Shown here: piece by piece, positions 1-64,000 of the stretch
How positions within the stretch are numbered: the first letter of the stretch is position 1
Layout of the letters: every line of letters begins with the position of its first letter
Source of the DNA: Thermoplasmata archaeon
Lineage (GTDB): Archaea > Thermoplasmatota > Thermoplasmata > GCA-020350865
Direction: 5' to 3'
Assembly (NCBI GenBank): GCA_020348445.1
Contig: CP070751.1
Span: forward strand, 3,681,002 to 3,745,001
Length of the DNA stretch: 64,000 nucleotides
The notes under the pieces: generated by a model
What the model was told of the DNA's origin: nothing
Database searches by the model: none
What the model saw: only the letters and a program-made list of their open reading frames with translations
Position numbers and translations under genes: made by a program

Positions 1-53
1 GGTTTTTGCGGACAGTTCTTTTGATTTTTAGGCTGGGGCATGGAGAGGTCGTA

Positions 54-206
54 TACACCTGATTTCGTATATCAATTTCGGTGGATAGAGTCGGGTAGAG
101 GGTGGTTTCATGCACCGGGTTTCATATGAAAATACACCGCATTTCGTATGCATTGCGTACACCGGATTTCGTATAGTATCGAGAAATATCAACCGAATTT
201 CGTATA
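54..206 (+). repeat. Five degenerate copies of an 18-bp motif
   Basis: Copies of a motif close to TACACCGGATTTCGTATA lie at 54-71, 111-128, 133-150, 158-175 and 189-206, all in the same direction, with start-to-start spacings of 57, 22, 25 and 31 bases. The ATTTCGTATA core is the best conserved part. The irregular spacing and absence of unique equal-length spacers argue against CRISPR. The stretch 1-388 holds no convincing gene; a small hairpin with GACACC and GGTGT arms lies at 338-354. The core also occurs once in reverse at 3970-3979, next to the next gene's start. The repeats could be protein-binding sites or the end of a mobile element. Confidence 0.6.
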
Positions 207-388
207 GGATTTTTTGGAACTGGATAAGTGGATTTTAATGATCGAGAGATATTTTTGGTTTCCATCAGGTTATTGATGGGGGGGCCAAAATTATAAATAT
301 ATAAAAGTGGCATTATTACCATCAAGGTCTTGAGGGAGACACCAGGAAGGGTGTTTCTACTAAAGTCAGCGATTATGGAGTGTATTAA

Positions 389-3300
389 ATGAAAGTAAAG
401 AATAAGAGTATATTTTTATGTATCGTGATTATAACGAGTATTTCATCACCAATCACTCTGAATATTAGTGAGCCAAAGTCAGATTCCAGTGGAACAGGTG
501 GACTTGCAGATTCACCGTGGCCTATGTTTCGGCAAAATCTTAATCATACTGGTCTTAGTCCATATGACATGAGCGCAAATCCTGGTAAATTAAAATGGAG
601 TTTTGAGACTGGTGATTATGTTTTCTCCTCACCAGCAATTAATTCCGATGGGACAATTTATTTTGGTTCGACCGATAATAAAATATATGCAATCAATCCT
701 GACGGTTCTGAAAAATGGAATTTCACGACTGACGGAGATGTACACTCATCACCAGCAATAAGCTCGGAAGGTGAAATATATATAGGTTCAAAAGATGGTA
801 AGGTATATGCAATTAACTTAGATGGTACTGAGAAATGGACTTTTACGACTGGTTCTGATGTTGATTCATCACCAATAATTGGGTCCGATGGCACGATTTA
901 TGTTGGATCTCATGATTATAGATTATATGCTATCAACCCAGATGGTTCTGAGAAATGGACTTTTATGACTGGCAATAAGATAAATGACTGTTCACCCGCA
1001 ATCAATTCTGAAGGTATAATTTATATTGGATCTTCGGACAATAAATTTTATGCTATCAATCCCGATGGAACTGAGAAATGGAACTTTATCACAGGTGGGG
1101 TAATATCTTCATCACCTACAATTGGGGTTGATGGAACATTATATTTTGGATCAGGAGATGGTAATTTATATGCACTCAACTCTGATGGTTCCGAGAAATG
1201 GAGGTTTGCTATAGGTAGCTATATATTTTCCTCACCAGCAATAAACTCCGATAATATAATTTATGTTGGTTCGAATGATTATAAATTGTATGCAATCAAT
1301 CCTGATGGAACTGAGAAATGGAACTTTTTAACTGGATTTATTGTTGAGTCATCACCTTCTATTGGCTCTGATGGATCGATTTACTTTGGTTCTAAAGACA
1401 ATAAAGTATATGCAATCAATCCCGATGGAACTGAGAGATGGAATTTTACTACTAAAAACGGTATTTTATCGTCACCTGCAATTGATTCCGATGGAACGAT
1501 TTATATTGGCTCCTATGATAATAAACTGTATGCAATTGGATCACTTAATATACCACCTATCGCCAACTCAGGTCCAGACCAAATCATTAACGAAGGCTCT
1601 CTCATCCAATTCGACACCTCATCCTCCTACGACCCCGACGGCACAATCGAAACCTACGAATGGGATTTCGAAAGTGATGGGATCTATGATTACGTCGAGA
1701 CAGCTATTAACTCGCCTGACGGCATCTTTGATGGGAAGATAAATCACGTTTATGGTGATAATGGTGTATATATTGTGACCTTAAGAGTAACAGATGATAC
1801 TGGAGATAGCGATACAGACACTTGTGATGTTATAGTCAAAAATCTTGCGCCAACAATATATTCAATATCATCTCCCTCAGGTAGTGAAGGGGCTCCAATT
1901 ATATTCATATCCACCTCCACAGATCAAGGCAGCGACGATCTCACTTTCACATGGGAATGGGGAGATGGAACCTCTGCGACAACCACTACCTACTACAACA
2001 ATGGCGCTAGTCCAGATCCTCCTAAAAGCCCATGGGGAATATATCCATTTACAGTTATGGACACAGTCCAGCATACCTATGGCGACAATGGAGTATACAC
2101 TATCACAATGAAGGTTACAGACGATGATAGGGGAATTACTGTTATCACAGCCGAAGTTGTGGTCAACAATGTTGCTCCTACCATTACATTGGATATTACA
2201 CCATCTAGGGATGAGGGTTCGTCAATCACATTTGAAGCAGATGCAACTGATCCCGGAAGCGATGATCTGGCATTCTTCTGGGAGTTTGAATACGGCCCCA
2301 TTATCCAAAACAGATATTACAACAATGGTGTGAATCCTGAACCTGTTTACATGCCCATTACAAACGAGATTAAAAGTCCGCAAGGCACATATCCATTTAA
2401 TGCCTCAGACATTGTGACCCACACATATGGGGACAATTATAATTATACAATGATTCTAACAGTTACCGACGATGACGGTGCCGTGACCACGTATACGACC
2501 ATAGTTTCTGTGGACAATGTGGCTCCGTCCATTATCGAGCTCGCAATCCCATATGTGGCCTACGAGGGTACATCAGCTACTTACAGGGCGACAGTAAAAG
2601 ACCTGGGAAGCGATGATTTGACTTTTGAATGGGACTTTGGCGATTCGACTCCAGTCATCGAAAGAACATACTATAATAATGGAACCACTCCGGATCCGTA
2701 CCCGAGCCCCGATGGTATCTTTCCCTTTATTGCCCAGGATACGATAGACCATACTTATGGTGACAATTATAATTACACACTGACTTTCAAGGTAACTGAC
2801 GATGATGGGGATGTATCTACATTAACAACCACAGTGTATGTGGATAACGTTGCTCCTACAATCAAGCCTTTCGGGCCTTTTACAGTGGACGAGGGCATGC
2901 CATTGGATCTTACTGCAATTTCAACTGATTTAGGCAGCGACGATTTAACATTCACCTGGGAATTTGAATACGGACCAACATATGTGAATTCATACTACAA
3001 TGACGGCGCAGGGCCTGATCCTTATCCTAGTCCGTGGGGGATATACCCGTTCACTGCTACAGACAATGTTGGGCATATCTACGGCGACAATGGAGTGTTT
3101 GGCTTAACGTTGACAGTGGAAGATGATGATGGAGATTCAACTACTTTTATTACGAATATTACAGTAAAAAATGTGGCGCCAGTCATCGAGAAAATAGAGG
3201 CCTACGTGTATGTGAATATTTCCCTTAGGGTGGCAGGAGAAAAATATCACTCTGTAGATATTTACCTCTACGAGGAAGATTCTAAGATTTGGACGGGAAA

Positions 3301-3859
3301 GGTGACCAGGTACCCGGGAAGTCCTGATGAACAAAAGGCCAAGATTGCCAATGTCAAGCTGGACATGACCAAGAGATATTCAGCTAAAGTAGATTACCTC
3401 CCAAATGATCCAAGGATAAATGGCAACGTCTGGGGCGGCAATCCTGTATGGATAGAAATTGAATTTGAGAATGAATCAACAGCTCGCATACACCATACGT
3501 TCAACGTGCGGCAGTCCTACTGGAACAGCGACCACTGGAACCATATCGATCCCTGGGAGGTGGAGCTTAATCCCCACCTTGTGGGACACAACATAACTCT
3601 TGAGGGAATTGCCACCGATCCCGGCAGTGACGATCTAACCTTTACCTGGGATTTCGGAGACGGGGTAACTGCAGGGCCGACCACTTATTACAACAACGGA
3701 CTAAGTCCTGATCCTTACCCAAGTCCCGAGATAAATCCAATGAATGTTACGGATACTTGTGTGCATTCATACACTACTTCTGGGACTTATATGATTACTC
3801 TAGTTGTCGAGGATGATGATGGTGGGATTACGATAACAACCTTGGAAATCGGATTGTGA
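389..3859 (+). CDS. Secreted PQQ-type beta-propeller and PKD-domain protein
   Basis: An extracellular protein of 1156 residues. Residues 1-27 form a signal peptide. PWPMFRQNLNHTG at 43-55 is the lead-in often seen before PQQ-like propellers. Eight near-identical blades follow (about 66-388), each with an IYxGSxDxKxYAINPDG core, so a closed eight-bladed propeller is expected. PKD domains start near 390, 487, 596, 712 and 821. A non-PKD segment occupies about 930-1067 and a last PKD-like domain ends the protein. Four PKD domains carry the insertion YYNNGxxPDPxxSPxGxYPF. No C-terminal membrane anchor is visible. It is probably a surface or secreted binding protein; nothing indicates quinone-dependent dehydrogenase activity. 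The blades are AT-rich and the PKD part begins with a C-rich stretch near 1560, so the gene may be mosaic. Confidence 0.88.
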   Translation: MKVKNKSIFLCIVIITSISSPITLNISEPKSDSSGTGGLADSPWPMFRQNLNHTGLSPYDMSANPGKLKWSFETGDYVFSSPAINSDGTIYFGSTDNKIYAINPDGSEKWNFTTDGDVHSSPAISSEGEIYIGSKDGKVYAINLDGTEKWTFTTGSDVDSSPIIGSDGTIYVGSHDYRLYAINPDGSEKWTFMTGNKINDCSPAINSEGIIYIGSSDNKFYAINPDGTEKWNFITGGVISSSPTIGVDGTLYFGSGDGNLYALNSDGSEKWRFAIGSYIFSSPAINSDNIIYVGSNDYKLYAINPDGTEKWNFLTGFIVESSPSIGSDGSIYFGSKDNKVYAINPDGTERWNFTTKNGILSSPAIDSDGTIYIGSYDNKLYAIGSLNIPPIANSGPDQIINEGSLIQFDTSSSYDPDGTIETYEWDFESDGIYDYVETAINSPDGIFDGKINHVYGDNGVYIVTLRVTDDTGDSDTDTCDVIVKNLAPTIYSISSPSGSEGAPIIFISTSTDQGSDDLTFTWEWGDGTSATTTTYYNNGASPDPPKSPWGIYPFTVMDTVQHTYGDNGVYTITMKVTDDDRGITVITAEVVVNNVAPTITLDITPSRDEGSSITFEADATDPGSDDLAFFWEFEYGPIIQNRYYNNGVNPEPVYMPITNEIKSPQGTYPFNASDIVTHTYGDNYNYTMILTVTDDDGAVTTYTTIVSVDNVAPSIIELAIPYVAYEGTSATYRATVKDLGSDDLTFEWDFGDSTPVIERTYYNNGTTPDPYPSPDGIFPFIAQDTIDHTYGDNYNYTLTFKVTDDDGDVSTLTTTVYVDNVAPTIKPFGPFTVDEGMPLDLTAISTDLGSDDLTFTWEFEYGPTYVNSYYNDGAGPDPYPSPWGIYPFTATDNVGHIYGDNGVFGLTLTVEDDDGDSTTFITNITVKNVAPVIEKIEAYVYVNISLRVAGEKYHSVDIYLYEEDSKIWTGKVTRYPGSPDEQKAKIANVKLDMTKRYSAKVDYLPNDPRINGNVWGGNPVWIEIEFENESTARIHHTFNVRQSYWNSDHWNHIDPWEVELNPHLVGHNITLEGIATDPGSDDLTFTWDFGDGVTAGPTTYYNNGLSPDPYPSPEINPMNVTDTCVHSYTTSGTYMITLVVEDDDGGITITTLEIGL

Positions 3860-3948
3860 GATAAGGTAATGTGGTAATCAAGGAAAACAGAATGGAATAT
3901 AGTCTATCACCTTTTTTTTAACCATGGACTGTAACTTGACCTAAAAAG

Positions 3949-3958
3949 TTTTATAAAC
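3949..3958 (+). promoter_or_regulatory. TATA box for the 3990 gene
   Basis: TTTTATAAAC lies about 25 bases before position 3978. A transcript starting there would carry a 12-base leader containing GAGGGA directly before the ATG at 3990, which supports 3990 over the in-frame ATG at 3978. Confidence 0.55.
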
Positions 3959-3989
3959 AATAGATGTTATATACGAAATGAGGGATATT

Positions 3990-4796
3990 ATGAAGAAAAG
4001 AGGAAGGCTTTCTGCAATCTTATTAATAATAAGCATTTTAAGCTGTGTGGTTTTGCCTGTTGCAAACGCTGAAACTTTGGACATAGGCACAAAAACTGCG
4101 GATTCAGATTTTAAGTGGTATACTTTCAGCTCAGGTATTGTTGTTTCGACAGGGGCAGATTATATAGATTATGCACCATTAATATTTGATGGAAATGAAA
4201 GTACTGGTTTAGATCATGATTTTGGGGCTGATCATAATCACATGAGTTTTACTTTGGGTTTTCCTCATTTATATTATATAACGAACATAACACTTAAGCC
4301 CCACTTCGGTGGAAACGTGTCAAAATATTCGCTTTCTCTCTATTATTTAGGCCAAAGTCGCGAAATGGTAACTGGTTCAAATATACAAAGTACGCTTCAT
4401 ATAAACAGGACACTAGAGGGGATAGGACTAAAACTTGATAGTAATGGGACAAATCATTTCTATTTTAATGATATGATAATAAATTATACTCCAAGCGTTT
4501 ATAATCATGATGAACTTCAAAATCAAATCAATAACCTCAATAATAGCGTCCTTCAGCTTGAATCTGAAAATGCAGCCCTTAAGGAAGAGATACAGAACCT
4601 TACAACAGAAATAGAAATCCTTAAAAGCACCGAGAAGCAACCAGATAATAATCTTGTTTATACGGCCATTATACTAGGAATCTTAGGTATTATTTTAGCC
4701 TTAGCAGCATTAATCTCGATTTCTAAAAAATTTGGCTCACAAGAACCATCTACTGCGAAAGAGGAATCTGAGGATATAATTCCTAAAGAGAAGTAA
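3990..4796 (+). CDS. Single-pass membrane protein with extracellular domain and coiled coil
   Basis: I do not recognise a family. The start at 3990 has GAGGGA 4-9 bases upstream and begins directly with a signal peptide (MKKRGRLSAILLIIS to a VANA cleavage region); an in-frame ATG at 3978 would only add four residues. The mature part is a roughly 150-residue beta-rich domain with several N-glycosylation sequons. A coiled coil of about 40 residues follows (repeated leucine and asparagine heptads, LNNSVLQLESENAALKEE), then one membrane segment (YTAIILGILGIILALAALI) and a short charged cytosolic tail. The topology is outside domain, stalk, anchor. A role in surface architecture or sensing is possible but unsupported. 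Confidence 0.75.
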   Translation: MKKRGRLSAILLIISILSCVVLPVANAETLDIGTKTADSDFKWYTFSSGIVVSTGADYIDYAPLIFDGNESTGLDHDFGADHNHMSFTLGFPHLYYITNITLKPHFGGNVSKYSLSLYYLGQSREMVTGSNIQSTLHINRTLEGIGLKLDSNGTNHFYFNDMIINYTPSVYNHDELQNQINNLNNSVLQLESENAALKEEIQNLTTEIEILKSTEKQPDNNLVYTAIILGILGIILALAALISISKKFGSQEPSTAKEESEDIIPKEK

Positions 4797-4800
4797 AAGT

Positions 4801-5007
4801 AAATGTGGTGAGTGTAAAAGGGCTTATTGGACAGGACGGAGGAATCGCACCAGGAGAAAGATGAGAAACGTATCTAAGCCCATTCACGAAGAGGAAATTG
4901 AACAAAAGGTAATAGGAAAAGGGACCCCAAGGTTTTGTGGATATTGTGGAAAACCAGTAGGTGTTCCATAATGCAAAAATTGTGGCCGTTATGTTAAAAA
5001 TAGTTAG
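4801..5007 (+). pseudogene. Broken zinc-ribbon protein
   Basis: The frame from the ATG at 4861 reads into FCGYCGKPVGVP, meets a TAA at 4969-4971, and continues in the same frame as CKNCGRYVKNS before a TAG at 5005. CxxC plus CxxC with this spacing is a typical double-zinc-ribbon half, so the TAA has cut a zinc ribbon in two. Upstream in the same frame from 4801 is another cysteine pair, CGEC, suggesting the gene once began earlier. It is most simply a decayed small zinc-ribbon gene; a sequencing error in one base would restore it. Confidence 0.6.
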
Positions 5008-5140
5008 ATTTCTCTGAAACAAGAAGATATGAAGAGATCTGAAGGAAATATGACACGTAATCCACCACAACTATTATATATCCCACTGCATGTATTGTGC
5101 ATACCAAGAGAAAATGGTTGAGATATAAGGGGGGATGTGA

Positions 5141-5923
5141 ATGCCAATATTTGAAAAAGCAACCGAGAGCCAGGTCACAAGAGCCATAGTGGAAAATTTC
5201 TCGAAACAGTTCTTAGAGTATGCTGAATCAGATGTCATCATAATAGGGGCAGGTCCAAGTGGCCTTATGGCTGCAAAAGAGCTTTCGCAAAAAGGAGTAA
5301 AGACCCTTTTAATTGAAAGAAACAATTATCTGGGTGGTGGATTTTGGATCGGTGGCTATCTAATGAACAAGGTCACGGTGAGGGCTCCTGCTCATGAGAT
5401 TCTGGATGAACTTGGCATTCCCTATGAGAAGGTAAACGAAGGCCTTTTTGTTGCTGATGGTCCCCATGCTTGTTCGAGATTGATTGCCGCAGCCTGCGAT
5501 GCCGGTGTAAAGACACTGAACATGACAAAGTTCGATGATCTTGTGCTCTACGAGGAGAACAGGGTTGGCGGTGTCGTTGTGAATTGGACACCTGTTTCTG
5601 CGCTTCCCAGGGAGATCACCTGTGTGGATCCCATTGCCCTTGAGGGTAAGATAGTTGTAGACGGAACAGGCCATGACGCCACAGTTGTCAAGTCCCTAGA
5701 GGAACGGGGCCTAATAAAGACAAGAGGTATGAATCCAATGTGGGTGGACCGCTCAGAGGAGATGGTTGTGGAGTACACAAGTGAAGTTCATCCCGGATTG
5801 GTTGTGATAGGGATGGCAGTGGCAACAACATTCGGTCTTCCGCGCATGGGCCCGACATTTGGAGGGATGCTGCTTTCAGGCAGAAAGGGGGCTGAGATTG
5901 TCTACGAGAAGCTCCAAAGGTGA
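5141..5923 (+). CDS. thi4: Thiazole synthase Thi4
   Basis: Makes the adenylated thiazole half of thiamine from NAD, glycine and a sulfur donor. At 260 residues it is the normal archaeal length. The FAD/NAD-type nucleotide fold begins with IIIGAGPSG (33-41), followed by an acidic strand end (LLIER, 56-60), the glycine-rich YLGGGFWIGG, TGHDA (176-180) and the C-terminal RMGPTFGGMLLSG. The residue equivalent to the sulfur-donor cysteine of yeast Thi4 (CMDP) is here Cys161 (CVDP). Many anaerobic archaeal Thi4 proteins have histidine there and use free sulfide, whereas haloarchaeal ones have cysteine. This points to a suicidal, sacrificial-cysteine enzyme. The start follows a strong GGGGGGATGTGA ribosome site. 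Confidence 0.93.
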   Translation: MPIFEKATESQVTRAIVENFSKQFLEYAESDVIIIGAGPSGLMAAKELSQKGVKTLLIERNNYLGGGFWIGGYLMNKVTVRAPAHEILDELGIPYEKVNEGLFVADGPHACSRLIAAACDAGVKTLNMTKFDDLVLYEENRVGGVVVNWTPVSALPREITCVDPIALEGKIVVDGTGHDATVVKSLEERGLIKTRGMNPMWVDRSEEMVVEYTSEVHPGLVVIGMAVATTFGLPRMGPTFGGMLLSGRKGAEIVYEKLQR

Positions 5924-6764
5924 AGTAAATAAAACCTCATTATCCTTTAACATCCCTGATTTTTTACATATTTACACAAACGAGTCCAATATAGATTGGA
6001 ATTTACTAAAGATTTATATTGAACAGAAAATTGGGACTGGGATTACTGTTGATGTACGGAAGGACTTCCTCTTTTATAATACAAGGGAGACCCAAGACCT
6101 GAATTTCATAGCAGAGCAATTGGTAAAGACTAAGGTCTTCGATGTCTCCAATCCAACAAGAGAGTACGATCCTTTTCCTGTGGAGATAAAACACGAAATG
6201 GATTTAATTAAAGATCCTGAGAAAAAGGTTTTCGGGATGCTGTACGATGGCTTCAAGCTACAGACATTATTTAGGGGATTAATTTCAAGTGGTGAATCGA
6301 ATTTCAAACATCTTCATCTTGTATTTACCAATCGATCCATCGGTACATGGGATAGGGGGGATGGAAGGTACCATGCAAGAACCAGTGTGTACGGATTTCC
6401 ATGCATCATCTCTTCACCGGGATTGGTGGAAGCACCTGCAAAACCCAGGGAGTTCTATATCCTAAGAAAGGCTTTGGTTGTCTCTGGCATGGCAAGGGAG
6501 TTGGTCGAAGCGGAGTTGAAGGATAAGTTCAGGGACACATTCATAGACTACGAGGATGAGAGGCTTACAGACATTGTCAAGGGCTATATCCTACAGGCTT
6601 TTTTCTATCACACCACCTTTGAGCCATTTTGCGAGGACAAGAACTGTCGGCTCTTTAACGCACACTGGCAGGAGGATATGATGCACGCTCAACTCACAGG
6701 CAAAGATTTTTGTGATAAACACGAAGGGATTTTGGAGGAAATAAAAACTAAAATGAAAAAATAA
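5859..6764 (+). CDS. Putative metallopeptidase-like protein (DUF6775-like)
   Basis: A conserved archaeal-type protein, possibly the DUF6775 family of putative metallopeptidases; this family name is from memory and uncertain. The C-terminal part carries FEPFCEDKNCRLFNAHWQED and a later FCDKHEG, giving Cys and His residues that could bind metal. The body (residues 40-290) reads as one globular domain with no signal peptide or membrane segment. The start is unclear: the only in-frame ATG, at 5859, lies inside thi4 and gives an N-terminus that looks like thi4 read in another frame. The homologous part seems to begin near 5935, where no ATG, GTG or TTG is in frame. It probably shares a transcript with thi4. 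Confidence 0.7.
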   Translation: MEGCCFQAERGLRLSTRSSKGEVNKTSLSFNIPDFLHIYTNESNIDWNLLKIYIEQKIGTGITVDVRKDFLFYNTRETQDLNFIAEQLVKTKVFDVSNPTREYDPFPVEIKHEMDLIKDPEKKVFGMLYDGFKLQTLFRGLISSGESNFKHLHLVFTNRSIGTWDRGDGRYHARTSVYGFPCIISSPGLVEAPAKPREFYILRKALVVSGMARELVEAELKDKFRDTFIDYEDERLTDIVKGYILQAFFYHTTFEPFCEDKNCRLFNAHWQEDMMHAQLTGKDFCDKHEGILEEIKTKMKK

Positions 6765-6783
6765 AAAAAAACAGTGAGTCAAG

Positions 6784-7056
6784 TTAAATCAGAGCGTTTT
6801 CATCAAAATAATCTGGTGCGCATCTTCTTAGTTCTTTCATCATCATCTGGTGAACCAGCCTAGCTCCATCTGGTCCCAGAAAATCTCTTAAGGCCAGTTC
6901 CATTCTCTTTATGAATTCCTCGGCAAGCTCAGGAGTCAGTGTATCCACTGTCGCTTGAACCTCTGCCAGCTGTTTTCTTATAATTCCAGGCAGGACAATG
7001 GGGGCAATTGGATCCAGCCTCTCTTGAACGTTTTGAATAAATACCTTGGAATTCAT
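6784..7056 (-). CDS. Small helical protein of unknown function
   Basis: An uncharacterised 90-residue protein. It looks all-helical (ERLDPIAPIVLPGIIRKQL, EEFIKRMELALRDFL), soluble and acidic, with no cysteines apart from one near the C-terminus. It lies nine bases downstream of the small membrane protein at 7066-7392 on the same strand, so the two are very likely one operon and may work together. I cannot name a family. Confidence 0.6.
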   Translation of the reverse strand: MNSKVFIQNVQERLDPIAPIVLPGIIRKQLAEVQATVDTLTPELAEEFIKRMELALRDFLGPDGARLVHQMMMKELRRCAPDYFDENALI

Positions 7057-7065
7057 ATCTTGTCC

Positions 7066-7392
7066 TCAAACCGAAAACTTCTTCAGCTGTTCTAGATGCT
7101 CTATGACCTTCTTGAAAATCATGAAGAAACAGAATCCAAGACCAAAAGCAATGATGGCTCCGGCGGCATTAAAGAGCCATGAATCACCTATTGCGCCTAT
7201 GAATCTCAATCCGTAGCTAACAAGATATAAAACAGATGCGATCAGAAGATACGTTACAGTTACCTCCACCATTCCCCCGCCTGTTAATTTCAATGCTTCC
7301 CTGCCCTTTGTCAACCCCATCATAACGGCGAATAGGGCGCAGAACACTCCTAACAGTTCCAAAATCGAAATAACGACCATGGGTATATCCAT
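7066..7392 (-). CDS. Small multi-pass membrane protein
   Basis: A 108-residue protein with about four hydrophobic segments (residues 4-25, 43-60, 62-69 and 74-95) and a short charged C-terminal tail (KKVIEHLEQLKKF). A TATA-like box lies about 28 bases upstream of its ATG. It is followed immediately by the small helical gene at 6784-7056. I recognise no family; a membrane partner for the downstream protein is an inference from the gene order only. Confidence 0.65.
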   Translation of the reverse strand: MDIPMVVISILELLGVFCALFAVMMGLTKGREALKLTGGGMVEVTVTYLLIASVLYLVSYGLRFIGAIGDSWLFNAAGAIIAFGLGFCFFMIFKKVIEHLEQLKKFSV

Positions 7393-7419
7393 AAAACCAC
7401 CGACAAAAAAATTGGCCTA

Positions 7420-7438
7420 GGAAATATATATTTATATT
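7420..7438 (-). promoter_or_regulatory. TATA region for the 7392 operon
   Basis: On the minus strand the sequence reads CAATATAAATATATATTTC, centred some 35 bases before the ATG at 7392. It is the strongest TATA-like run in the 173-base divergent gap shared with srp54. Confidence 0.5.
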
Positions 7439-7520
7439 GTTCCAATTATCTAATTAGAACATTTATTTTATCGACCATTTCCTATCGTGCATTTTTCAGG
7501 TATCTAAAAAATCCACAACC

Positions 7521-7530
7521 TTAATAAACC
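7521..7530 (+). promoter_or_regulatory. TATA box for srp54
   Basis: TTAATAAACC lies about 35-45 bases before the srp54 ATG, which places the transcript start near 7550 and leaves a leader of roughly 15 bases. Confidence 0.45.
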
Positions 7531-7565
7531 CTGAGTCTTTTATGATTGGATAGATTTGATGACCT

Positions 7566-8909
7566 ATGGTACTCGAAGGTTTGGGCGACTCACTGAAAAC
7601 AACACTAAGAAAGATCGCAAACGCTCCACATATAGATAAAGAACTCATAAAGTCCGTGGTAAAGGACATCCAGAGGGCGCTGTTACAGGCTGATGTAAAT
7701 GTTCAGCTCGTTTTGGGCTTGACAAAGGAAGTGGAGAAAAGAGCACTTACAGAACGCCCGCCCGCTGGCATGAGCTCAAGGGAGCATGTGATCAGGATCA
7801 TCTACGAGGAATTGGTTAATATCCTAGGGGAGACAAAGGAAGTTCCCCTTAAAAAACAGATCATACTCATGGTTGGATTGTACGGCCAGGGAAAGACAAC
7901 CACAGCAGGAAAGCTTTCCAAATACTTCCAAAAAAAGGGCCTCAAGCCAGCTCTTCTTGCAGGAGACACTCACAGACCTGCAGCTTACGATCAGCTCAAA
8001 CAGATCGCGGATTTAGTTAGCGTTCCTTTTTATGGTGAACCAAAGGCAAAAAAAGCGGTAAAAGTCGTGAAAAACGGATTAAAAGAACTTTCTGACAATG
8101 ATGTAATCATCGTCGACACATCAGGAAGACATTCCCTCGAGGATGATTTGATAGCCGAGATAAAGAGCATTGGAAAGGTTACAAAGCCCACAGAAGTTCT
8201 TTTGGTGTTGGATGCGGCTGTGGGGCAACAAGCAGGGCCTCAGGCAAAGGCCTTTCACGAGGCAGTTAAAATAACAGGTGTTGTGCTTACAAAGTTGGAT
8301 GGCACAGCCAAGGGCGGGGGTGCGCTGAGCGCAGTTTCTGAAACCGAGGCTCCAATTGTCTTCATAGGGACAGGGGAGCATATAAACGACCTGGAGAAGT
8401 TCGAGCCTCCAAGGTTCATATCACGCCTTCTGGGAATGGGCGATATACAGTCACTTTTGGAAAAAGCCGAGGAGGTTGTTGACAAGGAAAGGGCTGAGGA
8501 GACCGCAAGGAAGATGCTATCTGGTAAATTCACTTTGATGGAGATGCGGGAGCAGTTGGACATGGTATCTGGGATGGGGCCTTTGAAGAAAGTGATGAGC
8601 ATGCTTCCTTTCATGCCCGGTGTTTCTGACAAAATCTCGGATATGGAGATGTACCAAACCCAGGATAGAATGCAGAAATTCAAGGTCATCATGGACAGTA
8701 TGACAGAAGAGGAAATGCTAAATCCAAAGCTAATCAAATCCCAGAGGATAACAAGGATAGCCAGGGGCTCAGGATGCGAGCCCAAGGATGTCAAGGAGCT
8801 TCTCAAGTACTACAACCAGACCAGAAAGATGATCAAGGGTTTTTCATCCAACAGAAAGATGAGGAAGGCGCTTATGAAGCAGCTCAAGTTCGGTGATATT
8901 GGGATGTAG
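7566..8909 (+). CDS. srp54: Signal recognition particle GTPase SRP54
   Basis: The GTPase of the signal recognition particle, which binds signal peptides and 7S RNA and delivers ribosomes to the FtsY receptor at the membrane. The 447 residues match the family length. The N domain covers 1-90, and the G domain follows with GLYGQGKTTT (104-113), the DTHRPAA insertion region (134-140), DTSGR (184-188) and TKLDGTAKGGG (242-252). The methionine-rich M domain (about 305-447) carries the RNA-binding helices and many methionines (MLPFMPG, MEMYQTQDRMQKF). No key residue is missing. It is transcribed divergently from the small membrane operon and may be followed on the same transcript by trmY, 32 bases downstream. 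Confidence 0.97.
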   Translation: MVLEGLGDSLKTTLRKIANAPHIDKELIKSVVKDIQRALLQADVNVQLVLGLTKEVEKRALTERPPAGMSSREHVIRIIYEELVNILGETKEVPLKKQIILMVGLYGQGKTTTAGKLSKYFQKKGLKPALLAGDTHRPAAYDQLKQIADLVSVPFYGEPKAKKAVKVVKNGLKELSDNDVIIVDTSGRHSLEDDLIAEIKSIGKVTKPTEVLLVLDAAVGQQAGPQAKAFHEAVKITGVVLTKLDGTAKGGGALSAVSETEAPIVFIGTGEHINDLEKFEPPRFISRLLGMGDIQSLLEKAEEVVDKERAEETARKMLSGKFTLMEMREQLDMVSGMGPLKKVMSMLPFMPGVSDKISDMEMYQTQDRMQKFKVIMDSMTEEEMLNPKLIKSQRITRIARGSGCEPKDVKELLKYYNQTRKMIKGFSSNRKMRKALMKQLKFGDIGM

Positions 8910-8941
8910 CCTCGCTGTTTTTTCGGGGGGTTTGTAAAACA

Positions 8942-9541
8942 ATGCGTAGATTTGTGGTTGTAGGTCATCGTGCCATTACCTCATCCAAATTCAATTTAAA
9001 TGATCTCTGTGGTGCCACAGGAAGACTGGATGTGCTATTACGGTGCATAAACTCCGCTTTTTTTCTTTCCCACGATATACGAAGGGATGTGGAGCTTTAT
9101 TTGATTTTACAAGGGGAACCAGAACCTCCCAAGACCATCAGGTTGGTTGGAGACGAGCTCAAATACCTCAATCCAGATGAAAGAAGTACAGCTGCGCTGA
9201 TTCGAAACGCCCTAATAAAAAAAATTGGCAAGGATGAGGAGATGTCCACGCCTGGCATCTACATTTCTAAAAACGGTCTCGAAGAGGTAATAAAAGGATT
9301 AGCAAAGAACTCAACGCTTGTATATTTAAGGGAAGATGGAGGAATCTTTGAACCAACGGAGAAGGAGCAGGACTATACATTTATCTTAAGTGACGATAAG
9401 GATATGGATGAAAAGGAGGAGGCTTTATTAAAGGTATATGAACCTGAGATAGTAAGTCTTGGATCGATAAGTTACCACTCGGACCATTGTATTGTAATCG
9501 TAAATAATCTCATGGACAGGTTTTCCAATAATAGCCGTTGA
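8942..9541 (+). CDS. trmY: tRNA (pseudouridine54-N1)-methyltransferase TrmY
   Basis: A SPOUT-class methyltransferase that turns pseudouridine 54 of the T loop into N1-methylpseudouridine, the archaeal counterpart of T54. The 199 residues include the family opening RRFVVVGHRA, the N-terminal helix region SSKFNLNDLCGATGRLDVLLR, and the C-terminal knot that binds AdoMet (TFILSDDKDMDEKEE followed by SLGSISYHSDHCIVIVNN). It sits 32 bases after srp54 on the same strand, so co-transcription is likely. This gene is one of the clearest archaeal markers in the window. Confidence 0.93.
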   Translation: MRRFVVVGHRAITSSKFNLNDLCGATGRLDVLLRCINSAFFLSHDIRRDVELYLILQGEPEPPKTIRLVGDELKYLNPDERSTAALIRNALIKKIGKDEEMSTPGIYISKNGLEEVIKGLAKNSTLVYLREDGGIFEPTEKEQDYTFILSDDKDMDEKEEALLKVYEPEIVSLGSISYHSDHCIVIVNNLMDRFSNNSR

Positions 9542-9638
9542 TTTAGAAACTCAAGACTACTGTCAACATACGTTAATCCATTAAAAGTGCGCATACCATT
9601 ATGCTCATCCAATTTTGAAAAAATATCCTCCAATAGCA

Positions 9639-11378
9639 TCATGTTGTTTCAGATTTTGCCCCATCAGTAGAATAAGATCCCATTTCCATGGTTGATTCAA
9701 GGGGGGTCTTATCATTGATATGACATTTTGACCGGTACTTATTTCCAAATTCAGATCTTAAGATTCCCCCCATCTCAAGAATCTTTACGTGATAGTTGAC
9801 AACCTGGTGGCTCAAATCAAGTTTCTTTGCTATTTCAGTTTGTATGATGCCATCAAATTCCCGGACGGTTTTTACTATTCTTTTTTGGACCTCACTCAAC
9901 CTTCCTAATGTTTTTGGTACATTTGCATTCCGCGGATAGAATCGTTTGTACATACCATCACGTTTGGATACAACCACATTCTCTCGCTCTAGAACCCTTA
10001 GGTGATATGTTAATGCACCATTGTTGATATTGAGGGCATATTTAATGGCATTGTAATGTTCCCCTGGGTTGGCTTCAATGTAACCATTGATGCGGCCCCT
10101 AAGATATTGATTGAGGACTTGATCCTTTTTAATACGGGTATATAATGGAATTAGTAGAGCTGTAAATTTGTATTTACCCCCCTCGGTAAGGCTGTATAAG
10201 GCAGCTATTGTGCAAATCCCAATTATGCTGATTATCGAGAGACCCAATAAGTTCAAATTGAGACCGGATGACCTTTTTTCCTCCTCATCTTCAGAGGGAG
10301 GAGATATATCACTTGATATAATAAGTGGGTATTCATCCAATCTGTAATATCCATTACCTTGATTATCGATTGGATGCGGAATCTCTGTATCGCCGATACC
10401 ATCATCAGGAGAGCGACCATTACTACCATCATCTAATCCATCATAGTCACTCCAATAATTACCTTCGCCCGTACCGTCATCCCATACATTATTTACGCAT
10501 GTAGAGACGTCAAGACTCACTTGGTCTGAATTGTCAATGAACCAATTGTGATGTATTATGTTGTTCGATGACGATAACATAAACTTGATTCCAAAGCCAC
10601 CGAAACCTGAAGCACCATTTGATGAGATATTGTTGTATGTTATGTTATTTCCCGAAGATTGCCCCAATAAGATGCCGATAAACCTGCTTTGCGAAATATC
10701 ATTTTTCGTTATGTTGTTTGATGATGAATCTGAAAAATAGATACCGAAATCATTGTTCGTTACATTGTTGTTCCTGATATCATTGTTTGACGAACTGGCA
10801 AGATATATAGCATGATCATCATTCGATGACAGTTCGTTGCTAGTTATGCTGATAAATCTCGAATCAGAAAGATAGATTCCGTTATAATTGGAGACCACGA
10901 TGTTGTTTTCGATTCTACAGTTCTCTGCAAAGAAAAGAGCAATGCCAGCATCCACTAAATTACTACCACTGTTCTTAACAGTGAATCCCGTGATATTCAC
11001 CCAATAGGAGAAGGCCACATTCAACACATATCCATCTTCTCCGCCATCGATTATAGTGGTTTCTCTATCCTCACCAATTAAGGATATGGCTCTGTTCACA
11101 TTCACGTTTTCGTTGTAGATGCCTGAATGTACGAACACTGTATCTCCATCGCTGGCATTTTCAATTGCATATTGGATCTTTGAGTAGTTACCTGGGCCTG
11201 TACCCCCCACGTAAATCGTTGAAGCACCTGAAGCATTTGGGGCGATATCAAATGTGAGGTTCAATATGAATATCAGGTTAAAAATTAATATGAATATCAT
11301 TAATAGGTGAACATACCGGGGTTTGAATTTTGTCTTTCCCCACGACAATCCATACTTGTCTTTTTTAATTCTGGTCAT
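9639..11378 (-). CDS. Membrane-bound NosD-like beta-helix protein with cytosolic winged helices
   Basis: A probable membrane-anchored one-component regulator of 579 residues. Residues 21-43 are a signal anchor. Residues 55-350 form a NosD-type right-handed beta helix with repeated SNNNIxxN turns. A second membrane segment lies at about 373-397. The cytosolic part has two winged-helix domains of MarR/ArsR type: about 420-484 (AIKYALNINNGALTYHLRVLE) and 490-552 (EIAKKLDLSHQVVNYHVKILE). An outside beta helix could sense a surface ligand or wall polymer and pass the signal to DNA. Its start codon overlaps the stop of the upstream adhesin gene in an ATGA, so translation is probably coupled. A true NosD copper-chaperone role is unlikely given the DNA-binding tail. 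Confidence 0.88.
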   Translation of the reverse strand: MTRIKKDKYGLSWGKTKFKPRYVHLLMIFILIFNLIFILNLTFDIAPNASGASTIYVGGTGPGNYSKIQYAIENASDGDTVFVHSGIYNENVNVNRAISLIGEDRETTIIDGGEDGYVLNVAFSYWVNITGFTVKNSGSNLVDAGIALFFAENCRIENNIVVSNYNGIYLSDSRFISITSNELSSNDDHAIYLASSSNNDIRNNNVTNNDFGIYFSDSSSNNITKNDISQSRFIGILLGQSSGNNITYNNISSNGASGFGGFGIKFMLSSSNNIIHHNWFIDNSDQVSLDVSTCVNNVWDDGTGEGNYWSDYDGLDDGSNGRSPDDGIGDTEIPHPIDNQGNGYYRLDEYPLIISSDISPPSEDEEEKRSSGLNLNLLGLSIISIIGICTIAALYSLTEGGKYKFTALLIPLYTRIKKDQVLNQYLRGRINGYIEANPGEHYNAIKYALNINNGALTYHLRVLERENVVVSKRDGMYKRFYPRNANVPKTLGRLSEVQKRIVKTVREFDGIIQTEIAKKLDLSHQVVNYHVKILEMGGILRSEFGNKYRSKCHINDKTPLESTMEMGSYSTDGAKSETT

Positions 11379-14300
11379 GGTTCTTCCTCGGTCAGCAACG
11401 GTGGATCTTGAGGTGTGATTTGAGGGGCCATTGACTCTGTCGATTGTTCCCTTTGATACCCCATAGATGTATTATACTCACCTGAGGGTCCCTTAGGTGA
11501 ATACATATTTTCTTTTGGTTTTTTCTTCAGCATAAGAAGGAGCAGGAGTAAAACAACAATGACTACGATTATGATGATAATTGATAATAATAATAGAGGC
11601 GAACCTTCTGAATTTTTATCATCCGAGTCCATTTCTTTGACCTCGATTTCGAATGTGACACTTGTGAAATCCTTACCGTCCGAAAGCCTGACGGTCACTG
11701 TGTGTGTTCCGACCTGGCCTTCTTCTGGGGTCCAGGTGATGGTCCCATTACTCGAGATTTCCATGCCTTCTGGAGCTGAATCCAAACTGTATACAAGATT
11801 CGAAGCATCCTCTGGATCCAAATCTTGGCCATTAACTACCAGGGTTAAGTTCTCCCCGACCTTGATGGAATGATCAGCTATTGGTTCTAGCACCGGCGGA
11901 TTGTTAAAGGTTGCACTTTCATTTACTGTGAATGACCAAACCCCCTCTGGGCATATACCGTACTCTGTTCCATCATGGGGTATAACTGTCCAATAATAGG
12001 TTTCGCCCTTTTCAAGTGGGTCTGTGAGTTTAAATGTAGTTGTCGTTAGCTCTTCCCCGACCTTATTGGATGGATTCAAACCCTGAATATAGAGGAGATT
12101 CGTCCCTAAATATAAATCGGAGGTACAATCATCTCCATCCTCATCTGTTACAATCCAACTAAAGGTTGGATTCAAAACTTCAATTATAAAAGTATCTTTA
12201 GGGTATGTAAGTGATGTACTTGGTGGCAGGTTCTCTGATGGGCTTCTGACATCTATCTGGAAATCGTGATATATCATAATACTTTGATCCGTAGCACCGA
12301 TTTTGACCTGATAGAGACCAACACTTTCCGAAGAGAATTCAAAAAGACCTGAAGTCTCATTTAATGAGGCAGAATAAGTATTTCCACTAAGGGTGGATAT
12401 TTGTATCAATCGATATTCCATTCTATCAAATAAATCTTCATCGAAAGCGTTGATATCGAACTCATATGAATCACCCATTCTAATCAGTGTATTGGTTGGA
12501 GTGTCAATCCATTCTGGGGGATCGTTCGTATTCAATACATCCAGAGTGAAGTTACTTGAGTCCCAGCCTCCATTGCCATCCTCAACACTGATATTGACGT
12601 AATACACACCAACCTGCTCATTTATTGGGGTACCGTTTATGATACCTGTGATTGAATTGAATGATAGCCAGCTGGCATTTGTGGATACGTACCATGTTAT
12701 CATGCCTTGACCATCGTCATCGGAATCATAGTCTACAAGATATTCCGAATCCTCGTATGCATAAGTAGTATCGCCTGTGATGATTTCAAGGGGTGTGTTC
12801 AAAACATTTAACGTGAAGTTGTGTTCGTCGTAACCACTTGTTTCATTTGAGATATTTATCCTTACCCAGAACGACCCTACATCTGTATTATCTGGAATTC
12901 CATATATATCATGAGTTGTTTCATTCCATTCTAACCAGCCGGCATTGGTTTCGAAGACCCAAGTGTCGGCTGTTGCGTTTACAGACCAATAATGAGCATT
13001 GTACTGTTCATCCTCTGCTGCAGTTGGATTATCCTGTAATGGATAAAGGGTCATAGGGGGTGTATAGTTCAGCTTAGGAAAAATCAGGTAGACCTTTCCT
13101 TTATAGGAACTGTCCAATTCATGGTATGGGTGACCGATGAGAATATCATCATATCCATCGTCATTGAAGTCCCCCGCGGAACTCAACGAGTGGATAGATA
13201 TCCGTCCCCCTTCCCCTAAGAACGATGCATCTGCATCCGATAGATTCATATCCATGGACCAGCCAGAGGCATTACCCATGATTAGGTAGACTAGATCTGA
13301 TTGGTCTTCCCTCCAAGCTCCAATGAGGATATCATCAAAGCCATCTCCATCTACATCCCCAGCGCTGGAAAGTGAACATCCTGATAAATCCCCGGCAGCT
13401 TCTCCCAGAAAAGAAGCATCTGCGTTCGATAGATTAACATCCTCGCCCCATCCAGAAGTTTTACCGAATATAATATAGGTCTGGCCTGCATCCTCGCCTG
13501 CCTCGTCATTCTTGTAGGCTCCGATCAATATATCATCGAGGTTGTCTCCGTTAATGTCTCCTGCAGCAGCTACAGAATATCCAGAATAATCAAAGGCATA
13601 CTCCCCTAAAAATGTGACATTTACACTGGCAAGGTTCGTGTTCTTCTCCCAGCCTGAGGCGTTGCCGAATATTAGGTAGCTTTTACCCGCCTCGCCTCCG
13701 CTATCATCATTGCCACTAGCACCGATGAGGATGTCGTCGTACCCATCACCATTTACATCACCTAAAATCGCAATGGACTTGCCTGAACTGTCATTTGCAG
13801 ATTCCCCGATGAATGAGGCATCTGCATTTGATAAGGTGTTGTCCTTTGACCAACCAGTGTTGTTACCAAAAATAACATAGGTTTGACCTGAATATGGGCC
13901 GTTATCATCATTCTTGCGAGCGCTAATGATAACGTCATCAAAACCATCATTATTGATATCACCTGAACCTGACACGCAAAAGCCTGCTTCATCGTCAATG
14001 CCAACTCCAATGTAAGAGGCATCGACGTTGGATAGGCTTGTACCCATGGCCCAACCCGAGCTTTTGCCAAATATTAGATAGGCCTGTCCTGCATTAAATC
14101 CTCTACCATCATTACCTCTTGCACCAATAATCATATCATCGAATCCATCACCGTTTACATCGCCTGCAGCTGCAACTGAAAAACCGGCGTCAGAAAATAT
14201 ATGTTCTCCAAAAAACGAAGCGTCTGCCTCTGCAAGGTTCATATCCGGGGTCCAGCCCGAAGATTTCCCGAATATCAGGTAGACCTGGCCCTCGTCCCAT

Positions 14301-14533
14301 TCACCTCTGCTAGGAGCACCGATTATTATGTCATCATATCCATCTCCGTTCACATCACCTACACCTGCAACTGAAAAACCTGCATGATCATCTGGACTTT
14401 GGCCCACATACGAAGCTCCCATAATGGAAAGATCTGTGTTCCTTGAATATCCAATTGCCTCGGATGGAACCGAGATAAAACTTATTGAAACTACAAACAA
14501 AATTATCATCAATAATACAGTCATATTTTTCAT
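11375..14533 (-). CDS. FG-GAP propeller adhesin with cadherin-like domains
   Basis: A type I surface protein. I place the start at 14533 because GGTGAT precedes it and the signal peptide (MKNMTVLLMIILFVVSISF) begins there; an in-frame ATG at 14590 would add 19 residues and could be leaderless. Seven FG-GAP blades of about 64 residues follow, each with a calcium-type DxNGDGxDDIxIG loop, as in the integrin alpha head. Then come CADG/He_PIG-like domains, an FN3-like domain and a cadherin-like domain (EPIADHSIKVGENL). One membrane segment lies about 25-50 residues after the last domain, and a 50-residue proline-rich cytosolic tail ends the protein. It overlaps the downstream beta-helix regulator by four bases, suggesting the two act as adhesin and sensor. 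Confidence 0.9.
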   Translation of the reverse strand: MKNMTVLLMIILFVVSISFISVPSEAIGYSRNTDLSIMGASYVGQSPDDHAGFSVAGVGDVNGDGYDDIIIGAPSRGEWDEGQVYLIFGKSSGWTPDMNLAEADASFFGEHIFSDAGFSVAAAGDVNGDGFDDMIIGARGNDGRGFNAGQAYLIFGKSSGWAMGTSLSNVDASYIGVGIDDEAGFCVSGSGDINNDGFDDVIISARKNDDNGPYSGQTYVIFGNNTGWSKDNTLSNADASFIGESANDSSGKSIAILGDVNGDGYDDILIGASGNDDSGGEAGKSYLIFGNASGWEKNTNLASVNVTFLGEYAFDYSGYSVAAAGDINGDNLDDILIGAYKNDEAGEDAGQTYIIFGKTSGWGEDVNLSNADASFLGEAAGDLSGCSLSSAGDVDGDGFDDILIGAWREDQSDLVYLIMGNASGWSMDMNLSDADASFLGEGGRISIHSLSSAGDFNDDGYDDILIGHPYHELDSSYKGKVYLIFPKLNYTPPMTLYPLQDNPTAAEDEQYNAHYWSVNATADTWVFETNAGWLEWNETTHDIYGIPDNTDVGSFWVRINISNETSGYDEHNFTLNVLNTPLEIITGDTTYAYEDSEYLVDYDSDDDGQGMITWYVSTNASWLSFNSITGIINGTPINEQVGVYYVNISVEDGNGGWDSSNFTLDVLNTNDPPEWIDTPTNTLIRMGDSYEFDINAFDEDLFDRMEYRLIQISTLSGNTYSASLNETSGLFEFSSESVGLYQVKIGATDQSIMIYHDFQIDVRSPSENLPPSTSLTYPKDTFIIEVLNPTFSWIVTDEDGDDCTSDLYLGTNLLYIQGLNPSNKVGEELTTTTFKLTDPLEKGETYYWTVIPHDGTEYGICPEGVWSFTVNESATFNNPPVLEPIADHSIKVGENLTLVVNGQDLDPEDASNLVYSLDSAPEGMEISSNGTITWTPEEGQVGTHTVTVRLSDGKDFTSVTFEIEVKEMDSDDKNSEGSPLLLLSIIIIIVVIVVLLLLLLMLKKKPKENMYSPKGPSGEYNTSMGYQREQSTESMAPQITPQDPPLLTEEEP

Positions 14534-14609
14534 GGAATCACCATCAATTTTGTTAATTCCGCCTACAAATCGCTGTACGCTTTTCATCAATTAACTCTAT
14601 TGAAGTTTA

Positions 14610-14618
14610 CTGTATATA
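14610..14618 (-). promoter_or_regulatory. TATA box for the FG-GAP/NosD operon
   Basis: On the minus strand TTATATACA lies about 22-30 bases before 14588. It would give a transcript that either starts at the ATG at 14590 without a leader or carries about 55 bases before the better ATG at 14533. Confidence 0.5.
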
Positions 14619-15184
14619 AGAAGATTTGTACACTTTTTTTAAAAAATGATAAAAAAGAACAGTCATTATTTTTCCTTCTTTTAGTCCCCTTCCGATTGTT
14701 TATCTATTATATAAAATGTAATAAACATAAAAATACTTGGTATGAACGATTTTTACCAAGATATCCGTGGATAGCCCCTATTAAAACCAAACATAAAAGA
14801 TGCAATATAATGTTATTCCACTGGTCTATACATAGCATCTATGGTTAGGAAGCTTTTTGCGAACAGGTAAGCCATTTTGTCGTCTCTTTCTAGGAACAGT
14901 AGGAGAGCTCTGGTCACTGCATAAAGGACATCCATTGGATTTCAGTCTCCTTTTACCTCTATTTCTGCGTTTTGGAGGGTATTTCGCCCATTTAAGGGTT
15001 ATTACTCTTCAAATATTTTACTTTATCGCCAAATCCAGCACAAATCCAACAGTTAATAATAAATAATTTAGCATCAATATACATAAATTAGCAGTCATGT
15101 GAAGAATTAGCCCTAAATTGGAAATTGGCTGTATAAGGATGCTTTATTCTCTACATGAGGAGATGAAGAGAATGGGGGTTTATA
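14619..15184. other. Long intergenic region without a convincing gene
   Basis: Open frames here (14600-14848 and 14857-15066) have no recognisable domain and odd composition. A hairpin with CTTGGTA (14736-14742) and TACCAAG (14754-14760) arms is present. On the minus strand around 14850-14970 a lysine- and arginine-rich stretch with a single CPLC motif can be read, perhaps the trace of a lost zinc-ribbon gene, but this is weak. The last 60 bases hold the ribosome site of the regulator at 15185. Confidence 0.4.
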
Positions 15185-15919
15185 ATGGATGATCATGAAT
15201 TGATGTTCGAGTTATCACATTCTGGAAGATTAGAAGCGCTGCATATGTTGAACGAAAAACCCCAGCGACTCACCGATATCTCCAAGGCGTTGGGCCTGAC
15301 CTCTGCCGAGGTATCAAGACACCTGGGTAGGCTTTCAAAAGCCAATTTAATAATTAAAGATGGTAAGGGTAGGTACAGTACAACCTCCTTTGGCACCATC
15401 ATTCTCCATGAGCTCTCAAACCTTAAATTTCTTACAAAATATAATAAATATTTTCTCAAACATGATATATCTGTCCTACCCGATGAACTACGCTGGCTTT
15501 CTGCCTTATCCAAGTGCGAGATCGTGGAGGGCACATTGGAGATCATGTCCATGGTTGAAGACCTGACTAAAAACGCGAAAAGATATGTACGTATAATGTC
15601 AAATCAACTGATGAGGACAATGGTGGATGTCAACGTTCAAAAGGCGAAAAAAGGCGTTGTCATCAAGGTAATTTACCCAAAGGATGTGGATTTGCCTGAT
15701 TCATTTCGTCCAAAAAAGGGACTCTCGTTAGAGGTTAGGCTCATAGACGAAGTGAAATTCAGCATGAAATCCAACGAAAAAGTTGCAGGAATTGTGCTCC
15801 CAAATCTAAATGGCAAAATCGATTATGAGTTCGGCTTGATAGGTTCCGACCCATCATTTACCAGATGGGCAGAAATATTGTTCGACCATTTCTGGCAGAA
15901 GGCCGACTTTGCATTTTAA
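15185..15919 (+). CDS. FilR1-type winged-helix regulator (DUF1724-like)
   Basis: An archaeal transcription regulator of 244 residues. The N-terminal 80 residues form an ArsR-like winged helix (RLTDISKALGLTSAEVSRHLGRLSKANLI, then the wing DGKGRYSTTSFG). The C-terminal half, about 130-240, matches the methanogenesis-regulator (FilR1, DUF1724) domain pattern, including RYVRIMSNQLMRTMV and ending in WAEILFDHFWQKA. GGGGGT precedes the ATG by a few bases. Such proteins often occur as many paralogs in Methanosarcina and Thermoplasmata; the effector is not known for this one. It stands alone, convergent with the zinc-ribbon gene that follows. Confidence 0.85.
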   Translation: MDDHELMFELSHSGRLEALHMLNEKPQRLTDISKALGLTSAEVSRHLGRLSKANLIIKDGKGRYSTTSFGTIILHELSNLKFLTKYNKYFLKHDISVLPDELRWLSALSKCEIVEGTLEIMSMVEDLTKNAKRYVRIMSNQLMRTMVDVNVQKAKKGVVIKVIYPKDVDLPDSFRPKKGLSLEVRLIDEVKFSMKSNEKVAGIVLPNLNGKIDYEFGLIGSDPSFTRWAEILFDHFWQKADFAF

Positions 15920-15960
15920 AGGGGATATCTCTTGGAATTATAATAAAAGCCTACCCAAAT

Positions 15961-17073
15961 TTATTTTTTCCATTCCTTAAGCAGATGCACAAGTTCTGTG
16001 TGGTAACCTTGGTCTATGTAATTGGTGTTAACCACAACATCCAAGATACGGATGTCCAGATCGGGATTATTCCTTAAAATAGGTATGCATTCCTTAGCCA
16101 AAAAAAAGCTTACGGGGTCGTTGTTGAAGCTTATACCATCCAATATGAAATTTTCACCTATCTTCCGTATCTCCTTGATAAGTCCGACTTCATATACCAT
16201 CTTTTTGATACTTTCGATTTTTTCATCATCAGGTCCTATTTCATCTATAGATGATAAAAAATGCCTGTTGTCCTCGATAATAACCGTGGCCTTAGACTCT
16301 AAGAATCCTGCGATCTTCAAGTTAAGGACATTCAATCTATTTATGGCCTGATCTGTAAAGTTCTGCTCTCCTGTTAATTTTAAAACGACATCTTTTATTG
16401 CCTCTTCTTGCTTATTTGTGATGTTGCCTCCTTCTAATGGATAACGCTCAGAATCGAGGGTTCCAAATTCTTTTAAATCCTCTAAGACCTTTTCACTTTC
16501 CTTTTGTCTGTCACCTAAAGGTGAGATTACTAATACAAGATTCTCTCCTTTTTCGTTGGGAGTAATAGATGTTGCTATAAATCCCCAATCCATGGTTGCT
16601 TCTTCACCCACCTCCTTTGTGAGGATCTCCATAACCTCAGCAGTCTTGTCACCTTCGCTCAATTCAGCAAGGAATTTTTTTGCCCCCTCTGGATTGGCAA
16701 TTACCGTATCTATCCTCTCCCGCAATCCACTGTAAACATCCTCGATTTCGACCTCCAAAATCTCTTCTAAGAGAAGAGCACCACAATCACCGCACTCTTC
16801 TTCATCTCCATAGACAGTTCCCATGCAGAGAGGGCACTTGAACTTATGAGCTGGAATATCGTCTGCGTCCATGCTTAAAAACTGGTTTAATATTCTGAAA
16901 TTGAGGATCTCCACCAAACCCCTGACCTTTGCCTCCTCATCTAAAGAGAACTCCAGCAGTTCACGAAGGTGTTTAAATCCGATGTCATAGAGCTCCTGTG
17001 CCTTTTCGATGGTAACTTCTGGGATACAGGTAAATTCTATTATAGCACGCTCTTTTTCTTTGATTTTCACCAT
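15961..17073 (-). CDS. Protein with helix-hairpin-helix-like start and zinc ribbon
   Basis: A 370-residue protein of unknown function. Residues 15-50 resemble a helix-hairpin-helix (IPEVTIEKAQELYDIGFKHLRELL), and a zinc ribbon follows with C80, C83, C94 and C97. The remaining 270 residues form one or two alpha/beta domains I cannot name (IEDVYSGLRERIDTVIANPEGAKKF; later KATVIIEDNRHFLSS). The same two modules, in the reverse order, end the TPR protein at 18906-22346. The two genes face each other across a 267-base gap that carries two palindromes, so shared control and a shared process are plausible. No signal peptide or membrane segment is seen. Confidence 0.7.
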   Translation of the reverse strand: MVKIKEKERAIIEFTCIPEVTIEKAQELYDIGFKHLRELLEFSLDEEAKVRGLVEILNFRILNQFLSMDADDIPAHKFKCPLCMGTVYGDEEECGDCGALLLEEILEVEIEDVYSGLRERIDTVIANPEGAKKFLAELSEGDKTAEVMEILTKEVGEEATMDWGFIATSITPNEKGENLVLVISPLGDRQKESEKVLEDLKEFGTLDSERYPLEGGNITNKQEEAIKDVVLKLTGEQNFTDQAINRLNVLNLKIAGFLESKATVIIEDNRHFLSSIDEIGPDDEKIESIKKMVYEVGLIKEIRKIGENFILDGISFNNDPVSFFLAKECIPILRNNPDLDIRILDVVVNTNYIDQGYHTELVHLLKEWKK

Positions 17074-17248
17074 ATTTTAGCCTTGGGGACAGTATGCGTT
17101 GTCGAGATAAAAAACTAACGGTTTTGGTATCCCGAATTGTAGGTTACTTTCAAAGCATTTCATATTCGATTACCAGGATATCGAAGTAAAATTCTGCACT
17201 CCCAAATCACTAAAAAATTAAAGAAAAGCCTAGATTCCTTCTAACGGT

Positions 17249-17277
17249 TGATTATAATCATTTTTGATAATCAAAAA
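17249..17277. promoter_or_regulatory. Adjacent palindromes, candidate operator
   Basis: TGATTATAATCA (17249-17260, a perfect 12-bp palindrome) directly abuts TTTTTGATAATCAAAAA (17261-17277, eight-base arms around one central base). Both contain a TGAT/ATCA core. They lie between the divergent zinc-ribbon gene and the TPR/GTPase operon, about 65 bases before the ATG at 17341 and just before its TATA-like runs (17301-17320). Confidence 0.5.
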
Positions 17278-17340
17278 TATGAATTTTGGCTAGTAAAGTT
17301 ATTATATCTTTATATTATATAACTTAATTAGAGGCAGTAC

Positions 17341-18909
17341 ATGGCCTGCGTAAATTGTGGAATGCAGACCGAGACGGAGGTCTATATTTGCGAGAAATGT
17401 GAAAATGAAGAGAGTTCTCAGTTTCGCATTGGTGCCAGCATATGCATTTTTCCTTCAACTCTTAACAACATGATGCTCAGTTCATCCGACATGTTAGGGC
17501 TGGATACCGTAAGATCCACGGATTCTTTGAATCTCATTGTTGATATCAGTCAAGATAAACGCCTAATTGAAGAAGCAAGCTTTTCATTGGAAAACATGAC
17601 GGAAAGCGGCGTAAAAAACCAACAAAAGGAATTTGCTAGAATGTTAATCAACATGGGACTATCTCTGGATTTAGAAGAAAAAGTAAATCCCATCCTCCCG
17701 GAAAATGATTATTCTCTAGTAGAGAAGATATTGAAAGCAAATGAAGAACTCGAAAATAATTACCCGGGCATGCCAGATATAGAATTATACCTACTTATAG
17801 GGAGTCTGCATTATACGATCAGTTCTGTAAATAGCGGTATTATCACAGTTGCACAGAAAGAATATCATTTAAATAAGGCAGTGGAATATTTTGATAAAGT
17901 TCTGAGCACTGATAAGAATTCCACATCTGGTTGGAAGAACAAGGCGAAGGTGCTGCTAGAAAGAGGTGAATATGAAGAAGCCATCCAGTGTCTTAATTGG
18001 TTCCTCGATAATTTCGAACTAACAAGGGATAATCTGTCGGTGCTGATAAACAAAGGTATTGCTTTTTATAATTTAGGAGATTTAGACAAAGCCAGAGAAT
18101 GTTATGACAAGGTCATAGACAAGGATCCTGCAAATGTTGAGGCATGGCGCAGAAGGGGAGATGTTTTTGCTAAAATGGACAGGTGGGGTGGAGCTATCCA
18201 GTGCTATAATGAAGCCTTAAAACATGATCCAACAAGGGAGGATATATTGATATCCATGGCTGAAACCTATATCAACCACGGAAAATACCAGGAGGCATCA
18301 AAATGCCTTGATTCCGTGTTGAAGATAAATATCTGGAATACTGAAGCTTGGTACCTGCAAGGGATCGTTTTCTCAAAGATCGGCAGATGGGGTGCGGCAA
18401 TCCAGTGTTTGGATAAGGCCTTGAATGCCAATTCTTCACACATCAAAGCCTTGAAAGCAAAAGGGGACCTGCTTGTTGGTACAAATAGATTTGAGGATGC
18501 TATGGATTGTTATGAAAAAGCCCTGAAGATCCTGCCAAAAGACCCAGAAATCCTGATATCGAAGGGGAGATTATTGAAATTAATGAAAAGATATGACGAT
18601 GCTCAGAAGATAATCGAAGAGATCTTGTCGATAAATGAGGATGATCCCTTGGCGTTGTTCGAGAAGGGGGATATCCTTCAGGAAACTGGGAAGGCTTACA
18701 AGGCCCTAAAATGTTTTGATGATGCCCTTAAAACCGACCCTTCGATGGTAGAGGCATATTACAAGAAGGGCTTGACACTGGAGAAACTCAGGAGGTATAA
18801 AGAAGCAATACAATGTTACGACATGGCTCTTGAGCTGGATCCGAAGTTCGAAAAAGCACAGTTGGCAAAGAAGGACTGCCAGCTCAGGATGGATGGAAAA
18901 TCGGGTTGA
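17341..18909 (+). CDS. TPR-repeat protein with N-terminal zinc ribbon
   Basis: A soluble 522-residue scaffold. A zinc ribbon opens it (C3, C6, C17, C20), followed by a 130-residue helical region and then about ten TPR units from residue 165 to 515 (patterns such as AIQCYNEALKHDPTREDILISMA). GAGG six bases before the ATG fits a ribosome site, and TATA runs lie just upstream. TPR arrays bind other proteins, and in bacteria and archaea they are often partners of Ras-like GTPases. It is the first gene of an operon: its stop codon overlaps the TTG start of the next TPR gene, and two GTPase genes follow. Confidence 0.87.
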   Translation: MACVNCGMQTETEVYICEKCENEESSQFRIGASICIFPSTLNNMMLSSSDMLGLDTVRSTDSLNLIVDISQDKRLIEEASFSLENMTESGVKNQQKEFARMLINMGLSLDLEEKVNPILPENDYSLVEKILKANEELENNYPGMPDIELYLLIGSLHYTISSVNSGIITVAQKEYHLNKAVEYFDKVLSTDKNSTSGWKNKAKVLLERGEYEEAIQCLNWFLDNFELTRDNLSVLINKGIAFYNLGDLDKARECYDKVIDKDPANVEAWRRRGDVFAKMDRWGGAIQCYNEALKHDPTREDILISMAETYINHGKYQEASKCLDSVLKINIWNTEAWYLQGIVFSKIGRWGAAIQCLDKALNANSSHIKALKAKGDLLVGTNRFEDAMDCYEKALKILPKDPEILISKGRLLKLMKRYDDAQKIIEEILSINEDDPLALFEKGDILQETGKAYKALKCFDDALKTDPSMVEAYYKKGLTLEKLRRYKEAIQCYDMALELDPKFEKAQLAKKDCQLRMDGKSG

Positions 18910-21900
18910 TCGATTTGGAAAAAAAGATCGCTGAAAAGAATATGCCGAATGCTGGCTTCGTAAATGCCTTAAATCGCATGGGTAGTGATACATTCGAGGA
19001 GCTTGTAAACAAATTAATGGGTTTTTTGGGTTTGGAAATAATTGCAGGCAATTTTGTAGACGATATATGTGATATTAAGGCCAGGGTCGGCGATAAGGTA
19101 AAAGATGCGGATTTTCCTTTATACCTCATCAGAATGTACAGAAGAGGAAATACGGTGTCCCCAGAGGATCTGCAGGATTTTGTTGGTCAGGGAAGAGATG
19201 GGGATGAGGGTTTAATGTTTTTTTCTACATCAAGTGTATCAGAGGATGCTAGGCTTTACGCAAAAGAATTCGATGTCGAGATCGTGGATAATAAAGCATT
19301 GGCAGCAATTTTGAAAAAATCGTACCTTCTACATGAGCTTTTGACCTATAGGGACAGGGAGATACTCAGAGAAGAAAAGGGAAGGTATTTACCAAGTATT
19401 GACGAGCTGGAGAACATAATCGAATCTGGAAATCGGGCATTCGCCAAAAGGGACTATTATGATGCTTTGAGTTATTTTAAAAAAGCCACGGATCTAAAGC
19501 CGAATTACGATGCGGCATGGTACATGAAAGGTTTGATATTCAACAATCTAAAGAGGTACCAGGAGGCTTTGGAAGCCTTTATGAAGGCTCTTGAGAGCAA
19601 CATCGAGAATGAGGAAGCATGGTACAGCTTGGGTCTCGTCTTGTACTCCCTAGGCAGATACGATGAGGAGCTCGAATGTTACGACAAAGCAATTGAATTG
19701 AAGAAGAACTTTTTCTCTGCATGGAACAACAAGGGTACAACACTTCTTCAGCTGGAAAGGTATGAAGAGGCCATCGAATGTTATGATGAGATTTTAAGGC
19801 AAAACCGAAACTTCAAGATGGCCCTGAACAACAAGGGCATAGCTCTTAAGAAAATGAAGAGAACTGATGAAGCCCTCGAGTGTTTTACAGAGGCCATAAA
19901 AATCGATGCTAATTATCAGGATGCTTGGTTTAACAAGGGTCAGATTCTTTTGGACAGCAAGCGATACAAAGAGGCCTATCATTGTTTCGAGAGGGTCCTT
20001 GCGTTTAATCCGGACAATATACAGGGCCTCTATGGAAAAGGCAGGTCTTTAGAGGGAGTGGGCCAGTTTAGCAGGGCTATTGAATGTTATGGGCGTATAA
20101 TCACCATCGATGCCAGATTTTACGCGGCAAAAAGGCGAAAAAAGAAGGCCCAGAAATCGCTTGAACAGAAAGGAGACTCACCAATTGATGAGGATTTCTT
20201 TAAAATAGATTTGGGCATGCAGGATGTATTTCAGATCATGCCTCATATACCTGAAAAAGAAAGAATTCTAGTGGAGAAAACTGTATCCATACCGGAGGTT
20301 TCCCTGAAAGAGGTAGAATCGAAATTAGAACCTACGTTCGTCTCAGAGCCAGAACCAAAACCCGATATCAAGGAAGTCGTTTCAGAAGAAAAGAAACCAT
20401 TGCCAGAAAGACAGGCACTAACAGCTGAGGCAAAAGCCCTTTCTGATATGAGACAGAAATTGGAGGAGAAAGAACTTGAATTAATCCAAATGGAGGACTG
20501 GTTAAAAGATAAATATGAGACCTTTAAGAAAGAGCGTCATGAAAGAGATGCATCTGCTGAGAATTTTGTTAGGGAAAGAGAGGTACTCCAAAGTGAAAGA
20601 GAGGCCCTGAAAAGAGAAAAAGCGAAGTTGATTGGGCAAACAAAAGGTGTGGCAAAGGCTAAGGAGAATATATCTGTAATAGAGAGCGCCCTATATGAAA
20701 AAGAAGAGGAATTGACCAAGCGTTACGAGGAAATAGAAAAAAATAACGAAAAGATACTCCAAAGGGAAAAGGAGCTGGAAACAGCCGCATTAAAGCTGAA
20801 GAAGAGGCAAGAAGATCTTGAGATGCAGGCAAAGATTCTGATGGATAAAGAAAGAAGTTTGCGCGAGGATGCAAGGATTCACATGGAGGTGGGAACAGAG
20901 GAAAAGCAGGTTTTTGATTTTGTTTCGGAAGTTGAGGAACCAGGTGAAAAGGAGCAAATGGCGGAGGAGGAACCTGAAGAAATAGAAATGGATGTGGAAA
21001 TAGAGGGGGTGGAAGAAGAAGTTGAACCCAAGGTTAAAGGCATTGAGCCAGAACCTCAAGTGGTGGCTGAAGAAGGAATTAGGGAACTTTTCATCGAAGG
21101 GGAGACAGTATTAGATAGGGAGGTTCTTGCACTGTACAGTCTAAGACGCTTTGATGAAGTCGATGAAAGAATTACCCAATCTTTCCAACAGGGATTTGAA
21201 TCCAAGCTCCTTTGGATATTAAAGGGTAATATCTTGCGGGAAAAAAGACAACTTGATGAAGCCTCAAGTTGTTATGAGAATGCCCTGAAATTGGATCAGA
21301 ATTATATTATTACCCTTGTGAACCTTATGTCCATAAACTATGAGCGCGGAGGGTATGAGGAAGCCTATAACTGGTGTAAAAAGATATTGGCACATAGACC
21401 GAAGGATGAGAAGTTCCTTTTAGAGAAAGCCCTTTTGGAGGCGAAGTTTGGGCAAATTGATGAAGCCATATCCACAATCGATAGTATTCTAGAAATCAAC
21501 AATAAACTTGAAGGGGTCTGGAATCTAAAGGGCATGATCATGTATAACTTGAATCGTGATGATGAGGCCATGGCCTGTTTTGATAGGGTGCTGCATATCA
21601 ATTCAACAAATTACACAGCATTGAACAATAAAGGAGTCCTATTGTATCATGGCAAGAAGCTGGATGAGGCAGTCGAGTGTTTTGATTCTGCCCTTGAAAT
21701 TGCACCTAATAAGCGGATATTGGAAAATAAGGATGCGATCCTAAAAGAATTAGACCAAATGAAAGAAGAAGAGGAAGTTGGTGAAGAGCACGCAGAACCA
21801 GGGATCATATCCACATTACTTGGGGAAATTGCTAAGCCCGAGCAAATTGGGGAGGGTGATGTTACCCAGGACTTGGAAATTGAAGAATCAAAGGCAGTTG

Positions 21901-22346
21901 GGGATGATGAGGGCGATATGTTGGATTTGGGGAGAGAGGGGGCAAAGGAAGCCGAGAGTTCCCTTTTCATGTGTCCTTCATGTGGCGCTTTTGTGAGCGA
22001 AACCGCGACAAAATGCAATAGCTGTGGTTATGATTTCGAATCTGAAGAAACAGAATTGATAGAAGAGGTCGAGGAGGTTGAAGAGGAAGAAGAATTTGAG
22101 GAACAAAAGGAAGATAAGGAGATATCAGAAGGGCGACCAAAGGATGAAATAATCAAAGATCTGATGAACATATCTGGTATCGGCCTTTCAAAGGCCAATG
22201 CTTTGTATGAAGCAGGTTTTCGAAGTATCGACGATTTGAGAGAGGCTCCAGTAACTGACTTGGCAGAGGTAAAGGGAATCGGTCGTACCCTCGCTAAAAT
22301 CATAAAAAAACGACTGGAGAGTAAGAAATTCAAGGAGGGGGAATGA
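18906..22346 (+). CDS. TPR protein with dead nuclease-like domain, coiled coil, zinc ribbon and helix-hairpin-helix
   Basis: A large scaffold of 1146 residues if it starts at the TTG overlapping the previous stop (TTGA); an ATG at 18942 is an alternative. Residues 20-135 resemble an Mrr-type restriction-endonuclease fold (FEELVNKLMGFLGL, DDICDIKA), but where the catalytic QxK should be it reads LIRMYRR, so it is probably inactive and used for binding. TPR units fill about 165-400 and 731-945, with a charged coiled coil at 508-658 between them. A zinc ribbon (CPSCGAFV...CNSCGYDF, about 1021-1042) and a helix-hairpin-helix pair (ISGIGLSKANALYEAGF, VKGIGRTLAKIIKKRL) end it. The modules suggest contact with both nucleic acid and protein. 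It heads straight into the GTPase genes. Confidence 0.85.
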   Translation: MIDLEKKIAEKNMPNAGFVNALNRMGSDTFEELVNKLMGFLGLEIIAGNFVDDICDIKARVGDKVKDADFPLYLIRMYRRGNTVSPEDLQDFVGQGRDGDEGLMFFSTSSVSEDARLYAKEFDVEIVDNKALAAILKKSYLLHELLTYRDREILREEKGRYLPSIDELENIIESGNRAFAKRDYYDALSYFKKATDLKPNYDAAWYMKGLIFNNLKRYQEALEAFMKALESNIENEEAWYSLGLVLYSLGRYDEELECYDKAIELKKNFFSAWNNKGTTLLQLERYEEAIECYDEILRQNRNFKMALNNKGIALKKMKRTDEALECFTEAIKIDANYQDAWFNKGQILLDSKRYKEAYHCFERVLAFNPDNIQGLYGKGRSLEGVGQFSRAIECYGRIITIDARFYAAKRRKKKAQKSLEQKGDSPIDEDFFKIDLGMQDVFQIMPHIPEKERILVEKTVSIPEVSLKEVESKLEPTFVSEPEPKPDIKEVVSEEKKPLPERQALTAEAKALSDMRQKLEEKELELIQMEDWLKDKYETFKKERHERDASAENFVREREVLQSEREALKREKAKLIGQTKGVAKAKENISVIESALYEKEEELTKRYEEIEKNNEKILQREKELETAALKLKKRQEDLEMQAKILMDKERSLREDARIHMEVGTEEKQVFDFVSEVEEPGEKEQMAEEEPEEIEMDVEIEGVEEEVEPKVKGIEPEPQVVAEEGIRELFIEGETVLDREVLALYSLRRFDEVDERITQSFQQGFESKLLWILKGNILREKRQLDEASSCYENALKLDQNYIITLVNLMSINYERGGYEEAYNWCKKILAHRPKDEKFLLEKALLEAKFGQIDEAISTIDSILEINNKLEGVWNLKGMIMYNLNRDDEAMACFDRVLHINSTNYTALNNKGVLLYHGKKLDEAVECFDSALEIAPNKRILENKDAILKELDQMKEEEEVGEEHAEPGIISTLLGEIAKPEQIGEGDVTQDLEIEESKAVGDDEGDMLDLGREGAKEAESSLFMCPSCGAFVSETATKCNSCGYDFESEETELIEEVEEVEEEEEFEEQKEDKEISEGRPKDEIIKDLMNISGIGLSKANALYEAGFRSIDDLREAPVTDLAEVKGIGRTLAKIIKKRLESKKFKEGE

Positions 22347-22374
22347 CCAGTAAAGCAAGACGTGGTGAAATAAA

Positions 22375-23253
22375 ATGACAGAATTCAAGGAAATAATGAA
22401 AAAAATGTGTGTAATCGGTGAGGCAGCTGCAGGAAAAACAAGCCTGATACGAAGGTTCGTGGTGGACAAATTCGACGATAAATACATTGTCACCATTGGG
22501 ACGAAGACCTCCAAAAAGATATTGACAATCAAAGACAAAGATGTCAATGTGAGCCTTAAATTGATGATTTGGGACATACTTGGCCAGAGTCATTTTGAAA
22601 AGCTAAAGCAATCGGCTTTTAAAGGCTCAAATGGAGCTTTTATTGTGTTGGATCTAACAAGAAAGGAAACCCTAGAGTCATTCGAGAAATGGCTTTCGTC
22701 ACTGTATAACGTGGTTCCAGGGATTCCTGTGATCATACTGGCCAATAAGAACGATTTGAAGATGGAATTTGGAGCCCAGGAGATTGAAGACCTCGTCAAG
22801 GACTATGGATTCCCGTATTATCTCACAAGCGCAAAAACAGGGGAGAATGTAAATGATGCCTTCTATACCATTGGAAAAATGATGATCGAGGGTTGGAAAT
22901 GTGCAGAAACGCAACCTTCATCTGAGATAAAAGAGGTCGCAGAAGAGCTTATCGATGAAGAAATGGTGCTGGATAAAGAGCTCACCGCAATAGAAGTTGA
23001 GGATATAATCATGGCGAGATATTGTGAGCTTCTCGAGGATCCAGAGTATGCAATGGCCATAATAAGGGAGCAATTTAAAAGAGCGGATGTGGATTTTAGG
23101 AATCCCACTCCACAGGGTCTTTTGAGGGTTGTGGAATTTATAATAAATGCTGCCGCAGATCAGGTCGAGGCCAGTAGGTTAAAGCATGAGAAGAAAACAT
23201 ATTCCGATCTGATCAGGATGATAGACCGACAAGATACTATCACCATAAGGTAA
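22375..23253 (+). CDS. Ras/Rab-like small GTPase with C-terminal extension (copy 1)
   Basis: A small GTPase of 292 residues. The G domain covers 8-172: P-loop GEAAAGKTS (15-23), switch I Thr40 (YIVTIG), WDILGQ (66-71) with the Gln71 needed for Ras-type hydrolysis, NKND (124-127) and TSAK (151-154). A further 115 residues form a helical tail with the block DIIMARYCELLEDPEYAMAIIREQF, shared with the other two GTPases here; I do not recognise it. There is no lipid-anchor cysteine box. GGTGA lies 7 bases before the ATG. It is 28 bases after the TPR gene and 32 before the next GTPase, so all four form one operon. Very close to copy 3, which suggests a fairly recent duplication. Confidence 0.93.
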   Translation: MTEFKEIMKKMCVIGEAAAGKTSLIRRFVVDKFDDKYIVTIGTKTSKKILTIKDKDVNVSLKLMIWDILGQSHFEKLKQSAFKGSNGAFIVLDLTRKETLESFEKWLSSLYNVVPGIPVIILANKNDLKMEFGAQEIEDLVKDYGFPYYLTSAKTGENVNDAFYTIGKMMIEGWKCAETQPSSEIKEVAEELIDEEMVLDKELTAIEVEDIIMARYCELLEDPEYAMAIIREQFKRADVDFRNPTPQGLLRVVEFIINAAADQVEASRLKHEKKTYSDLIRMIDRQDTITIR

Positions 23254-23285
23254 GATGATAATGCTTTGGTGCGGTGGTGATTAGC

Positions 23286-24116
23286 ATGAAGGAATATAAT
23301 AAGAAGCTCATTCTCCTAGGCGACGCAGCAGTGGGAAAAACAAGCCTTATTAGAAGGCTTGTCGTGGACCAATTTGACGATAAATATATATCGACTATAG
23401 GAACAAAAATCACCGCAAAAGAGCTACAAATCACAATTGATGAGGCAATAACCTACTTAAAGCTTCAAATCTGGGATATACTGGGTCAGAAGGGTTATAC
23501 AAAACTGCATCATAACAGCTTTCGCGGAACCAATGGTGTCTTTATGGTGGCAGACATAACAAGAAAGGATACTTTGCAAAGCCTCAAGAGCTATTGGATT
23601 CCAGAGGTGGAAAACCTAGTTGGTTCTGTCCCTTTTATCATATTGGCAAACAAATCCGATCTTATTGAACGCGCAGAATTTAATGAAAGCGAATTAAGGG
23701 AATTTGCATCCAAATACAAGGTACCATTCTATCTTACCAGTGCAAAAAACGGTGAGAATGTGAATAGAGCATTTCATAGACTTGGGGAAAGAATGTTAAA
23801 ATCCAAAGAAGCTGAGCCTGTAAAGCCTTTTATGCCAGTGGAAATTGAAATAGAAAAGAACGAGATCATAGAGCTTATTGACAGATTAATAGATGATTTT
23901 TGCAGGGAATATGGTAATCCTGAAGGGGCAATGCCTATTTTAAGAAAACAGTTCGAACTCGCAAAGTTCGATCCCAACCACCCAACACAGGAGGCCATAA
24001 TATCGGCTATTGAGAGATTGGCGAGTTTTGAGATGGGCTTCAAGAAGAAGGAGATTGCAGAGACAAATCTCCTAAAAAGACTCAGGTGGATCAAAGAAGT
24101 CAAATGGAATGGATGA
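23286..24116 (+). CDS. Ras/Rab-like small GTPase with C-terminal extension (copy 2)
   Basis: A second GTPase, 276 residues from the ATG at 23286. A GTG at 23274 is in frame but the GGTGGTGAT run lies inside that extension and is better read as the ribosome site for 23286. Motifs present are GDAAVGKTS, STIGTK (switch I), WDILGQ, NKSD and TSAKNGE. It is clearly more divergent than copies 1 and 3: the second half of the G domain differs (SYWIPEVENLVGSVPF) and the tail is shorter, ending RLRWIKEVKWNG. It still carries the shared tail block (LIDDFCREYGNPEGAMPILRKQF). Last gene of the TPR/GTPase operon. Different effectors from copy 1 are likely. Confidence 0.92.
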   Translation: MKEYNKKLILLGDAAVGKTSLIRRLVVDQFDDKYISTIGTKITAKELQITIDEAITYLKLQIWDILGQKGYTKLHHNSFRGTNGVFMVADITRKDTLQSLKSYWIPEVENLVGSVPFIILANKSDLIERAEFNESELREFASKYKVPFYLTSAKNGENVNRAFHRLGERMLKSKEAEPVKPFMPVEIEIEKNEIIELIDRLIDDFCREYGNPEGAMPILRKQFELAKFDPNHPTQEAIISAIERLASFEMGFKKKEIAETNLLKRLRWIKEVKWNG

Positions 24117-24222
24117 TACAATATTCATTTCTTGGTAAGAATTTTCAAATAATTTCACTGATATTTTTAAAGGTATCATTATTTCCTTATTCTTTATTAT
24201 CAAACCTGATTTTATAGACAAA

Positions 24223-24256
24223 AATATTTAATCGACTTCTGTCTGTATTAAATATT
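24223..24256. promoter_or_regulatory. Ten-base inverted repeat upstream of GTPase copy 3
   Basis: AATATTTAAT (24223-24232) and ATTAAATATT (24247-24256) are exact inverted repeats separated by 14 bases, in the 250-base gap before the third GTPase. It may be an operator or overlap the TATA region; the AT richness makes chance agreement possible. Its position about 110 bases before the ATG suggests separate control from the first two GTPases. Confidence 0.45.
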
Positions 24257-24366
24257 GTAATCCTATATTGAATGATTTGGGTAATTAAACACAGGCAAAC
24301 AAGATGATATTTATCTTTGACATCAAACATGTCAATTGCATAAGAAAACCTTCCTGAGGCATTAAA

Positions 24367-25221
24367 ATGACTGAAGTTATTGAGATTATGAAGAAGATGT
24401 GTGTAATTGGTGAGACATCAGTGGGCAAGACAAGCCTGATACGAAGGTTCGTGATTGACAAATTCGATGACAAATACATAGTCACCATCGGCACAAAAAC
24501 CTCCAAAAAAATACTGACTATCAGAGCTGATGATGCCAATGTGAATCTAAAATTGATGATCTGGGATATACTTGGCCAGAGTCACTTTGAAAATATTAAG
24601 GAGTCCGCTTTCAAGGGTACAAACGGAGCCTTTATTGTATTGGACCTCACAAGAAGAGAGACCTTAGAGTCATTTGATAGATGGCTCTCATCACTTTATA
24701 ATGTGGCCTATGGGATTCCCGTTATTGTATTGGCCAATAAGAGCGATTTACAGGTGGAATTTAGAGAGAGCGACGTTGAAGCACTCGTTAGGGATTATGG
24801 ATACCCGTATTTTATAACGAGTGCAAAAACTGGGGAGAATGTGAACAATGCATTCTACACCCTTGGGAAAATGATGGTCGAGGGTTGGAGATGTGAAGCC
24901 GTCCAATCCCTGTCCAAACCGGCTAGAACAACTGATGAGATAATCGAGGGCAACATGAATCTGGACAGAAAGCTTTCGGCAATAGATGTTGAAGACATAA
25001 TCATGGCAAGATACTGTGAACTTCTTGATGATCCGGAATTTGCTATGGCTATACTAAGAGAGCAATTCAACAGGGCAAATGTGGACTTTCGGAATCCAAC
25101 ACCAGAGGAGCTTTTGAAAGTTGTGGATTACATTATAGAAGCGGCCTCGAACCAGGTTGAGGCCTCTCGTTTAGAGAGGGAGAGGAAGGCCTATTCAACT
25201 CTCATCAGGATGATCAACTGA
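24367..25221 (+). CDS. Ras/Rab-like small GTPase with C-terminal extension (copy 3)
   Basis: A third GTPase, 284 residues, with GETSVGKTS, IVTIGTKTS, WDILGQ, NKSD and TSAKTGE. It matches copy 1 through nearly the whole G domain and the tail (DIIMARYCELLDDPEFAMAILREQF, NVDFRNPTPEELLKVVDYIIEAA), differing mainly in a 20-residue linker. GAGG lies about seven bases before the ATG. Its gap from copy 2 carries an inverted repeat, so it probably has its own promoter. It directly precedes the giant surface protein, whose cytosolic tail may bind GTPases. Confidence 0.93.
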   Translation: MTEVIEIMKKMCVIGETSVGKTSLIRRFVIDKFDDKYIVTIGTKTSKKILTIRADDANVNLKLMIWDILGQSHFENIKESAFKGTNGAFIVLDLTRRETLESFDRWLSSLYNVAYGIPVIVLANKSDLQVEFRESDVEALVRDYGYPYFITSAKTGENVNNAFYTLGKMMVEGWRCEAVQSLSKPARTTDEIIEGNMNLDRKLSAIDVEDIIMARYCELLDDPEFAMAILREQFNRANVDFRNPTPEELLKVVDYIIEAASNQVEASRLERERKAYSTLIRMIN

Positions 25222-25547
25222 GAATGCGATTTGGGATATAAAACCTGTATATTTTTTTTGAACGATTCCAATAATTACGTTAAATATCATTGTTGAGAAT
25301 TGATGTTGATAATTAAGAAAAAGAATTTTAATATTTGTACAGGGTAAGTTATTGTACATTAATAGTCGGATAGGTAGAACTCTCGAATCCTTCGATTATA
25401 TCGACGCCAGATAAAATATGTTTATTCGGATGAAGAAAAAATAATATGGTTAGAGAATTAGAGGAAAACGTATTTCCATTTGAGAACGATAATTGATCAA
25501 GGGAAAATTGAAAGCACAGATAATACCCAGCTCATTTAAAACACTCC
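25222..25547. other. AT-rich intergenic region before the giant surface gene
   Basis: No gene is visible. TTGTACA occurs twice in direct orientation (25335-25341 and 25352-25358), 17 bases apart; its TGTACA part is self-complementary. Several AT-rich runs could serve as promoter for the 10.8-kb gene that follows. Confidence 0.35.
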
Positions 25548-28500
25548 ATGGGTCGATACGCGATGATACAAAATACAAAAAAGCCCCATAAAAATGCCAT
25601 AATCAAGATTATCTTAATGACTTTGGTACTCAGCAATGTAGTGATTCTTCCAATTTATCAACAAGTTCAGGCAAAAGAGCACTTGATAGAGGAGAACGAT
25701 GAAGAGGGAGTGGGGCAGGGGCTAGCTATTTATTCTAACTATAGACTGGCTCAGTGCTTTAATGCCACCAGTAATTATACCCTGAAAAGGGTGAGCCTTT
25801 TTGTAAATGATGAGGGTAGTATGGAGAGTACACTGGGTGTACAAATCTATGATAACGATGATAAGAGTGATGGGATTTCCGACAATGATGTACCTAATTC
25901 TTCAATTAGTCCTATGGTTGGTAACAACGGCCCTAATAATGAATTTACCTGGCTGGATTTTAAGTATTCGGTTCCCTTGACTGAGGGAGAGAGGTATTGG
26001 ATCGTGGCAGATTGTGGAGGTCCTGAGGGTGATGGTTACAGATGGAAGGATTCTGAGAATGATTCATATTCAGGTGGATATATCGCAAAGGAAGGCAATC
26101 CTGATTGGATTCTAGATACCTCCAACGACCTGATGTTCAGAGTTTTTGGGGAGTACGACAACGATGTTGGCGTGGAAGAAATAATAGCTCCTGAGCTACA
26201 GGAGTTGTACTTGGAGGCCAATGTCACAGCTATAATAATGAATTACGGTGTGAGCTCCCAGAGTGGCTTTGATGTGAGGTGCACTATATTGGCTCCAAAT
26301 GGTTCTGAGATATTGAATGACACAGAGACAATTGATACCTTGGGTTCTGACAAGATGACTGGATTAACTTGGTTCTTTACTCCTGTAGTTGAGGGCGTCT
26401 ATGCGATTACGGTAACAACACTTTTGGAAGGAGACGAATATAATATCAACAACGCAATAAGCATGAATATGAATGTTCAGAAAATGGCTGTACTTAAGCT
26501 TCACGCACCAATCGAAGTCACTGATAATTATGGCAACTGGCATGGGGATAAAGTACCTACAAATGACACCTGGCATACGAGCAGAAGGGAATTTATATGG
26601 AATGACACAGTCGGTGATGATAACGGCGATGGAGATTATACCTATCCAAATAGTACCCAATTCGAAGCCGGTTGTCTGGATATCACTGAATTTCGAGTGG
26701 CTGTGGATTATAATCGCCTCAATTTTAGAATTGAATTTGGAAGCATCGACGACGGCGTTGGAGATGGTTCAGATGGTTGGTTGGGTTTCAGCGAGCAGAT
26801 CATCGAGATTCTGATAGATACTGACAGGGACGGCACTGGCAGAGACGATACAATAAGGAACGCCAGACTTAAATTGGATAAGAGCATAGGATGGGAATAT
26901 GCACTCTGGGTAAATGGATGGAATGATGGGTACATCTTGGATGAGTCCGGGAATATGCCATTTGGTGTGCTAGCACAGGGCTCGCCTGAAACCAATGCAG
27001 TGCAAATCTCATTACCTTTATCTAACGGATTTTCTCCCGATTTCGAGGTTTGGAGATATGTGGTTCTTGTAGGGGCCCATCATAACAAAAGTCTCCCTTT
27101 TAATGTCCACGGCAGTAGATGCGGTTTTATGAGGGTAGATTCGCAAAATTCTACAGTCAGCGGAGGAGGAGGTGAGGATAAAAACGGCGCGGATTCCAAT
27201 GTCTATGATATGGTATTTGCATCTTTACAAAGCTCGCAGCTTGATGATTATGGAAGTGAAGATATATTATTAACAGAATTTACTGATACCATGGGCATGT
27301 CCGGTAGTGATATTTCAAGTTCCGAGTGGTGGGCCCAATCATTTACAGCCCCGTTCACCTGTCTGCTCTCTTCTGTGGATATCTTTGCTAAGGATGTTGC
27401 TCCAGACTCGATTATGATGGGGATAACGATATATGACAATAATGATATGGACAATTTTAATCCTGATGATGATTTACCGGGTTGGACGTGGTTATCTTCA
27501 ATAAATGGTACGGATTTTGGGACAGAATATGAATGGAAAAACGTGGAATTCTCAAATCCACCTGTAATCAGAGGTGGTGAGACATATTGGATAGTAGCAA
27601 AAAGTATGGATGAGTCTGGGAAAGGATACAAGTGGGGAAAGAATCAGAATACTCCCTGGGGCGGTGGTCATAGTGCAAGTTGGCATGGCAGTGACTGGCA
27701 ATTGGAAGATGGTGATATGCTGTTTCGGGCCTATTTTAGGAAATTGACAACAATCGATGCCCATCAACCGATATATTTTGCACCCATAGTTATCAACGAG
27801 ATTTATGTGAATGGCTCAGCTGATAAAGAATGGATCAATATCTTATATGATGGAACAGACTATGCTCCTCCATACTTGGATATGAACAATTGGACTTTAA
27901 CAGATCAGGATGGAAATATTTTTCAATTTGAGGATTTTACATTATACAACTACGATAGTGTCACAGTCCATTCCGGCTTTGGGGCAGACAGCGAAACCGA
28001 TCTTTTCTGGGGTAAATCTGTAGGGGTATGGGACGATTTCGGCGATGATGTTTTGCTCAATTCAAACTTTATCGTACCTGTAGATTTTATGAACTACACC
28101 GATGGCAACGAATTTGGCAATGATCCTCCTGTTGGAATGAATTGGGGGCCAGAAGACAACGAGAACCTTCCTATAAATCCTCACCGTCTCCAAAAGCTAT
28201 CCTTGAAAGTCGAAGGTGGAGATTACGATTTCTACAGGGATTGGGAGTTCGTTGCATTGGGTAATGTACAAGACAAAACCCTGTATTTTTTTGATGACGG
28301 AACTTTCGATTCACAAGATCCACATGATTTTATGAATACCACACCACCAATAAAAGTTGAAGTCTTAGATTTTGACGGGGATGGGAATCCTGGCTTAACA
28401 TTGAATAAATCTGCCCCACCTACAGATCCTCAAAGGTATCAGGAATTCAACCTCACACCCGTTCTGGCAATGGATTTCAAAATTGTTGATAATGTTTTAA

Positions 28501-31500
28501 TAGACCTCTGGTTTTTTGATTATGAAACAGGAGGAAAGGAAGCTCTTAAGGTAACGTTATATGATTGCAACACGACAATAAAAAAAGAGATTGCTAACGA
28601 AACAATATCATTTATCCTTGAGGATTCGGCGCAATGGTCGTTGATAAATATAATCATTTTTGATTTGGATTATACATTACGTAGTGGTCATTACCTAACT
28701 TTCCGTGTGATGATAGATTCATCATCAGAAAATGATCTAGTGCTGGCCTATAATTCCACAGAAGTACCCTCATGCATAAGAACCATCCCAACACGAACCT
28801 TTGTCAATGTGGATTGGGCTAAGACATATAACACCCTAGGACAAGAAAGTACGAGCTTTTCGATTGGTGAAGATGTAATAATCAAGGCGAATGTCTCGGA
28901 TCCTTTGGGCTCTTATGATATTTTTGGTGCGTACATTTCCATTACTCCACCAGGGGCGGGTTTGGAAGGTGCAGAAAAACCAATGACCTTGAAGATTACA
29001 GATCCAAGTAATCCATCAGCTTGGAAGTTATTCAATTATACATACAAGAATGCCAATAAAGCTGGCGAGTACACAGTGAGAATCAAGGGGATAGAATCAA
29101 ATGGTGTTATACATACCATCACAATATATTTCTATATCCTGAGAAATGAAAAACCGCAGCTTACAAACAAATCCCTCATTCCTTCCTCGGGTCTTGCATC
29201 AACGAGCTTCAATTTTACAATCAATTATACAGATTTAGAAAACCATCCCCCCGGTATTGTGACTGTGAATATCACGGGTCGTGGTACCTTCAAAATGGAT
29301 CCCCTGGACCCAGATGACGATAACTATACTGATGGAAATCTGTATTTTATAAATCTCACAGGCTTTGTGAACGGCACTTCATATTCTTATCATTTTGCAG
29401 CCAACGATTCAAAGGGCCTCTGGAACTATACCGACCCGTTCAATGGACCGTATGTATATAATACGCCGCCTGTACTTTCAGATTGGGGTCTAGATCCACC
29501 CGAAGGCTATGCCTCAACTGGATTCAATTTTACAGTTAAATACACAGATATAGACAACCAGACTGGAGTTGTCAAAGTGAATATCACTGGTTCTTCACCA
29601 CATGCAGGTAGTTATGAAATGCTTGAGGTTGACCCATATGATACAAATCGCACCGATGGTAAGTTGTATTATTTCAATTACACAGGTTTTTATAATGGCT
29701 CCTACAAACATCAATTTGCAGCATGTGATTCACAGACTTGGGTTAATACCTCGGAGTTATCGGGCCCGCATGTAATGAACACACCTCCATATTTCCGTAA
29801 AGGAAAGGTTTTACCAATAGAGGGTTATATCACGACAGAGTTCAAATACAGTGTTTTTTACTTTGATTTGGACAACCAGGCCCCAGGTAATATTACAGTG
29901 AATATCTCAGGACCATGGCATGCAGGCAGCTGGAAGATGATTGAGAAGGATACCCTAGATGAGTACTATGTAGACGGTAAGGAGTACTATTACACTTACA
30001 CTGGCCTTAAAATCGGCTCCTATTCATTTCATATTTGGGCCAACGACTCTCAAGGTTTAGGGGCCAACACCTCTGAGAGAGACGAACCCATTATACATAA
30101 TACTCGCCCAACACTTTCTGGTCATAATCTAAATCCCAAAGCCGGTGATGTTGGCGCTTACTTCAATTATACTGTAATTTATACTGACCTAGACAATCAA
30201 ACCGCAGGCAACATCACAGTAAATATTACAGGTCCCTCTTATGCAGAGAACCTCACGATGAATGCATTCGATCCTTTAGACACGAATTACACAGACGGTA
30301 AATTCTATTACCTCAATATTACATTATCCAATGAGGGAACCTATAACTACACCATCTATGCCAACGATTCAGACGGATTATGGGCGATTCCTATATTTGA
30401 TAGTGGCCCAAATGTGGGTAGCGATGCACCACCTCTGCTAACCCAGCCCATGGTGAATCCCGAGACAGGTTTTACCACAACGTGGTTCAATTTCACAGTG
30501 AACTTCACAGACTTTCAAAATGATTCAGCAGATGTTATTTTATTGAATCTATCAGGACCTTCTGGTGGTTTATTTACCATGTTCGAGGTGGATACAAGCG
30601 ACATGACCACAGAAGATGGTAAATACTTTTATCGTAATATTACCTGGTTAGAGAAAGGTATTTATTCATTCTATGTGGAAGGCAACGATACAAATGGTAA
30701 TTCTACTCAAAGCGCTGAGAGATATGTGCCCTTGGTAAAGAATACCCCTCATGAGTTGCTAGGAAGTTGCATCAACCAAAGTGAATACGGAGGCAGTTGG
30801 TTCAATTTTTCACTGGTTTATGTGGATACTGACAACGATCCGGCTGGCAGCGTGAATATCAACATTTCTGGTGTAGGTAATGTTACTATGTTAGAACTCG
30901 ATCCTTCTGATGTTATTTTTAGTGATGGTAAGGAGTACTATTACAACACAACTTTTTCAAAAGGGTCGTACTCATATCGCTTTGAGGCCAATGATACAGG
31001 TTTTAACAGGGTATGGAACTACACGACATTTGAGGATTTTACCCTCATAAACAACATACCAATTTTTTTATTACAAGATGTGACACCCCCAACAGGTTTT
31101 GGAGGAGAATATTTCAATTTCACTGTCACGGTTTTGGATTTTGACGGCGACACTCTTGAGGTATTACTTCACATCCAAGGAGATCCTGCAAGTCCTTATA
31201 CCATGCTAGAAGCAGATATGGCTGATACTGATACTACAGACGGTAAGATCTACTTCTATAACCTATCCTTTGAAAGAGGATCCTATAATTACACTTTCTC
31301 TGTTTATGATGGTGAGGAGCCTAATCAAACCAGCCCACTAACACTGATTGTGAAAAACAATCCGCCAGCGATAACCACCTCAGACATTACAAGCACCGAT
31401 GAAGACGATCTATACAGTGTGGACTACGATAACATCGACCTCGATGGAGATATAGTTACCTGGATACTAGATACGAATGCCACATGGCTCAATATAGATT

Positions 31501-34500
31501 CGGACACTGGTGTTTTAGAAGGCACCCCTACGAACCTTGAAGTTGGAAGTTACTATGTAAATGTCAGTGTGGATGATGGGTTTGGTGGTATCGACTTCCA
31601 TAATTTCACCTTGTATGTGATAAATACCCTACCACAATTTACCACGATACCAGATGAATATGCCCAGGAAGATTTCCTTCACCTGGATGATTTTAACTGT
31701 ATCGACGATGGACAAGGCAATATCGTATACTCTCTTCTTACAAATGCTTCTCGGCTTTCTCTTCATCCAGTAACAGGGCTTTTAAGTGGAACACCAGATA
31801 ACACAAATGTGGGATCTTATTGGGTGAAAGTCAGCGTAGATGATGGAAATGGGGGTATCGTTTCTGTAAACTATACACTCTGGGTAAATAACACCCCCCC
31901 GACAATTACCACAGATCCAGATCAAGTGGCAATCGAGGATTCATTACATCTCAACGATTTCACTTGCGATGATGATGGGGAGGGTGATATCACTTATTCA
32001 TTGGAGACAAACGCCACATGGCTCAACTTGAATCCCTCAACTGGAATTCTGAGCGGGATACCAAATAATACTCATGTGGGATCATACTGGGTCAATGTTT
32101 CGGTGGATGATGGAAACGGTGGAAAGGATTTCGTGAACTATTCCCTTTCTGTTCTGAACGTACAACCTATTATTACAATAACACCAGATGTTACAGCCCA
32201 GGAGGATTTTTTACATTCTGATAATTTTGATTGTACCGATGAGGGTCAGGGAAATATCATATATTCCCTCACCACCGATGCGACATGGCTTATGATAAAT
32301 CCTTCGACAGGCCTTTTAAATGGAACACCCAATAACACCCATGTTGGCTTTTATTTTGTCAATGTCACTGTTAATGACGGAAACGGAGGAATTGACAATA
32401 TCAATTACACCATCACAGTTATAAACACTCTGCCAACCATAACTACCATTCCCATTCCTGTTGTGACTCAAGATATCCCCTATCATGATGATATTGATTG
32501 CAATGATGATGGCCAGGGTACAATTATATATTCAATTGCCACAAATGCCACATGGTTCTTTTTCAATTCCACTACAGGCGAATTAAATGGCACGCCAAAC
32601 AATACCCATCTTGGATCGTATTGGGTGAATGTGAGTGTGACAGACGGCAATGGAGGCATGGATTTTATAAATTATTCATTGACAGTGGATGATGTAAACG
32701 ATCCTCCGATTATTACTACAACAAATATCGAATTTGTAGATGAGGATTCCCTATATTCAGTTGATTACGAGTACATCGATATTGACGATCCAGTTATGAC
32801 ATGGTCCTTGTACACAAATTCCTCTTGGCTAGATATCGACACAAGTACAGGTGTACTGTCAGGAATCCCACAGAACGATGATGTGGGCTCGTGTTGGGTG
32901 AATGTAACTGTAAATGACGGACGAGGAGGAACCGACTACACCAACTTCACAATAACAGTGAGCAACACCCCTCCGTCCATAATAAATACCCCTATAGAAT
33001 TCACAGATGAAGATGACTTTCATTTGGATGATTTTAATTGTGACGACGATTTTCAAGGTAATATAGTCTATTCGTTTATAACAAATGCCACCTGGTTAAA
33101 TATCGATTCCTTGACTGGAATAATAAGTGGGACTTCAAACAACACCCTTGTTGGATGGTATTGGGTAAATGTATCTGTTGAAGATGGAAATGGTGGAAGA
33201 GATTCTAGGAATTATACTTTAACAGTGTACAATACACTTCCTTTGATAACCACTACACCAGAAGAGGAAGCGTTCGAGGATACTCTACACGCCGATTATT
33301 TCATGTGCATTGATGACGACCAGGGCAATATCGTTTATTCCATGAAAACAAATGCAACATGGCTTGGTTTTGTTGCCGATAAGGGCATATTAAGTGGAAC
33401 TCCATATAACACTGAAGTTGGATGGTATTGGGTCAATGTAACAGTTAACGATGGAAACGGGGGTGTGGATTCCCTTAATTATACATTGACAGTACATAAT
33501 GTGCATCCTAACATAACTACGATACCCGATGCCACTGCTTCGGAAGATATACTCCACTTGGATAACTTCGATTGCGACGACGATGGCCAGGGCAACATCA
33601 TATATTCACTTGCAAGCAATGCAACTTGGCTCAATATAGATCCCATATCTGGTGTTGTGAACGTGGTCCCAATTAATCTTTATGTGGGTGAGTACTTTGT
33701 CAATGTCTCGGTTTCTGATGGGAACGGTGGAATCGACTTTGTCAATTATTCTCTTACTGTTTTCAATACTCAACCGCATATTACCAACACACCTGATGAT
33801 TTCGCAATTGAGGACATGCTTCATATAGATGATTTTAATTGTGATGATGATGGTCAAGGAAACATCACATATTATCTTGTCACGAATGCAACGTGGCTTA
33901 ATATTGATCCTGTTGAAGGCATTTTAAGCGGCACTCCCGACAATTCTCATGTAGGTTGGTTTTGGATCAATGTCAGTGTTAATGACGGTAATGGGGGTAT
34001 TGATTACAGGAACTACACATTGAACGTGTCAGACGTCAATGATCCACCTGTTATCACCACAATAGATCTTGAGTTTGCCCTGGAGGATTCCCTTTACTAT
34101 GTGGACTATGAATACATAGATGTAGACGACACAGCAGTTTCATGGTACCGTGACTCAAATGCATCATGGCTTACCATAAACTCCCAAACTGGTGAGCTTT
34201 CCGGTATTCCTGAAAACCATGAGGTGGGATGGTGCTGGGTCAATGTGACAGTCGATGATGGCAGGGGAGGCATAGCATTCTCGAACTTCACGATCACTGT
34301 AAACAATACGCCCCCTGCGATTACCAATACACCAATTGAACTTGTTGATGAAGACTTGACGTTTTTGGATGATTTTAACAGCAATGATGACGATCAGGGC
34401 AACATAATATATTCCATGGATACAAATGCGACATGGTTTGATATTGACAACATATCGGGTGTTTTAAGTGGACTTCCCAACAATAATCATGTGGGATGGT

Positions 34501-36365
34501 ACTGGATTAATGTTACAGTAAGTGACGGAAATGGCGGAATAGATTGGAGAAATTATACAATTACTGTGAATAACACCGTTCCACTGATAACAACGTTACC
34601 AACACCGATTTCCTATGAGGATTATCAGTATTTGGTGGACTTTAATTGCAATGACGACGGTCAGGGTGTGATTATCTATTATCTCAATACAAATGGCACT
34701 TGGCTTTCTATAGACGACATAACAGGCACCGTGATCGGAACACCCGTAAATAATGATGTGGGCTCCTATTGGATCAACGTCACTGTCATGGATGGCAACA
34801 GTGGGATGCATTCTGTCAACTACACTCTGACTGTGAACAACACCAACGATGCCCCAATCATAACCACTGGCAATTTGGAATTTGTTGATGAGGATTCCCT
34901 GTACCTGGTTGATTATGATTATTTTGATATCGACGGTGACATGGTTTCATGGAGTAGGAGCACCAACGCATCCTGGCTTTCGATCAATGAAAGTAATGGA
35001 GTATTGTCAGGTAGTCCGAGAAATGCGGATGTGGGATGGTACTGGGTAAACATTGTTGTAGATGACGGTAATGGTGGTTACAATAGTACATATTTCATAA
35101 TTCATGTCAACAATACAAATGATAAGCCCTCTATTCCTGTATTGTCTTACCCTCAGGACGATTCAGTGGTTAATACAACATATCCTGACTTTATCTGGGA
35201 TGCATCCATTGATCCTGATCGCGGAGATTATATTGTAGATTACACGTTGGAGTATTCCACGAGTTCTGCTTTTACCGAGAACATAACAGTTGTCACTGCT
35301 ATAGTCGATACATCTTATGTCCCAGAGATAGAATTAATGGATAAAACATGGTACTACTGGCGTGTGGAAGCCTTTGATTCCTTGGGTGTGGGAAGTGGTT
35401 ATCAAACACCTTATTTTGCATTTTTCGTTGATATAGGATATAAGGAGCCAAGATACAAAGGAACATTGAAAAGCGCTCAAGTGAAATTTGGGGGTACTTG
35501 GAGTGTGGATTTGGATGATCATTTTATACTCGGCTCCATAACCGAGGGTCTTTCGTTCACATCAAATTACGGAGAGATCCAAATCGATCCGAAAACCCAT
35601 GTGGCAACTTGGAAACCTAAAACCAAGGATGATGTTCTTACTGATGTTGTCTTTACCATGTCAGACGGTAAAGTAGATATCAGCTCCAATCCTATAGATA
35701 TCTCAGTGGAACAGGAGAAGACCTCTTTATCCTTCCTGGAAAGAATTTACTGGCCCTATCCCTTGATTCCCATGATATTCTTTATTCTTTTGGGATGTGC
35801 ATTTGCAGTCAAGAGATATAAAGAAAGGCCTGTTGTGGAGGAAGTTTTTTTCATATCTGAAAACGGCAGACTCATTGCCCATGCATCTGTTAAGGTGGAC
35901 GAGGAGATAGACGAGGACATCTTAAGCAGTATGTTAACAGGGGTCAAGGACTTTGTTAGCGATGCATTCATAAGAGACGAGAGTATGCGGGAGGAAAAAG
36001 GCCTTCAAAAACTTGAATTTGGTGAGGAGACCATATATCTTGAAAGGGGAGAACATTTCTTTATTGCCCTCATATTCACTGGCAGGGGCATCCCACCTAA
36101 ACTGAAAGCCGTGAAGGAGGAGATTGAAAAAAGGTTTGGGGATGTACTTGAGGATTGGGACGGCGATATGAGGGCCTTCGAAGGTGCGCATGAGATCATT
36201 TCCTGGCTGTTACCTCTGGAGAAAATGACTGAAGAGCAGAAAAAGAAGCTCAAGGAAGGAAAGGGGAAGGACAAGGTATTGGAAAAATGGGAGAACATTG
36301 ATGAAGAGTTTGCTGAGGTTGACATTTCCATGGAGGAATTAAGAAAAGAGATGGGTTGGAAGTAG
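25548..36365 (+). CDS. Giant cadherin-like surface protein with cytosolic longin/roadblock-like tail
   Basis: A type I membrane protein of 3605 residues. After a signal peptide (to about 41) come a beta-sandwich (45-200) repeated at about 565-735, a CARDB-like domain (205-315), a glucodextranase C-terminal-like region (322-564) and a lamin-tail-like domain (743-845). Seven Ig-like repeats of about 105 residues fill 1200-1940, each with FNFTVxYTDxDN. Fourteen CADG/He_PIG repeats of about 87 residues fill 1937-3187, with motifs ATWLNIDxxTGxLSGTP and VNVSVxDGNGG. An FN3-like domain and one membrane segment (3398-3421) follow. The tail (3422-3605) predicts beta-beta-alpha-beta-beta-beta-alpha at 3431-3555, the longin/roadblock order. 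N-glycosylation sequons are abundant. It may be an adhesin that signals to the neighbouring GTPases. Confidence 0.9.
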   Translation: MGRYAMIQNTKKPHKNAIIKIILMTLVLSNVVILPIYQQVQAKEHLIEENDEEGVGQGLAIYSNYRLAQCFNATSNYTLKRVSLFVNDEGSMESTLGVQIYDNDDKSDGISDNDVPNSSISPMVGNNGPNNEFTWLDFKYSVPLTEGERYWIVADCGGPEGDGYRWKDSENDSYSGGYIAKEGNPDWILDTSNDLMFRVFGEYDNDVGVEEIIAPELQELYLEANVTAIIMNYGVSSQSGFDVRCTILAPNGSEILNDTETIDTLGSDKMTGLTWFFTPVVEGVYAITVTTLLEGDEYNINNAISMNMNVQKMAVLKLHAPIEVTDNYGNWHGDKVPTNDTWHTSRREFIWNDTVGDDNGDGDYTYPNSTQFEAGCLDITEFRVAVDYNRLNFRIEFGSIDDGVGDGSDGWLGFSEQIIEILIDTDRDGTGRDDTIRNARLKLDKSIGWEYALWVNGWNDGYILDESGNMPFGVLAQGSPETNAVQISLPLSNGFSPDFEVWRYVVLVGAHHNKSLPFNVHGSRCGFMRVDSQNSTVSGGGGEDKNGADSNVYDMVFASLQSSQLDDYGSEDILLTEFTDTMGMSGSDISSSEWWAQSFTAPFTCLLSSVDIFAKDVAPDSIMMGITIYDNNDMDNFNPDDDLPGWTWLSSINGTDFGTEYEWKNVEFSNPPVIRGGETYWIVAKSMDESGKGYKWGKNQNTPWGGGHSASWHGSDWQLEDGDMLFRAYFRKLTTIDAHQPIYFAPIVINEIYVNGSADKEWINILYDGTDYAPPYLDMNNWTLTDQDGNIFQFEDFTLYNYDSVTVHSGFGADSETDLFWGKSVGVWDDFGDDVLLNSNFIVPVDFMNYTDGNEFGNDPPVGMNWGPEDNENLPINPHRLQKLSLKVEGGDYDFYRDWEFVALGNVQDKTLYFFDDGTFDSQDPHDFMNTTPPIKVEVLDFDGDGNPGLTLNKSAPPTDPQRYQEFNLTPVLAMDFKIVDNVLIDLWFFDYETGGKEALKVTLYDCNTTIKKEIANETISFILEDSAQWSLINIIIFDLDYTLRSGHYLTFRVMIDSSSENDLVLAYNSTEVPSCIRTIPTRTFVNVDWAKTYNTLGQESTSFSIGEDVIIKANVSDPLGSYDIFGAYISITPPGAGLEGAEKPMTLKITDPSNPSAWKLFNYTYKNANKAGEYTVRIKGIESNGVIHTITIYFYILRNEKPQLTNKSLIPSSGLASTSFNFTINYTDLENHPPGIVTVNITGRGTFKMDPLDPDDDNYTDGNLYFINLTGFVNGTSYSYHFAANDSKGLWNYTDPFNGPYVYNTPPVLSDWGLDPPEGYASTGFNFTVKYTDIDNQTGVVKVNITGSSPHAGSYEMLEVDPYDTNRTDGKLYYFNYTGFYNGSYKHQFAACDSQTWVNTSELSGPHVMNTPPYFRKGKVLPIEGYITTEFKYSVFYFDLDNQAPGNITVNISGPWHAGSWKMIEKDTLDEYYVDGKEYYYTYTGLKIGSYSFHIWANDSQGLGANTSERDEPIIHNTRPTLSGHNLNPKAGDVGAYFNYTVIYTDLDNQTAGNITVNITGPSYAENLTMNAFDPLDTNYTDGKFYYLNITLSNEGTYNYTIYANDSDGLWAIPIFDSGPNVGSDAPPLLTQPMVNPETGFTTTWFNFTVNFTDFQNDSADVILLNLSGPSGGLFTMFEVDTSDMTTEDGKYFYRNITWLEKGIYSFYVEGNDTNGNSTQSAERYVPLVKNTPHELLGSCINQSEYGGSWFNFSLVYVDTDNDPAGSVNINISGVGNVTMLELDPSDVIFSDGKEYYYNTTFSKGSYSYRFEANDTGFNRVWNYTTFEDFTLINNIPIFLLQDVTPPTGFGGEYFNFTVTVLDFDGDTLEVLLHIQGDPASPYTMLEADMADTDTTDGKIYFYNLSFERGSYNYTFSVYDGEEPNQTSPLTLIVKNNPPAITTSDITSTDEDDLYSVDYDNIDLDGDIVTWILDTNATWLNIDSDTGVLEGTPTNLEVGSYYVNVSVDDGFGGIDFHNFTLYVINTLPQFTTIPDEYAQEDFLHLDDFNCIDDGQGNIVYSLLTNASRLSLHPVTGLLSGTPDNTNVGSYWVKVSVDDGNGGIVSVNYTLWVNNTPPTITTDPDQVAIEDSLHLNDFTCDDDGEGDITYSLETNATWLNLNPSTGILSGIPNNTHVGSYWVNVSVDDGNGGKDFVNYSLSVLNVQPIITITPDVTAQEDFLHSDNFDCTDEGQGNIIYSLTTDATWLMINPSTGLLNGTPNNTHVGFYFVNVTVNDGNGGIDNINYTITVINTLPTITTIPIPVVTQDIPYHDDIDCNDDGQGTIIYSIATNATWFFFNSTTGELNGTPNNTHLGSYWVNVSVTDGNGGMDFINYSLTVDDVNDPPIITTTNIEFVDEDSLYSVDYEYIDIDDPVMTWSLYTNSSWLDIDTSTGVLSGIPQNDDVGSCWVNVTVNDGRGGTDYTNFTITVSNTPPSIINTPIEFTDEDDFHLDDFNCDDDFQGNIVYSFITNATWLNIDSLTGIISGTSNNTLVGWYWVNVSVEDGNGGRDSRNYTLTVYNTLPLITTTPEEEAFEDTLHADYFMCIDDDQGNIVYSMKTNATWLGFVADKGILSGTPYNTEVGWYWVNVTVNDGNGGVDSLNYTLTVHNVHPNITTIPDATASEDILHLDNFDCDDDGQGNIIYSLASNATWLNIDPISGVVNVVPINLYVGEYFVNVSVSDGNGGIDFVNYSLTVFNTQPHITNTPDDFAIEDMLHIDDFNCDDDGQGNITYYLVTNATWLNIDPVEGILSGTPDNSHVGWFWINVSVNDGNGGIDYRNYTLNVSDVNDPPVITTIDLEFALEDSLYYVDYEYIDVDDTAVSWYRDSNASWLTINSQTGELSGIPENHEVGWCWVNVTVDDGRGGIAFSNFTITVNNTPPAITNTPIELVDEDLTFLDDFNSNDDDQGNIIYSMDTNATWFDIDNISGVLSGLPNNNHVGWYWINVTVSDGNGGIDWRNYTITVNNTVPLITTLPTPISYEDYQYLVDFNCNDDGQGVIIYYLNTNGTWLSIDDITGTVIGTPVNNDVGSYWINVTVMDGNSGMHSVNYTLTVNNTNDAPIITTGNLEFVDEDSLYLVDYDYFDIDGDMVSWSRSTNASWLSINESNGVLSGSPRNADVGWYWVNIVVDDGNGGYNSTYFIIHVNNTNDKPSIPVLSYPQDDSVVNTTYPDFIWDASIDPDRGDYIVDYTLEYSTSSAFTENITVVTAIVDTSYVPEIELMDKTWYYWRVEAFDSLGVGSGYQTPYFAFFVDIGYKEPRYKGTLKSAQVKFGGTWSVDLDDHFILGSITEGLSFTSNYGEIQIDPKTHVATWKPKTKDDVLTDVVFTMSDGKVDISSNPIDISVEQEKTSLSFLERIYWPYPLIPMIFFILLGCAFAVKRYKERPVVEEVFFISENGRLIAHASVKVDEEIDEDILSSMLTGVKDFVSDAFIRDESMREEKGLQKLEFGEETIYLERGEHFFIALIFTGRGIPPKLKAVKEEIEKRFGDVLEDWDGDMRAFEGAHEIISWLLPLEKMTEEQKKKLKEGKGKDKVLEKWENIDEEFAEVDISMEELRKEMGWK

Positions 36366-36435
36366 TATCTTGGTTCTCAGCCTTTAAATGAACTCGTTTA
36401 TCTGTTTTTTATTGATGGTAATAAATCGTAGAAAA

Positions 36436-36458
36436 CTTATATTGGTAGCACGATTACC
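36436..36458 (+). promoter_or_regulatory. Promoter and possible operator of nikR
   Basis: CTTATATTGG (36436-36445) is a TATA-like box about 30 bases before the nikR ATG. Directly after it GGTA (36444-36447) and TACC (36455-36458) form a short inverted repeat, and GGTAAT at 36417-36422 mirrors ATTACC at 36453-36458. NikR proteins regulate through inverted repeats, so autoregulation is possible, but the arms are short. Confidence 0.35.
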
Positions 36459-36473
36459 CAAAGAAGTGATACC

Positions 36474-36887
36474 ATGGAAACCATTACCAGAGTGGGTGTG
36501 TCCTTTGAGCCAGAACTGCTTAAAAAATTCGATGCTTTAATTTGGGAAAAAGGATACTCAAGCAGATCAGAGGCCATAAGAGATCTGGTTAGAAAATCCA
36601 TACTGGACTCTGAGGTCAAGGACGAAAGAAGTGATGTAATAGGGACTTTGACGATCATATATGATCACGATGTGGGAGATGTCACCAATAAACTACTTCA
36701 CATCCAACATCACCATCATTCCGAGATCTCCTCCACAACACATTTGCATATAGATGAGCACCTGTGCCTTGAGGTATTGGTGGTTAAAGGAAAGGCCAAG
36801 GACGTAAGAGCTCTTTCTGACAACATAAAAGCTGTAAAGGGTGTGAAACACGGAGAATTGGTGATCACAAGTCGAAAAATTAAATGA
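36474..36887 (+). CDS. nikR: Nickel-responsive regulator NikR
   Basis: A ribbon-helix-helix regulator that binds DNA when loaded with nickel and usually shuts down nickel uptake. The 137 residues match the family. The N-terminal RHH is ITRVGVSFEPELLKKFDALI with SSRSEAIRDLVR; the ACT-like metal domain starts near 55. The four nickel ligands of Escherichia coli NikR (His76, His87, His89, Cys95) align with His79, His90, His92 and Cys98, with exactly conserved spacing. A run of four histidines at 79-82 may bind extra metal. It stands next to tatA/tatC and hypB/hypF, which fits a nickel hydrogenase context. Confidence 0.94.
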   Translation: METITRVGVSFEPELLKKFDALIWEKGYSSRSEAIRDLVRKSILDSEVKDERSDVIGTLTIIYDHDVGDVTNKLLHIQHHHHSEISSTTHLHIDEHLCLEVLVVKGKAKDVRALSDNIKAVKGVKHGELVITSRKIK

Positions 36888-36933
36888 TTATTCAAACTGG
36901 ATAAATAAAAAGATGTTTTTAATGGTAAACTGT

Positions 36934-37239
36934 CTACTTCATGGCTTCAGCTATCTCTTTTTTGAGCTCCTCTTCAGATTTTCCCTCTGTCTCGATTCCG
37001 AGCTCTTTTGCGGCCTTTACTATGTCTTTTTCCTCCTTCTTCTCTTGCTTGGCCTCTTCTTCTTTTTTTGCATCTTTGGCCTTTTCCTCTTTGATTTCCC
37101 TCTCGATATCCATTTTTCCCCGCTCAAATTCACCCTTTGCCCTTCCTAGGCTTCTCGCTAGTTCTGGTAGTTTCTTTGCGCCAAATATAAGGATTACTAT
37201 GACAAAGACGATTATGAGTATTTCGCCCATACCGAGCAT
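36934..37239 (-). CDS. tatA: Twin-arginine translocase subunit TatA
   Basis: The pore-forming subunit of the Tat pathway, which exports folded proteins. The 101 residues have the family layout: an N-terminal membrane helix (GEILIIVFVIVILIFG), the FGAKKLPELARSLGRAKGEF hinge and amphipathic helix, and a long charged tail rich in Glu and Lys. The start may be the fourth residue (MGEILII), a better fit to other TatA proteins. It lies 45 bases downstream of tatC on the same strand, so tatC and tatA form an operon. No tatB-like second copy is in the window. Confidence 0.94.
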   Translation of the reverse strand: MLGMGEILIIVFVIVILIFGAKKLPELARSLGRAKGEFERGKMDIEREIKEEKAKDAKKEEEAKQEKKEEKDIVKAAKELGIETEGKSEEELKKEIAEAMK

Positions 37240-37283
37240 TTCATCAGCCTCTTATACCATATGTGCTATATCATTCCCTCTTT

Positions 37284-38075
37284 TTAACCTTTTTGCAGGC
37301 GTTTAGCGATCAAATATCCGATAACATACAATAACATCATGGGTATGGCCACGATAAGCTGGGTTATTCCGCTTCCATCAGGGGTTACAATTGCTCCAAA
37401 TATCACCATTCCAACAAAAGCGTATCTCCAATTTTCACGCCAGAACTGGGCAGAAACCACCCCCAATCGCGTTAATCCCACCATGATTATAGGCAGCTCG
37501 AAGACCAGGCCATAGGCTATAAGAAATATTATCACGAAGGAGATAAATGATTCTAGGGATAAAAATGGCTGAATATCCATTGCAAATGCAAAGCCGTACA
37601 GAAAATCGATTGTAAATGGAATTATTATAAAATAGGCAAAGGCACAACCCAAGGCAAACAGGAATGTGGCAGGAAAGGCGGTCTTGATTAAAATGGCCTT
37701 CTCGTGGGGGTAGAGCCCTGGAGCCACGAACTTACCCAACTGGTACACGATCATGGGCATCCCGAACAGGATTCCGAGAAACAATGATATCTCAAGCTGG
37801 ACTACAACTGGATCCGCTATTCCAATGGGGATTAGCTGAATTCTGGGATCCCTAATCAAATCATTTCTTATTTGGTTGAAAACCAGGGTATTGATGTTGT
37901 CATACAGTTCCGGAAAAGGGTAATATAATGTAATTCCACCCACACTGACCTCTCTCAATCCAAAAATGAAGCAGAAAATAGCAATTGCACAAACTGTTGC
38001 AAGACAATAGATTATGCGCTTTCTCAACTCCTCCAAGTGTTCCCAAAAGCTCATTTCTGCCTTTTTATTATTCAT
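37284..38075 (-). CDS. tatC: Twin-arginine translocase subunit TatC
   Basis: The substrate-receptor subunit of Tat, which binds the twin-arginine signal. I choose the ATG at 38075 (MNNKKAEMSFWEHLEELRKR) because the signature MSFWEHLEELRKR should lie near the N-terminus; an ATG at 38123 would add 16 residues. Six membrane helices are visible, with the family segments FGMPMIVYQLGKFVAPGLYPHEK and SFISFVIIFLIAYGLVFELPIIM. Length is normal at about 263 residues. It is divergent from hypB, and NiFe hydrogenases are classic Tat cargo, which ties this operon to its neighbours. Confidence 0.94.
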   Translation of the reverse strand: MNNKKAEMSFWEHLEELRKRIIYCLATVCAIAIFCFIFGLREVSVGGITLYYPFPELYDNINTLVFNQIRNDLIRDPRIQLIPIGIADPVVVQLEISLFLGILFGMPMIVYQLGKFVAPGLYPHEKAILIKTAFPATFLFALGCAFAYFIIIPFTIDFLYGFAFAMDIQPFLSLESFISFVIIFLIAYGLVFELPIIMVGLTRLGVVSAQFWRENWRYAFVGMVIFGAIVTPDGSGITQLIVAIPMMLLYVIGYLIAKRLQKG

Positions 38076-38230
38076 CTTCTTTACAACGCCCCCTTTGCGA
38101 ATTGGTAAATAAATAACTTCCATTAATAGTTTTGGAAAGCCTTTTTATCGATTGTCTTTATGCTGGGTATCCCAATTTATTGGATAACGTACTTATACCC
38201 TTAGAATATTAGGGTTTCGAGATTGAAAAC

Positions 38231-38881
38231 ATGCACAAAACAGTGGATATATCAGTTGAAGAAGATATCTTAAAGGCCAACAGGGAAATCGCCTTGGAAA
38301 ATGCAACTTTGTTAAAGAAATATGGCGTATATTCAATAGATTTCATGGGTTCCATTGGATCAGGTAAAACCCTCTTAATCGAGAGGATCTTGGAGATATT
38401 GGGGGAAAAAGGGAAGAAAGGGGCGGCAATAGCAGGGGATGTAGCAGGTGATGACGATTATAAACGCATCTTGCATCATGATGTTCCCGCAGTTTCCCTG
38501 AACACAGGAAAGGAATGTCATCTTGACGCCCACTTGGTGTCCCATGCATTGGAGGATTTGGATTTTAAGGGTGTTGACGTCCTTTTCATAGAGAACGTCG
38601 GCAATCTCGTATGCCCAATGGACTTTCCCTTGGGCACAGATAAAAGGGCAGTTGTTATCTCTGTTACTGAAGGGGATGATATGGTAAGAAAGCATCCTGC
38701 CATATTTGGTCTGGCAGATGTTATCGTTATCAATAAGATCGACTTGGCTGACATCATGGAGGTTGATATTAAGAGGATCGAAAGCGATGCTAAAAAAATC
38801 AATCCGCATACCAAAATTTGCCAAACAGATGCAAAGCACGGGGTAGGAATCAAGAAATTGATGTCAGAATTGGAAATCTAG
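38231..38881 (+). CDS. hypB: Hydrogenase nickel-incorporation GTPase HypB
   Basis: A SIMIBI-class GTPase that, with HypA, inserts nickel into the NiFe hydrogenase large subunit. The 216 residues are typical. The P-loop is GSIGSGKT (residues 37-44), with the metal-site block ECHLDAHLV (Cys and His ligands at the dimer interface), ENVGNLVCP and NKIDL for guanine recognition. It lacks the histidine-rich nickel-storage N-terminus of some bacterial HypB. Eleven bases separate it from hypF. No hypA, hypC, hypD, hypE or hydrogenase gene is present in this window. Confidence 0.95.
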   Translation: MHKTVDISVEEDILKANREIALENATLLKKYGVYSIDFMGSIGSGKTLLIERILEILGEKGKKGAAIAGDVAGDDDYKRILHHDVPAVSLNTGKECHLDAHLVSHALEDLDFKGVDVLFIENVGNLVCPMDFPLGTDKRAVVISVTEGDDMVRKHPAIFGLADVIVINKIDLADIMEVDIKRIESDAKKINPHTKICQTDAKHGVGIKKLMSELEI

Positions 38882-38891
38882 GTTTGAGGAT

Positions 38892-41126
38892 ATGAGGATA
38901 GTCTTTTATGGTTTGGTTCAGGGCGTTGGCTTTCGACCTGCTGTTTATCGAGTGGCAAAATCCCTGGGATTAAAGGGTTATATTAGGAATAATGGCTCCA
39001 ATGTGGAGGTCGTGGTGGATAAAAATCACGAGAAACTGATTGAACATTTGAAATCAGAGCTTCCCCCCCTTGCTGAAATCACGCGAATGGAATTTGATGA
39101 TGGCTTTCGGGGATTGGAATATCAGGATTTCAGTATTGTGTTTAGCGAGGATGGTGAGCGAAGCTCTGTTATTCCCACGGACACTGCCATCTGCGATGAT
39201 TGTCTGTCTGAACTGTTTGATGAGACGGATAGAAGATATCTTTACCCTTTTATAAATTGTACAAACTGTGGGGCGCGCTTCTCAGCCATAGAATCCGTAC
39301 CCTACGACAGGATAAATACTTCAATGAATCCCTTTAAACTGTGTGAGAAGTGCCAGGGTGAATATGACATACCATCTGATAGGCGGTTTTATGCCCAAAC
39401 CATATCCTGCAAGGACGACGGCCCACATTTTACTCTGTATGGAAAGGATGAGAAGGTAATCAAAACCGATAATGCAATCGAACATTTTGCTGAGCAAATC
39501 GATTCCGGAGCCATTGGGGTTCTTAAAAGCTGGGGCGGGATGCACCTAATCTGCAATCTCGAGGTTCTTTCCCGGTTCAGGGAATGGTATTCCCGGCCTG
39601 AAAAGCCCTTTGCCGTGATGGCCCGGAATATAAATGCCGCAAGGGAGCTTGCCGAGATATCTTCCTTTGACAAAGAACTCCTTTTATCCCTTCAAAGGCC
39701 CATTGTTATCGTGCAAAAAAGAGAAGATCGCAGGGATGATTACCTCTTGGACCTGGTATCACCTAAATTGGATAATATCGGCATATATTTACCTTACTCT
39801 TCAATCCAGCATCTGTTGTTTCTGTACCTGAAAAAAGATGCAATAATCATGACGTCCGCAAATCCCCCTGGAGAGCCCATTGTAATAGACAATGAGGGGG
39901 TTTTTAAACTGGGTGTGGATGTTTACATGCTTCATAACAGGAACATAATAAATCGAATCGATGATTCAGTTCTGATTCCCTTCGAGGGCAGGACATTTTT
40001 TATTAGAAAATCAAGGGGTTTTGTCCCCAAGGAATTGAATCCCCATCATGATAAAAAGGTTGTAGCAGTGGGTCCTGAGGAAAATCTGACAACTTCTGTT
40101 GCCTTTGGTGGAAAAATGTACACGAGCCAGTACATCGGGGATGTAAGAAAATACAACGTTTATGACTTCCAAAGATCTGCTACATATCATCTAATGAATT
40201 TGTTTGGTATTACAGAAGTGGATGCAATAGGTGCTGATTTACATCCCCTTTACACATCCCGTCACTTTGCCTCTGAGTTGGGTGAGAAATATGAAGCCGA
40301 GGTAATTGAGGTGCAGCATCACTGGGCCCATGCAGTCTCGTTGATGGTGGACAATGATATCTCAGATGAGATAGTATGTTTGACACTTGATGGAGCAGGA
40401 TACGGTTCAGACGGGAATATCTGGGGTGGTGAGGTCCTTTTGTCCTCCTTTACTGATTTTACTAGAATAGCTAGATTGGAGTACCTTCCTTTAATTGGGG
40501 GAGATAAAGCTGTATCCGACCCTAGAAGGCTGGTTTTTGCAATTTCAGAGAAACTCGGGATTGAAACTGATTATTTCGACGATGAAACTGCCTCTGTTTT
40601 TAGGAAAGCCCTGAAAAACAGCCCAATAAGCTGTAGCTTAGGGCGCTTTCTTGATGCAATCTCCTGTTATCTCGGAGTATGCTGTGAAAAGACCTATGAC
40701 GGTGAACCTGCGATAAAGCTGGAGAGATATCTAAATAGAGGCAAGAGAAAGTTCGATTTCAAGGGTGGGGTAAAAGATTCTGAGGTTCAGGTGGTAGAGA
40801 CTCTCCCTCTTTTTGAGCAGTTATTTGAATACTGTAAAAATGGCGATCTTACTGACCAAGATAAGTACAATCTGGCATATTCCATGGTCGCTGCTGTCCT
40901 CGAGTCCATGGTTGAGATAGCTGTAGATAGGGCCAAGGAACTGAATATTCCCATAATTGGAATAACAGGGGGCGTGGCCTATAATCTTCCCATTGTTCGA
41001 ATTATCAATTATGGGGTAAAAAAGGGGGATTTGACCCTCGTAACCCACAATAATGTCCCATGCGGCGATGGCGGGATATCCGTCGGGCAGAATGCAATTG
41101 CCGGTAATATTTTAAGGAGCAAATAA
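38892..41126 (+). CDS. hypF: Carbamoyltransferase HypF
   Basis: Uses carbamoyl phosphate and ATP to make the carbamoyl-adenylate from which the CN ligands of NiFe hydrogenase arise. The 744 residues carry all domains in order: acylphosphatase (VQGVGFRPAVYRVAKSL, 9-25), tandem zinc fingers (101-178), a YrdC-like domain (about 190-370) and a Kae1-like C-terminal domain (VQHHWAHAVSLM; LDGAGYGSDGNIWGGE). The first zinc site is intact (C101, C104, C123, C126). In the second (C151, C154, C173) the last ligand, normally cysteine in CPxCGP, is Asp176 in CKDDGP. Asp might still bind metal. It follows hypB by 11 bases. Confidence 0.95.
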   Translation: MRIVFYGLVQGVGFRPAVYRVAKSLGLKGYIRNNGSNVEVVVDKNHEKLIEHLKSELPPLAEITRMEFDDGFRGLEYQDFSIVFSEDGERSSVIPTDTAICDDCLSELFDETDRRYLYPFINCTNCGARFSAIESVPYDRINTSMNPFKLCEKCQGEYDIPSDRRFYAQTISCKDDGPHFTLYGKDEKVIKTDNAIEHFAEQIDSGAIGVLKSWGGMHLICNLEVLSRFREWYSRPEKPFAVMARNINAARELAEISSFDKELLLSLQRPIVIVQKREDRRDDYLLDLVSPKLDNIGIYLPYSSIQHLLFLYLKKDAIIMTSANPPGEPIVIDNEGVFKLGVDVYMLHNRNIINRIDDSVLIPFEGRTFFIRKSRGFVPKELNPHHDKKVVAVGPEENLTTSVAFGGKMYTSQYIGDVRKYNVYDFQRSATYHLMNLFGITEVDAIGADLHPLYTSRHFASELGEKYEAEVIEVQHHWAHAVSLMVDNDISDEIVCLTLDGAGYGSDGNIWGGEVLLSSFTDFTRIARLEYLPLIGGDKAVSDPRRLVFAISEKLGIETDYFDDETASVFRKALKNSPISCSLGRFLDAISCYLGVCCEKTYDGEPAIKLERYLNRGKRKFDFKGGVKDSEVQVVETLPLFEQLFEYCKNGDLTDQDKYNLAYSMVAAVLESMVEIAVDRAKELNIPIIGITGGVAYNLPIVRIINYGVKKGDLTLVTHNNVPCGDGGISVGQNAIAGNILRSK

Positions 41127-41224
41127 TGGAATTTCCCTCGATTGCGAATTTCTCCTCTGATAATGAGAGGGAAAATGTTATATTCTATACCAATTGTTTT
41201 TTCGCCAAATAAGGAGGTTTCCAT

Positions 41225-41440
41225 ATGGGACACAGAATAGGAAAAGAGAAAATTACACGTGAGCCAGGATTTTTGTACTATGTAGGTAAAGACGGATATG
41301 TATGGCGCGCACCAATGAAGACCAACAAGCGCGGCAGAAAGAAGAAAGTCGGATCCGAGAGGATCAAGAAGCGAAAGGGATATATGTACTATCTCGACAA
41401 AAGAGGATATGTTGGCGAAGCCAAGATGGCAAGAAAATAA
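41225..41440 (+). CDS. Small basic two-repeat protein
   Basis: A 71-residue, very basic conserved protein of unknown function. It consists of two related units of about 25 residues: EKITREPGFLYYVGKDGYV and ERIKKRKGYMYYLDKRGYV, joined by a Lys/Arg-rich linker. I have the impression that similar proteins are widespread in archaea and bacteria, but know no assigned role. An exceptionally good ribosome site, AAGGAGGT, lies six to seven bases before the ATG, suggesting high expression. Nucleic-acid binding is possible from the charge. Confidence 0.8.
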   Translation: MGHRIGKEKITREPGFLYYVGKDGYVWRAPMKTNKRGRKKKVGSERIKKRKGYMYYLDKRGYVGEAKMARK

Positions 41441-41541
41441 AGAATGCCTATCCAAAATCCTTTTTCTAAATTATTAGGCTCTCTACACTTCGAAATTTCG
41501 CCATACATCAAATAAAATAGGAAAAATGCTCGAGCAAAAAG

Positions 41542-41575
41542 CAGGTTGCAAATCCTCAACCTGTATAATTTTTTT
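41542..41575 (+). terminator. Stem-loop and T-run terminator
   Basis: CAGGTTG (41542-41548) and CAACCTG (41557-41563) pair around an eight-base loop and are followed by a long T-rich tract (TATAATTTTTTTTT). It lies between the convergent small basic gene and the padR gene and would end the plus-strand transcript. Confidence 0.65.
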
Positions 41576-41878
41576 TTATTTTTTACAAATACATGATCTC
41601 ATTTCATCTATATCGCAGAACGTTTCAAAAAATGTGTTTATATGGGCTTCAAGCTGTTTTTGCCCCCTTTTTGTAAGGGAGTAGCGCTTATTTTTATCGA
41701 CAGATAAAAGGCCTTTGTCCTTTAGATCTTTTAGAACAGGGTAGATTGTTCCCGGGCTTGGTTTGTGTCCCTTTCTCTTTTCAAGCTCAATTGCTATCTC
41801 GGCCCCGGTCATGCTCTTTTTACTGATAAGCCAAAGAATAAGGAAATTCAAGAAACCTTTCATCTGACAATGTGTCAT
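41576..41878 (-). CDS. PadR-family transcription regulator
   Basis: A 100-residue winged-helix repressor of the PadR type: FLNFLILWLISKKSMTGAEIAIEL, then the signature SPGTIYPVLKDLKDKGLL and the wing DKNKRYSLTKRG. The C-terminal dimer helix is short and ends in a cysteine-containing segment, MRSCICKK. It is transcribed divergently from the 46-residue gene at 42012, and four copies of a 16-bp palindrome fill the space between them; one covers its own promoter. It most likely represses itself and the small gene, and could sense a metal or thiol ligand through its cysteines (inference). Confidence 0.88.
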   Translation of the reverse strand: MTHCQMKGFLNFLILWLISKKSMTGAEIAIELEKRKGHKPSPGTIYPVLKDLKDKGLLSVDKNKRYSLTKRGQKQLEAHINTFFETFCDIDEMRSCICKK

Positions 41879-41887
41879 CGCTCAATG

Positions 41888-41990
41888 TATCGGAAAAACG
41901 ATATTAAAACGTTTGGTATTATCAAAAAGTATCGGAAAACCGATATGTTTATATAGAAGCTATCGCATATCCGATATCGGAAACCCGATA
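41888..41990. promoter_or_regulatory. Array of four PadR-type operators
   Basis: A 16-bp inverted repeat, TATCGG-N4-CCGATA, occurs at 41930-41945 (perfect) and 41975-41990 (perfect), with variants at 41888-41903 (TATCGGAAAAACGATA) and 41961-41976 (TATCGCATATCCGATA). A TATA box for the plus-strand gene lies at about 41947-41955 between copies, and the copy at 41888 abuts the minus-strand TATA region of padR. GGAGGTG at 41999-42005 is the ribosome site of the small gene. Confidence 0.8.
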
Positions 41991-42011
41991 TAAGCTATGG
42001 AGGTGAAAAAA

Positions 42012-42152
42012 ATGACACATGGAATGTGTTGCGGAAGACAGTTCCTCACATCCGAGGAAAAGATAGAAAAACTTGAAGAATACAAAAAATGGCTGGACAA
42101 TGAAAGCAAGGGTGTTGAGGAAGCAATCGAAAAACTAAAAGAGGCCAGTTAA
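42012..42152 (+). CDS. 46-residue CC-motif coiled-coil protein
   Basis: A short gene starting MTHGMCCGRQFLTSEEKIEKL and ending IEKLKEAS. GGAGGTG sits just before the ATG and a PadR operator array lies upstream. The N-terminus has a Cys-Cys pair and His that could bind metal; the rest is one amphipathic, highly charged helix of about 33 residues. Small proteins of this type (CC motif, then an LTxEEKIExLEEY helix) are in my recollection common beside PadR regulators in archaea, but their function is not known to me. It is probably the main target of the PadR protein. Confidence 0.8.
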   Translation: MTHGMCCGRQFLTSEEKIEKLEEYKKWLDNESKGVEEAIEKLKEAS

Positions 42153-42177
42153 TTCTGGCCCTTATATTTTTATTTAC
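42143..42177 (+). terminator. Stem-loop terminator overlapping a stop codon
   Basis: GGCCAG (42143-42148) and CTGGCC (42155-42160) pair around a six-base loop that contains the TAA of the small gene, followed by TTATATTTTTATTT. Confidence 0.7.
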
Positions 42178-42243
42178 ATTTGACGAGATTTGGTTACATT
42201 CTATGCGAAGAAAATATAAATAAGGATGTCAATGAGCTAATTA

Positions 42244-42639
42244 ATGGATGGAAAACTTATATTCATATACAACGCTGATTCAGGCATCATCAGCTCTGTT
42301 TCGGATTACTTTCACAAGATAGTAAAACCTGATACATACCAATGCAATCTCTGCGCCTTGACTTATGGGAATCTGGGTATGAAGACCCAATGGAAGGATT
42401 TTATCGAGAATCTTGAGATTTCAGTGGAGTTTTTCCACAAGGACGAGTTCAAATCAAAATATCCCTGGGAAAAGGCAAAATTCCCTTCTGCCTACATTTT
42501 CAAGGACTCGGAATTATATCTCTTGATCGCCCAAAAGGATATGAACCAATTGCACACATTGGATGAGCTCATTAACCTGGTAAATGAGAAGTTAAAGGAG
42601 TTTAAGGATAAGCAGGATGATTACTGCCTTTTAAAATAG
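42244..42639 (+). CDS. Conserved protein with CxxC motif, unknown function
   Basis: A 131-residue soluble protein beginning KLIFIYNADSGIISSVSDYFHK and carrying YQCNLCALTYGNLGMKTQW. The CxxC pair in a beta/alpha start recalls a redox or metal site, and the overall alternation of strands and helices could be thioredoxin-like, but I cannot assign it. I believe related proteins exist in many bacteria and archaea as uncharacterised entries. A TATA-like AATATAAATA lies about 30 bases before the ATG. Confidence 0.75.
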   Translation: MDGKLIFIYNADSGIISSVSDYFHKIVKPDTYQCNLCALTYGNLGMKTQWKDFIENLEISVEFFHKDEFKSKYPWEKAKFPSAYIFKDSELYLLIAQKDMNQLHTLDELINLVNEKLKEFKDKQDDYCLLK

Positions 42640-42681
42640 TTGATGACCCTATTATGAATGCCAATCCATCAAGTAATTTGA

Positions 42682-43205
42682 TTACCCCAGCACTTGAATG
42701 TTCTTCTTTTTACAAATATCCTTGAGCTGCTTTGGCCACACTGTGACACTTACCTCCCCAAGATGGGCTCTTTTGAGAAGCAGCATATAGGTTCGTGACT
42801 GTCCAATACCACTACCGATTGACAGTGGGATCGTGTCGTTCAAGATTGCCTGATGGTACTTCTTTTTAAGAAAATCCAACTGGCCTGGCATCTCAAGCTG
42901 TGTTTTAAGGATTTCTTTTGTCAAACGAATTCCCATTGAGGGGAGCTCATGGCGTCTTTGGTCACGGGTTTCCTGAGGGGAATATCACTGTTTAGGACGT
43001 GCATTAGCTTTTTAGCCTTTGATGTTGTCTTCATAATCAAATCATCGTAGTCAGCTACCCTCATCTCGTGGGGATATCAGTCCGAAAAAAGCCAACCGAC
43101 GCCTTTTATGAATATAGCTAAATACTTTTGCTGGCCCTCTGTTTTCCTCTGCTTTCGTGCTACGTCGGAGAAAGTGTCAAGTATATCCTCGGCATGGTGG
43201 AATTT
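42682..43205 (-). pseudogene. asnA: Decayed aspartate-ammonia ligase (asparagine synthetase A)
   Basis: The last 84 codons are intact and clearly AsnA: SMGIRLTKEILKTQL, YHQAILNDTIPLSIGSGIGQSRTYMLLL and EVSVTVWPKQLKDIC match the C-terminus of the ATP-dependent, ammonia-using enzyme. Further upstream on the minus strand, matching pieces appear in other frames: a segment reading SDVARKQRKTEGQQKYLAIF and GVGWLF, then ADYDDLIM, then LNSDIPLRKPVTKDAM. At least two frameshifts separate them and no start is present, so the gene is dead. It lies just downstream of gatD, another amide-nitrogen gene, and hints that asparagine synthesis now runs by another route. Confidence 0.8.
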
Positions 43206-43310
43206 AAACTCTTTTTATTATCTTGATAATTATGAAATGCCAAGATTCTTACAAAATTTTTACTAATATATTTTATTCCTCAGTGGGCCCTTACTTTAAA
43301 AAAGAAATAT

Positions 43311-44702
43311 CTATCTCAAATATCTATTCACAAAATTGTCAACTTCAGGTATTCCTCCTTGCAATATGATATAACCGTTATGTGGTTCCCTTTCTGTAAT
43401 CTCGCCTGCAATAGGTGTAAGCATGATCTTTTTTACTTCATCTAAGTTGCTTGTATGGCCCAACGCCCAGGCAAGTTTCATATATGCGACCTCAGGCAAC
43501 ATATTCTCTGTTGGTACCACACCGATCTTCATCAGGTCACGTCCAGTGTCATATACATACATTTGCACATATCCCCATAAGGTCTGTACCGTCATATATA
43601 CCGCTATTTCATCTTCTATAGCACGCTTTAAGGGTTCATACAGTGGTTTATTGACATGACCAAGTCCAGTACCCGCTATGACTATGCCTTTGTATTTATG
43701 GTCTATCAGTGACTCTATAATATCAGGCATCATGTTAGGGTAATAGTATACTATAGCCACCTTCTCTTCAAATGCTGTATCTATCTTCACGTCTTGATCC
43801 CTTCTTCTTTTATTATAGTCTTTTCTCATATACTTGAAATCCCCTGGGGTAACAATTGCAAGTGGTATGTCACCTATTGTTCTAAATGTACTTCTGTAAC
43901 TGCTGTGCATTTTCCGAACACGCGTGCCCCTATGCAGTAAATTGTATTGATCGCTTGTAGGCCCGAACATACAAACCATTACCTCAGCAATATCGCAAAA
44001 AGCAGCGGTTCTTGTTCCGCATATTAAATTCAATGCCGCATCACTTGAGGGTCTGTCTGATGATCTCTGCGAACCTACAATGACTATTGGGACAGGCGGA
44101 TTCTGAACCATAAACGATAATATTGCCCCAGTGTGATGCATTGTGTCCGTACCATGGCCAATGATGATACCGTCAACACCATTCTCAATCTCTTTGCCGA
44201 TTGCCTTTGCAGTTGTTATATACTGCCTTGGTCCCATGTTCTCACTGAATATGCCATACAATTTCTCGGTCTTTAAATTGCAAATGCCCGCAAGTTCTGG
44301 CACAGCACCATATAACTCACCTGGGGTAAATGCTGGGATTACTGCACCTGTACGGTAATCCAATCTCGATGCAATGGTGCCTCCAGTCCCAAAAAGTGTA
44401 ACATTGGGTTTTTTAGGGTCCTTTGGGAACTCAGATTCCGGGATTTTATAATGCCCTTCTTTATAACCTATTTCTTTAATTGAATTTATTGAGCTCACTT
44501 TTAAACCTACATTGTAACCGTTATGAAGTTTTAGTACAATGTGTTGATCGTCCTCAGTTTCCGCCCTGGGGAGTATAATACCCTCAAATTTTCCTCTAGC
44601 TGATTTGATGATTACATCGCTCCAAACTTTTACACCTGATTCTTTAAGTTTCTTTTTTGCCGAGCCTCGGTACCCTTTATATATGTCCTCTTCATTCGCT
44701 AT
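43311..44702 (-). CDS. gatD: Glu-tRNA(Gln) amidotransferase subunit D
   Basis: The asparaginase-like subunit of archaeal GatDE, which frees ammonia from glutamine or asparagine for Gln-tRNA(Gln) synthesis. The catalytic core has VTLFGTGGTIASRLD (first Thr), GIIIGHGTDTMHHTGA (Thr-Asp) and a downstream lysine. From the GTG at 44498 the protein lacks the known N-terminal domain, yet upstream codons in the same frame encode it (DIYKGYRGSAKKKLKESG, FEGIILPRAETEDDQHIVLK, NGYNVGLK). This frame opens after a TAA with ATA at 44700-44702, preceded by GGGTGAT. No ATG, GTG or TTG is available, so either an ATA start is used or the start codon has mutated. Confidence 0.88.
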   Translation of the reverse strand: MANEEDIYKGYRGSAKKKLKESGVKVWSDVIIKSARGKFEGIILPRAETEDDQHIVLKLHNGYNVGLKVSSINSIKEIGYKEGHYKIPESEFPKDPKKPNVTLFGTGGTIASRLDYRTGAVIPAFTPGELYGAVPELAGICNLKTEKLYGIFSENMGPRQYITTAKAIGKEIENGVDGIIIGHGTDTMHHTGAILSFMVQNPPVPIVIVGSQRSSDRPSSDAALNLICGTRTAAFCDIAEVMVCMFGPTSDQYNLLHRGTRVRKMHSSYRSTFRTIGDIPLAIVTPGDFKYMRKDYNKRRRDQDVKIDTAFEEKVAIVYYYPNMMPDIIESLIDHKYKGIVIAGTGLGHVNKPLYEPLKRAIEDEIAVYMTVQTLWGYVQMYVYDTGRDLMKIGVVPTENMLPEVAYMKLAWALGHTSNLDEVKKIMLTPIAGEITEREPHNGYIILQGGIPEVDNFVNRYLR

Positions 44703-44817
44703 TTATATCACCCTAATTGTTTATCTAATTAATTATTATTTATTCATTTTTTTTTATACGTATATTATTATCATAAATATCTAACTTAGGTGAGGTTTTC
44801 CTAGTAAATTGATGCAA

Positions 44818-46344
44818 TTATCCCCAATGAATAAAGTTTTTTATATATTTTTCCGCTATTTGTCTATCCTTTTTCAATTTTTTATTTAGATCTTTGTCTT
44901 TAAATAATTCAAGCTGCTTTACTAGACCATCGATGATCCTTTTGTTGAAAACATCATCTTCATTATAAAAATAAGCCTGTTCTTTTAATTTTTCTGCTGA
45001 TTGAAAGCAGGATGTCGGAAGGTGATTAAACTTTTCTTCCTTCTTTTTATATCCCTCTTTGGATATATTTAAATCAACATAACATTCTTTGGCCAACCTT
45101 ATTGATTCGTCATTTGTCAAACCAAATTTTGCTGCTACCGCAATACCTGCTAACAACAAATGAATATTCGCAGATCCATCTGGAGATCTTAACTCAATAG
45201 TTTGTCTTTCTTTGCAAGAACTTCGGTTGGTAATGCCCTTATTTATTTTAAAACTAAGATCAGGTATTTTTCTCCATCCGAGTGGCACTCTTATGAGTAA
45301 AGATCTGTTTTTATCCCCCCAGCATATGTAAGTTGGCGCTTCTTGATTGGGAACGAATCTTAAATAGGAAGTTGGGTTTGTATTCCCAAATGCCGTAATG
45401 CTTGGTGCTAACTTGAGCAATCCGCCGATAATTCTTCTGGCGGTTTCACTTAGATTCTCATTATCATCTAATAAAACGTTTTTATTTTTCTTAAATGCAG
45501 CGACATGTATATGTAACCCAGTTCCTGCATGACCTACTGCGATTTTAGGGGCAAATGTTATCTCGACACCATATTTTACTGCAATATTTCTTATTATCCA
45601 CCTTGCAATGACAACATGATCCGCCATATCTTCTAATGATTCTAAATCAAGTTCTATCTCGTACTGTTCAAATCGTGTGCCGTCTTCTTGCACAATATTG
45701 CCAACTTCCGAATGCCCATATTTTGCCTTTATACCCAATGAAGCAAGTGTATATAGGATTTCATTATTCATGTCCTCATATTTTATAAATGGTTTGCTTT
45801 CTTGATAACTTCTTTGAGACACTCCAGGGAAGAGTTCGCTTTCTTGGGTAATATATTTCACATAATATTCTAGTTCACCATATGCTTCAAGGTTTATACC
45901 CGTTTTTTTCTTTAATTGCAGGTGCGCCTTTTTTATAATATACTCCGGAGCTATATCGAGTTCATCACCATTGGCATCAAAATATGAACAGAGCATGTTA
46001 AGGGTAGGAATTGCAGAGAACGGGTTTAAAAAGGCTGTTTTAAACCGAGGTATAACATATAAATCACTATTTCTTGGATCAATATATGAAAATAAACTTG
46101 ACCCGTCAACACGTTCACCGCAGTCTAATAGCATTTTTAGTTGTTTTTCACTTCTAATCGGGAAACTTAATGTCTTTAATCTACCATCCCCTCCTACAAA
46201 ATTAAAATTAAGCATTTTTATATTGTTTTCCTTGATAAAGTTAATAATGTCTTTCCGGGTAAACTCCATCGGTTCTTTCTTTAAGAATTGAGTTAGTATA
46301 TTTGTATTTTGATAAGATTTTTCATCTTCCATTTTATCACTCAT
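44818..46344 (-). CDS. glnA: Glutamine synthetase, type I-like
   Basis: Makes glutamine from glutamate, ammonia and ATP in the cytosol as a dodecamer. At 508 residues it is longer than usual because of N-terminal and C-terminal extensions. Family motifs are present: the beta-grasp DGSSLFSYIDP, the metal ligands in AYGELEYYV, GHSEVGNIVQEDGTRFEQYEIE, HAGTGLHIHVAAF, NPTSYLRFVPNQEAPTYICWG and NRSLLIRVP, then IELRSPDGSAN. It is a divergent member, so a related ligase activity cannot be ruled out. It lies between gatD and gatE, on the same strand as gatD, where glutamine is the amide donor for GatDE. Confidence 0.88.
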   Translation of the reverse strand: MSDKMEDEKSYQNTNILTQFLKKEPMEFTRKDIINFIKENNIKMLNFNFVGGDGRLKTLSFPIRSEKQLKMLLDCGERVDGSSLFSYIDPRNSDLYVIPRFKTAFLNPFSAIPTLNMLCSYFDANGDELDIAPEYIIKKAHLQLKKKTGINLEAYGELEYYVKYITQESELFPGVSQRSYQESKPFIKYEDMNNEILYTLASLGIKAKYGHSEVGNIVQEDGTRFEQYEIELDLESLEDMADHVVIARWIIRNIAVKYGVEITFAPKIAVGHAGTGLHIHVAAFKKNKNVLLDDNENLSETARRIIGGLLKLAPSITAFGNTNPTSYLRFVPNQEAPTYICWGDKNRSLLIRVPLGWRKIPDLSFKINKGITNRSSCKERQTIELRSPDGSANIHLLLAGIAVAAKFGLTNDESIRLAKECYVDLNISKEGYKKKEEKFNHLPTSCFQSAEKLKEQAYFYNEDDVFNKRIIDGLVKQLELFKDKDLNKKLKKDRQIAEKYIKNFIHWG

Positions 46345-46579
46345 ATTATTTTAACTTTCAACTGTAAATCATTTCTATTTAAAAACCTTTCTTCACCGCT
46401 GTTCAAGCAAGAATAAAGAATTTTATGGCCTAATGGGCATCATATGGCTCCCTATAATACATGACACGAACTTTATTTTTTTAATTTCTCAGTAATAGAA
46501 CCATAATAAGTATTATATTTATTTATTAATATCACTCTGGGCATATTATGGTTTAATATTTAGATGATAGGTGAAATCT

Positions 46580-48517
46580 TTGAAAATCAATATGGCAGAA
46601 AAGCACAAAGATAACGAAGATTACTACCGTAAGTTAGGTTTAAAATGTGGGTTGGAAATCCATCAACAATTGGATACTGAAAAAAAATTATTCTGCCGAT
46701 GCAGAGCCGCAATGCATAAAGATGAGCCCAGCGCTGAGATCTTAAGGCATATGAGGCCCACCCTTTCCGAACTTGGCGAATATGATGGTACCGCGTTAAT
46801 GGAATTCAAAACCAAAAAGAACGTGATTTATCAGCTCTATGATGATACAGTGTGCACTTACGAAATGGATGACACACCTCCCTTTCCATTAAACCAACAA
46901 GCATTGGATATAGCCTTAGAGATCGCGCTTTTGCTAAATTGCAGCATTGTGGATGAGATCCATATCAGTAGGAAACAATATCTGGATGGCAGCATACCTA
47001 CAGGTTTTCAAAGAACTGGGATCATTGGCATCGAGGGATGGGTTCCTTATCATAATAGAAAGATAAGAATTATTCAGCTGGGATTAGAAGAAGATGCTTG
47101 CAGAGAAGTTAGCGATGTGGGCCATACAATTGTTTTTAAAACCGACCGTTTGAGTATTCCCCTGGTTGAGGTGGTAACATACCCAGATATTAGAACCCCT
47201 AACGAGTCTGGTGAGGTTGCAAAGGCCATTGGTAGGTTGCTTAGATCGACGGGTAAGGTGCGTAGGGGATTGGGCAGTGTCCGCCAGGATGTAAACGTGA
47301 GCATCGAGGGAGGAACAAGGGTGGAACTCAAAGGGATACCTAAACTTCAATATATACCAAAAGCCGTGGCTAATGAGGCCAGAAGACAAAAGGCTCTGCT
47401 CGATATCCGCGACGACCTGCGATTGCGAGGCATCACGGAAGCAACTTTTCGTAGCGATTTTAAAGACATTACATCGATGTTTAAGATTTCGAAGTGCAAA
47501 CGGTTTAGGGAGGTTATTGAAAACAATGGGAAAATCTACGGGATGGTACTCCGGGTTATTGCAGGTATATTGGATAAAACAACACAGCCTGGCAATACCT
47601 TCGGTGATGAGATTGCTGGGCGGGTGAGGGTAATCGCATGTCTTGATGTCATGCCAAATATAGTATATTCCAATCATTTTGAAGATTTTGGCCTGACTCT
47701 GGATGAGATTGAGAAGTTAGAGGAATCATTCGATGCCAAATCCACAGATACCATCATTTTGGTTTGGGGCGATGAAGCCGATGTTAAGACCGCTGTGGAG
47801 GAGATCAAGATACGGGTAATAGAAGCAACAAAGGGCGTGCCTTCAGAAACCAGACAGGTCTTTGCTAATGGTACAAATGATTTCGAAAGGATCCTACCCG
47901 GACCTAATAGGATGTATCCAGATACAGATTCACCGCCCACACCAATTTCGGAAGAACGTCTGGAACATTTGAGAAAGGCTTTACCAGAACCAGTATGGGA
48001 TCGTGAAAAAAGGATGAAGAAACTTGGTCTTCCCAGCGATTTGGTTAAATCCCTGGCTGTATCCCGTTATTTCGACGTATTTGATAAAATCGTAAAGGAT
48101 TTAAATGTTAATCCTACTCTTGTTGCCGTGACCTTAGAGGAAAGGCTGAGGTTTTTGCGAAGAAAAGGAAAAAAAGTGGATTCAATTTCAGACGAGGACA
48201 TATACCAGTTGTTCCAGGAGTTGGATGAAAATAGACTTAGTAAGGGAGCAATCCCAGTTATTCTTGAATTATTGGCAAATAACCCGGATAAAACAGTAAA
48301 AGAGGCAATCACAGAATCGAACCTAAAACCCCTGTCAATAGAAGAAATACAAGATTTAGTCGATGAAAAAATTGGTCATTATTCGAACCCTAAAAGTATC
48401 AACAGCTCAATTAAAGTAATAATGGGTGAAGTTATGAAGGTTGCCCGAAATAGAATCGATGGTAAATTATTAAAAGAGGTCGTAACAGCTAAATTAGAAA
48501 AATCCATGAAGGAGTAA
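46580..48517 (+). CDS. gatE: Glu-tRNA(Gln) amidotransferase subunit E
   Basis: The tRNA-binding and kinase subunit of archaeal GatDE, which activates Glu-tRNA(Gln) and transfers the ammonia supplied by GatD. It reads KCGLEIHQQLDTEKKLFCRC near the start, ISRKQYLDGSIPTGFQRTG, LEEDACREV and GSVRQDVNVSIEGGTRVELKG, then an AspRS-like insertion and a YqeY-type tail ending in MGEVMKVARNRIDGKLLKEVV. Length (646 residues) is normal. AGGTGA lies five bases before a TTG at 46580, which I prefer; GTG at 46571 and ATG at 46592 are alternatives. It is separated from gatD by glutamine synthetase and on the opposite strand. Confidence 0.94.
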   Translation: MKINMAEKHKDNEDYYRKLGLKCGLEIHQQLDTEKKLFCRCRAAMHKDEPSAEILRHMRPTLSELGEYDGTALMEFKTKKNVIYQLYDDTVCTYEMDDTPPFPLNQQALDIALEIALLLNCSIVDEIHISRKQYLDGSIPTGFQRTGIIGIEGWVPYHNRKIRIIQLGLEEDACREVSDVGHTIVFKTDRLSIPLVEVVTYPDIRTPNESGEVAKAIGRLLRSTGKVRRGLGSVRQDVNVSIEGGTRVELKGIPKLQYIPKAVANEARRQKALLDIRDDLRLRGITEATFRSDFKDITSMFKISKCKRFREVIENNGKIYGMVLRVIAGILDKTTQPGNTFGDEIAGRVRVIACLDVMPNIVYSNHFEDFGLTLDEIEKLEESFDAKSTDTIILVWGDEADVKTAVEEIKIRVIEATKGVPSETRQVFANGTNDFERILPGPNRMYPDTDSPPTPISEERLEHLRKALPEPVWDREKRMKKLGLPSDLVKSLAVSRYFDVFDKIVKDLNVNPTLVAVTLEERLRFLRRKGKKVDSISDEDIYQLFQELDENRLSKGAIPVILELLANNPDKTVKEAITESNLKPLSIEEIQDLVDEKIGHYSNPKSINSSIKVIMGEVMKVARNRIDGKLLKEVVTAKLEKSMKE

Positions 48518-48602
48518 ATATCTGCTATTCGATAGTTTATGCCATTTAACCCCGAAACTCGATTACAAAATTGGATTCTCATAAGGTGGTCTTTTATTTT
48601 AC

Positions 48603-49709
48603 TCATTTTCTGAGTTCCTCAATCACCTTGGGGAAGGCCCCGCAGAATCTTGCGCACTGTTCTTCTGGTATTGAAAACGATGTTCTAACAAACCTGCTTC
48701 CGAACCTTTTGGAGAGATAGTTTCCGCCCCTTACAAAGACATGATGGTCGAACAAAAGTTTCCTCTCAACCTCGTCTGGGTCTATTTTCGTTTCCGAGAT
48801 GTCTATAACGAACATGTTTGTGTGTGAGGGGTATACTGGAAGAAAGGCCCCCTCTATTCCTTCCACGCATTTTTTGATAGCTTTTTGGTTCTTCCTTGAA
48901 ATCCCCACGACCCTGTCGATCCATTGTTCCTTTGTCTGAAGTGCGGCCAGTGCGGCCCTCTGGGCAATTATGTTCACTGAAAGAACATTTGTGTTGAAAG
49001 GTTTGAGCTCCTTCATAATATCTTTTGGAGCCAAAAGGGCTCCTATTCTCATTCCCGCAAATCCGCAGTTCTTTGAGAAGGAGTATGCTATCAGGGTCTT
49101 CTCGGGGTAAAATTCGGTTGTCAAAGTGTGGCTGTCTGCAAAATCCCTGTAGGTGATATCGTCTATCATATAGAGGTCGTGATCCTTACAAATCTCGCAG
49201 AAGGCCTTAACCTCATCTTTTGTATAAGGTGTGCCTAAGGGATTCAAGGGGTCAATCAATAGAAACATCCTGGTTTTGTCATCCACTGCTTCTTTTACCT
49301 GCTCTTCTGTAAGCCTCCATGGCTCTTGGTAGACAGGCAGTTCTTTTACCTTAGCATTTGAAAGTCTCACCTGATGATGAATCGGCATGAAACTCGGGTC
49401 CGAAGCGATTACGTTATCCCCCTCCTTGAGTAGAGCTCTGTTGAGGATGTACAGGCCCTCGATTCCTCCTGGGGTGATCAGGCAGTCGAATTCATCCTGG
49501 GAGATTCCCAGGTCCTTGAATATTGCCTCCTGAAGTCCGAAGATCCCGGGGGCATAGGGATAGAGGTTGTACTCCTTGCTTTTCACGCTCTCCAAAATTG
49601 CTTTTTCTATCTCGGGGGATGTGGGAATCGTATTCGTATTCTGGCTCATCCAGACGATCTCGTTCCTGTGTTCGTGTGCGTACTCGAAGTTTGAGGGCAT
49701 GGGGGTCAC
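48603..49709 (-). CDS. PLP-dependent aminotransferase, class I/II
   Basis: A 368-residue fold-type I aminotransferase. The PLP lysine is K213 in AYSFSKNCGFAGMRIG; N156 (DPLNPLGT), D183 and Y187 (MIDDITYRD) contact the cofactor, and R221 follows the lysine as in the aspartate aminotransferase family. The terminal arginine for the substrate carboxylate is in RFVRTSFSIP. No regulatory domain is present. The substrate cannot be read from sequence: aspartate, alanine or an aromatic amino acid are all possible. It converges with gatE and is divergent from the gene at 49843. Confidence 0.9.
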   Translation of the reverse strand: MTPMPSNFEYAHEHRNEIVWMSQNTNTIPTSPEIEKAILESVKSKEYNLYPYAPGIFGLQEAIFKDLGISQDEFDCLITPGGIEGLYILNRALLKEGDNVIASDPSFMPIHHQVRLSNAKVKELPVYQEPWRLTEEQVKEAVDDKTRMFLLIDPLNPLGTPYTKDEVKAFCEICKDHDLYMIDDITYRDFADSHTLTTEFYPEKTLIAYSFSKNCGFAGMRIGALLAPKDIMKELKPFNTNVLSVNIIAQRAALAALQTKEQWIDRVVGISRKNQKAIKKCVEGIEGAFLPVYPSHTNMFVIDISETKIDPDEVERKLLFDHHVFVRGGNYLSKRFGSRFVRTSFSIPEEQCARFCGAFPKVIEELRK

Positions 49710-49842
49710 CGGCAGGGTATCTTCTCGGGTGGTAAAAAGGATTTTGGGAGGGCGATAATAATATAAGTGGATAGAGCAATTGTCAGATGAACCAAGACCA
49801 AAGGTTATAATCTGAAATATACAAAATCGGGAGAATCATTAT

Positions 49843-50355
49843 ATGGATGAGGAAAGGAAGTTAGGTTTAATTCCCCAGGTAAGAATACCAGGAGCGTTGG
49901 GAGTTAATATTTATGCAATCCTTATAACGACGAGAAGACTTCTTTTTATTCGAACCTCTAAAGGATACGGATTTATTTTAGGCGGTGCAGTTGGAGCTGC
50001 TATCGGTTCATATTATGGTGATAAAGGGACAAGGCCATTCACTGATCCGGCAATTCTTCGGGATATCGACATAAACACTCTAAAGGAAGAAAAAGGCAAC
50101 AAGGACATATTGATAGATAATATTACAAAGGTAAAGTTAAAAAAAGGACTGGCAGCAAATAAGCTCTCTATTTATGGCCTGAAGAAGAACAAGAAGAAGT
50201 TATTGTTGGAAGGGTATTTGGTACCCCCCTCAGGTTACACCAAAGGTTATAAGGAAGAGGGTCTTGATTCAAAAGAAATAAGTCTCAGATATATCCAGGA
50301 AACTGAAAGTATTTTTCAAACGGTATTATTGGATCGAATTGAAAGGAATTATTAA
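49843..50355 (+). CDS. PH-like or GRAM-like protein with glycine zipper
   Basis: A 170-residue protein of unknown function. The first strands (RIPGALGVNIYAILITTRRLLFIRT) look like a bacterial/archaeal PH-like domain in which an ILITTxRLLFI strand is typical, interrupted by a glycine-zipper segment GYGFILGGAVGAAIGSYYG that may insert into or touch a membrane. The PH-like pattern resumes with DNITKVKLKKGLAANKLSIYGL. It is the last gene before the repeat-rich accessory island. Assignment is by pattern only. Confidence 0.68.
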   Translation: MDEERKLGLIPQVRIPGALGVNIYAILITTRRLLFIRTSKGYGFILGGAVGAAIGSYYGDKGTRPFTDPAILRDIDINTLKEEKGNKDILIDNITKVKLKKGLAANKLSIYGLKKNKKKLLLEGYLVPPSGYTKGYKEEGLDSKEISLRYIQETESIFQTVLLDRIERNY

Positions 50356-50495
50356 TTCATACATTGGGAGTATGCTCAAAAGCGTGAAGTATAAGGGATA
50401 CAAATGGAGGAATATTCTCTGGGAATAAAAAGTGCTTTGGAGGGAACCTAAGCGATAATATTATATTTGACGATAAAGTTAATCATTCAAGTGAA

Positions 50496-50583
50496 GGGTG
50501 CTACTTAGAAAATGCATATCGCTGGTTTGCCATCGCCATTTCCGAGGCCTGCGTCCGTTTAACAGTAAAAGGAGGAGATTGTC
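50496..50583 (+). mobile_element. Right-end remnant of the island repeat element (copy 1)
   Basis: Homologous to the right end of the complete elements at 55975 and 63406: a degenerate GCTTAGAAA hairpin region, CGCCATTTCCGAGGCCTGCGTCC, and a terminal AAAAGGAGGAGATTGTC. The left part is missing. It ends nine bases before the sialidase-like gene's stop codon. Confidence 0.7.
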
Positions 50584-50591
50584 GATTTTTT

Positions 50592-52085
50592 TTATTTTAC
50601 AGGGTCAATCGCCCTTATCCCATCGCTGTATCCCTCGAACTTTGTTCCATCTGTTAATTCTCCTGTAACCTTTAAATTGTAAGTTCCAGGTGACAGCATA
50701 TCCTCCACTTCGCTTCTATCGAATTTGACCATGAGTGTATCGCCTTGGATGTCACCCCATTCAGCTGGGATTGTATCTTCTAGTATCACAGTGCTGATAT
50801 CTATATCGTTGACATCATATGAGCTGTTCATTGTAATATAGCATGCAATCCATCTACCTTTGCTTTTTAAATTAAAGGTATTGGGATTTATATCCACTCC
50901 AGCAGAGATTGATGGAAAGGGGAGTAATATCTGTTTAAAGTAAATCTCATGATTACCATCTCTATAATCCGCCCAGACAACATGAACCATGTTTTCATTA
51001 ACTACGATATCCGGCGAAACGGAAGTCTCAGGGGCAACCGTAAGTCTTGTGTCAACACTCCATGTATTGCCTCTATCAAAACTGCTTTTGAAGTAAATTT
51101 CAAGACTCCCTCCCTTATCCCGGTCATCCTCCCATACTATATAGATATTATCGTTCTCTGCAGATATTGCCGGATCAAAAATATTGTGAGTAGAATTCGA
51201 GAGTTTAATATTTTTAACCCATGTATTCCCATTATCTTCACTATAGCTAAAATAAACCTGTCTTTTAGACTCTTTATGACCATAAACAACATAGATGTAA
51301 TCGTTATTATGAGCAATATCAACATAATAATTACTATTCGTTGGTGTACTAGTGATGTTAATATCCTTTTCCCACGTTACACCGTTATCTCTGCTTTTTA
51401 TATAAAAGATATCCGGAATCAAGTGTCCTGCTCTTTCGGTATCTCTCCACACTATATGTACATTATTTTCATTGACGGCTATAGCTGTCTCAATTGATAC
51501 ACTTCTGTTAGGTATTAGTATTTCGGGAACGCTCCAAGTAAAGCCGTTATCATTGCTATGAATGTAAGAAAGTTTATGATTTGAGTCTGAGTAGACAACA
51601 TGCAAGTTGTTCTCATACACGCCGATATCCCAATTAGGAAAATTGTCGTACATTATTGGCGTTATTGCGATCTCAGGGCTCCAGGTATTTCCATTATCTG
51701 TACTGCGAATATAATGTATTCTTTTATCATCGCTTTCACACCATATTACATGAATGTTACTTCCATTGACTGCTATTTTTGGATGTAATGCTTTTGTTGA
51801 AGGACCACTTACCAAGCAGATAGGAGGATTCCATGTATTTCCGCGGTCGCGGCTGTTTATGTACCATAAAAACATTTCGAGATATCCTGCACCTTCATTG
51901 TCGATATACGCCACATGGATGTTGTTGCCTTCTACTGCAATAGCTGGAAATAAGGAGCGTCCATCATTAAATGTCAGTCTAATATCCTCGCTCCAATCAC
52001 CTATATCAGTGGATGCTGTGGTTATTGAGATACTACTTAGCCCAATAGCAAACACAAACATAATGCTTAATAATTTTTTTCTCAT
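50592..52085 (-). CDS. Secreted BNR/Asp-box propeller protein
   Basis: A secreted protein of about 497 residues. I prefer the ATG at 52085 (MRKKLLSIMFVFAIGLSSI, a signal peptide, after a purine-rich GGAGGG region) over 52130. Seven Asp-box repeats of the form SxDxGxTW (RDRGNTW, STDNGNTW, SNDNGFTW, SRDNGVTW, SEDNGNTW, SFDRGNTW among them) with partner strands NNIHVxWxD form a sialidase-like propeller at about 30-385. A C-terminal beta domain follows (VDINPNTFNLKSKGRWIACYI, ending DGIRA). The catalytic residues of true sialidases are not evident, so binding is more likely than hydrolysis. It sits between two repeat elements and is the only island gene on the minus strand. Confidence 0.85.
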   Translation of the reverse strand: MRKKLLSIMFVFAIGLSSISITTASTDIGDWSEDIRLTFNDGRSLFPAIAVEGNNIHVAYIDNEGAGYLEMFLWYINSRDRGNTWNPPICLVSGPSTKALHPKIAVNGSNIHVIWCESDDKRIHYIRSTDNGNTWSPEIAITPIMYDNFPNWDIGVYENNLHVVYSDSNHKLSYIHSNDNGFTWSVPEILIPNRSVSIETAIAVNENNVHIVWRDTERAGHLIPDIFYIKSRDNGVTWEKDINITSTPTNSNYYVDIAHNNDYIYVVYGHKESKRQVYFSYSEDNGNTWVKNIKLSNSTHNIFDPAISAENDNIYIVWEDDRDKGGSLEIYFKSSFDRGNTWSVDTRLTVAPETSVSPDIVVNENMVHVVWADYRDGNHEIYFKQILLPFPSISAGVDINPNTFNLKSKGRWIACYITMNSSYDVNDIDISTVILEDTIPAEWGDIQGDTLMVKFDRSEVEDMLSPGTYNLKVTGELTDGTKFEGYSDGIRAIDPVK

Positions 52086-52148
52086 ATCTACCGCCCTCCC
52101 TCTCCAAAGAATAAATGCATCTGGAAGCATATAAAACCTTCTCTAAAA

Positions 52149-52310
52149 GACAATCCCCTCCTTCAAAAAAACGTACCGAGGAAGAAGAAGGCAAGAGCAA
52201 AGGACGCAGGCCTTCATGGAAGTTAGATTTGTGAGCAATCGGTACACTGAGGGAGTGGCAAAATCTTTATCCCCGAAGAGAGATAATGGTTTTAGGGATG
52301 GGGTTTAACG
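52149..52310 (+). mobile_element. Island repeat element, truncated (copy 2)
   Basis: Begins with the intact left end GACAATCCCCTCCTT (52149-52163), continues through AAAGGACGCAGGCCTTC and the AGAGATAATGGTTTTAGGGATGGGG block, then loses similarity near 52305. The right inverted end is absent and an internal stretch is deleted relative to the copy at 63406. Confidence 0.72.
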
Positions 52311-52411
52311 GCGACTCCCGAATATAAGCGAGGCTTAAGGTATGATCGTAAGTAAAAAAATACAGACTGCCAATAACAATTAAATCTAAAGAAAATACCC
52401 GGTGAAGAAAA

Positions 52412-53674
52412 ATGAAAGAGAAAGCTATTTCTGTGCTAGTTATTTGGTTGGTTTTGGTTGGGACATTTTTATCTAGCTTTTCTATTTCGTCCATCAGTGG
52501 CCAAGGGGATGAACACGTTGAAACAAGAATCGGAACCGAGATCCAAATATCCAACGCCTCCGGAGATCAAAGTTACCCAGCAATTTATGGCAACCTAATC
52601 GTGTGGGAAGACTATAGAAATTGGAGCTCACGCTATGATATTTATATGTATGATCTTGACACTGGTGAAGAAACTCGGATAACCATCAATGATTATGATC
52701 AAACTGCACCTGCCATCCACGGCAATCGAATTGTCTGGGAAGATAACAGGAATGATAATATGGATATATATATGTATGATTTAAGCACAGGAACAGAAAC
52801 ACCAATATGTCCAAATCCCACAAATCAATATGATCCGGCCATATATGACGACAAAATAGTCTGGAGCTCATTCGGCGGCATTTACTTATACAATCTGACG
52901 AACCAGACCGAGATAAGGATAAATGATGACTATGCACTCTTTGGCAAGAATCCAGATATCCATGGAGATCGAATTGTCTGGCAGGAAAAAAAGAATGAAA
53001 ATTATGATATATATCTCTATGATTTGAGTACAGGTAGCGAAACGCAGATAACAACTGGTCACATAAATTATACTTATCCTGCGATTTATGGCAACTATAT
53101 CATATACACATCTAGTGTAAATAGTGGTGAATTTCTTATATATTTATTTGACCTAACAACCGGATTAGAGAAACAGATAGCCAATGCGATTACGCATGAT
53201 TTACGGCCTGCAATTTATGATAACCTCATCGTTTGGGAAGATGCTGAGAATCATACGGGGGCCTTCATTCGAGATGTTTACCTGTACAACATTATCACGG
53301 ACACTGAGATACGGGTAAGCAACAACACCGCAAACCAGATTAAACCAGATATCTATGGCAATAGAATCGTTTGGATGGATGATAGAAACGGGGGGAGTTG
53401 GGACATATATATATGTGAAATTTCCGTAATGATTAATGGGGAGGAGGATGGTAGAGGAGATGATAAAGACGATATTTTTCCCCTCCTCTACAGCCTGATT
53501 GCCATCATCATAACGATCGTGTTCATTATATTTCTCGTCTTCATAATCAAAGCTAAAAAGAAATCCACTATTCAAAAGGAAGATGAAGAGAAATGGACGA
53601 GATGTCCAAAGTGTAAAGCACGCCTTAAAAAGAAGAATCTTAAAAGCCATATCAAAAAAGTTCATAAAAAATAA
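52412..53674 (+). CDS. TolB-like propeller membrane protein with cytosolic C2H2 finger
   Basis: A type I membrane protein of 420 residues. After a signal peptide (about 1-30) it carries six or so TolB-like propeller units, each with a QYPAIYGNxIVWEDxRN...DIYMYDLxTGxExxI pattern. One membrane segment (about 356-379) leads to a 36-residue cytosolic tail containing a zinc finger: C398, C401, H413 and H418, in CPKCKARLKKKNLKSHIKKVH. A finger of C-x2-C-x11-H-x4-H type on the inside of a surface propeller suggests signalling or anchoring to a nucleic acid or protein partner. It lies between element copies 2 and 3. Confidence 0.87.
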   Translation: MKEKAISVLVIWLVLVGTFLSSFSISSISGQGDEHVETRIGTEIQISNASGDQSYPAIYGNLIVWEDYRNWSSRYDIYMYDLDTGEETRITINDYDQTAPAIHGNRIVWEDNRNDNMDIYMYDLSTGTETPICPNPTNQYDPAIYDDKIVWSSFGGIYLYNLTNQTEIRINDDYALFGKNPDIHGDRIVWQEKKNENYDIYLYDLSTGSETQITTGHINYTYPAIYGNYIIYTSSVNSGEFLIYLFDLTTGLEKQIANAITHDLRPAIYDNLIVWEDAENHTGAFIRDVYLYNIITDTEIRVSNNTANQIKPDIYGNRIVWMDDRNGGSWDIYICEISVMINGEEDGRGDDKDDIFPLLYSLIAIIITIVFIIFLVFIIKAKKKSTIQKEDEEKWTRCPKCKARLKKKNLKSHIKKVHKK

Positions 53675-53699
53675 AATGATAACAGATCACGAGCTACAG

Positions 53700-54001
53700 T
53701 GCGCCGAGCATAAGGGGAACGGCTTCGTTTTCGAATTTTGAAGAAATTTGAAAACTGAGATGGGCGAACGAAGCGAGCACATCGAAGGCGCAGGCAACCA
53801 AACGGTGTGGGGGGAAGAAGGTAAGAACAAAGGGCGCAGGCCTCCATGAAGCAAGGAGTAATCTGAGAGCACAGAATGGCAAAACCTTTATCCCTTTAGG
53901 AAGATAATGGTTTTAGGGATGGGGCTTAGAAATGGCATGTGAACAATAACCCAACGTCATTTCCGAGGCCTGCACCCGTTTACCAATAAAATGAGGTGAT
54001 T
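53700..54001 (+). mobile_element. Island repeat element with worn ends (copy 3)
   Basis: Shares the internal blocks GCCGAGCATAAGGGG, GCGAACGAAGCGAGC, GGGCGCAGGCCTCC, GGTTTTAGGGATGGGGCTTAG and CATTTCCGAGGCCTGC with the complete copies, but neither terminal GACAATCCCCTCC nor its inverse is intact (right end reads AAAATGAGGTGATTC). Same orientation as the others. Confidence 0.72.
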
Positions 54002-54117
54002 CTTGGGACTAAATTCAGAATTAGTAAATTAATAGCCTTTAAGCCTATACTTTTTTTTATAGCAATTAATATATAATCATACTGTCTATCTATGAAGAGG
54101 TTAATAGGAGGATAAAA

Positions 54118-54624
54118 ATGAAAATTCCCGTGTTTGTTTCTTGTCCAACAACCTTAAATGATAATCAAGAGAGTGCAAGAAAAATTATTATTCATGAACT
54201 TGATGAATTAGGATTAGAACCCAGAGCATTGGGAAGAACGGATTATCCTGCAGATTTCCCCTTGAAGGAAGTTTTAGTTATTGCAAATCATTGTTCGGGA
54301 GGAGTTGTTTTAGGATTTGAACAATTTTCAACAGATAAGGGGATATGGAAAAGGGGGATGAAAGAAGAAAGAGTTCAGAACGATTTAATTGCATTTTCGA
54401 CTCCATGGAATCACCTTGAAGCAGGTATTATGTTTGCTTTAAGCCTTCCGCTTATTGTTTTTAAAGAAAATAGTATTTCTGGAGGAGTTTTCGATAGAGG
54501 TGTTACAGATGTATTTATCCATAAAATGCCCATGGGGGAATTATCCAAACAAAGTAAAAATGCACTAAGGGAAGTGTTTCTAAATTGGCAAAGGAAAGTA
54601 AGGGCACACTATTATGGAGATTAA
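54118..54624 (+). CDS. TIR-like / deoxyribosyltransferase-like fold protein
   Basis: A 168-residue protein opening with PVFVSCPTTLNDNQESARKI and LGLEPRALGRTDYP, then HCSGGVVLGFEQ and WNHLEAGIMFALSLPLIVFKE. This order of a strand with a polar loop, a central helix, and an E-containing helix followed by a hydrophobic strand matches the TIR-like/nucleoside 2-deoxyribosyltransferase group, often found in defence loci; Glu in NHLEAGIMFA would be the candidate catalytic residue. No fused sensor domain is present. AGGAGG precedes the ATG. A truncated copy with a similar upstream region lies at 57341. The assignment is by pattern and moderate. Confidence 0.62.
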   Translation: MKIPVFVSCPTTLNDNQESARKIIIHELDELGLEPRALGRTDYPADFPLKEVLVIANHCSGGVVLGFEQFSTDKGIWKRGMKEERVQNDLIAFSTPWNHLEAGIMFALSLPLIVFKENSISGGVFDRGVTDVFIHKMPMGELSKQSKNALREVFLNWQRKVRAHYYGD

Positions 54625-54947
54625 ATAACTTATGCTATAATGGTTGTATTCTTTCTTTTGGATAATAACTTGCCTGGTTTTTTATTCCTGTTCTTTCCGG
54701 TTTTGAATTTCATGGTTTTATCGTTTGGAGCAAGTTTTTAGTGTATTACTTTCTATGGAATAGAGAGTTTTACTTGAAATATGCGATTTTTATATGAAAG
54801 ACGAAGTTGAGGAGAGGATAATGCAAAAGAAGTTTTACAATCAGAGGAATGCAACAAGACGACGGGATGTGAAGGCAAACAATATTGTTAGTAAAATATA
54901 TATGGTCATTTATATGTAATGATCTTGATTATTTGGAGATGATATAT
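54625..54947. other. Gap between two TIR-like genes
   Basis: AT-rich and without a convincing gene. A 33-codon open frame from 54822 (MQKKFYNQRNATRRRDVK) has no recognisable feature. GGAGATGAT at 54935 is the ribosome site for the gene at 54948. Confidence 0.4.
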
Positions 54948-55946
54948 ATGAAACTAATTGAAATAGAGATAATGAATAAAGAAAGTATCGTTAATGTTGA
55001 AGCGGATTATATCATGTTGAAAAACGCCGAGGAAGGATTGTTTGGTCCAGAATTAAATGTTAATAAAGTTTCAGGAGGATTATTATCTCTATTAAATAAG
55101 CCAGAAGAAACAAAAATTGGAGCTGTAAATATTATAACTAATGTAAGTGGGACTTCTGCAAAAGGAGTTATTCTCATTGGTATAGGTCTAGGATTCCAGT
55201 TTCGCTATAAAGCTTTAGGTATTATGTGCAAAAAAATGATAGAAACGGTATTTAAAATATCTCCACCTGTAAAAGTTATTGCAACTGTTAATCATGGTGT
55301 AGGTTTTGGTCTTGATCGAAGAGAGGTTTTTCTTACACAATTAGTTAGTTTTAAATCCGCTCTTGAAAAAACTGATAAAACACTTGAAATTGAAAAAATA
55401 AGATTCAATGAAACAAAAGAGATGAATGTAAATTTTTTAAAAGTTTATCTTAAGGAACTTTCCGATTTAGATGAAAGCCCTATTATCAAAAAAGAAGATA
55501 AATATTTTTTACAACTAGGAAAGAGTTCAGAAATATTAACGCAATTTGTTATGAGAGTGGAAAAAGGTGATTATGTATTTGTGGCTATGCCTTTTGCAGA
55601 GGAATTTGAAAATGTTTATGATTTTGGAATAAGATTGCCAATTATTGAAAAACAATTTCAACCTATTCGAACCGATAAAAAATATTTTGTGGGTTCAGTT
55701 TTAAGAGAAATACAAAATAGAATTCAAAAGAGTATATTAGTAATAGCGGATATAAGTACTCTTAACCCAAATGTAATGTTTGAATTAGGGTATGCCCAAG
55801 GCTGTGGGAAACCAACAATAATAATATGTCGCACAGGAGAAAAACTTCCATTTAATGTTTCTGGAATGAACATAATATTTTATAATCCACATTTATTAAG
55901 AGAATTAAATGATTCTCTATTAAAAGCACTATCAGCAATAATGTAA
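54948..55946 (+). CDS. TIR-like effector with unknown N-terminal domain
   Basis: A 332-residue protein. I start it at 54948 because GGAGATGAT lies upstream; an ATG at 54885 would add 21 residues. The C-terminal 130 residues are a TIR-like/deoxyribosyltransferase-like domain: DYVFVAMPFAEEFENVYDFG, RIQKSILVIADIS, then NPNVMFELGYAQGCGKPTIII with the candidate catalytic Glu and PFNVSGMNIIFY. The N-terminal 200 residues are unrecognised and contain VNHGVGFGLDRREVFLTQL, which may bind a ligand. Such layouts are common among NAD-hydrolysing or nucleotide-sensing defence effectors. Together with the gene at 54118 it may form a two-gene module. Confidence 0.72.
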   Translation: MKLIEIEIMNKESIVNVEADYIMLKNAEEGLFGPELNVNKVSGGLLSLLNKPEETKIGAVNIITNVSGTSAKGVILIGIGLGFQFRYKALGIMCKKMIETVFKISPPVKVIATVNHGVGFGLDRREVFLTQLVSFKSALEKTDKTLEIEKIRFNETKEMNVNFLKVYLKELSDLDESPIIKKEDKYFLQLGKSSEILTQFVMRVEKGDYVFVAMPFAEEFENVYDFGIRLPIIEKQFQPIRTDKKYFVGSVLREIQNRIQKSILVIADISTLNPNVMFELGYAQGCGKPTIIICRTGEKLPFNVSGMNIIFYNPHLLRELNDSLLKALSAIM

Positions 55947-55974
55947 AATTTAATAGAGAATAATTTTATTTTAA

Positions 55975-56330
55975 GACACTCCCCTCCTTAATAAAGAGCG
56001 CGCCGAATATAAGGGGGACGGCTTTACCACAGGCACGCAAACCGAGACCAAAGGTCGAGGAAATGTGCAGTGCGAAGCACTGTATGTGGGGAAGCCACCC
56101 TTTTTCCACCGGCGCTTTTTATAATAGGGCCGATGGGGAGGATGAAGGTAAGAGCAAAGGACGCAGGCCTCCTATAAGCAAGGAGCAATCCAAGAGTGCG
56201 GAGTGGCAAAACCTTTATCTTAGCAAGAGATAATGGTTTTAGGGGTGGGGCTTAGAAATGGCATGAGGACAATATCCCAACGCCATTTCCGAGGACTGCG
56301 TCCGTCATAAAGAAAAAGGAGGGGATTGTC
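55975..56330 (+). mobile_element. Island repeat element, complete (copy 4)
   Basis: 356 bp with both ends: left GACACTCCCCTCCTT, right AAGGAGGGGATTGTC (56316-56330). Internal inverted pair GGACGCAGGCCTC (56159-56171) and GAGGACTGCGTCC (56291-56303, one mismatch) would make a long stem. A nested stem GAAATGGC/GCCATTTC near 56252-56289 and a hairpin CAGTGCGAAGCACTG (56068-56082) are also present. No open frame suggests a protein. It resembles a MITE-type, non-autonomous element; the internal structure might also be an RNA. Confidence 0.78.
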
Positions 56331-56422
56331 GATAATAAATAATTTACATGTGTAATTATATAAAAATGCTTAAATCTCATCAAATTAATATAAGATAGGA
56401 TTTTAAATTTAGGAGGAAGAAA

Positions 56423-57145
56423 ATGGCAGAGAATAATAAAACTTCAAACGGCGGGACCAGAATTGTCCTTGCATATGTGACTATTATCTTTTCGATAGCG
56501 GCTATCACTACTTTAGCTTTGATTGCTATAGTAAGTGACCAAGCGAACACCATGACCGTTTTCAACATTATGTTGCCGATGTTCGCAACCTGGGTGGGTA
56601 CCATATTGGCATTCTATTTTGGTAGGGAAAACTTTGAATCGGCAAATGAACAAGTTCAGAAAATGGTCGACCGAATTACTCCCGAGCAACGCGCAAAGGC
56701 ACCTGTCACCTCGATTATGAGGAGATTGAATATAACAACCCATTACCAGATTCCAAAAGGAAAAGACGATAAAGATGTAAAGCTCTCGGAATTGAAAGAC
56801 AAACTCATGCCTATAAATATTACTCGCCTACCTATTATCTATTCTGATAAAAAACCGAAGTATATGATCCATGAAAGTAGCATCGATAAATATATTTCCA
56901 CTGGTGGTAAGCAAGATGACACTCTTGAGAAGTTCGTTACCACACAGAAGAAAGAAGGATTTGAGTTCGGTTTGAACAAAGGCTTTATTGTGGTCTCGGA
57001 AGAAACCTCACTTTCAGTAGCAAAGCGCAAAATGGAGGAAATCCCTCCCTGTCAAGACATTTTTATCACGAAAGAAGGAAGTCCAGACGAACCACTTACG
57101 GGATGGATTTCAAATATACGAATGGGGAAATATCTCGAACCGTAA
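56423..57145 (+). CDS. Two-pass membrane protein with CBS-like cytosolic domain
   Basis: A 240-residue protein. Two membrane helices (about 13-38 and 44-66) at the N-terminus are followed by a cytosolic part whose ends look like CBS units: INITRLPIIYSDKKPKYMIHES, and AKRKMEEIPPCQDIFITKEGSPDEPLTGWISNIRM. A CBS pair usually binds adenine nucleotides. AGGAGG precedes the ATG. It is placed between repeat element 4 and the truncated TIR-like copy. I cannot name a family; a nucleotide-responsive membrane role is an inference. Confidence 0.72.
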   Translation: MAENNKTSNGGTRIVLAYVTIIFSIAAITTLALIAIVSDQANTMTVFNIMLPMFATWVGTILAFYFGRENFESANEQVQKMVDRITPEQRAKAPVTSIMRRLNITTHYQIPKGKDDKDVKLSELKDKLMPINITRLPIIYSDKKPKYMIHESSIDKYISTGGKQDDTLEKFVTTQKKEGFEFGLNKGFIVVSEETSLSVAKRKMEEIPPCQDIFITKEGSPDEPLTGWISNIRMGKYLEP

Positions 57146-57207
57146 AAAAACAAAGGAAAATGAGGATAGATAAAATAAGGAAATATTTAGGTGACTCGGC
57201 CCAAACT

Positions 57208-57222
57208 CGGTGCTTCGCACCG
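57208..57222. terminator. Short GC hairpin
   Basis: CGGTGCTTCGCACCG forms a six-pair stem with a three-base loop, 60 bases after the CBS gene. It may be a terminator or an unrelated repeat; a similar hairpin sits in element copy 4. Confidence 0.4.
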
Positions 57223-57340
57223 ACCCTAACGGGTATGTATAACTAAAGGTTATCTGACTCACCTTAAACATATATTGTAAAATAGCAATTAATTTATATC
57301 CATTTATCTGATATATAAGAAACATATTAGGAGGGAAAAT

Positions 57341-57526
57341 ATGAAAATTCCTGTGTTTGTATCATGCCCAACTATGTTGAATAATAATCAAGAGAACGCA
57401 AGAGAAATAATTATTCATGAACTTGACGAATTAGGATTAGAGCCAAGGGCATTGGGTAGAACTGATTACCCAACAGATTTCCCTCTGATATCGCTGGTTA
57501 CGATAGGATTGAATATCAAAGTATAG
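57341..57526 (+). pseudogene. Truncated copy of the TIR-like gene at 54118
   Basis: The first 49 codons encode the same protein start as the gene at 54118 (PVFVSCPTMLNNNQENAREI, LGLEPRALGRTDYP) with a handful of substitutions; the match ends at YPTDFPL, after which the frame runs into unrelated residues and stops. The upstream 60 bases also match (a shared TAGCAATTAAT block and AGGAGG ribosome site), so the promoter was copied with the gene. It is a fragment left by duplication and rearrangement. Confidence 0.82.
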
Positions 57527-57699
57527 TTGAGTTTAAAGAGTTGCTAGATTTAAAATTTAAAAAATTTGTAAAAGAATTTATAAGGGTATAGAATATTATC
57601 GGTAATTGGATTTCGGATAGCAATCATATTTCCTTGAGGTAAATTAATATGTTTATTGCAATTGCATAATCATATATTAGCCTTATCAGAGGAAGACAT

Positions 57700-58746
57700 A
57701 TGGTAAAAGATTTAAAAACTTGTTTCATATTAATGCCCTTCTCAGGTACACACTCTTGTACGGAAGATGAGTGGGAGCATATATTCAAAAACATCTTTAA
57801 ACCAACATTTTAGGAATTAGGTTATAAATGTTGGAGGTCAGAGGCTACAACTGGAAATGTATTGAAGGATATACTAAAGGATATTTTAAATTGCACAATT
57901 GTAGTACCGGATCTAACGGACCGGAATCCAAATGTCTTTTATGAATTGGGAGTACGACATTCATTGCGAAATAAAACAATAATTCTTGCCCAAAATAGAT
58001 CAGATATACCTTTTGACCTACAATCATATGCAAACCACAAATATCGGTGGAAAACGAAAAAAGACCTCGATAGTTTTAAAAAAAGAATGAAATCTTTAGT
58101 TAATTATATTGAAGCTCATCCTGATCGCCCTGATAACCCTGTGGGTGACTTTTTAGGAACAAAAGAAGGTATTGAAGATACTATTGGTTCTATATCAACG
58201 TTTATTGATCGTTTTCAAAATCAAATGAACATTTATAAAAAAGAGAGTGACATGCTAAAATCAGATATTGAAGAATTAAAAAATGTTGTATCGACAATTC
58301 CTGCTCCTAAAAAAGACCTTCAGCTTAGGCACCGGTTTGAAGGTGTGTGGTATAGTGAGGAAACGGACAACACATTAGTAATAAAAGTGGTAAACAATAA
58401 AATAAGAGGGTGCTATAATTATGGACATAATAAATTAATTGGACATTATAGAAATACTGCTATTGTAGGTGGTATTTTACGATATGAATTCGAGTGGATA
58501 GATAAGTCTTATGCCGGAAAAGGATTTGAAAAATTAAGTAAAGATGGTAAAAAAATGTCTGGTGGGTGGTGGTTTTCCTATATGAACCTCAAATATGATA
58601 TTGCTGAGAAACATTATGAATCTGTAACAACACCTGAGGATCTAATAATAACAAAAAGTGAATTTAAAAGGAGGAGAAGAAAAACTCCAAAATGGGCAGA
58701 AGTATATTTTAAAAATATTCAAAAAAGTCCATCATATTATGATTGA
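57700..58746 (+). pseudogene. TIR-like effector gene with in-frame amber codon
   Basis: The ATG at 57700, with GAGG upstream, opens MVKDLKTCFILMPFSGTH, and the frame stays open for 348 codons except for one TAG at 57811-57813 (KPTF*ELGYKC). Both sides match the same TIR-like domain: LNCTIVVPDLTDRNPNVFYELGVRH with the candidate catalytic Glu and PFDLQSYANHKYRW. A coiled-coil linker (about 150-205) and a C-terminal beta-rich domain (FEGVWYSEETDNTLVIKVV to GGWWFSYMNLKYD) follow. TAG ends several intact genes here (srp54, hypB, the giant gene), so recoding is unlikely, and a nonsense mutation is the simpler reading. Restart at the TTG at 57862 would lose the N-terminal strand. Confidence 0.75.
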
Positions 58747-58809
58747 TAAGGAAGTCGATGATACGCTCTGATTTTCCTCTCATCTACTTATAAAGCGCAT
58801 CAATATAAA

Positions 58810-59215
58810 GACAATCCTCTCCTAATATAAAGCGTGCCGAGCATAAGGGGGACGGCTTCGTTTTCGAATTTTGAAGAAATTTGAAAACTAAGTGGGCGAG
58901 CGAAGCGAGACCACGGAGGCGCAGGCACAAGACGGTCTGGGGAGGAAGAAGGTAAGTGCAAAGGACGCAGGCCTCCGTGGAAGCTCCGGCTGAGGGAGCC
59001 CGGTTTTCCTGGGCGAACGAGGGTTGCGACGAGAGTGGGCATTTAAATCTTCAGTGATGTATAATTATGGAGCCAGGAGCAATCGGAAATGACGGTAGTG
59101 GCAAAACCTTTATCCCCGTAGAGAGATAATGGTTTTAGGGGCGAACGAGCAGGCGAATCAAACAATAGCGTAAAAAGCCAGCGCAGTGAGCGGACGGGGC
59201 TTAAAGGCGAGGGGG
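58810..59215 (+). mobile_element. Island repeat element, right-truncated (copy 5)
   Basis: Starts with GACAATCCTCTCC (58810), continues with GCCGAGCATAAGGGGGACGG, GCGAGCGAAGCGAGACC, GGACGCAGGCCTCC and TTTAGGGGCGAACGAG. It fades after the GGACGGGGCTTAAAG block and has no right inverted end. Element copy 6, which has a right end but no left end, lies beyond the vapBC and IS110 genes, so the two may be halves of one element split by later insertion. Confidence 0.72.
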
Positions 59216-59260
59216 CATGTATTTATCGAAGGAGTTTGGCCTCGGTTCTAAAGTATAAAA

Positions 59261-59295
59261 TATGTGGAAAAACATAAATATGTTAAACAACATAT
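59261..59295. promoter_or_regulatory. Double-palindrome operator of vapBC
   Basis: TATGTGGAAAAACATA (59261-59276) and ATATGTTAAACAACATAT (59278-59295) share a TATGT/ACATA core, the second being a perfect seven-base inverted repeat around AAAC. They overlap the TATA region and end 16 bases before the antitoxin ATG. RHH antitoxins usually bind such sites and repress their own operon. Confidence 0.72.
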
Positions 59296-59311
59296 ATAGA
59301 TTGGTGAGAAT

Positions 59312-59542
59312 ATGCCAAGTATGACGCTATCTATCCCAGAAGATCTCCACTCATTCATTAAAAGACATAATGAAATTCGCTGGAGCGAGATTGCACGGAG
59401 AGCTATGTGGGATTATGCAAAACGATTAGAGATATTGGATCGTATTGCAGAAAAAAGTAAACTTACTGAGAAAGATGTCGAAGAATTAGACAGAATGATA
59501 AAGAAAGCAGTTCACAAACATTATAGGAAGTATACCAAATGA
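59312..59542 (+). CDS. vapB: VapB-type ribbon-helix-helix antitoxin
   Basis: A 76-residue antitoxin. The N-terminal part is a ribbon-helix-helix DNA-binding fold (SMTLSIPEDLHSFIKRHNEIRWSEIARRA), and the Lys-rich C-terminal half (KSKLTEKDVEELDRMIKKAV) should wrap the toxin. GGTGAG precedes the ATG. A pair of palindromes just upstream fits autoregulation. Its last codons overlap the toxin start in ATGA, giving coupled translation in the usual antitoxin-first order. Confidence 0.87.
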   Translation: MPSMTLSIPEDLHSFIKRHNEIRWSEIARRAMWDYAKRLEILDRIAEKSKLTEKDVEELDRMIKKAVHKHYRKYTK

Positions 59543-59949
59543 GATTCGTAGTGGACACTAACATAATATTTTCTGCACTAATAAAGGATTCAATATCTAG
59601 GAAGATTTTATTATCAACAAAATTTGAGTTTTTTACACCCGAGTACATTTTTGTAGAAATCCAAAATCACTCAGATGAAATTATCAGGAGGTGTGATCTT
59701 GATACTGAGGGTTTTGAACTCATGGTAGATTCATTAATGACTGATGTCATGGTAGTCTCTATCGATGATTTTAAAAAATATATACCAAAGGCATATCATA
59801 TAATGAAAGATATTGATGAATATGATACCTCATTTTTAGCACTTGGATTAATGATAGACGGAGAAGGGATATGGAGTAATGATGCCCATTTTGACAAACA
59901 GAATGCAATTAAGGTGTGGAAAACAAAGGACATGATAAAGCTTCTTTAA
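59539..59949 (+). CDS. vapC: VapC-type PIN-domain ribonuclease toxin
   Basis: A 136-residue PIN nuclease that probably cleaves tRNA, rRNA or mRNA when free of its antitoxin. The acidic metal site is complete: D6 (VVDTNII), E40 (YIFVEI), D96 (DEYDTSFLALG) and D115 (WSNDAHF). The four-base overlap with the antitoxin gene is characteristic. It lies between element copy 5 and the IS110 element, in the mobile part of the island, a common place for such modules. Confidence 0.88.
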   Translation: MRFVVDTNIIFSALIKDSISRKILLSTKFEFFTPEYIFVEIQNHSDEIIRRCDLDTEGFELMVDSLMTDVMVVSIDDFKKYIPKAYHIMKDIDEYDTSFLALGLMIDGEGIWSNDAHFDKQNAIKVWKTKDMIKLL

Positions 59950-60154
59950 ATCATTTATAATATCCTGAGCAGGTAGGGGATGGCCAGCACAAGGATATAA
60001 TGGCTAGGGGAGGTATAGGAAGGGCCAAACTCCGCTTGAAATCTAGATGCACCCTCGCCTTCGATGCGTGAGCTATTTATAGCGACGCAAGCGACTGTGG
60101 AAGATGGTATGTTTAAATCCGCCTTCGAGATAATGTGCTCGGAGGTGCAGAAGT
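59950..60154 (+). ncRNA. Candidate bridge RNA / left end of the IS110 element
   Basis: These 205 bases before the transposase gene hold no open frame but several short inverted segments, such as GCTATTTATAGC near 60072 and GGAGGTGCAG just before the ATG. In IS110-group elements the left non-coding end encodes a structured bridge RNA that selects target and donor DNA. The placement fits; no boundary, loop or guide sequence can be assigned by eye. Confidence 0.3.
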
Positions 60155-61138
60155 ATGCTATACGCAGGATTGGATGTACATAAAAACTTTTGTCAGGCCA
60201 TAGTAATGACAAAAGGAGGTAAAGTTGTAAAAGAAGATAAGATAGGAACGGAGCAGGAAGATATCGAAGAATTCTTTTATGGGTTGAAGAATGTAAGAAT
60301 TGCGTTTGAGGCATCGATGTATTATGAGTATGTCTACGAAATACTCAATGGATTGGGATATGAAGTATCTCTATCCCATTCATTAAAGACAAGGCTGATA
60401 GCCGAGTCAAGGATAAAGACAGATAAGATCGATGCAAAGGCACTAGCAGATTTGTTACGAGCAGATCCATTGCCAACATCTTATATCCCGCCTGAAGATA
60501 TTCGTAAAGTGAGACATTTAGTCCGTCATAGGATATTCTTAGGAAGACACCGGACCAAATTGAAGAACCATATATATTCAGAGTTGAACCATAGAAACTT
60601 GAAGTTCTGCGGTCCTGATGTGTTCACCAGGGCTGGTATGAAATGGTTGCAGGGATTAAATATCCCAGCAATTAATTCCTACTTGGTAATTTTAGATGCG
60701 GTATTAAATGAAGTAAAATCTGTAGAGTTGAAGATAAAGATTGAAGGTATGAAATATGATGAAGTAAGGTTGTTGAGCACTATACCGGGAATAGGAGTAT
60801 ATTCTGCATTGATAATCCTTTCAGAGATAGGAGACATAAATCGGTTCAGCTCTGAAGAGAAATTGTACTCCTATGCTGGAATGATACCTAGAGTCCATCA
60901 ATCTGGCGATAGTAGTTATCAAGGTAGAATCACGAAGGAGGGTTCTAAACACCTTAGATGGATCTTAGTAGAAGCACTCCGAATCCATATTCAATGTGCA
61001 CCAGATAGTAAGGTCACTCGTTATTATTATCGTCTCAAAAAGAAGAAACCAGGTAATGTTGCTACTATGGCAGGAGCAAGAAAGCTTCTTCAAGTGATTT
61101 ATCATATGTTGAAAAATCAGGATGAATATCGAGGTTAG
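60155..61138 (+). CDS. IS110-family transposase (DEDD recombinase)
   Basis: A 327-residue transposase. The RuvC-like half has the acidic set D7 (GLDVHK), E52 (IAFEAS), D90 and D93 (KTDKIDAKALADLL). The C-terminal Tnp_20 part follows (LLSTIPGIGVYSALIILSEIGD, SYAGMIPRVHQSGDSSYQGRITKEGSKHLRW) with the conserved serine region used for strand transfer. Length is normal and the gene looks intact. IS110 elements have no inverted ends of the classical kind and insert at short target cores by recombination. It sits inside the island and may have broken an older repeat element in two. Confidence 0.93.
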   Translation: MLYAGLDVHKNFCQAIVMTKGGKVVKEDKIGTEQEDIEEFFYGLKNVRIAFEASMYYEYVYEILNGLGYEVSLSHSLKTRLIAESRIKTDKIDAKALADLLRADPLPTSYIPPEDIRKVRHLVRHRIFLGRHRTKLKNHIYSELNHRNLKFCGPDVFTRAGMKWLQGLNIPAINSYLVILDAVLNEVKSVELKIKIEGMKYDEVRLLSTIPGIGVYSALIILSEIGDINRFSSEEKLYSYAGMIPRVHQSGDSSYQGRITKEGSKHLRWILVEALRIHIQCAPDSKVTRYYYRLKKKKPGNVATMAGARKLLQVIYHMLKNQDEYRG

Positions 61139-61208
61139 ATGTGCAGACCTTGAGGCGGAGCTTGCGGCATTGCGACCGCCCGTGGAAGATTAAGGTGCAC
61201 ATCTAACC
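61133..61208. repeat. 13-bp inverted repeat at the end of the transposase
   Basis: GGTTAGATGTGCA (61133-61145, containing the transposase TAG stop) and TGCACATCTAACC (61196-61208) are exact inverted repeats 50 bases apart. The spacer is GC-rich with its own GCGGCATTGCGACCGC-like inverted segment. It could mark the right end of the IS110 unit, act as a terminator, or belong to its RNA. Confidence 0.55.
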
Positions 61209-61317
61209 AAGGACGAAGCAGCCATATTGCGGCACTATGACCGCGAATAGGAGCATGTCATAAGTGATATATACAAACGAAAATAATAAGGTATCGTAAA
61301 TTCGGGCGGATTTCACA

Positions 61318-61598
61318 TAGAAGCTCCGCCCGAGAGAGTCGACGGGGCGAGCGAGGGGTTGCGACCGGCGAATATATTTGGCGACACAGGGAGCAATTCG
61401 AGTGTTCGAGGTCAGATTTTATGATCGACGCCTCGATATTCCGGACGGAGTGGCCGAAGTGGTTATATGTGATTAATGTCATAGCGGAGAGGGATACAAG
61501 CAAAGTCCCAGTTTCTGGGGCTTAGAAATGGCATGTGGACATGTCCCAACGCCATTTCCGAGGCCTACGTCCGTCTTAAAAAAAAGGAGGGGATTGTC
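61318..61598 (+). mobile_element. Island repeat element, left-truncated (copy 6)
   Basis: Similarity to the other copies begins at GAAGCTCCGCCCGAG, and the right part is intact: GGGGCTTAGAAATGGCATGTGGACATGTCCC, CGCCATTTCCGAGGCCTACGTCC and the terminal AAAAGGAGGGGATTGTC ending at 61598. GGACATGTCC here replaces GGACAATATCC of other copies and still pairs. The middle carries private sequence. Confidence 0.72.
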
Positions 61599-61676
61599 AA
61601 AACGATTGAGTATTTCGATCTTAAACAAAATATAAATGATGATAGATTATATCTACTTCTTAAGAGCGTGAATTGA

Positions 61677-63383
61677 TTGATAAGAAATACTATTATTACA
61701 TTGACAGTAATGATGTTGTTAATTTTATTTCAAATTCGAGTAATAGCCGATGGAGAAAACGGTCAGGAAAGCTCTTGGTCGGATCCATTTCAACTATCAG
61801 GTCCTCAAACAAATTGCTATATACCGGCAATTGCCGTAAATAATAGTACGGTTCATGTAATTTATTCTCAGCGGAATTATACGGGAATTTATTACAAAAG
61901 AGGTTATAATAATGGTACTATTTGGGAAAATGAAAAATTATTAATAAATGTTACATCGGGAGAACCAGCTATTGCCGTATATAACAATAATGTTCATATT
62001 GTATGGTCAGATTTCAGAAATAATGAAGAAATGAATATTTCAAAAGGATGGGAAATATATTATAAACGAAGTACAGATGGAGGAAATACTTGGTCAGATG
62101 ACATGAGATTAAGTAATGCCGATAATAATATCTCCGGAACCCCTAATATTGTGTGTGAAGGAGATATTGTTCATGTTGTTTGGGGTGATGCAAGAGATAG
62201 TGTTGGGACTATGTATTATGGATATGGCGGGGCGATATATTATAAAAAAAGTGTTGATAATGGCAACAATTGGACAAACGATACAAGAATAAGTGATACA
62301 AAAGTAAAAGCATTCGTCCCTTCTATAGCAATTTCAGGAAATTATGTTTATGTCGCTTGGAATGATAAAAGAGATTATGTAAATGATGAAATATATTTTA
62401 AAAGAAGTATCGATCAAGGTGAAACATGGGAAAATGATACAAGATTAACTTTCTCAGAAAATATTACATCTTATATTCCTGATATTGCTGCAATGAATGA
62501 ATCAGTATATATTACCTGGGAAGAGGATAATTATTATGATGGTGTGTCGTTCATTAAAAGTGAAAATTATGGTCAGACATGGAGTAATATAACCCCTTTA
62601 ACACCTGGAATACATTTTGTAGGAGTACCAAAGATAGGTATTAATGAAAATTATATTCATATTGCATTTGAAAGAGGTGATTCCCTTGGGGGAGATTTAT
62701 TTTATTTAATAAGTAAGGATTTTGGAGAAAATTGGGAAAATATTAGGAAAATTACTTTTAATGAATTGGTATGGAGTTATGTTAATATTTATGTTATGGG
62801 AAATCTATTACATTTCGTATGGACAGATCCGGGTGAAATAAATTCAATTTTTTATATGAATAATTCTAATTTTGGATTAGGTTTCGTAGGAATAGATGTT
62901 GATGGTGATTGGGTAGAAAACAATAATGATGCGTTCCCAGAAGATCCTGCAGCTAGTATAGATTCAGATGGTGATGGATATCCTGACGAATGGAATCCTT
63001 GGAAGACTAGCGAAGACTCAACAACAGGCTTAAATCTTGATGTATTTCCAAATAATGCAGATGAATGGAATGATACAGATAATGATAGTTTTGGAGATAA
63101 TTATGACGCATTTCCAACAAATCCAAATGAGTGGAAAGATACCGATAATGACAGTTACGGAGACAATGAAGACGTATTTCCGAATGACCCAAATGAATGG
63201 ATTGATTCCGATGGTGATGGTATCGGTGATAATACAGATGCATATCCCAACGATCCTTCAAAATGGGAAAGAGAAGAGTCAAAAGAAGATAATTTTCTCT
63301 TGATTTTATTGATTATTTCAATTTTTATTATAATTTTTATAGTCCTAATATATAAAGTCATTAATGGAAGAAGAAAAAGCTAA
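61677..63383 (+). CDS. BNR propeller surface protein with aspartate-rich repeats
   Basis: A type I surface protein of 568 residues. It starts at a TTG (61677) just before a signal peptide (ITLTVMMLLILFQIRVIA); no upstream ATG is in frame. Asp-box repeats with STDGGNTW, SVDNGNNW, SIDQGETW and SENYGQTW form a sialidase-like propeller (about 30-400). Five calcium-type TSP3-like repeats follow, with DSDGDGYPDEWN, DTDNDSFGDNYDAFP, DTDNDSYGDNEDVFP and DSDGDGIGDNTDAYP. One membrane segment (FLLILLIISIFIIIFIVLI) and a short basic tail end the protein. It resembles the other propeller proteins of the island and sits between element copies 6 and 7. Confidence 0.87.
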   Translation: MIRNTIITLTVMMLLILFQIRVIADGENGQESSWSDPFQLSGPQTNCYIPAIAVNNSTVHVIYSQRNYTGIYYKRGYNNGTIWENEKLLINVTSGEPAIAVYNNNVHIVWSDFRNNEEMNISKGWEIYYKRSTDGGNTWSDDMRLSNADNNISGTPNIVCEGDIVHVVWGDARDSVGTMYYGYGGAIYYKKSVDNGNNWTNDTRISDTKVKAFVPSIAISGNYVYVAWNDKRDYVNDEIYFKRSIDQGETWENDTRLTFSENITSYIPDIAAMNESVYITWEEDNYYDGVSFIKSENYGQTWSNITPLTPGIHFVGVPKIGINENYIHIAFERGDSLGGDLFYLISKDFGENWENIRKITFNELVWSYVNIYVMGNLLHFVWTDPGEINSIFYMNNSNFGLGFVGIDVDGDWVENNNDAFPEDPAASIDSDGDGYPDEWNPWKTSEDSTTGLNLDVFPNNADEWNDTDNDSFGDNYDAFPTNPNEWKDTDNDSYGDNEDVFPNDPNEWIDSDGDGIGDNTDAYPNDPSKWEREESKEDNFLLILLIISIFIIIFIVLIYKVINGRRKS

Positions 63384-63405
63384 CCATTTGTTAGTTGAGC
63401 AAAAA

Positions 63406-63747
63406 GACAATCCCCTCCTATTAAGAAAGCGTGCCGAGCATAAGGGGGACGGCTTCGTTTTCGGATTTCGAAGAAATTTGAAAACTAAGTGGGCGAGCGA
63501 AGCGAGACCACGCAGGCGCAGGCACAAGACGGTCTGGGGAGGAAGAAGGTAAGAGCAAAGGACGCAGGCCTCCGTGGAAGCTCCGCCCGAGATAGCCCGT
63601 TTTATTGGGCGAACGAGCAGGTGAAGAAAGCAATAGCAAAATGAGCCAGCGCAGTGAGCGAACGGGGCTTAGAAACGGCATGAGGACAATATCCCAACGA
63701 CATTTCCGAGGCCTGCGTCCGTCTAAAAGAAAATGGAGGGGAATGTC
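63406..63747 (+). mobile_element. Island repeat element, complete (copy 7)
   Basis: 342 bp with left end GACAATCCCCTCCTA and right end TGGAGGGGAATGTC (ending at 63747). The internal pair GGACGCAGGCCTC (63560-63572) and GAGGCCTGCGTCC (63708-63720) is a perfect 13-bp inverted repeat. GCGAGCGAAGCGAGACC and GGTCTGGGG also occur. It is the cleanest copy, in the same orientation as the rest, and lies just before the Fic gene. Confidence 0.8.
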
Positions 63748-63853
63748 GAAAACTTTTAAAAAGGTTTAAATATGAGCGTATCGTTATTAATGAAAACGGC
63801 GAGAATCGTTAATAAGAATCTGAAGTTGTATCCTTATTAATGAGGACGATAAT

Positions 63854-64000
63854 ATGAAATTTCCAACAGACCGTGCAGGTAAGTATAAGAAGCATAAGAA
63901 TGGTTATAAGACATTCGTTCCTAAATCCCTGCCGCCCAATCCACCTCTTGAGTTGGATGGTCAATTATTGAGATTATTATCAAAAGCCGACCAGGCACTT
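63854..64000 (+). CDS. Fic-family protein, N-terminal part
   Basis: Only 49 codons are in the window. They read AGKYKKHKNGYKTFVPKSLPPN then PPLELDGQLLRLLSKADQAL, a close fit to the N-terminal Fic region in which FVPxPLPPNPPLxxD precedes a helical segment that often carries the inhibitory motif. Fic proteins transfer AMP or other groups to hydroxyls of target proteins. The catalytic HPFxxGNGR motif lies beyond the end. It is a further single-gene unit placed after a repeat element. Confidence 0.85.
   Translation, partial: MKFPTDRAGKYKKHKNGYKTFVPKSLPPNPPLELDGQLLRLLSKADQAL

Follow-up and report, generated by a model that had tools for sequence, protein, structure and literature searches.

The locus lies in a 64,000-nucleotide stretch of contig CP070751.1 from a Thermoplasmata archaeon (hereafter the window) and consists of two overlapping genes on the minus strand, gene A (11375..14533, 1052 aa) and gene B (9639..11378, 579 aa). 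ORFs were taken as the longest ORFs and transmembrane (TM) helices were called by Kyte–Doolittle hydropathy, both of which are simple procedures. Gene A starts at the ATG at 14533, with in-frame alternatives at ATG 14587 and TTG 14590, and encodes a secreted, C-terminally TM-anchored surface protein. Its signal peptide is followed by seven FG-GAP and three He_PIG Ig-like stretches, and the protein ends in a TM helix identified by hydropathy (aa ~980–998, 11540..11596, minus strand) and a cytosolic tail of ~45 aa. The FG-GAP stretches (Pfam, E 1.8e-47, 159 bits, above cut-off) form an integrin-alpha-like propeller region (aa ~40–470, 13124..14416, minus strand), and He_PIG matched with an E-value of 2.7e-25, its top-scoring domain spanning aa 879–965 (11639..11899, minus strand). 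A preliminary description of the locus had called A FG-GAP/cadherin-like. The FG-GAP repeats bear this out, but Cadherin_5 scored 24.9 bits against a Pfam cut-off of 26.5 bits, so "cadherin-like" is a loose term here and the cadherin label was dropped. Judged by its domain types, A is a putative adhesin. Its FG-GAP region is homologous to 4237-aa and 1640-aa FG-GAP proteins of the same genome, and a 3605-aa ORF elsewhere in the window (25548–36365) has repeats resembling the Ig-like part of A.

Gene B begins with a hydrophobic segment that is either a signal peptide or an anchor (aa 25–43, 11250..11306), followed by a right-handed beta-helix ectodomain of the NosD/Beta_helix type (aa 54–300, 10479..11219; Pfam and AlphaFold), a TM helix (aa 377–395, 10194..10250; hydropathy and AlphaFold), a conserved, hydrophobic juxtamembrane helix with the family consensus TExGK...PLYTRLKK (aa 399–413, 10140..10184), and two winged helices found by both Pfam and AlphaFold (aa 418–482, 9933..10127, PF24266 HTH_HVO_0163_N; aa 496–554, 9717..9893, HTH_24/MarR-like), all on the minus strand. 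The three Pfam matches were above cut-off (NosD 5.2e-35, HTH_HVO_0163_N 9.1e-16, HTH_24 1.4e-9), and with 58.1 bits against a gathering cut-off of 31 bits winged helix 1 is a member of PF24266. The curated NCBIfam model for the NosD maturation protein (TIGR04247) reached only 121 bits against a cut-off of 300, and the identification as a NosD copper protein was dropped.

Full-length AlphaFold prediction returned the beta-helix at ~54–300, a disordered stalk at 304–375, the TM helix and the two winged helices. When the TM–winged helix part was predicted, pLDDT was 90.8, with one helix at 6–27 (the TM) and another at 30–45, and both winged helices were complete, each in the order helix-helix-helix-strand-strand. 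Foldseek superposed the single winged helices on MexR and ArsR at 1.2–1.4 Å, although among solved structures none matched the tandem arrangement well. The best solved sequence relative is PDB chain 5duk, a "putative DNA binding protein" matching winged helix 1 at 4e-14. Because an alignment of 37 relatives shows conserved recognition helices and wings, and because the single domains superpose so closely on MexR and ArsR, the winged helices are not degenerate. Pfam and AlphaFold thus agree with the predicted architecture given in the preliminary description (an outside beta-helix, a membrane helix and two winged helices), and the structure prediction it had proposed as a check found both winged helices intact. 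Were the hydrophobic juxtamembrane helix also membrane-spanning, the winged helices would end up on the outside. The inner side is favoured by the charge distribution (−0.8 on the ectodomain side and +2.4 after the helix, i.e., positive-inside) and by the paralogs at loci L095, L099 and L101, which have a single TM with the winged helix directly after it.

The stop codon of A and the start codon of B overlap as ATGA at 11375..11378 on the minus strand, as previously noted, and this overlap suggests that the two genes may be translationally coupled. B had also been described as a sensor dedicated to A. An orthologous A–B pair was sought in relatives, including the syntenic loci of a same-genus sister genome (G001) and a same-order genome (G002), and none was found. 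In G001 the flanking genes are present and A and B are missing, while in G002 the genes on either side of A and B here, encoding the methyltransferase and the FilR1-like regulator, adjoin directly. "Dedicated" is therefore too strong: the exact pair is not conserved, but the type of pair, a surface gene with a B-like gene, recurs. The A–B pair is lineage-specific and private to this genome among the genomes examined. The conserved elements are the B-type module, the coupling of this module to surface genes of many kinds, and a common promoter box. The FilR1-like/ArsR-type regulator (15185–15919) is divergent from A, and because it is kept beside the RNA methyltransferase (8942–9541 in the window) in G002, it is older at this locus than A and B.

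A search of the 5.16-Mb single-contig genome with the module (TM helix plus tandem winged helix) found 24 places; family size depends on the threshold, with 24 places in the single-sequence search and 24 above the PF24266 cut-off. In 20 ORFs a hydrophobic segment at the N-terminus is followed in turn by the ectodomain, the TM and the two winged helices, although simple hydropathy gives only a weak second TM in a few of them and the N-terminus of L093 is masked. Ectodomains range from ~150 to ~2,430 aa and are different in each copy, including PKD arrays, WD40 and PQQ-type propellers, NosD helices, CARDB, Big_7 and CarboxypepD_reg. A few copies in this genome are soluble, and a split version was observed (L100:4238-6700) in which an exported Kelch-repeat protein is followed 51 bp on by a soluble tandem winged-helix protein. 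A tandem cluster spanning L091 and L092 (G000:C1:2020500-2060300) holds at least four module genes together with module-less paralogs, their N-termini near-identical, and is the clearest sign of local duplication with ectodomain divergence.

An alignment of 37 modules displayed conservation of the recognition helix and wing of winged helix 1 (NGxLxYHL...DGxYKRFYP) and of the juxtamembrane helix. Identity in the recognition helix of winged helix 2 was 36% among paralogs and 83% between orthologs. However, ortholog-specific constraint on the recognition helices showed no excess over the rest of the module, and this identity is therefore not used as evidence of specificity. Across the class, 143 of 200 genomes had a module match at E ≤ 1e-8, several of them with at least ten. 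A scan of 84,980 species with a profile built from a 13-row module alignment gave 80 best loci, all from metagenome-assembled genomes (MAGs) of Thermoplasmatota/"Euryarchaeota" and nearly all with the same domain order. MAGs are incomplete and contain gaps, for example a run of 100 Ns in L085.

Module genes are followed by surface genes far more often than are cytosolic genes. A co-directional surface gene lies within 300 bp downstream of 29% of module genes in this genome and 33% in the 80 loci; the corresponding figures for cytosolic genes are 1.5% and 5.5% (P 8e-5 and 4e-10), and for surface genes 12%. Three module/surface pairs are shared with G001 (L084/L120, L085/L124 and L088/L126). In the first, the module precedes the surface protein, again with an ATGA overlap, and in the second the surface protein comes first and the module abuts it. 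One orthologous module group precedes a family-5 solute-binding protein and a multi-TM membrane protein.

In many genomes a short-ectodomain module is followed by an exported protein of ~960 aa (L130, L131, L192, L193, L197, L199, L202, L204, L211, L224 and L225); at L131 the exported protein belongs to the family-5 solute-binding proteins, has Ig-like domains and is followed by a multi-TM protein. Orthologous modules of ~450 aa are paired with an exported protein of ~530 aa at L207:7194-10305, L217, L220 and L223, the L207 partner having a transglutaminase-like core, and several modules related to this group have the promoter variant TTGTTTCAAAACATATAAATAG in common. Compared with L084:5975-9148 here, the L084-type gene looks split in G001 (L270:6746-8134 and L120:6516-8333). 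Its 5′ part retains a signal peptide and promoter box and still lies beside a homologue of the same 642-aa neighbour, while the TM–winged helix part, for which neither signal peptide nor box is clear, lies with its partner ~1.3 Mb off. This is either a rearrangement or a misassembly.

Comparison of module promoters revealed a candidate operator, GTGTAC(C/A)AATCT-TTTATTTATA, present in module and partner genes alike; it sits just upstream of the TATA box and overlaps the TATA region. A 24-bp matrix (consensus gTGTaCCAAAcTTTATTTATA) was built from 18 module promoters of this genome, with no surface genes in the training set. The candidate operator and TATA box of the A–B operon, GTGTACAAATCTTCTTATATACAG (14610..14633, minus strand), scored 17.8 and lies ~20 bp before the alternative starts at 14587 and 14590 and ~80 bp before the ATG at 14533. 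Other surface genes outside the training set also scored highly, namely the partners at L088 (22.0) and L095 (15.7) and a secreted neighbour at L098 (14.2). B itself has no box (score −1.4), as expected if it is read from the promoter of A. A palindrome noticed by eye just before the start of A (TCAAT-N7-ATTGA) was set aside as a candidate operator; it is AT-rich and not common to the other promoters.

In leave-one-out tests the matrix distinguished module promoters from those of cytosolic genes (P 2.6e-4). Median scores in held-out genomes were 6.9 for module genes (n = 50), 6.6 for adjacent surface genes (n = 39), 2.0 for other surface genes (n = 26) and −1.7 for cytosolic genes (n = 208), with P 5e-12 for modules and 2e-8 for partner surface genes. 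Removal of redundancy left P-values of 1e-8 and 3e-6, which must be interpreted with the caution that orthologous promoters and genes are still not fully independent. Scored without the TATA element, the box remained enriched (P 5e-6 for modules, 0.0016 for partners). Scores above 3 were then seen for 29% of module promoters and 33% of partner promoters, compared with 4% for other surface genes and 6% for cytosolic genes, and none of 200 column permutations reached the observed enrichment. A convincing box is absent from some 30–60% of module genes.

A strict consensus search (at most three mismatches) of the whole genome detected seven sites, against three for the reversed-pattern control. 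All seven are upstream of module or surface genes: the modules at L087, L090 and L084, the L088 partner, gene A (site at 14613–14633), the 4237-aa FG-GAP protein, and, at a distance of 230 bp, a 1378-aa surface protein. A looser pattern was too noisy, with 27 matches versus 18 in the control, and strict sites proved rare in all the genomes without modules, so that counting them there cannot discriminate. In G001 an exact site with no mismatch precedes the surface gene of the surface-then-module operon at L124, which is the nearest counterpart to A–B; of the other two sites there, one lies before the split L084 homologue and one has no obvious target. The A-related 4237-aa FG-GAP surface protein (L235:5684-18397) has one of the best box scores, 23.0, and no adjacent module, making it a candidate trans target.

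The architecture, the intact winged helices, the paralog family, the enrichment of surface neighbours and a box specific to these promoters are computed observations, and they are probably best explained as a whole if B acts as a one-component transcription regulator that is tethered to the membrane and controls its own surface-protein operon. Binding of the box by module proteins, the sign of the regulation, its signal and any contact between A and B are what we infer from them. We hypothesize that B is co-translated with A, that its beta-helix ectodomain is exported while the TM crosses the membrane, and that inside the cell the tandem winged helix at the C-terminus contacts DNA. The A–B operon would most likely be controlled through the GTGTAC(C/A)AAT box overlapping the TATA region upstream of A, where B or a paralog may bind and then help or block TBP/TFB; since the box abuts the TATA, module proteins would act on TBP/TFB recruitment. 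A change outside the cell, whether in a ligand, a glycan, cell contact, or the occupancy or assembly of A in the coat, could serve as the signal. Surface contact, which the preliminary description had put forward, is one candidate among these. The state of the ectodomain would be passed through the TM and juxtamembrane helix to alter DNA binding, and the cell would adjust its choice of surface proteins made. B belongs to the set of ~20 paralogs in which the TM–winged helix output stays constant and the ectodomain is swapped.

An unlikely alternative is that the box is read by some other surface-gene regulator, either soluble or global, with the membrane winged-helix proteins being members of its regulon that bind elsewhere. 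The box does precede surface genes without an adjacent module, such as that for the 4237-aa FG-GAP protein, and recognition helix 2 varies among paralogs that have the box in common. However, the box tracks module genes and their neighbours rather than other surface or cytosolic genes, in the proportions given above, and the recognition and wing residues of winged helix 1 are what the paralogs have most in common, which is what a common box would need. We consider it doubtful, to a greater degree, that A and B came to adjoin merely by recent insertion, given how many surface genes the genome has, so that B regulates something unrelated to A: the pair is missing from both syntenic loci and B has more than 200 matches in the genome, mostly NosD-like, but the ATGA overlap, the high-scoring box before A with none before B, and the recurrence of the surface-and-module arrangement with conserved pairs argue against this. 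That the winged helices merely tether DNA or the chromosome, or form a protein–protein module, anchoring surface machinery near its genes without transcription control, is improbable, since structural roles are possible for winged helices (Foldseek also lists those of ScpB, ESCRT-II and Pol III) but the single domains superpose closely on MarR/ArsR-type repressors and the promoter-linked box suggests regulation.

Beyond regulation of its own operon by B, we propose tentatively, as something that may well prove too broad, a class-wide surface-to-DNA network in Thermoplasmatota. Dozens of membrane-anchored tandem winged-helix proteins with shuffled giant ectodomains would be co-translated with individual coat proteins and would all read one box (GTGTACCAAT plus TATA), with the state of surface proteins feeding back on coat transcription. 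Sensing and signal transfer across the archaeal membrane are poorly known. If correct, our reading would add an expanded one-component sensor family with constant output, an outside swapped among propeller, beta-helix and Ig-like forms, and a predicted DNA target with its genes, and would offer a function for huge surface-like proteins otherwise annotated by their ectodomain alone.

Single elements of this system have known counterparts. NosD and periplasmic beta-helix proteins (PF05048) share the beta-helix ectodomain with B, which falls below the NCBIfam NosD cut-off. The HVO_0163 N-terminal HTH family (PF24266) includes winged helix 1 but covers that one domain only, and the literature searched held nothing on the function of HVO_0163 or COG3398. 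In a way proposed here for B, ArnR and ArnR1 of Sulfolobus acidocaldarius are archaeal membrane-bound one-component regulators that control surface structures by way of promoter boxes (PMC6396743). However, ArnR has a single N-terminal HTH, a HAMP-like and a sensor domain and two C-terminal TMs, and its boxes are TCGAC-N5-GTCGA inverted repeats (PMC6396743); B does not have this family architecture, and ArnR has neither a large ectodomain nor a coupled surface gene, and its box differs.

The co-component systems VtrA/VtrC and ToxR/ToxS of enteric bacteria (Kinch et al. 2022, PMC9214523) pair a tethered factor with an exported partner encoded beside or overlapping it, often in overlapping genes and with fast-evolving outside parts. 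B and A have the same layout, with their ATGA overlap and paralogous pairs. In contrast to the N-terminal ToxR/CadC-like HTH of the co-component systems, B carries a C-terminal ArsR/MarR-like tandem winged helix (PF24266 and HTH_24). The co-component partner is small, lipocalin-like and part of an obligate heterodimer, whereas A is a large FG-GAP/He_PIG protein and any complex with B is hypothetical; the surface partners here are large FG-GAP/PKD proteins, and the setting is archaeal.

B fits the definition of a transmembrane transcription regulator (TTR; Demey et al. 2023, PMC10269533), since it combines a predicted DNA-binding domain and a TM in one protein. TTRs act from the membrane as one-component systems and have undergone lineage-specific expansion in some groups (PMC10269533). 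It is the promoter box that suggests B may regulate transcription from the membrane as they do. In the TTR survey an archaeal genome has on average 4 (±2) TTRs, and neither Thermoplasma nor PKD comes up in the main text (PMC10269533); here we find ~20 paralogs, very large swapped ectodomains, a C-terminal tandem winged helix and a common promoter box. The literature searched, most subscription journals lying outside it, contains no description of an expanded, ectodomain-swapping archaeal set or of its box. Within the transmembrane transcription regulators, the family is set apart by its expansion, its ectodomain shuffling and its common box, and the candidate operator box is the new element.
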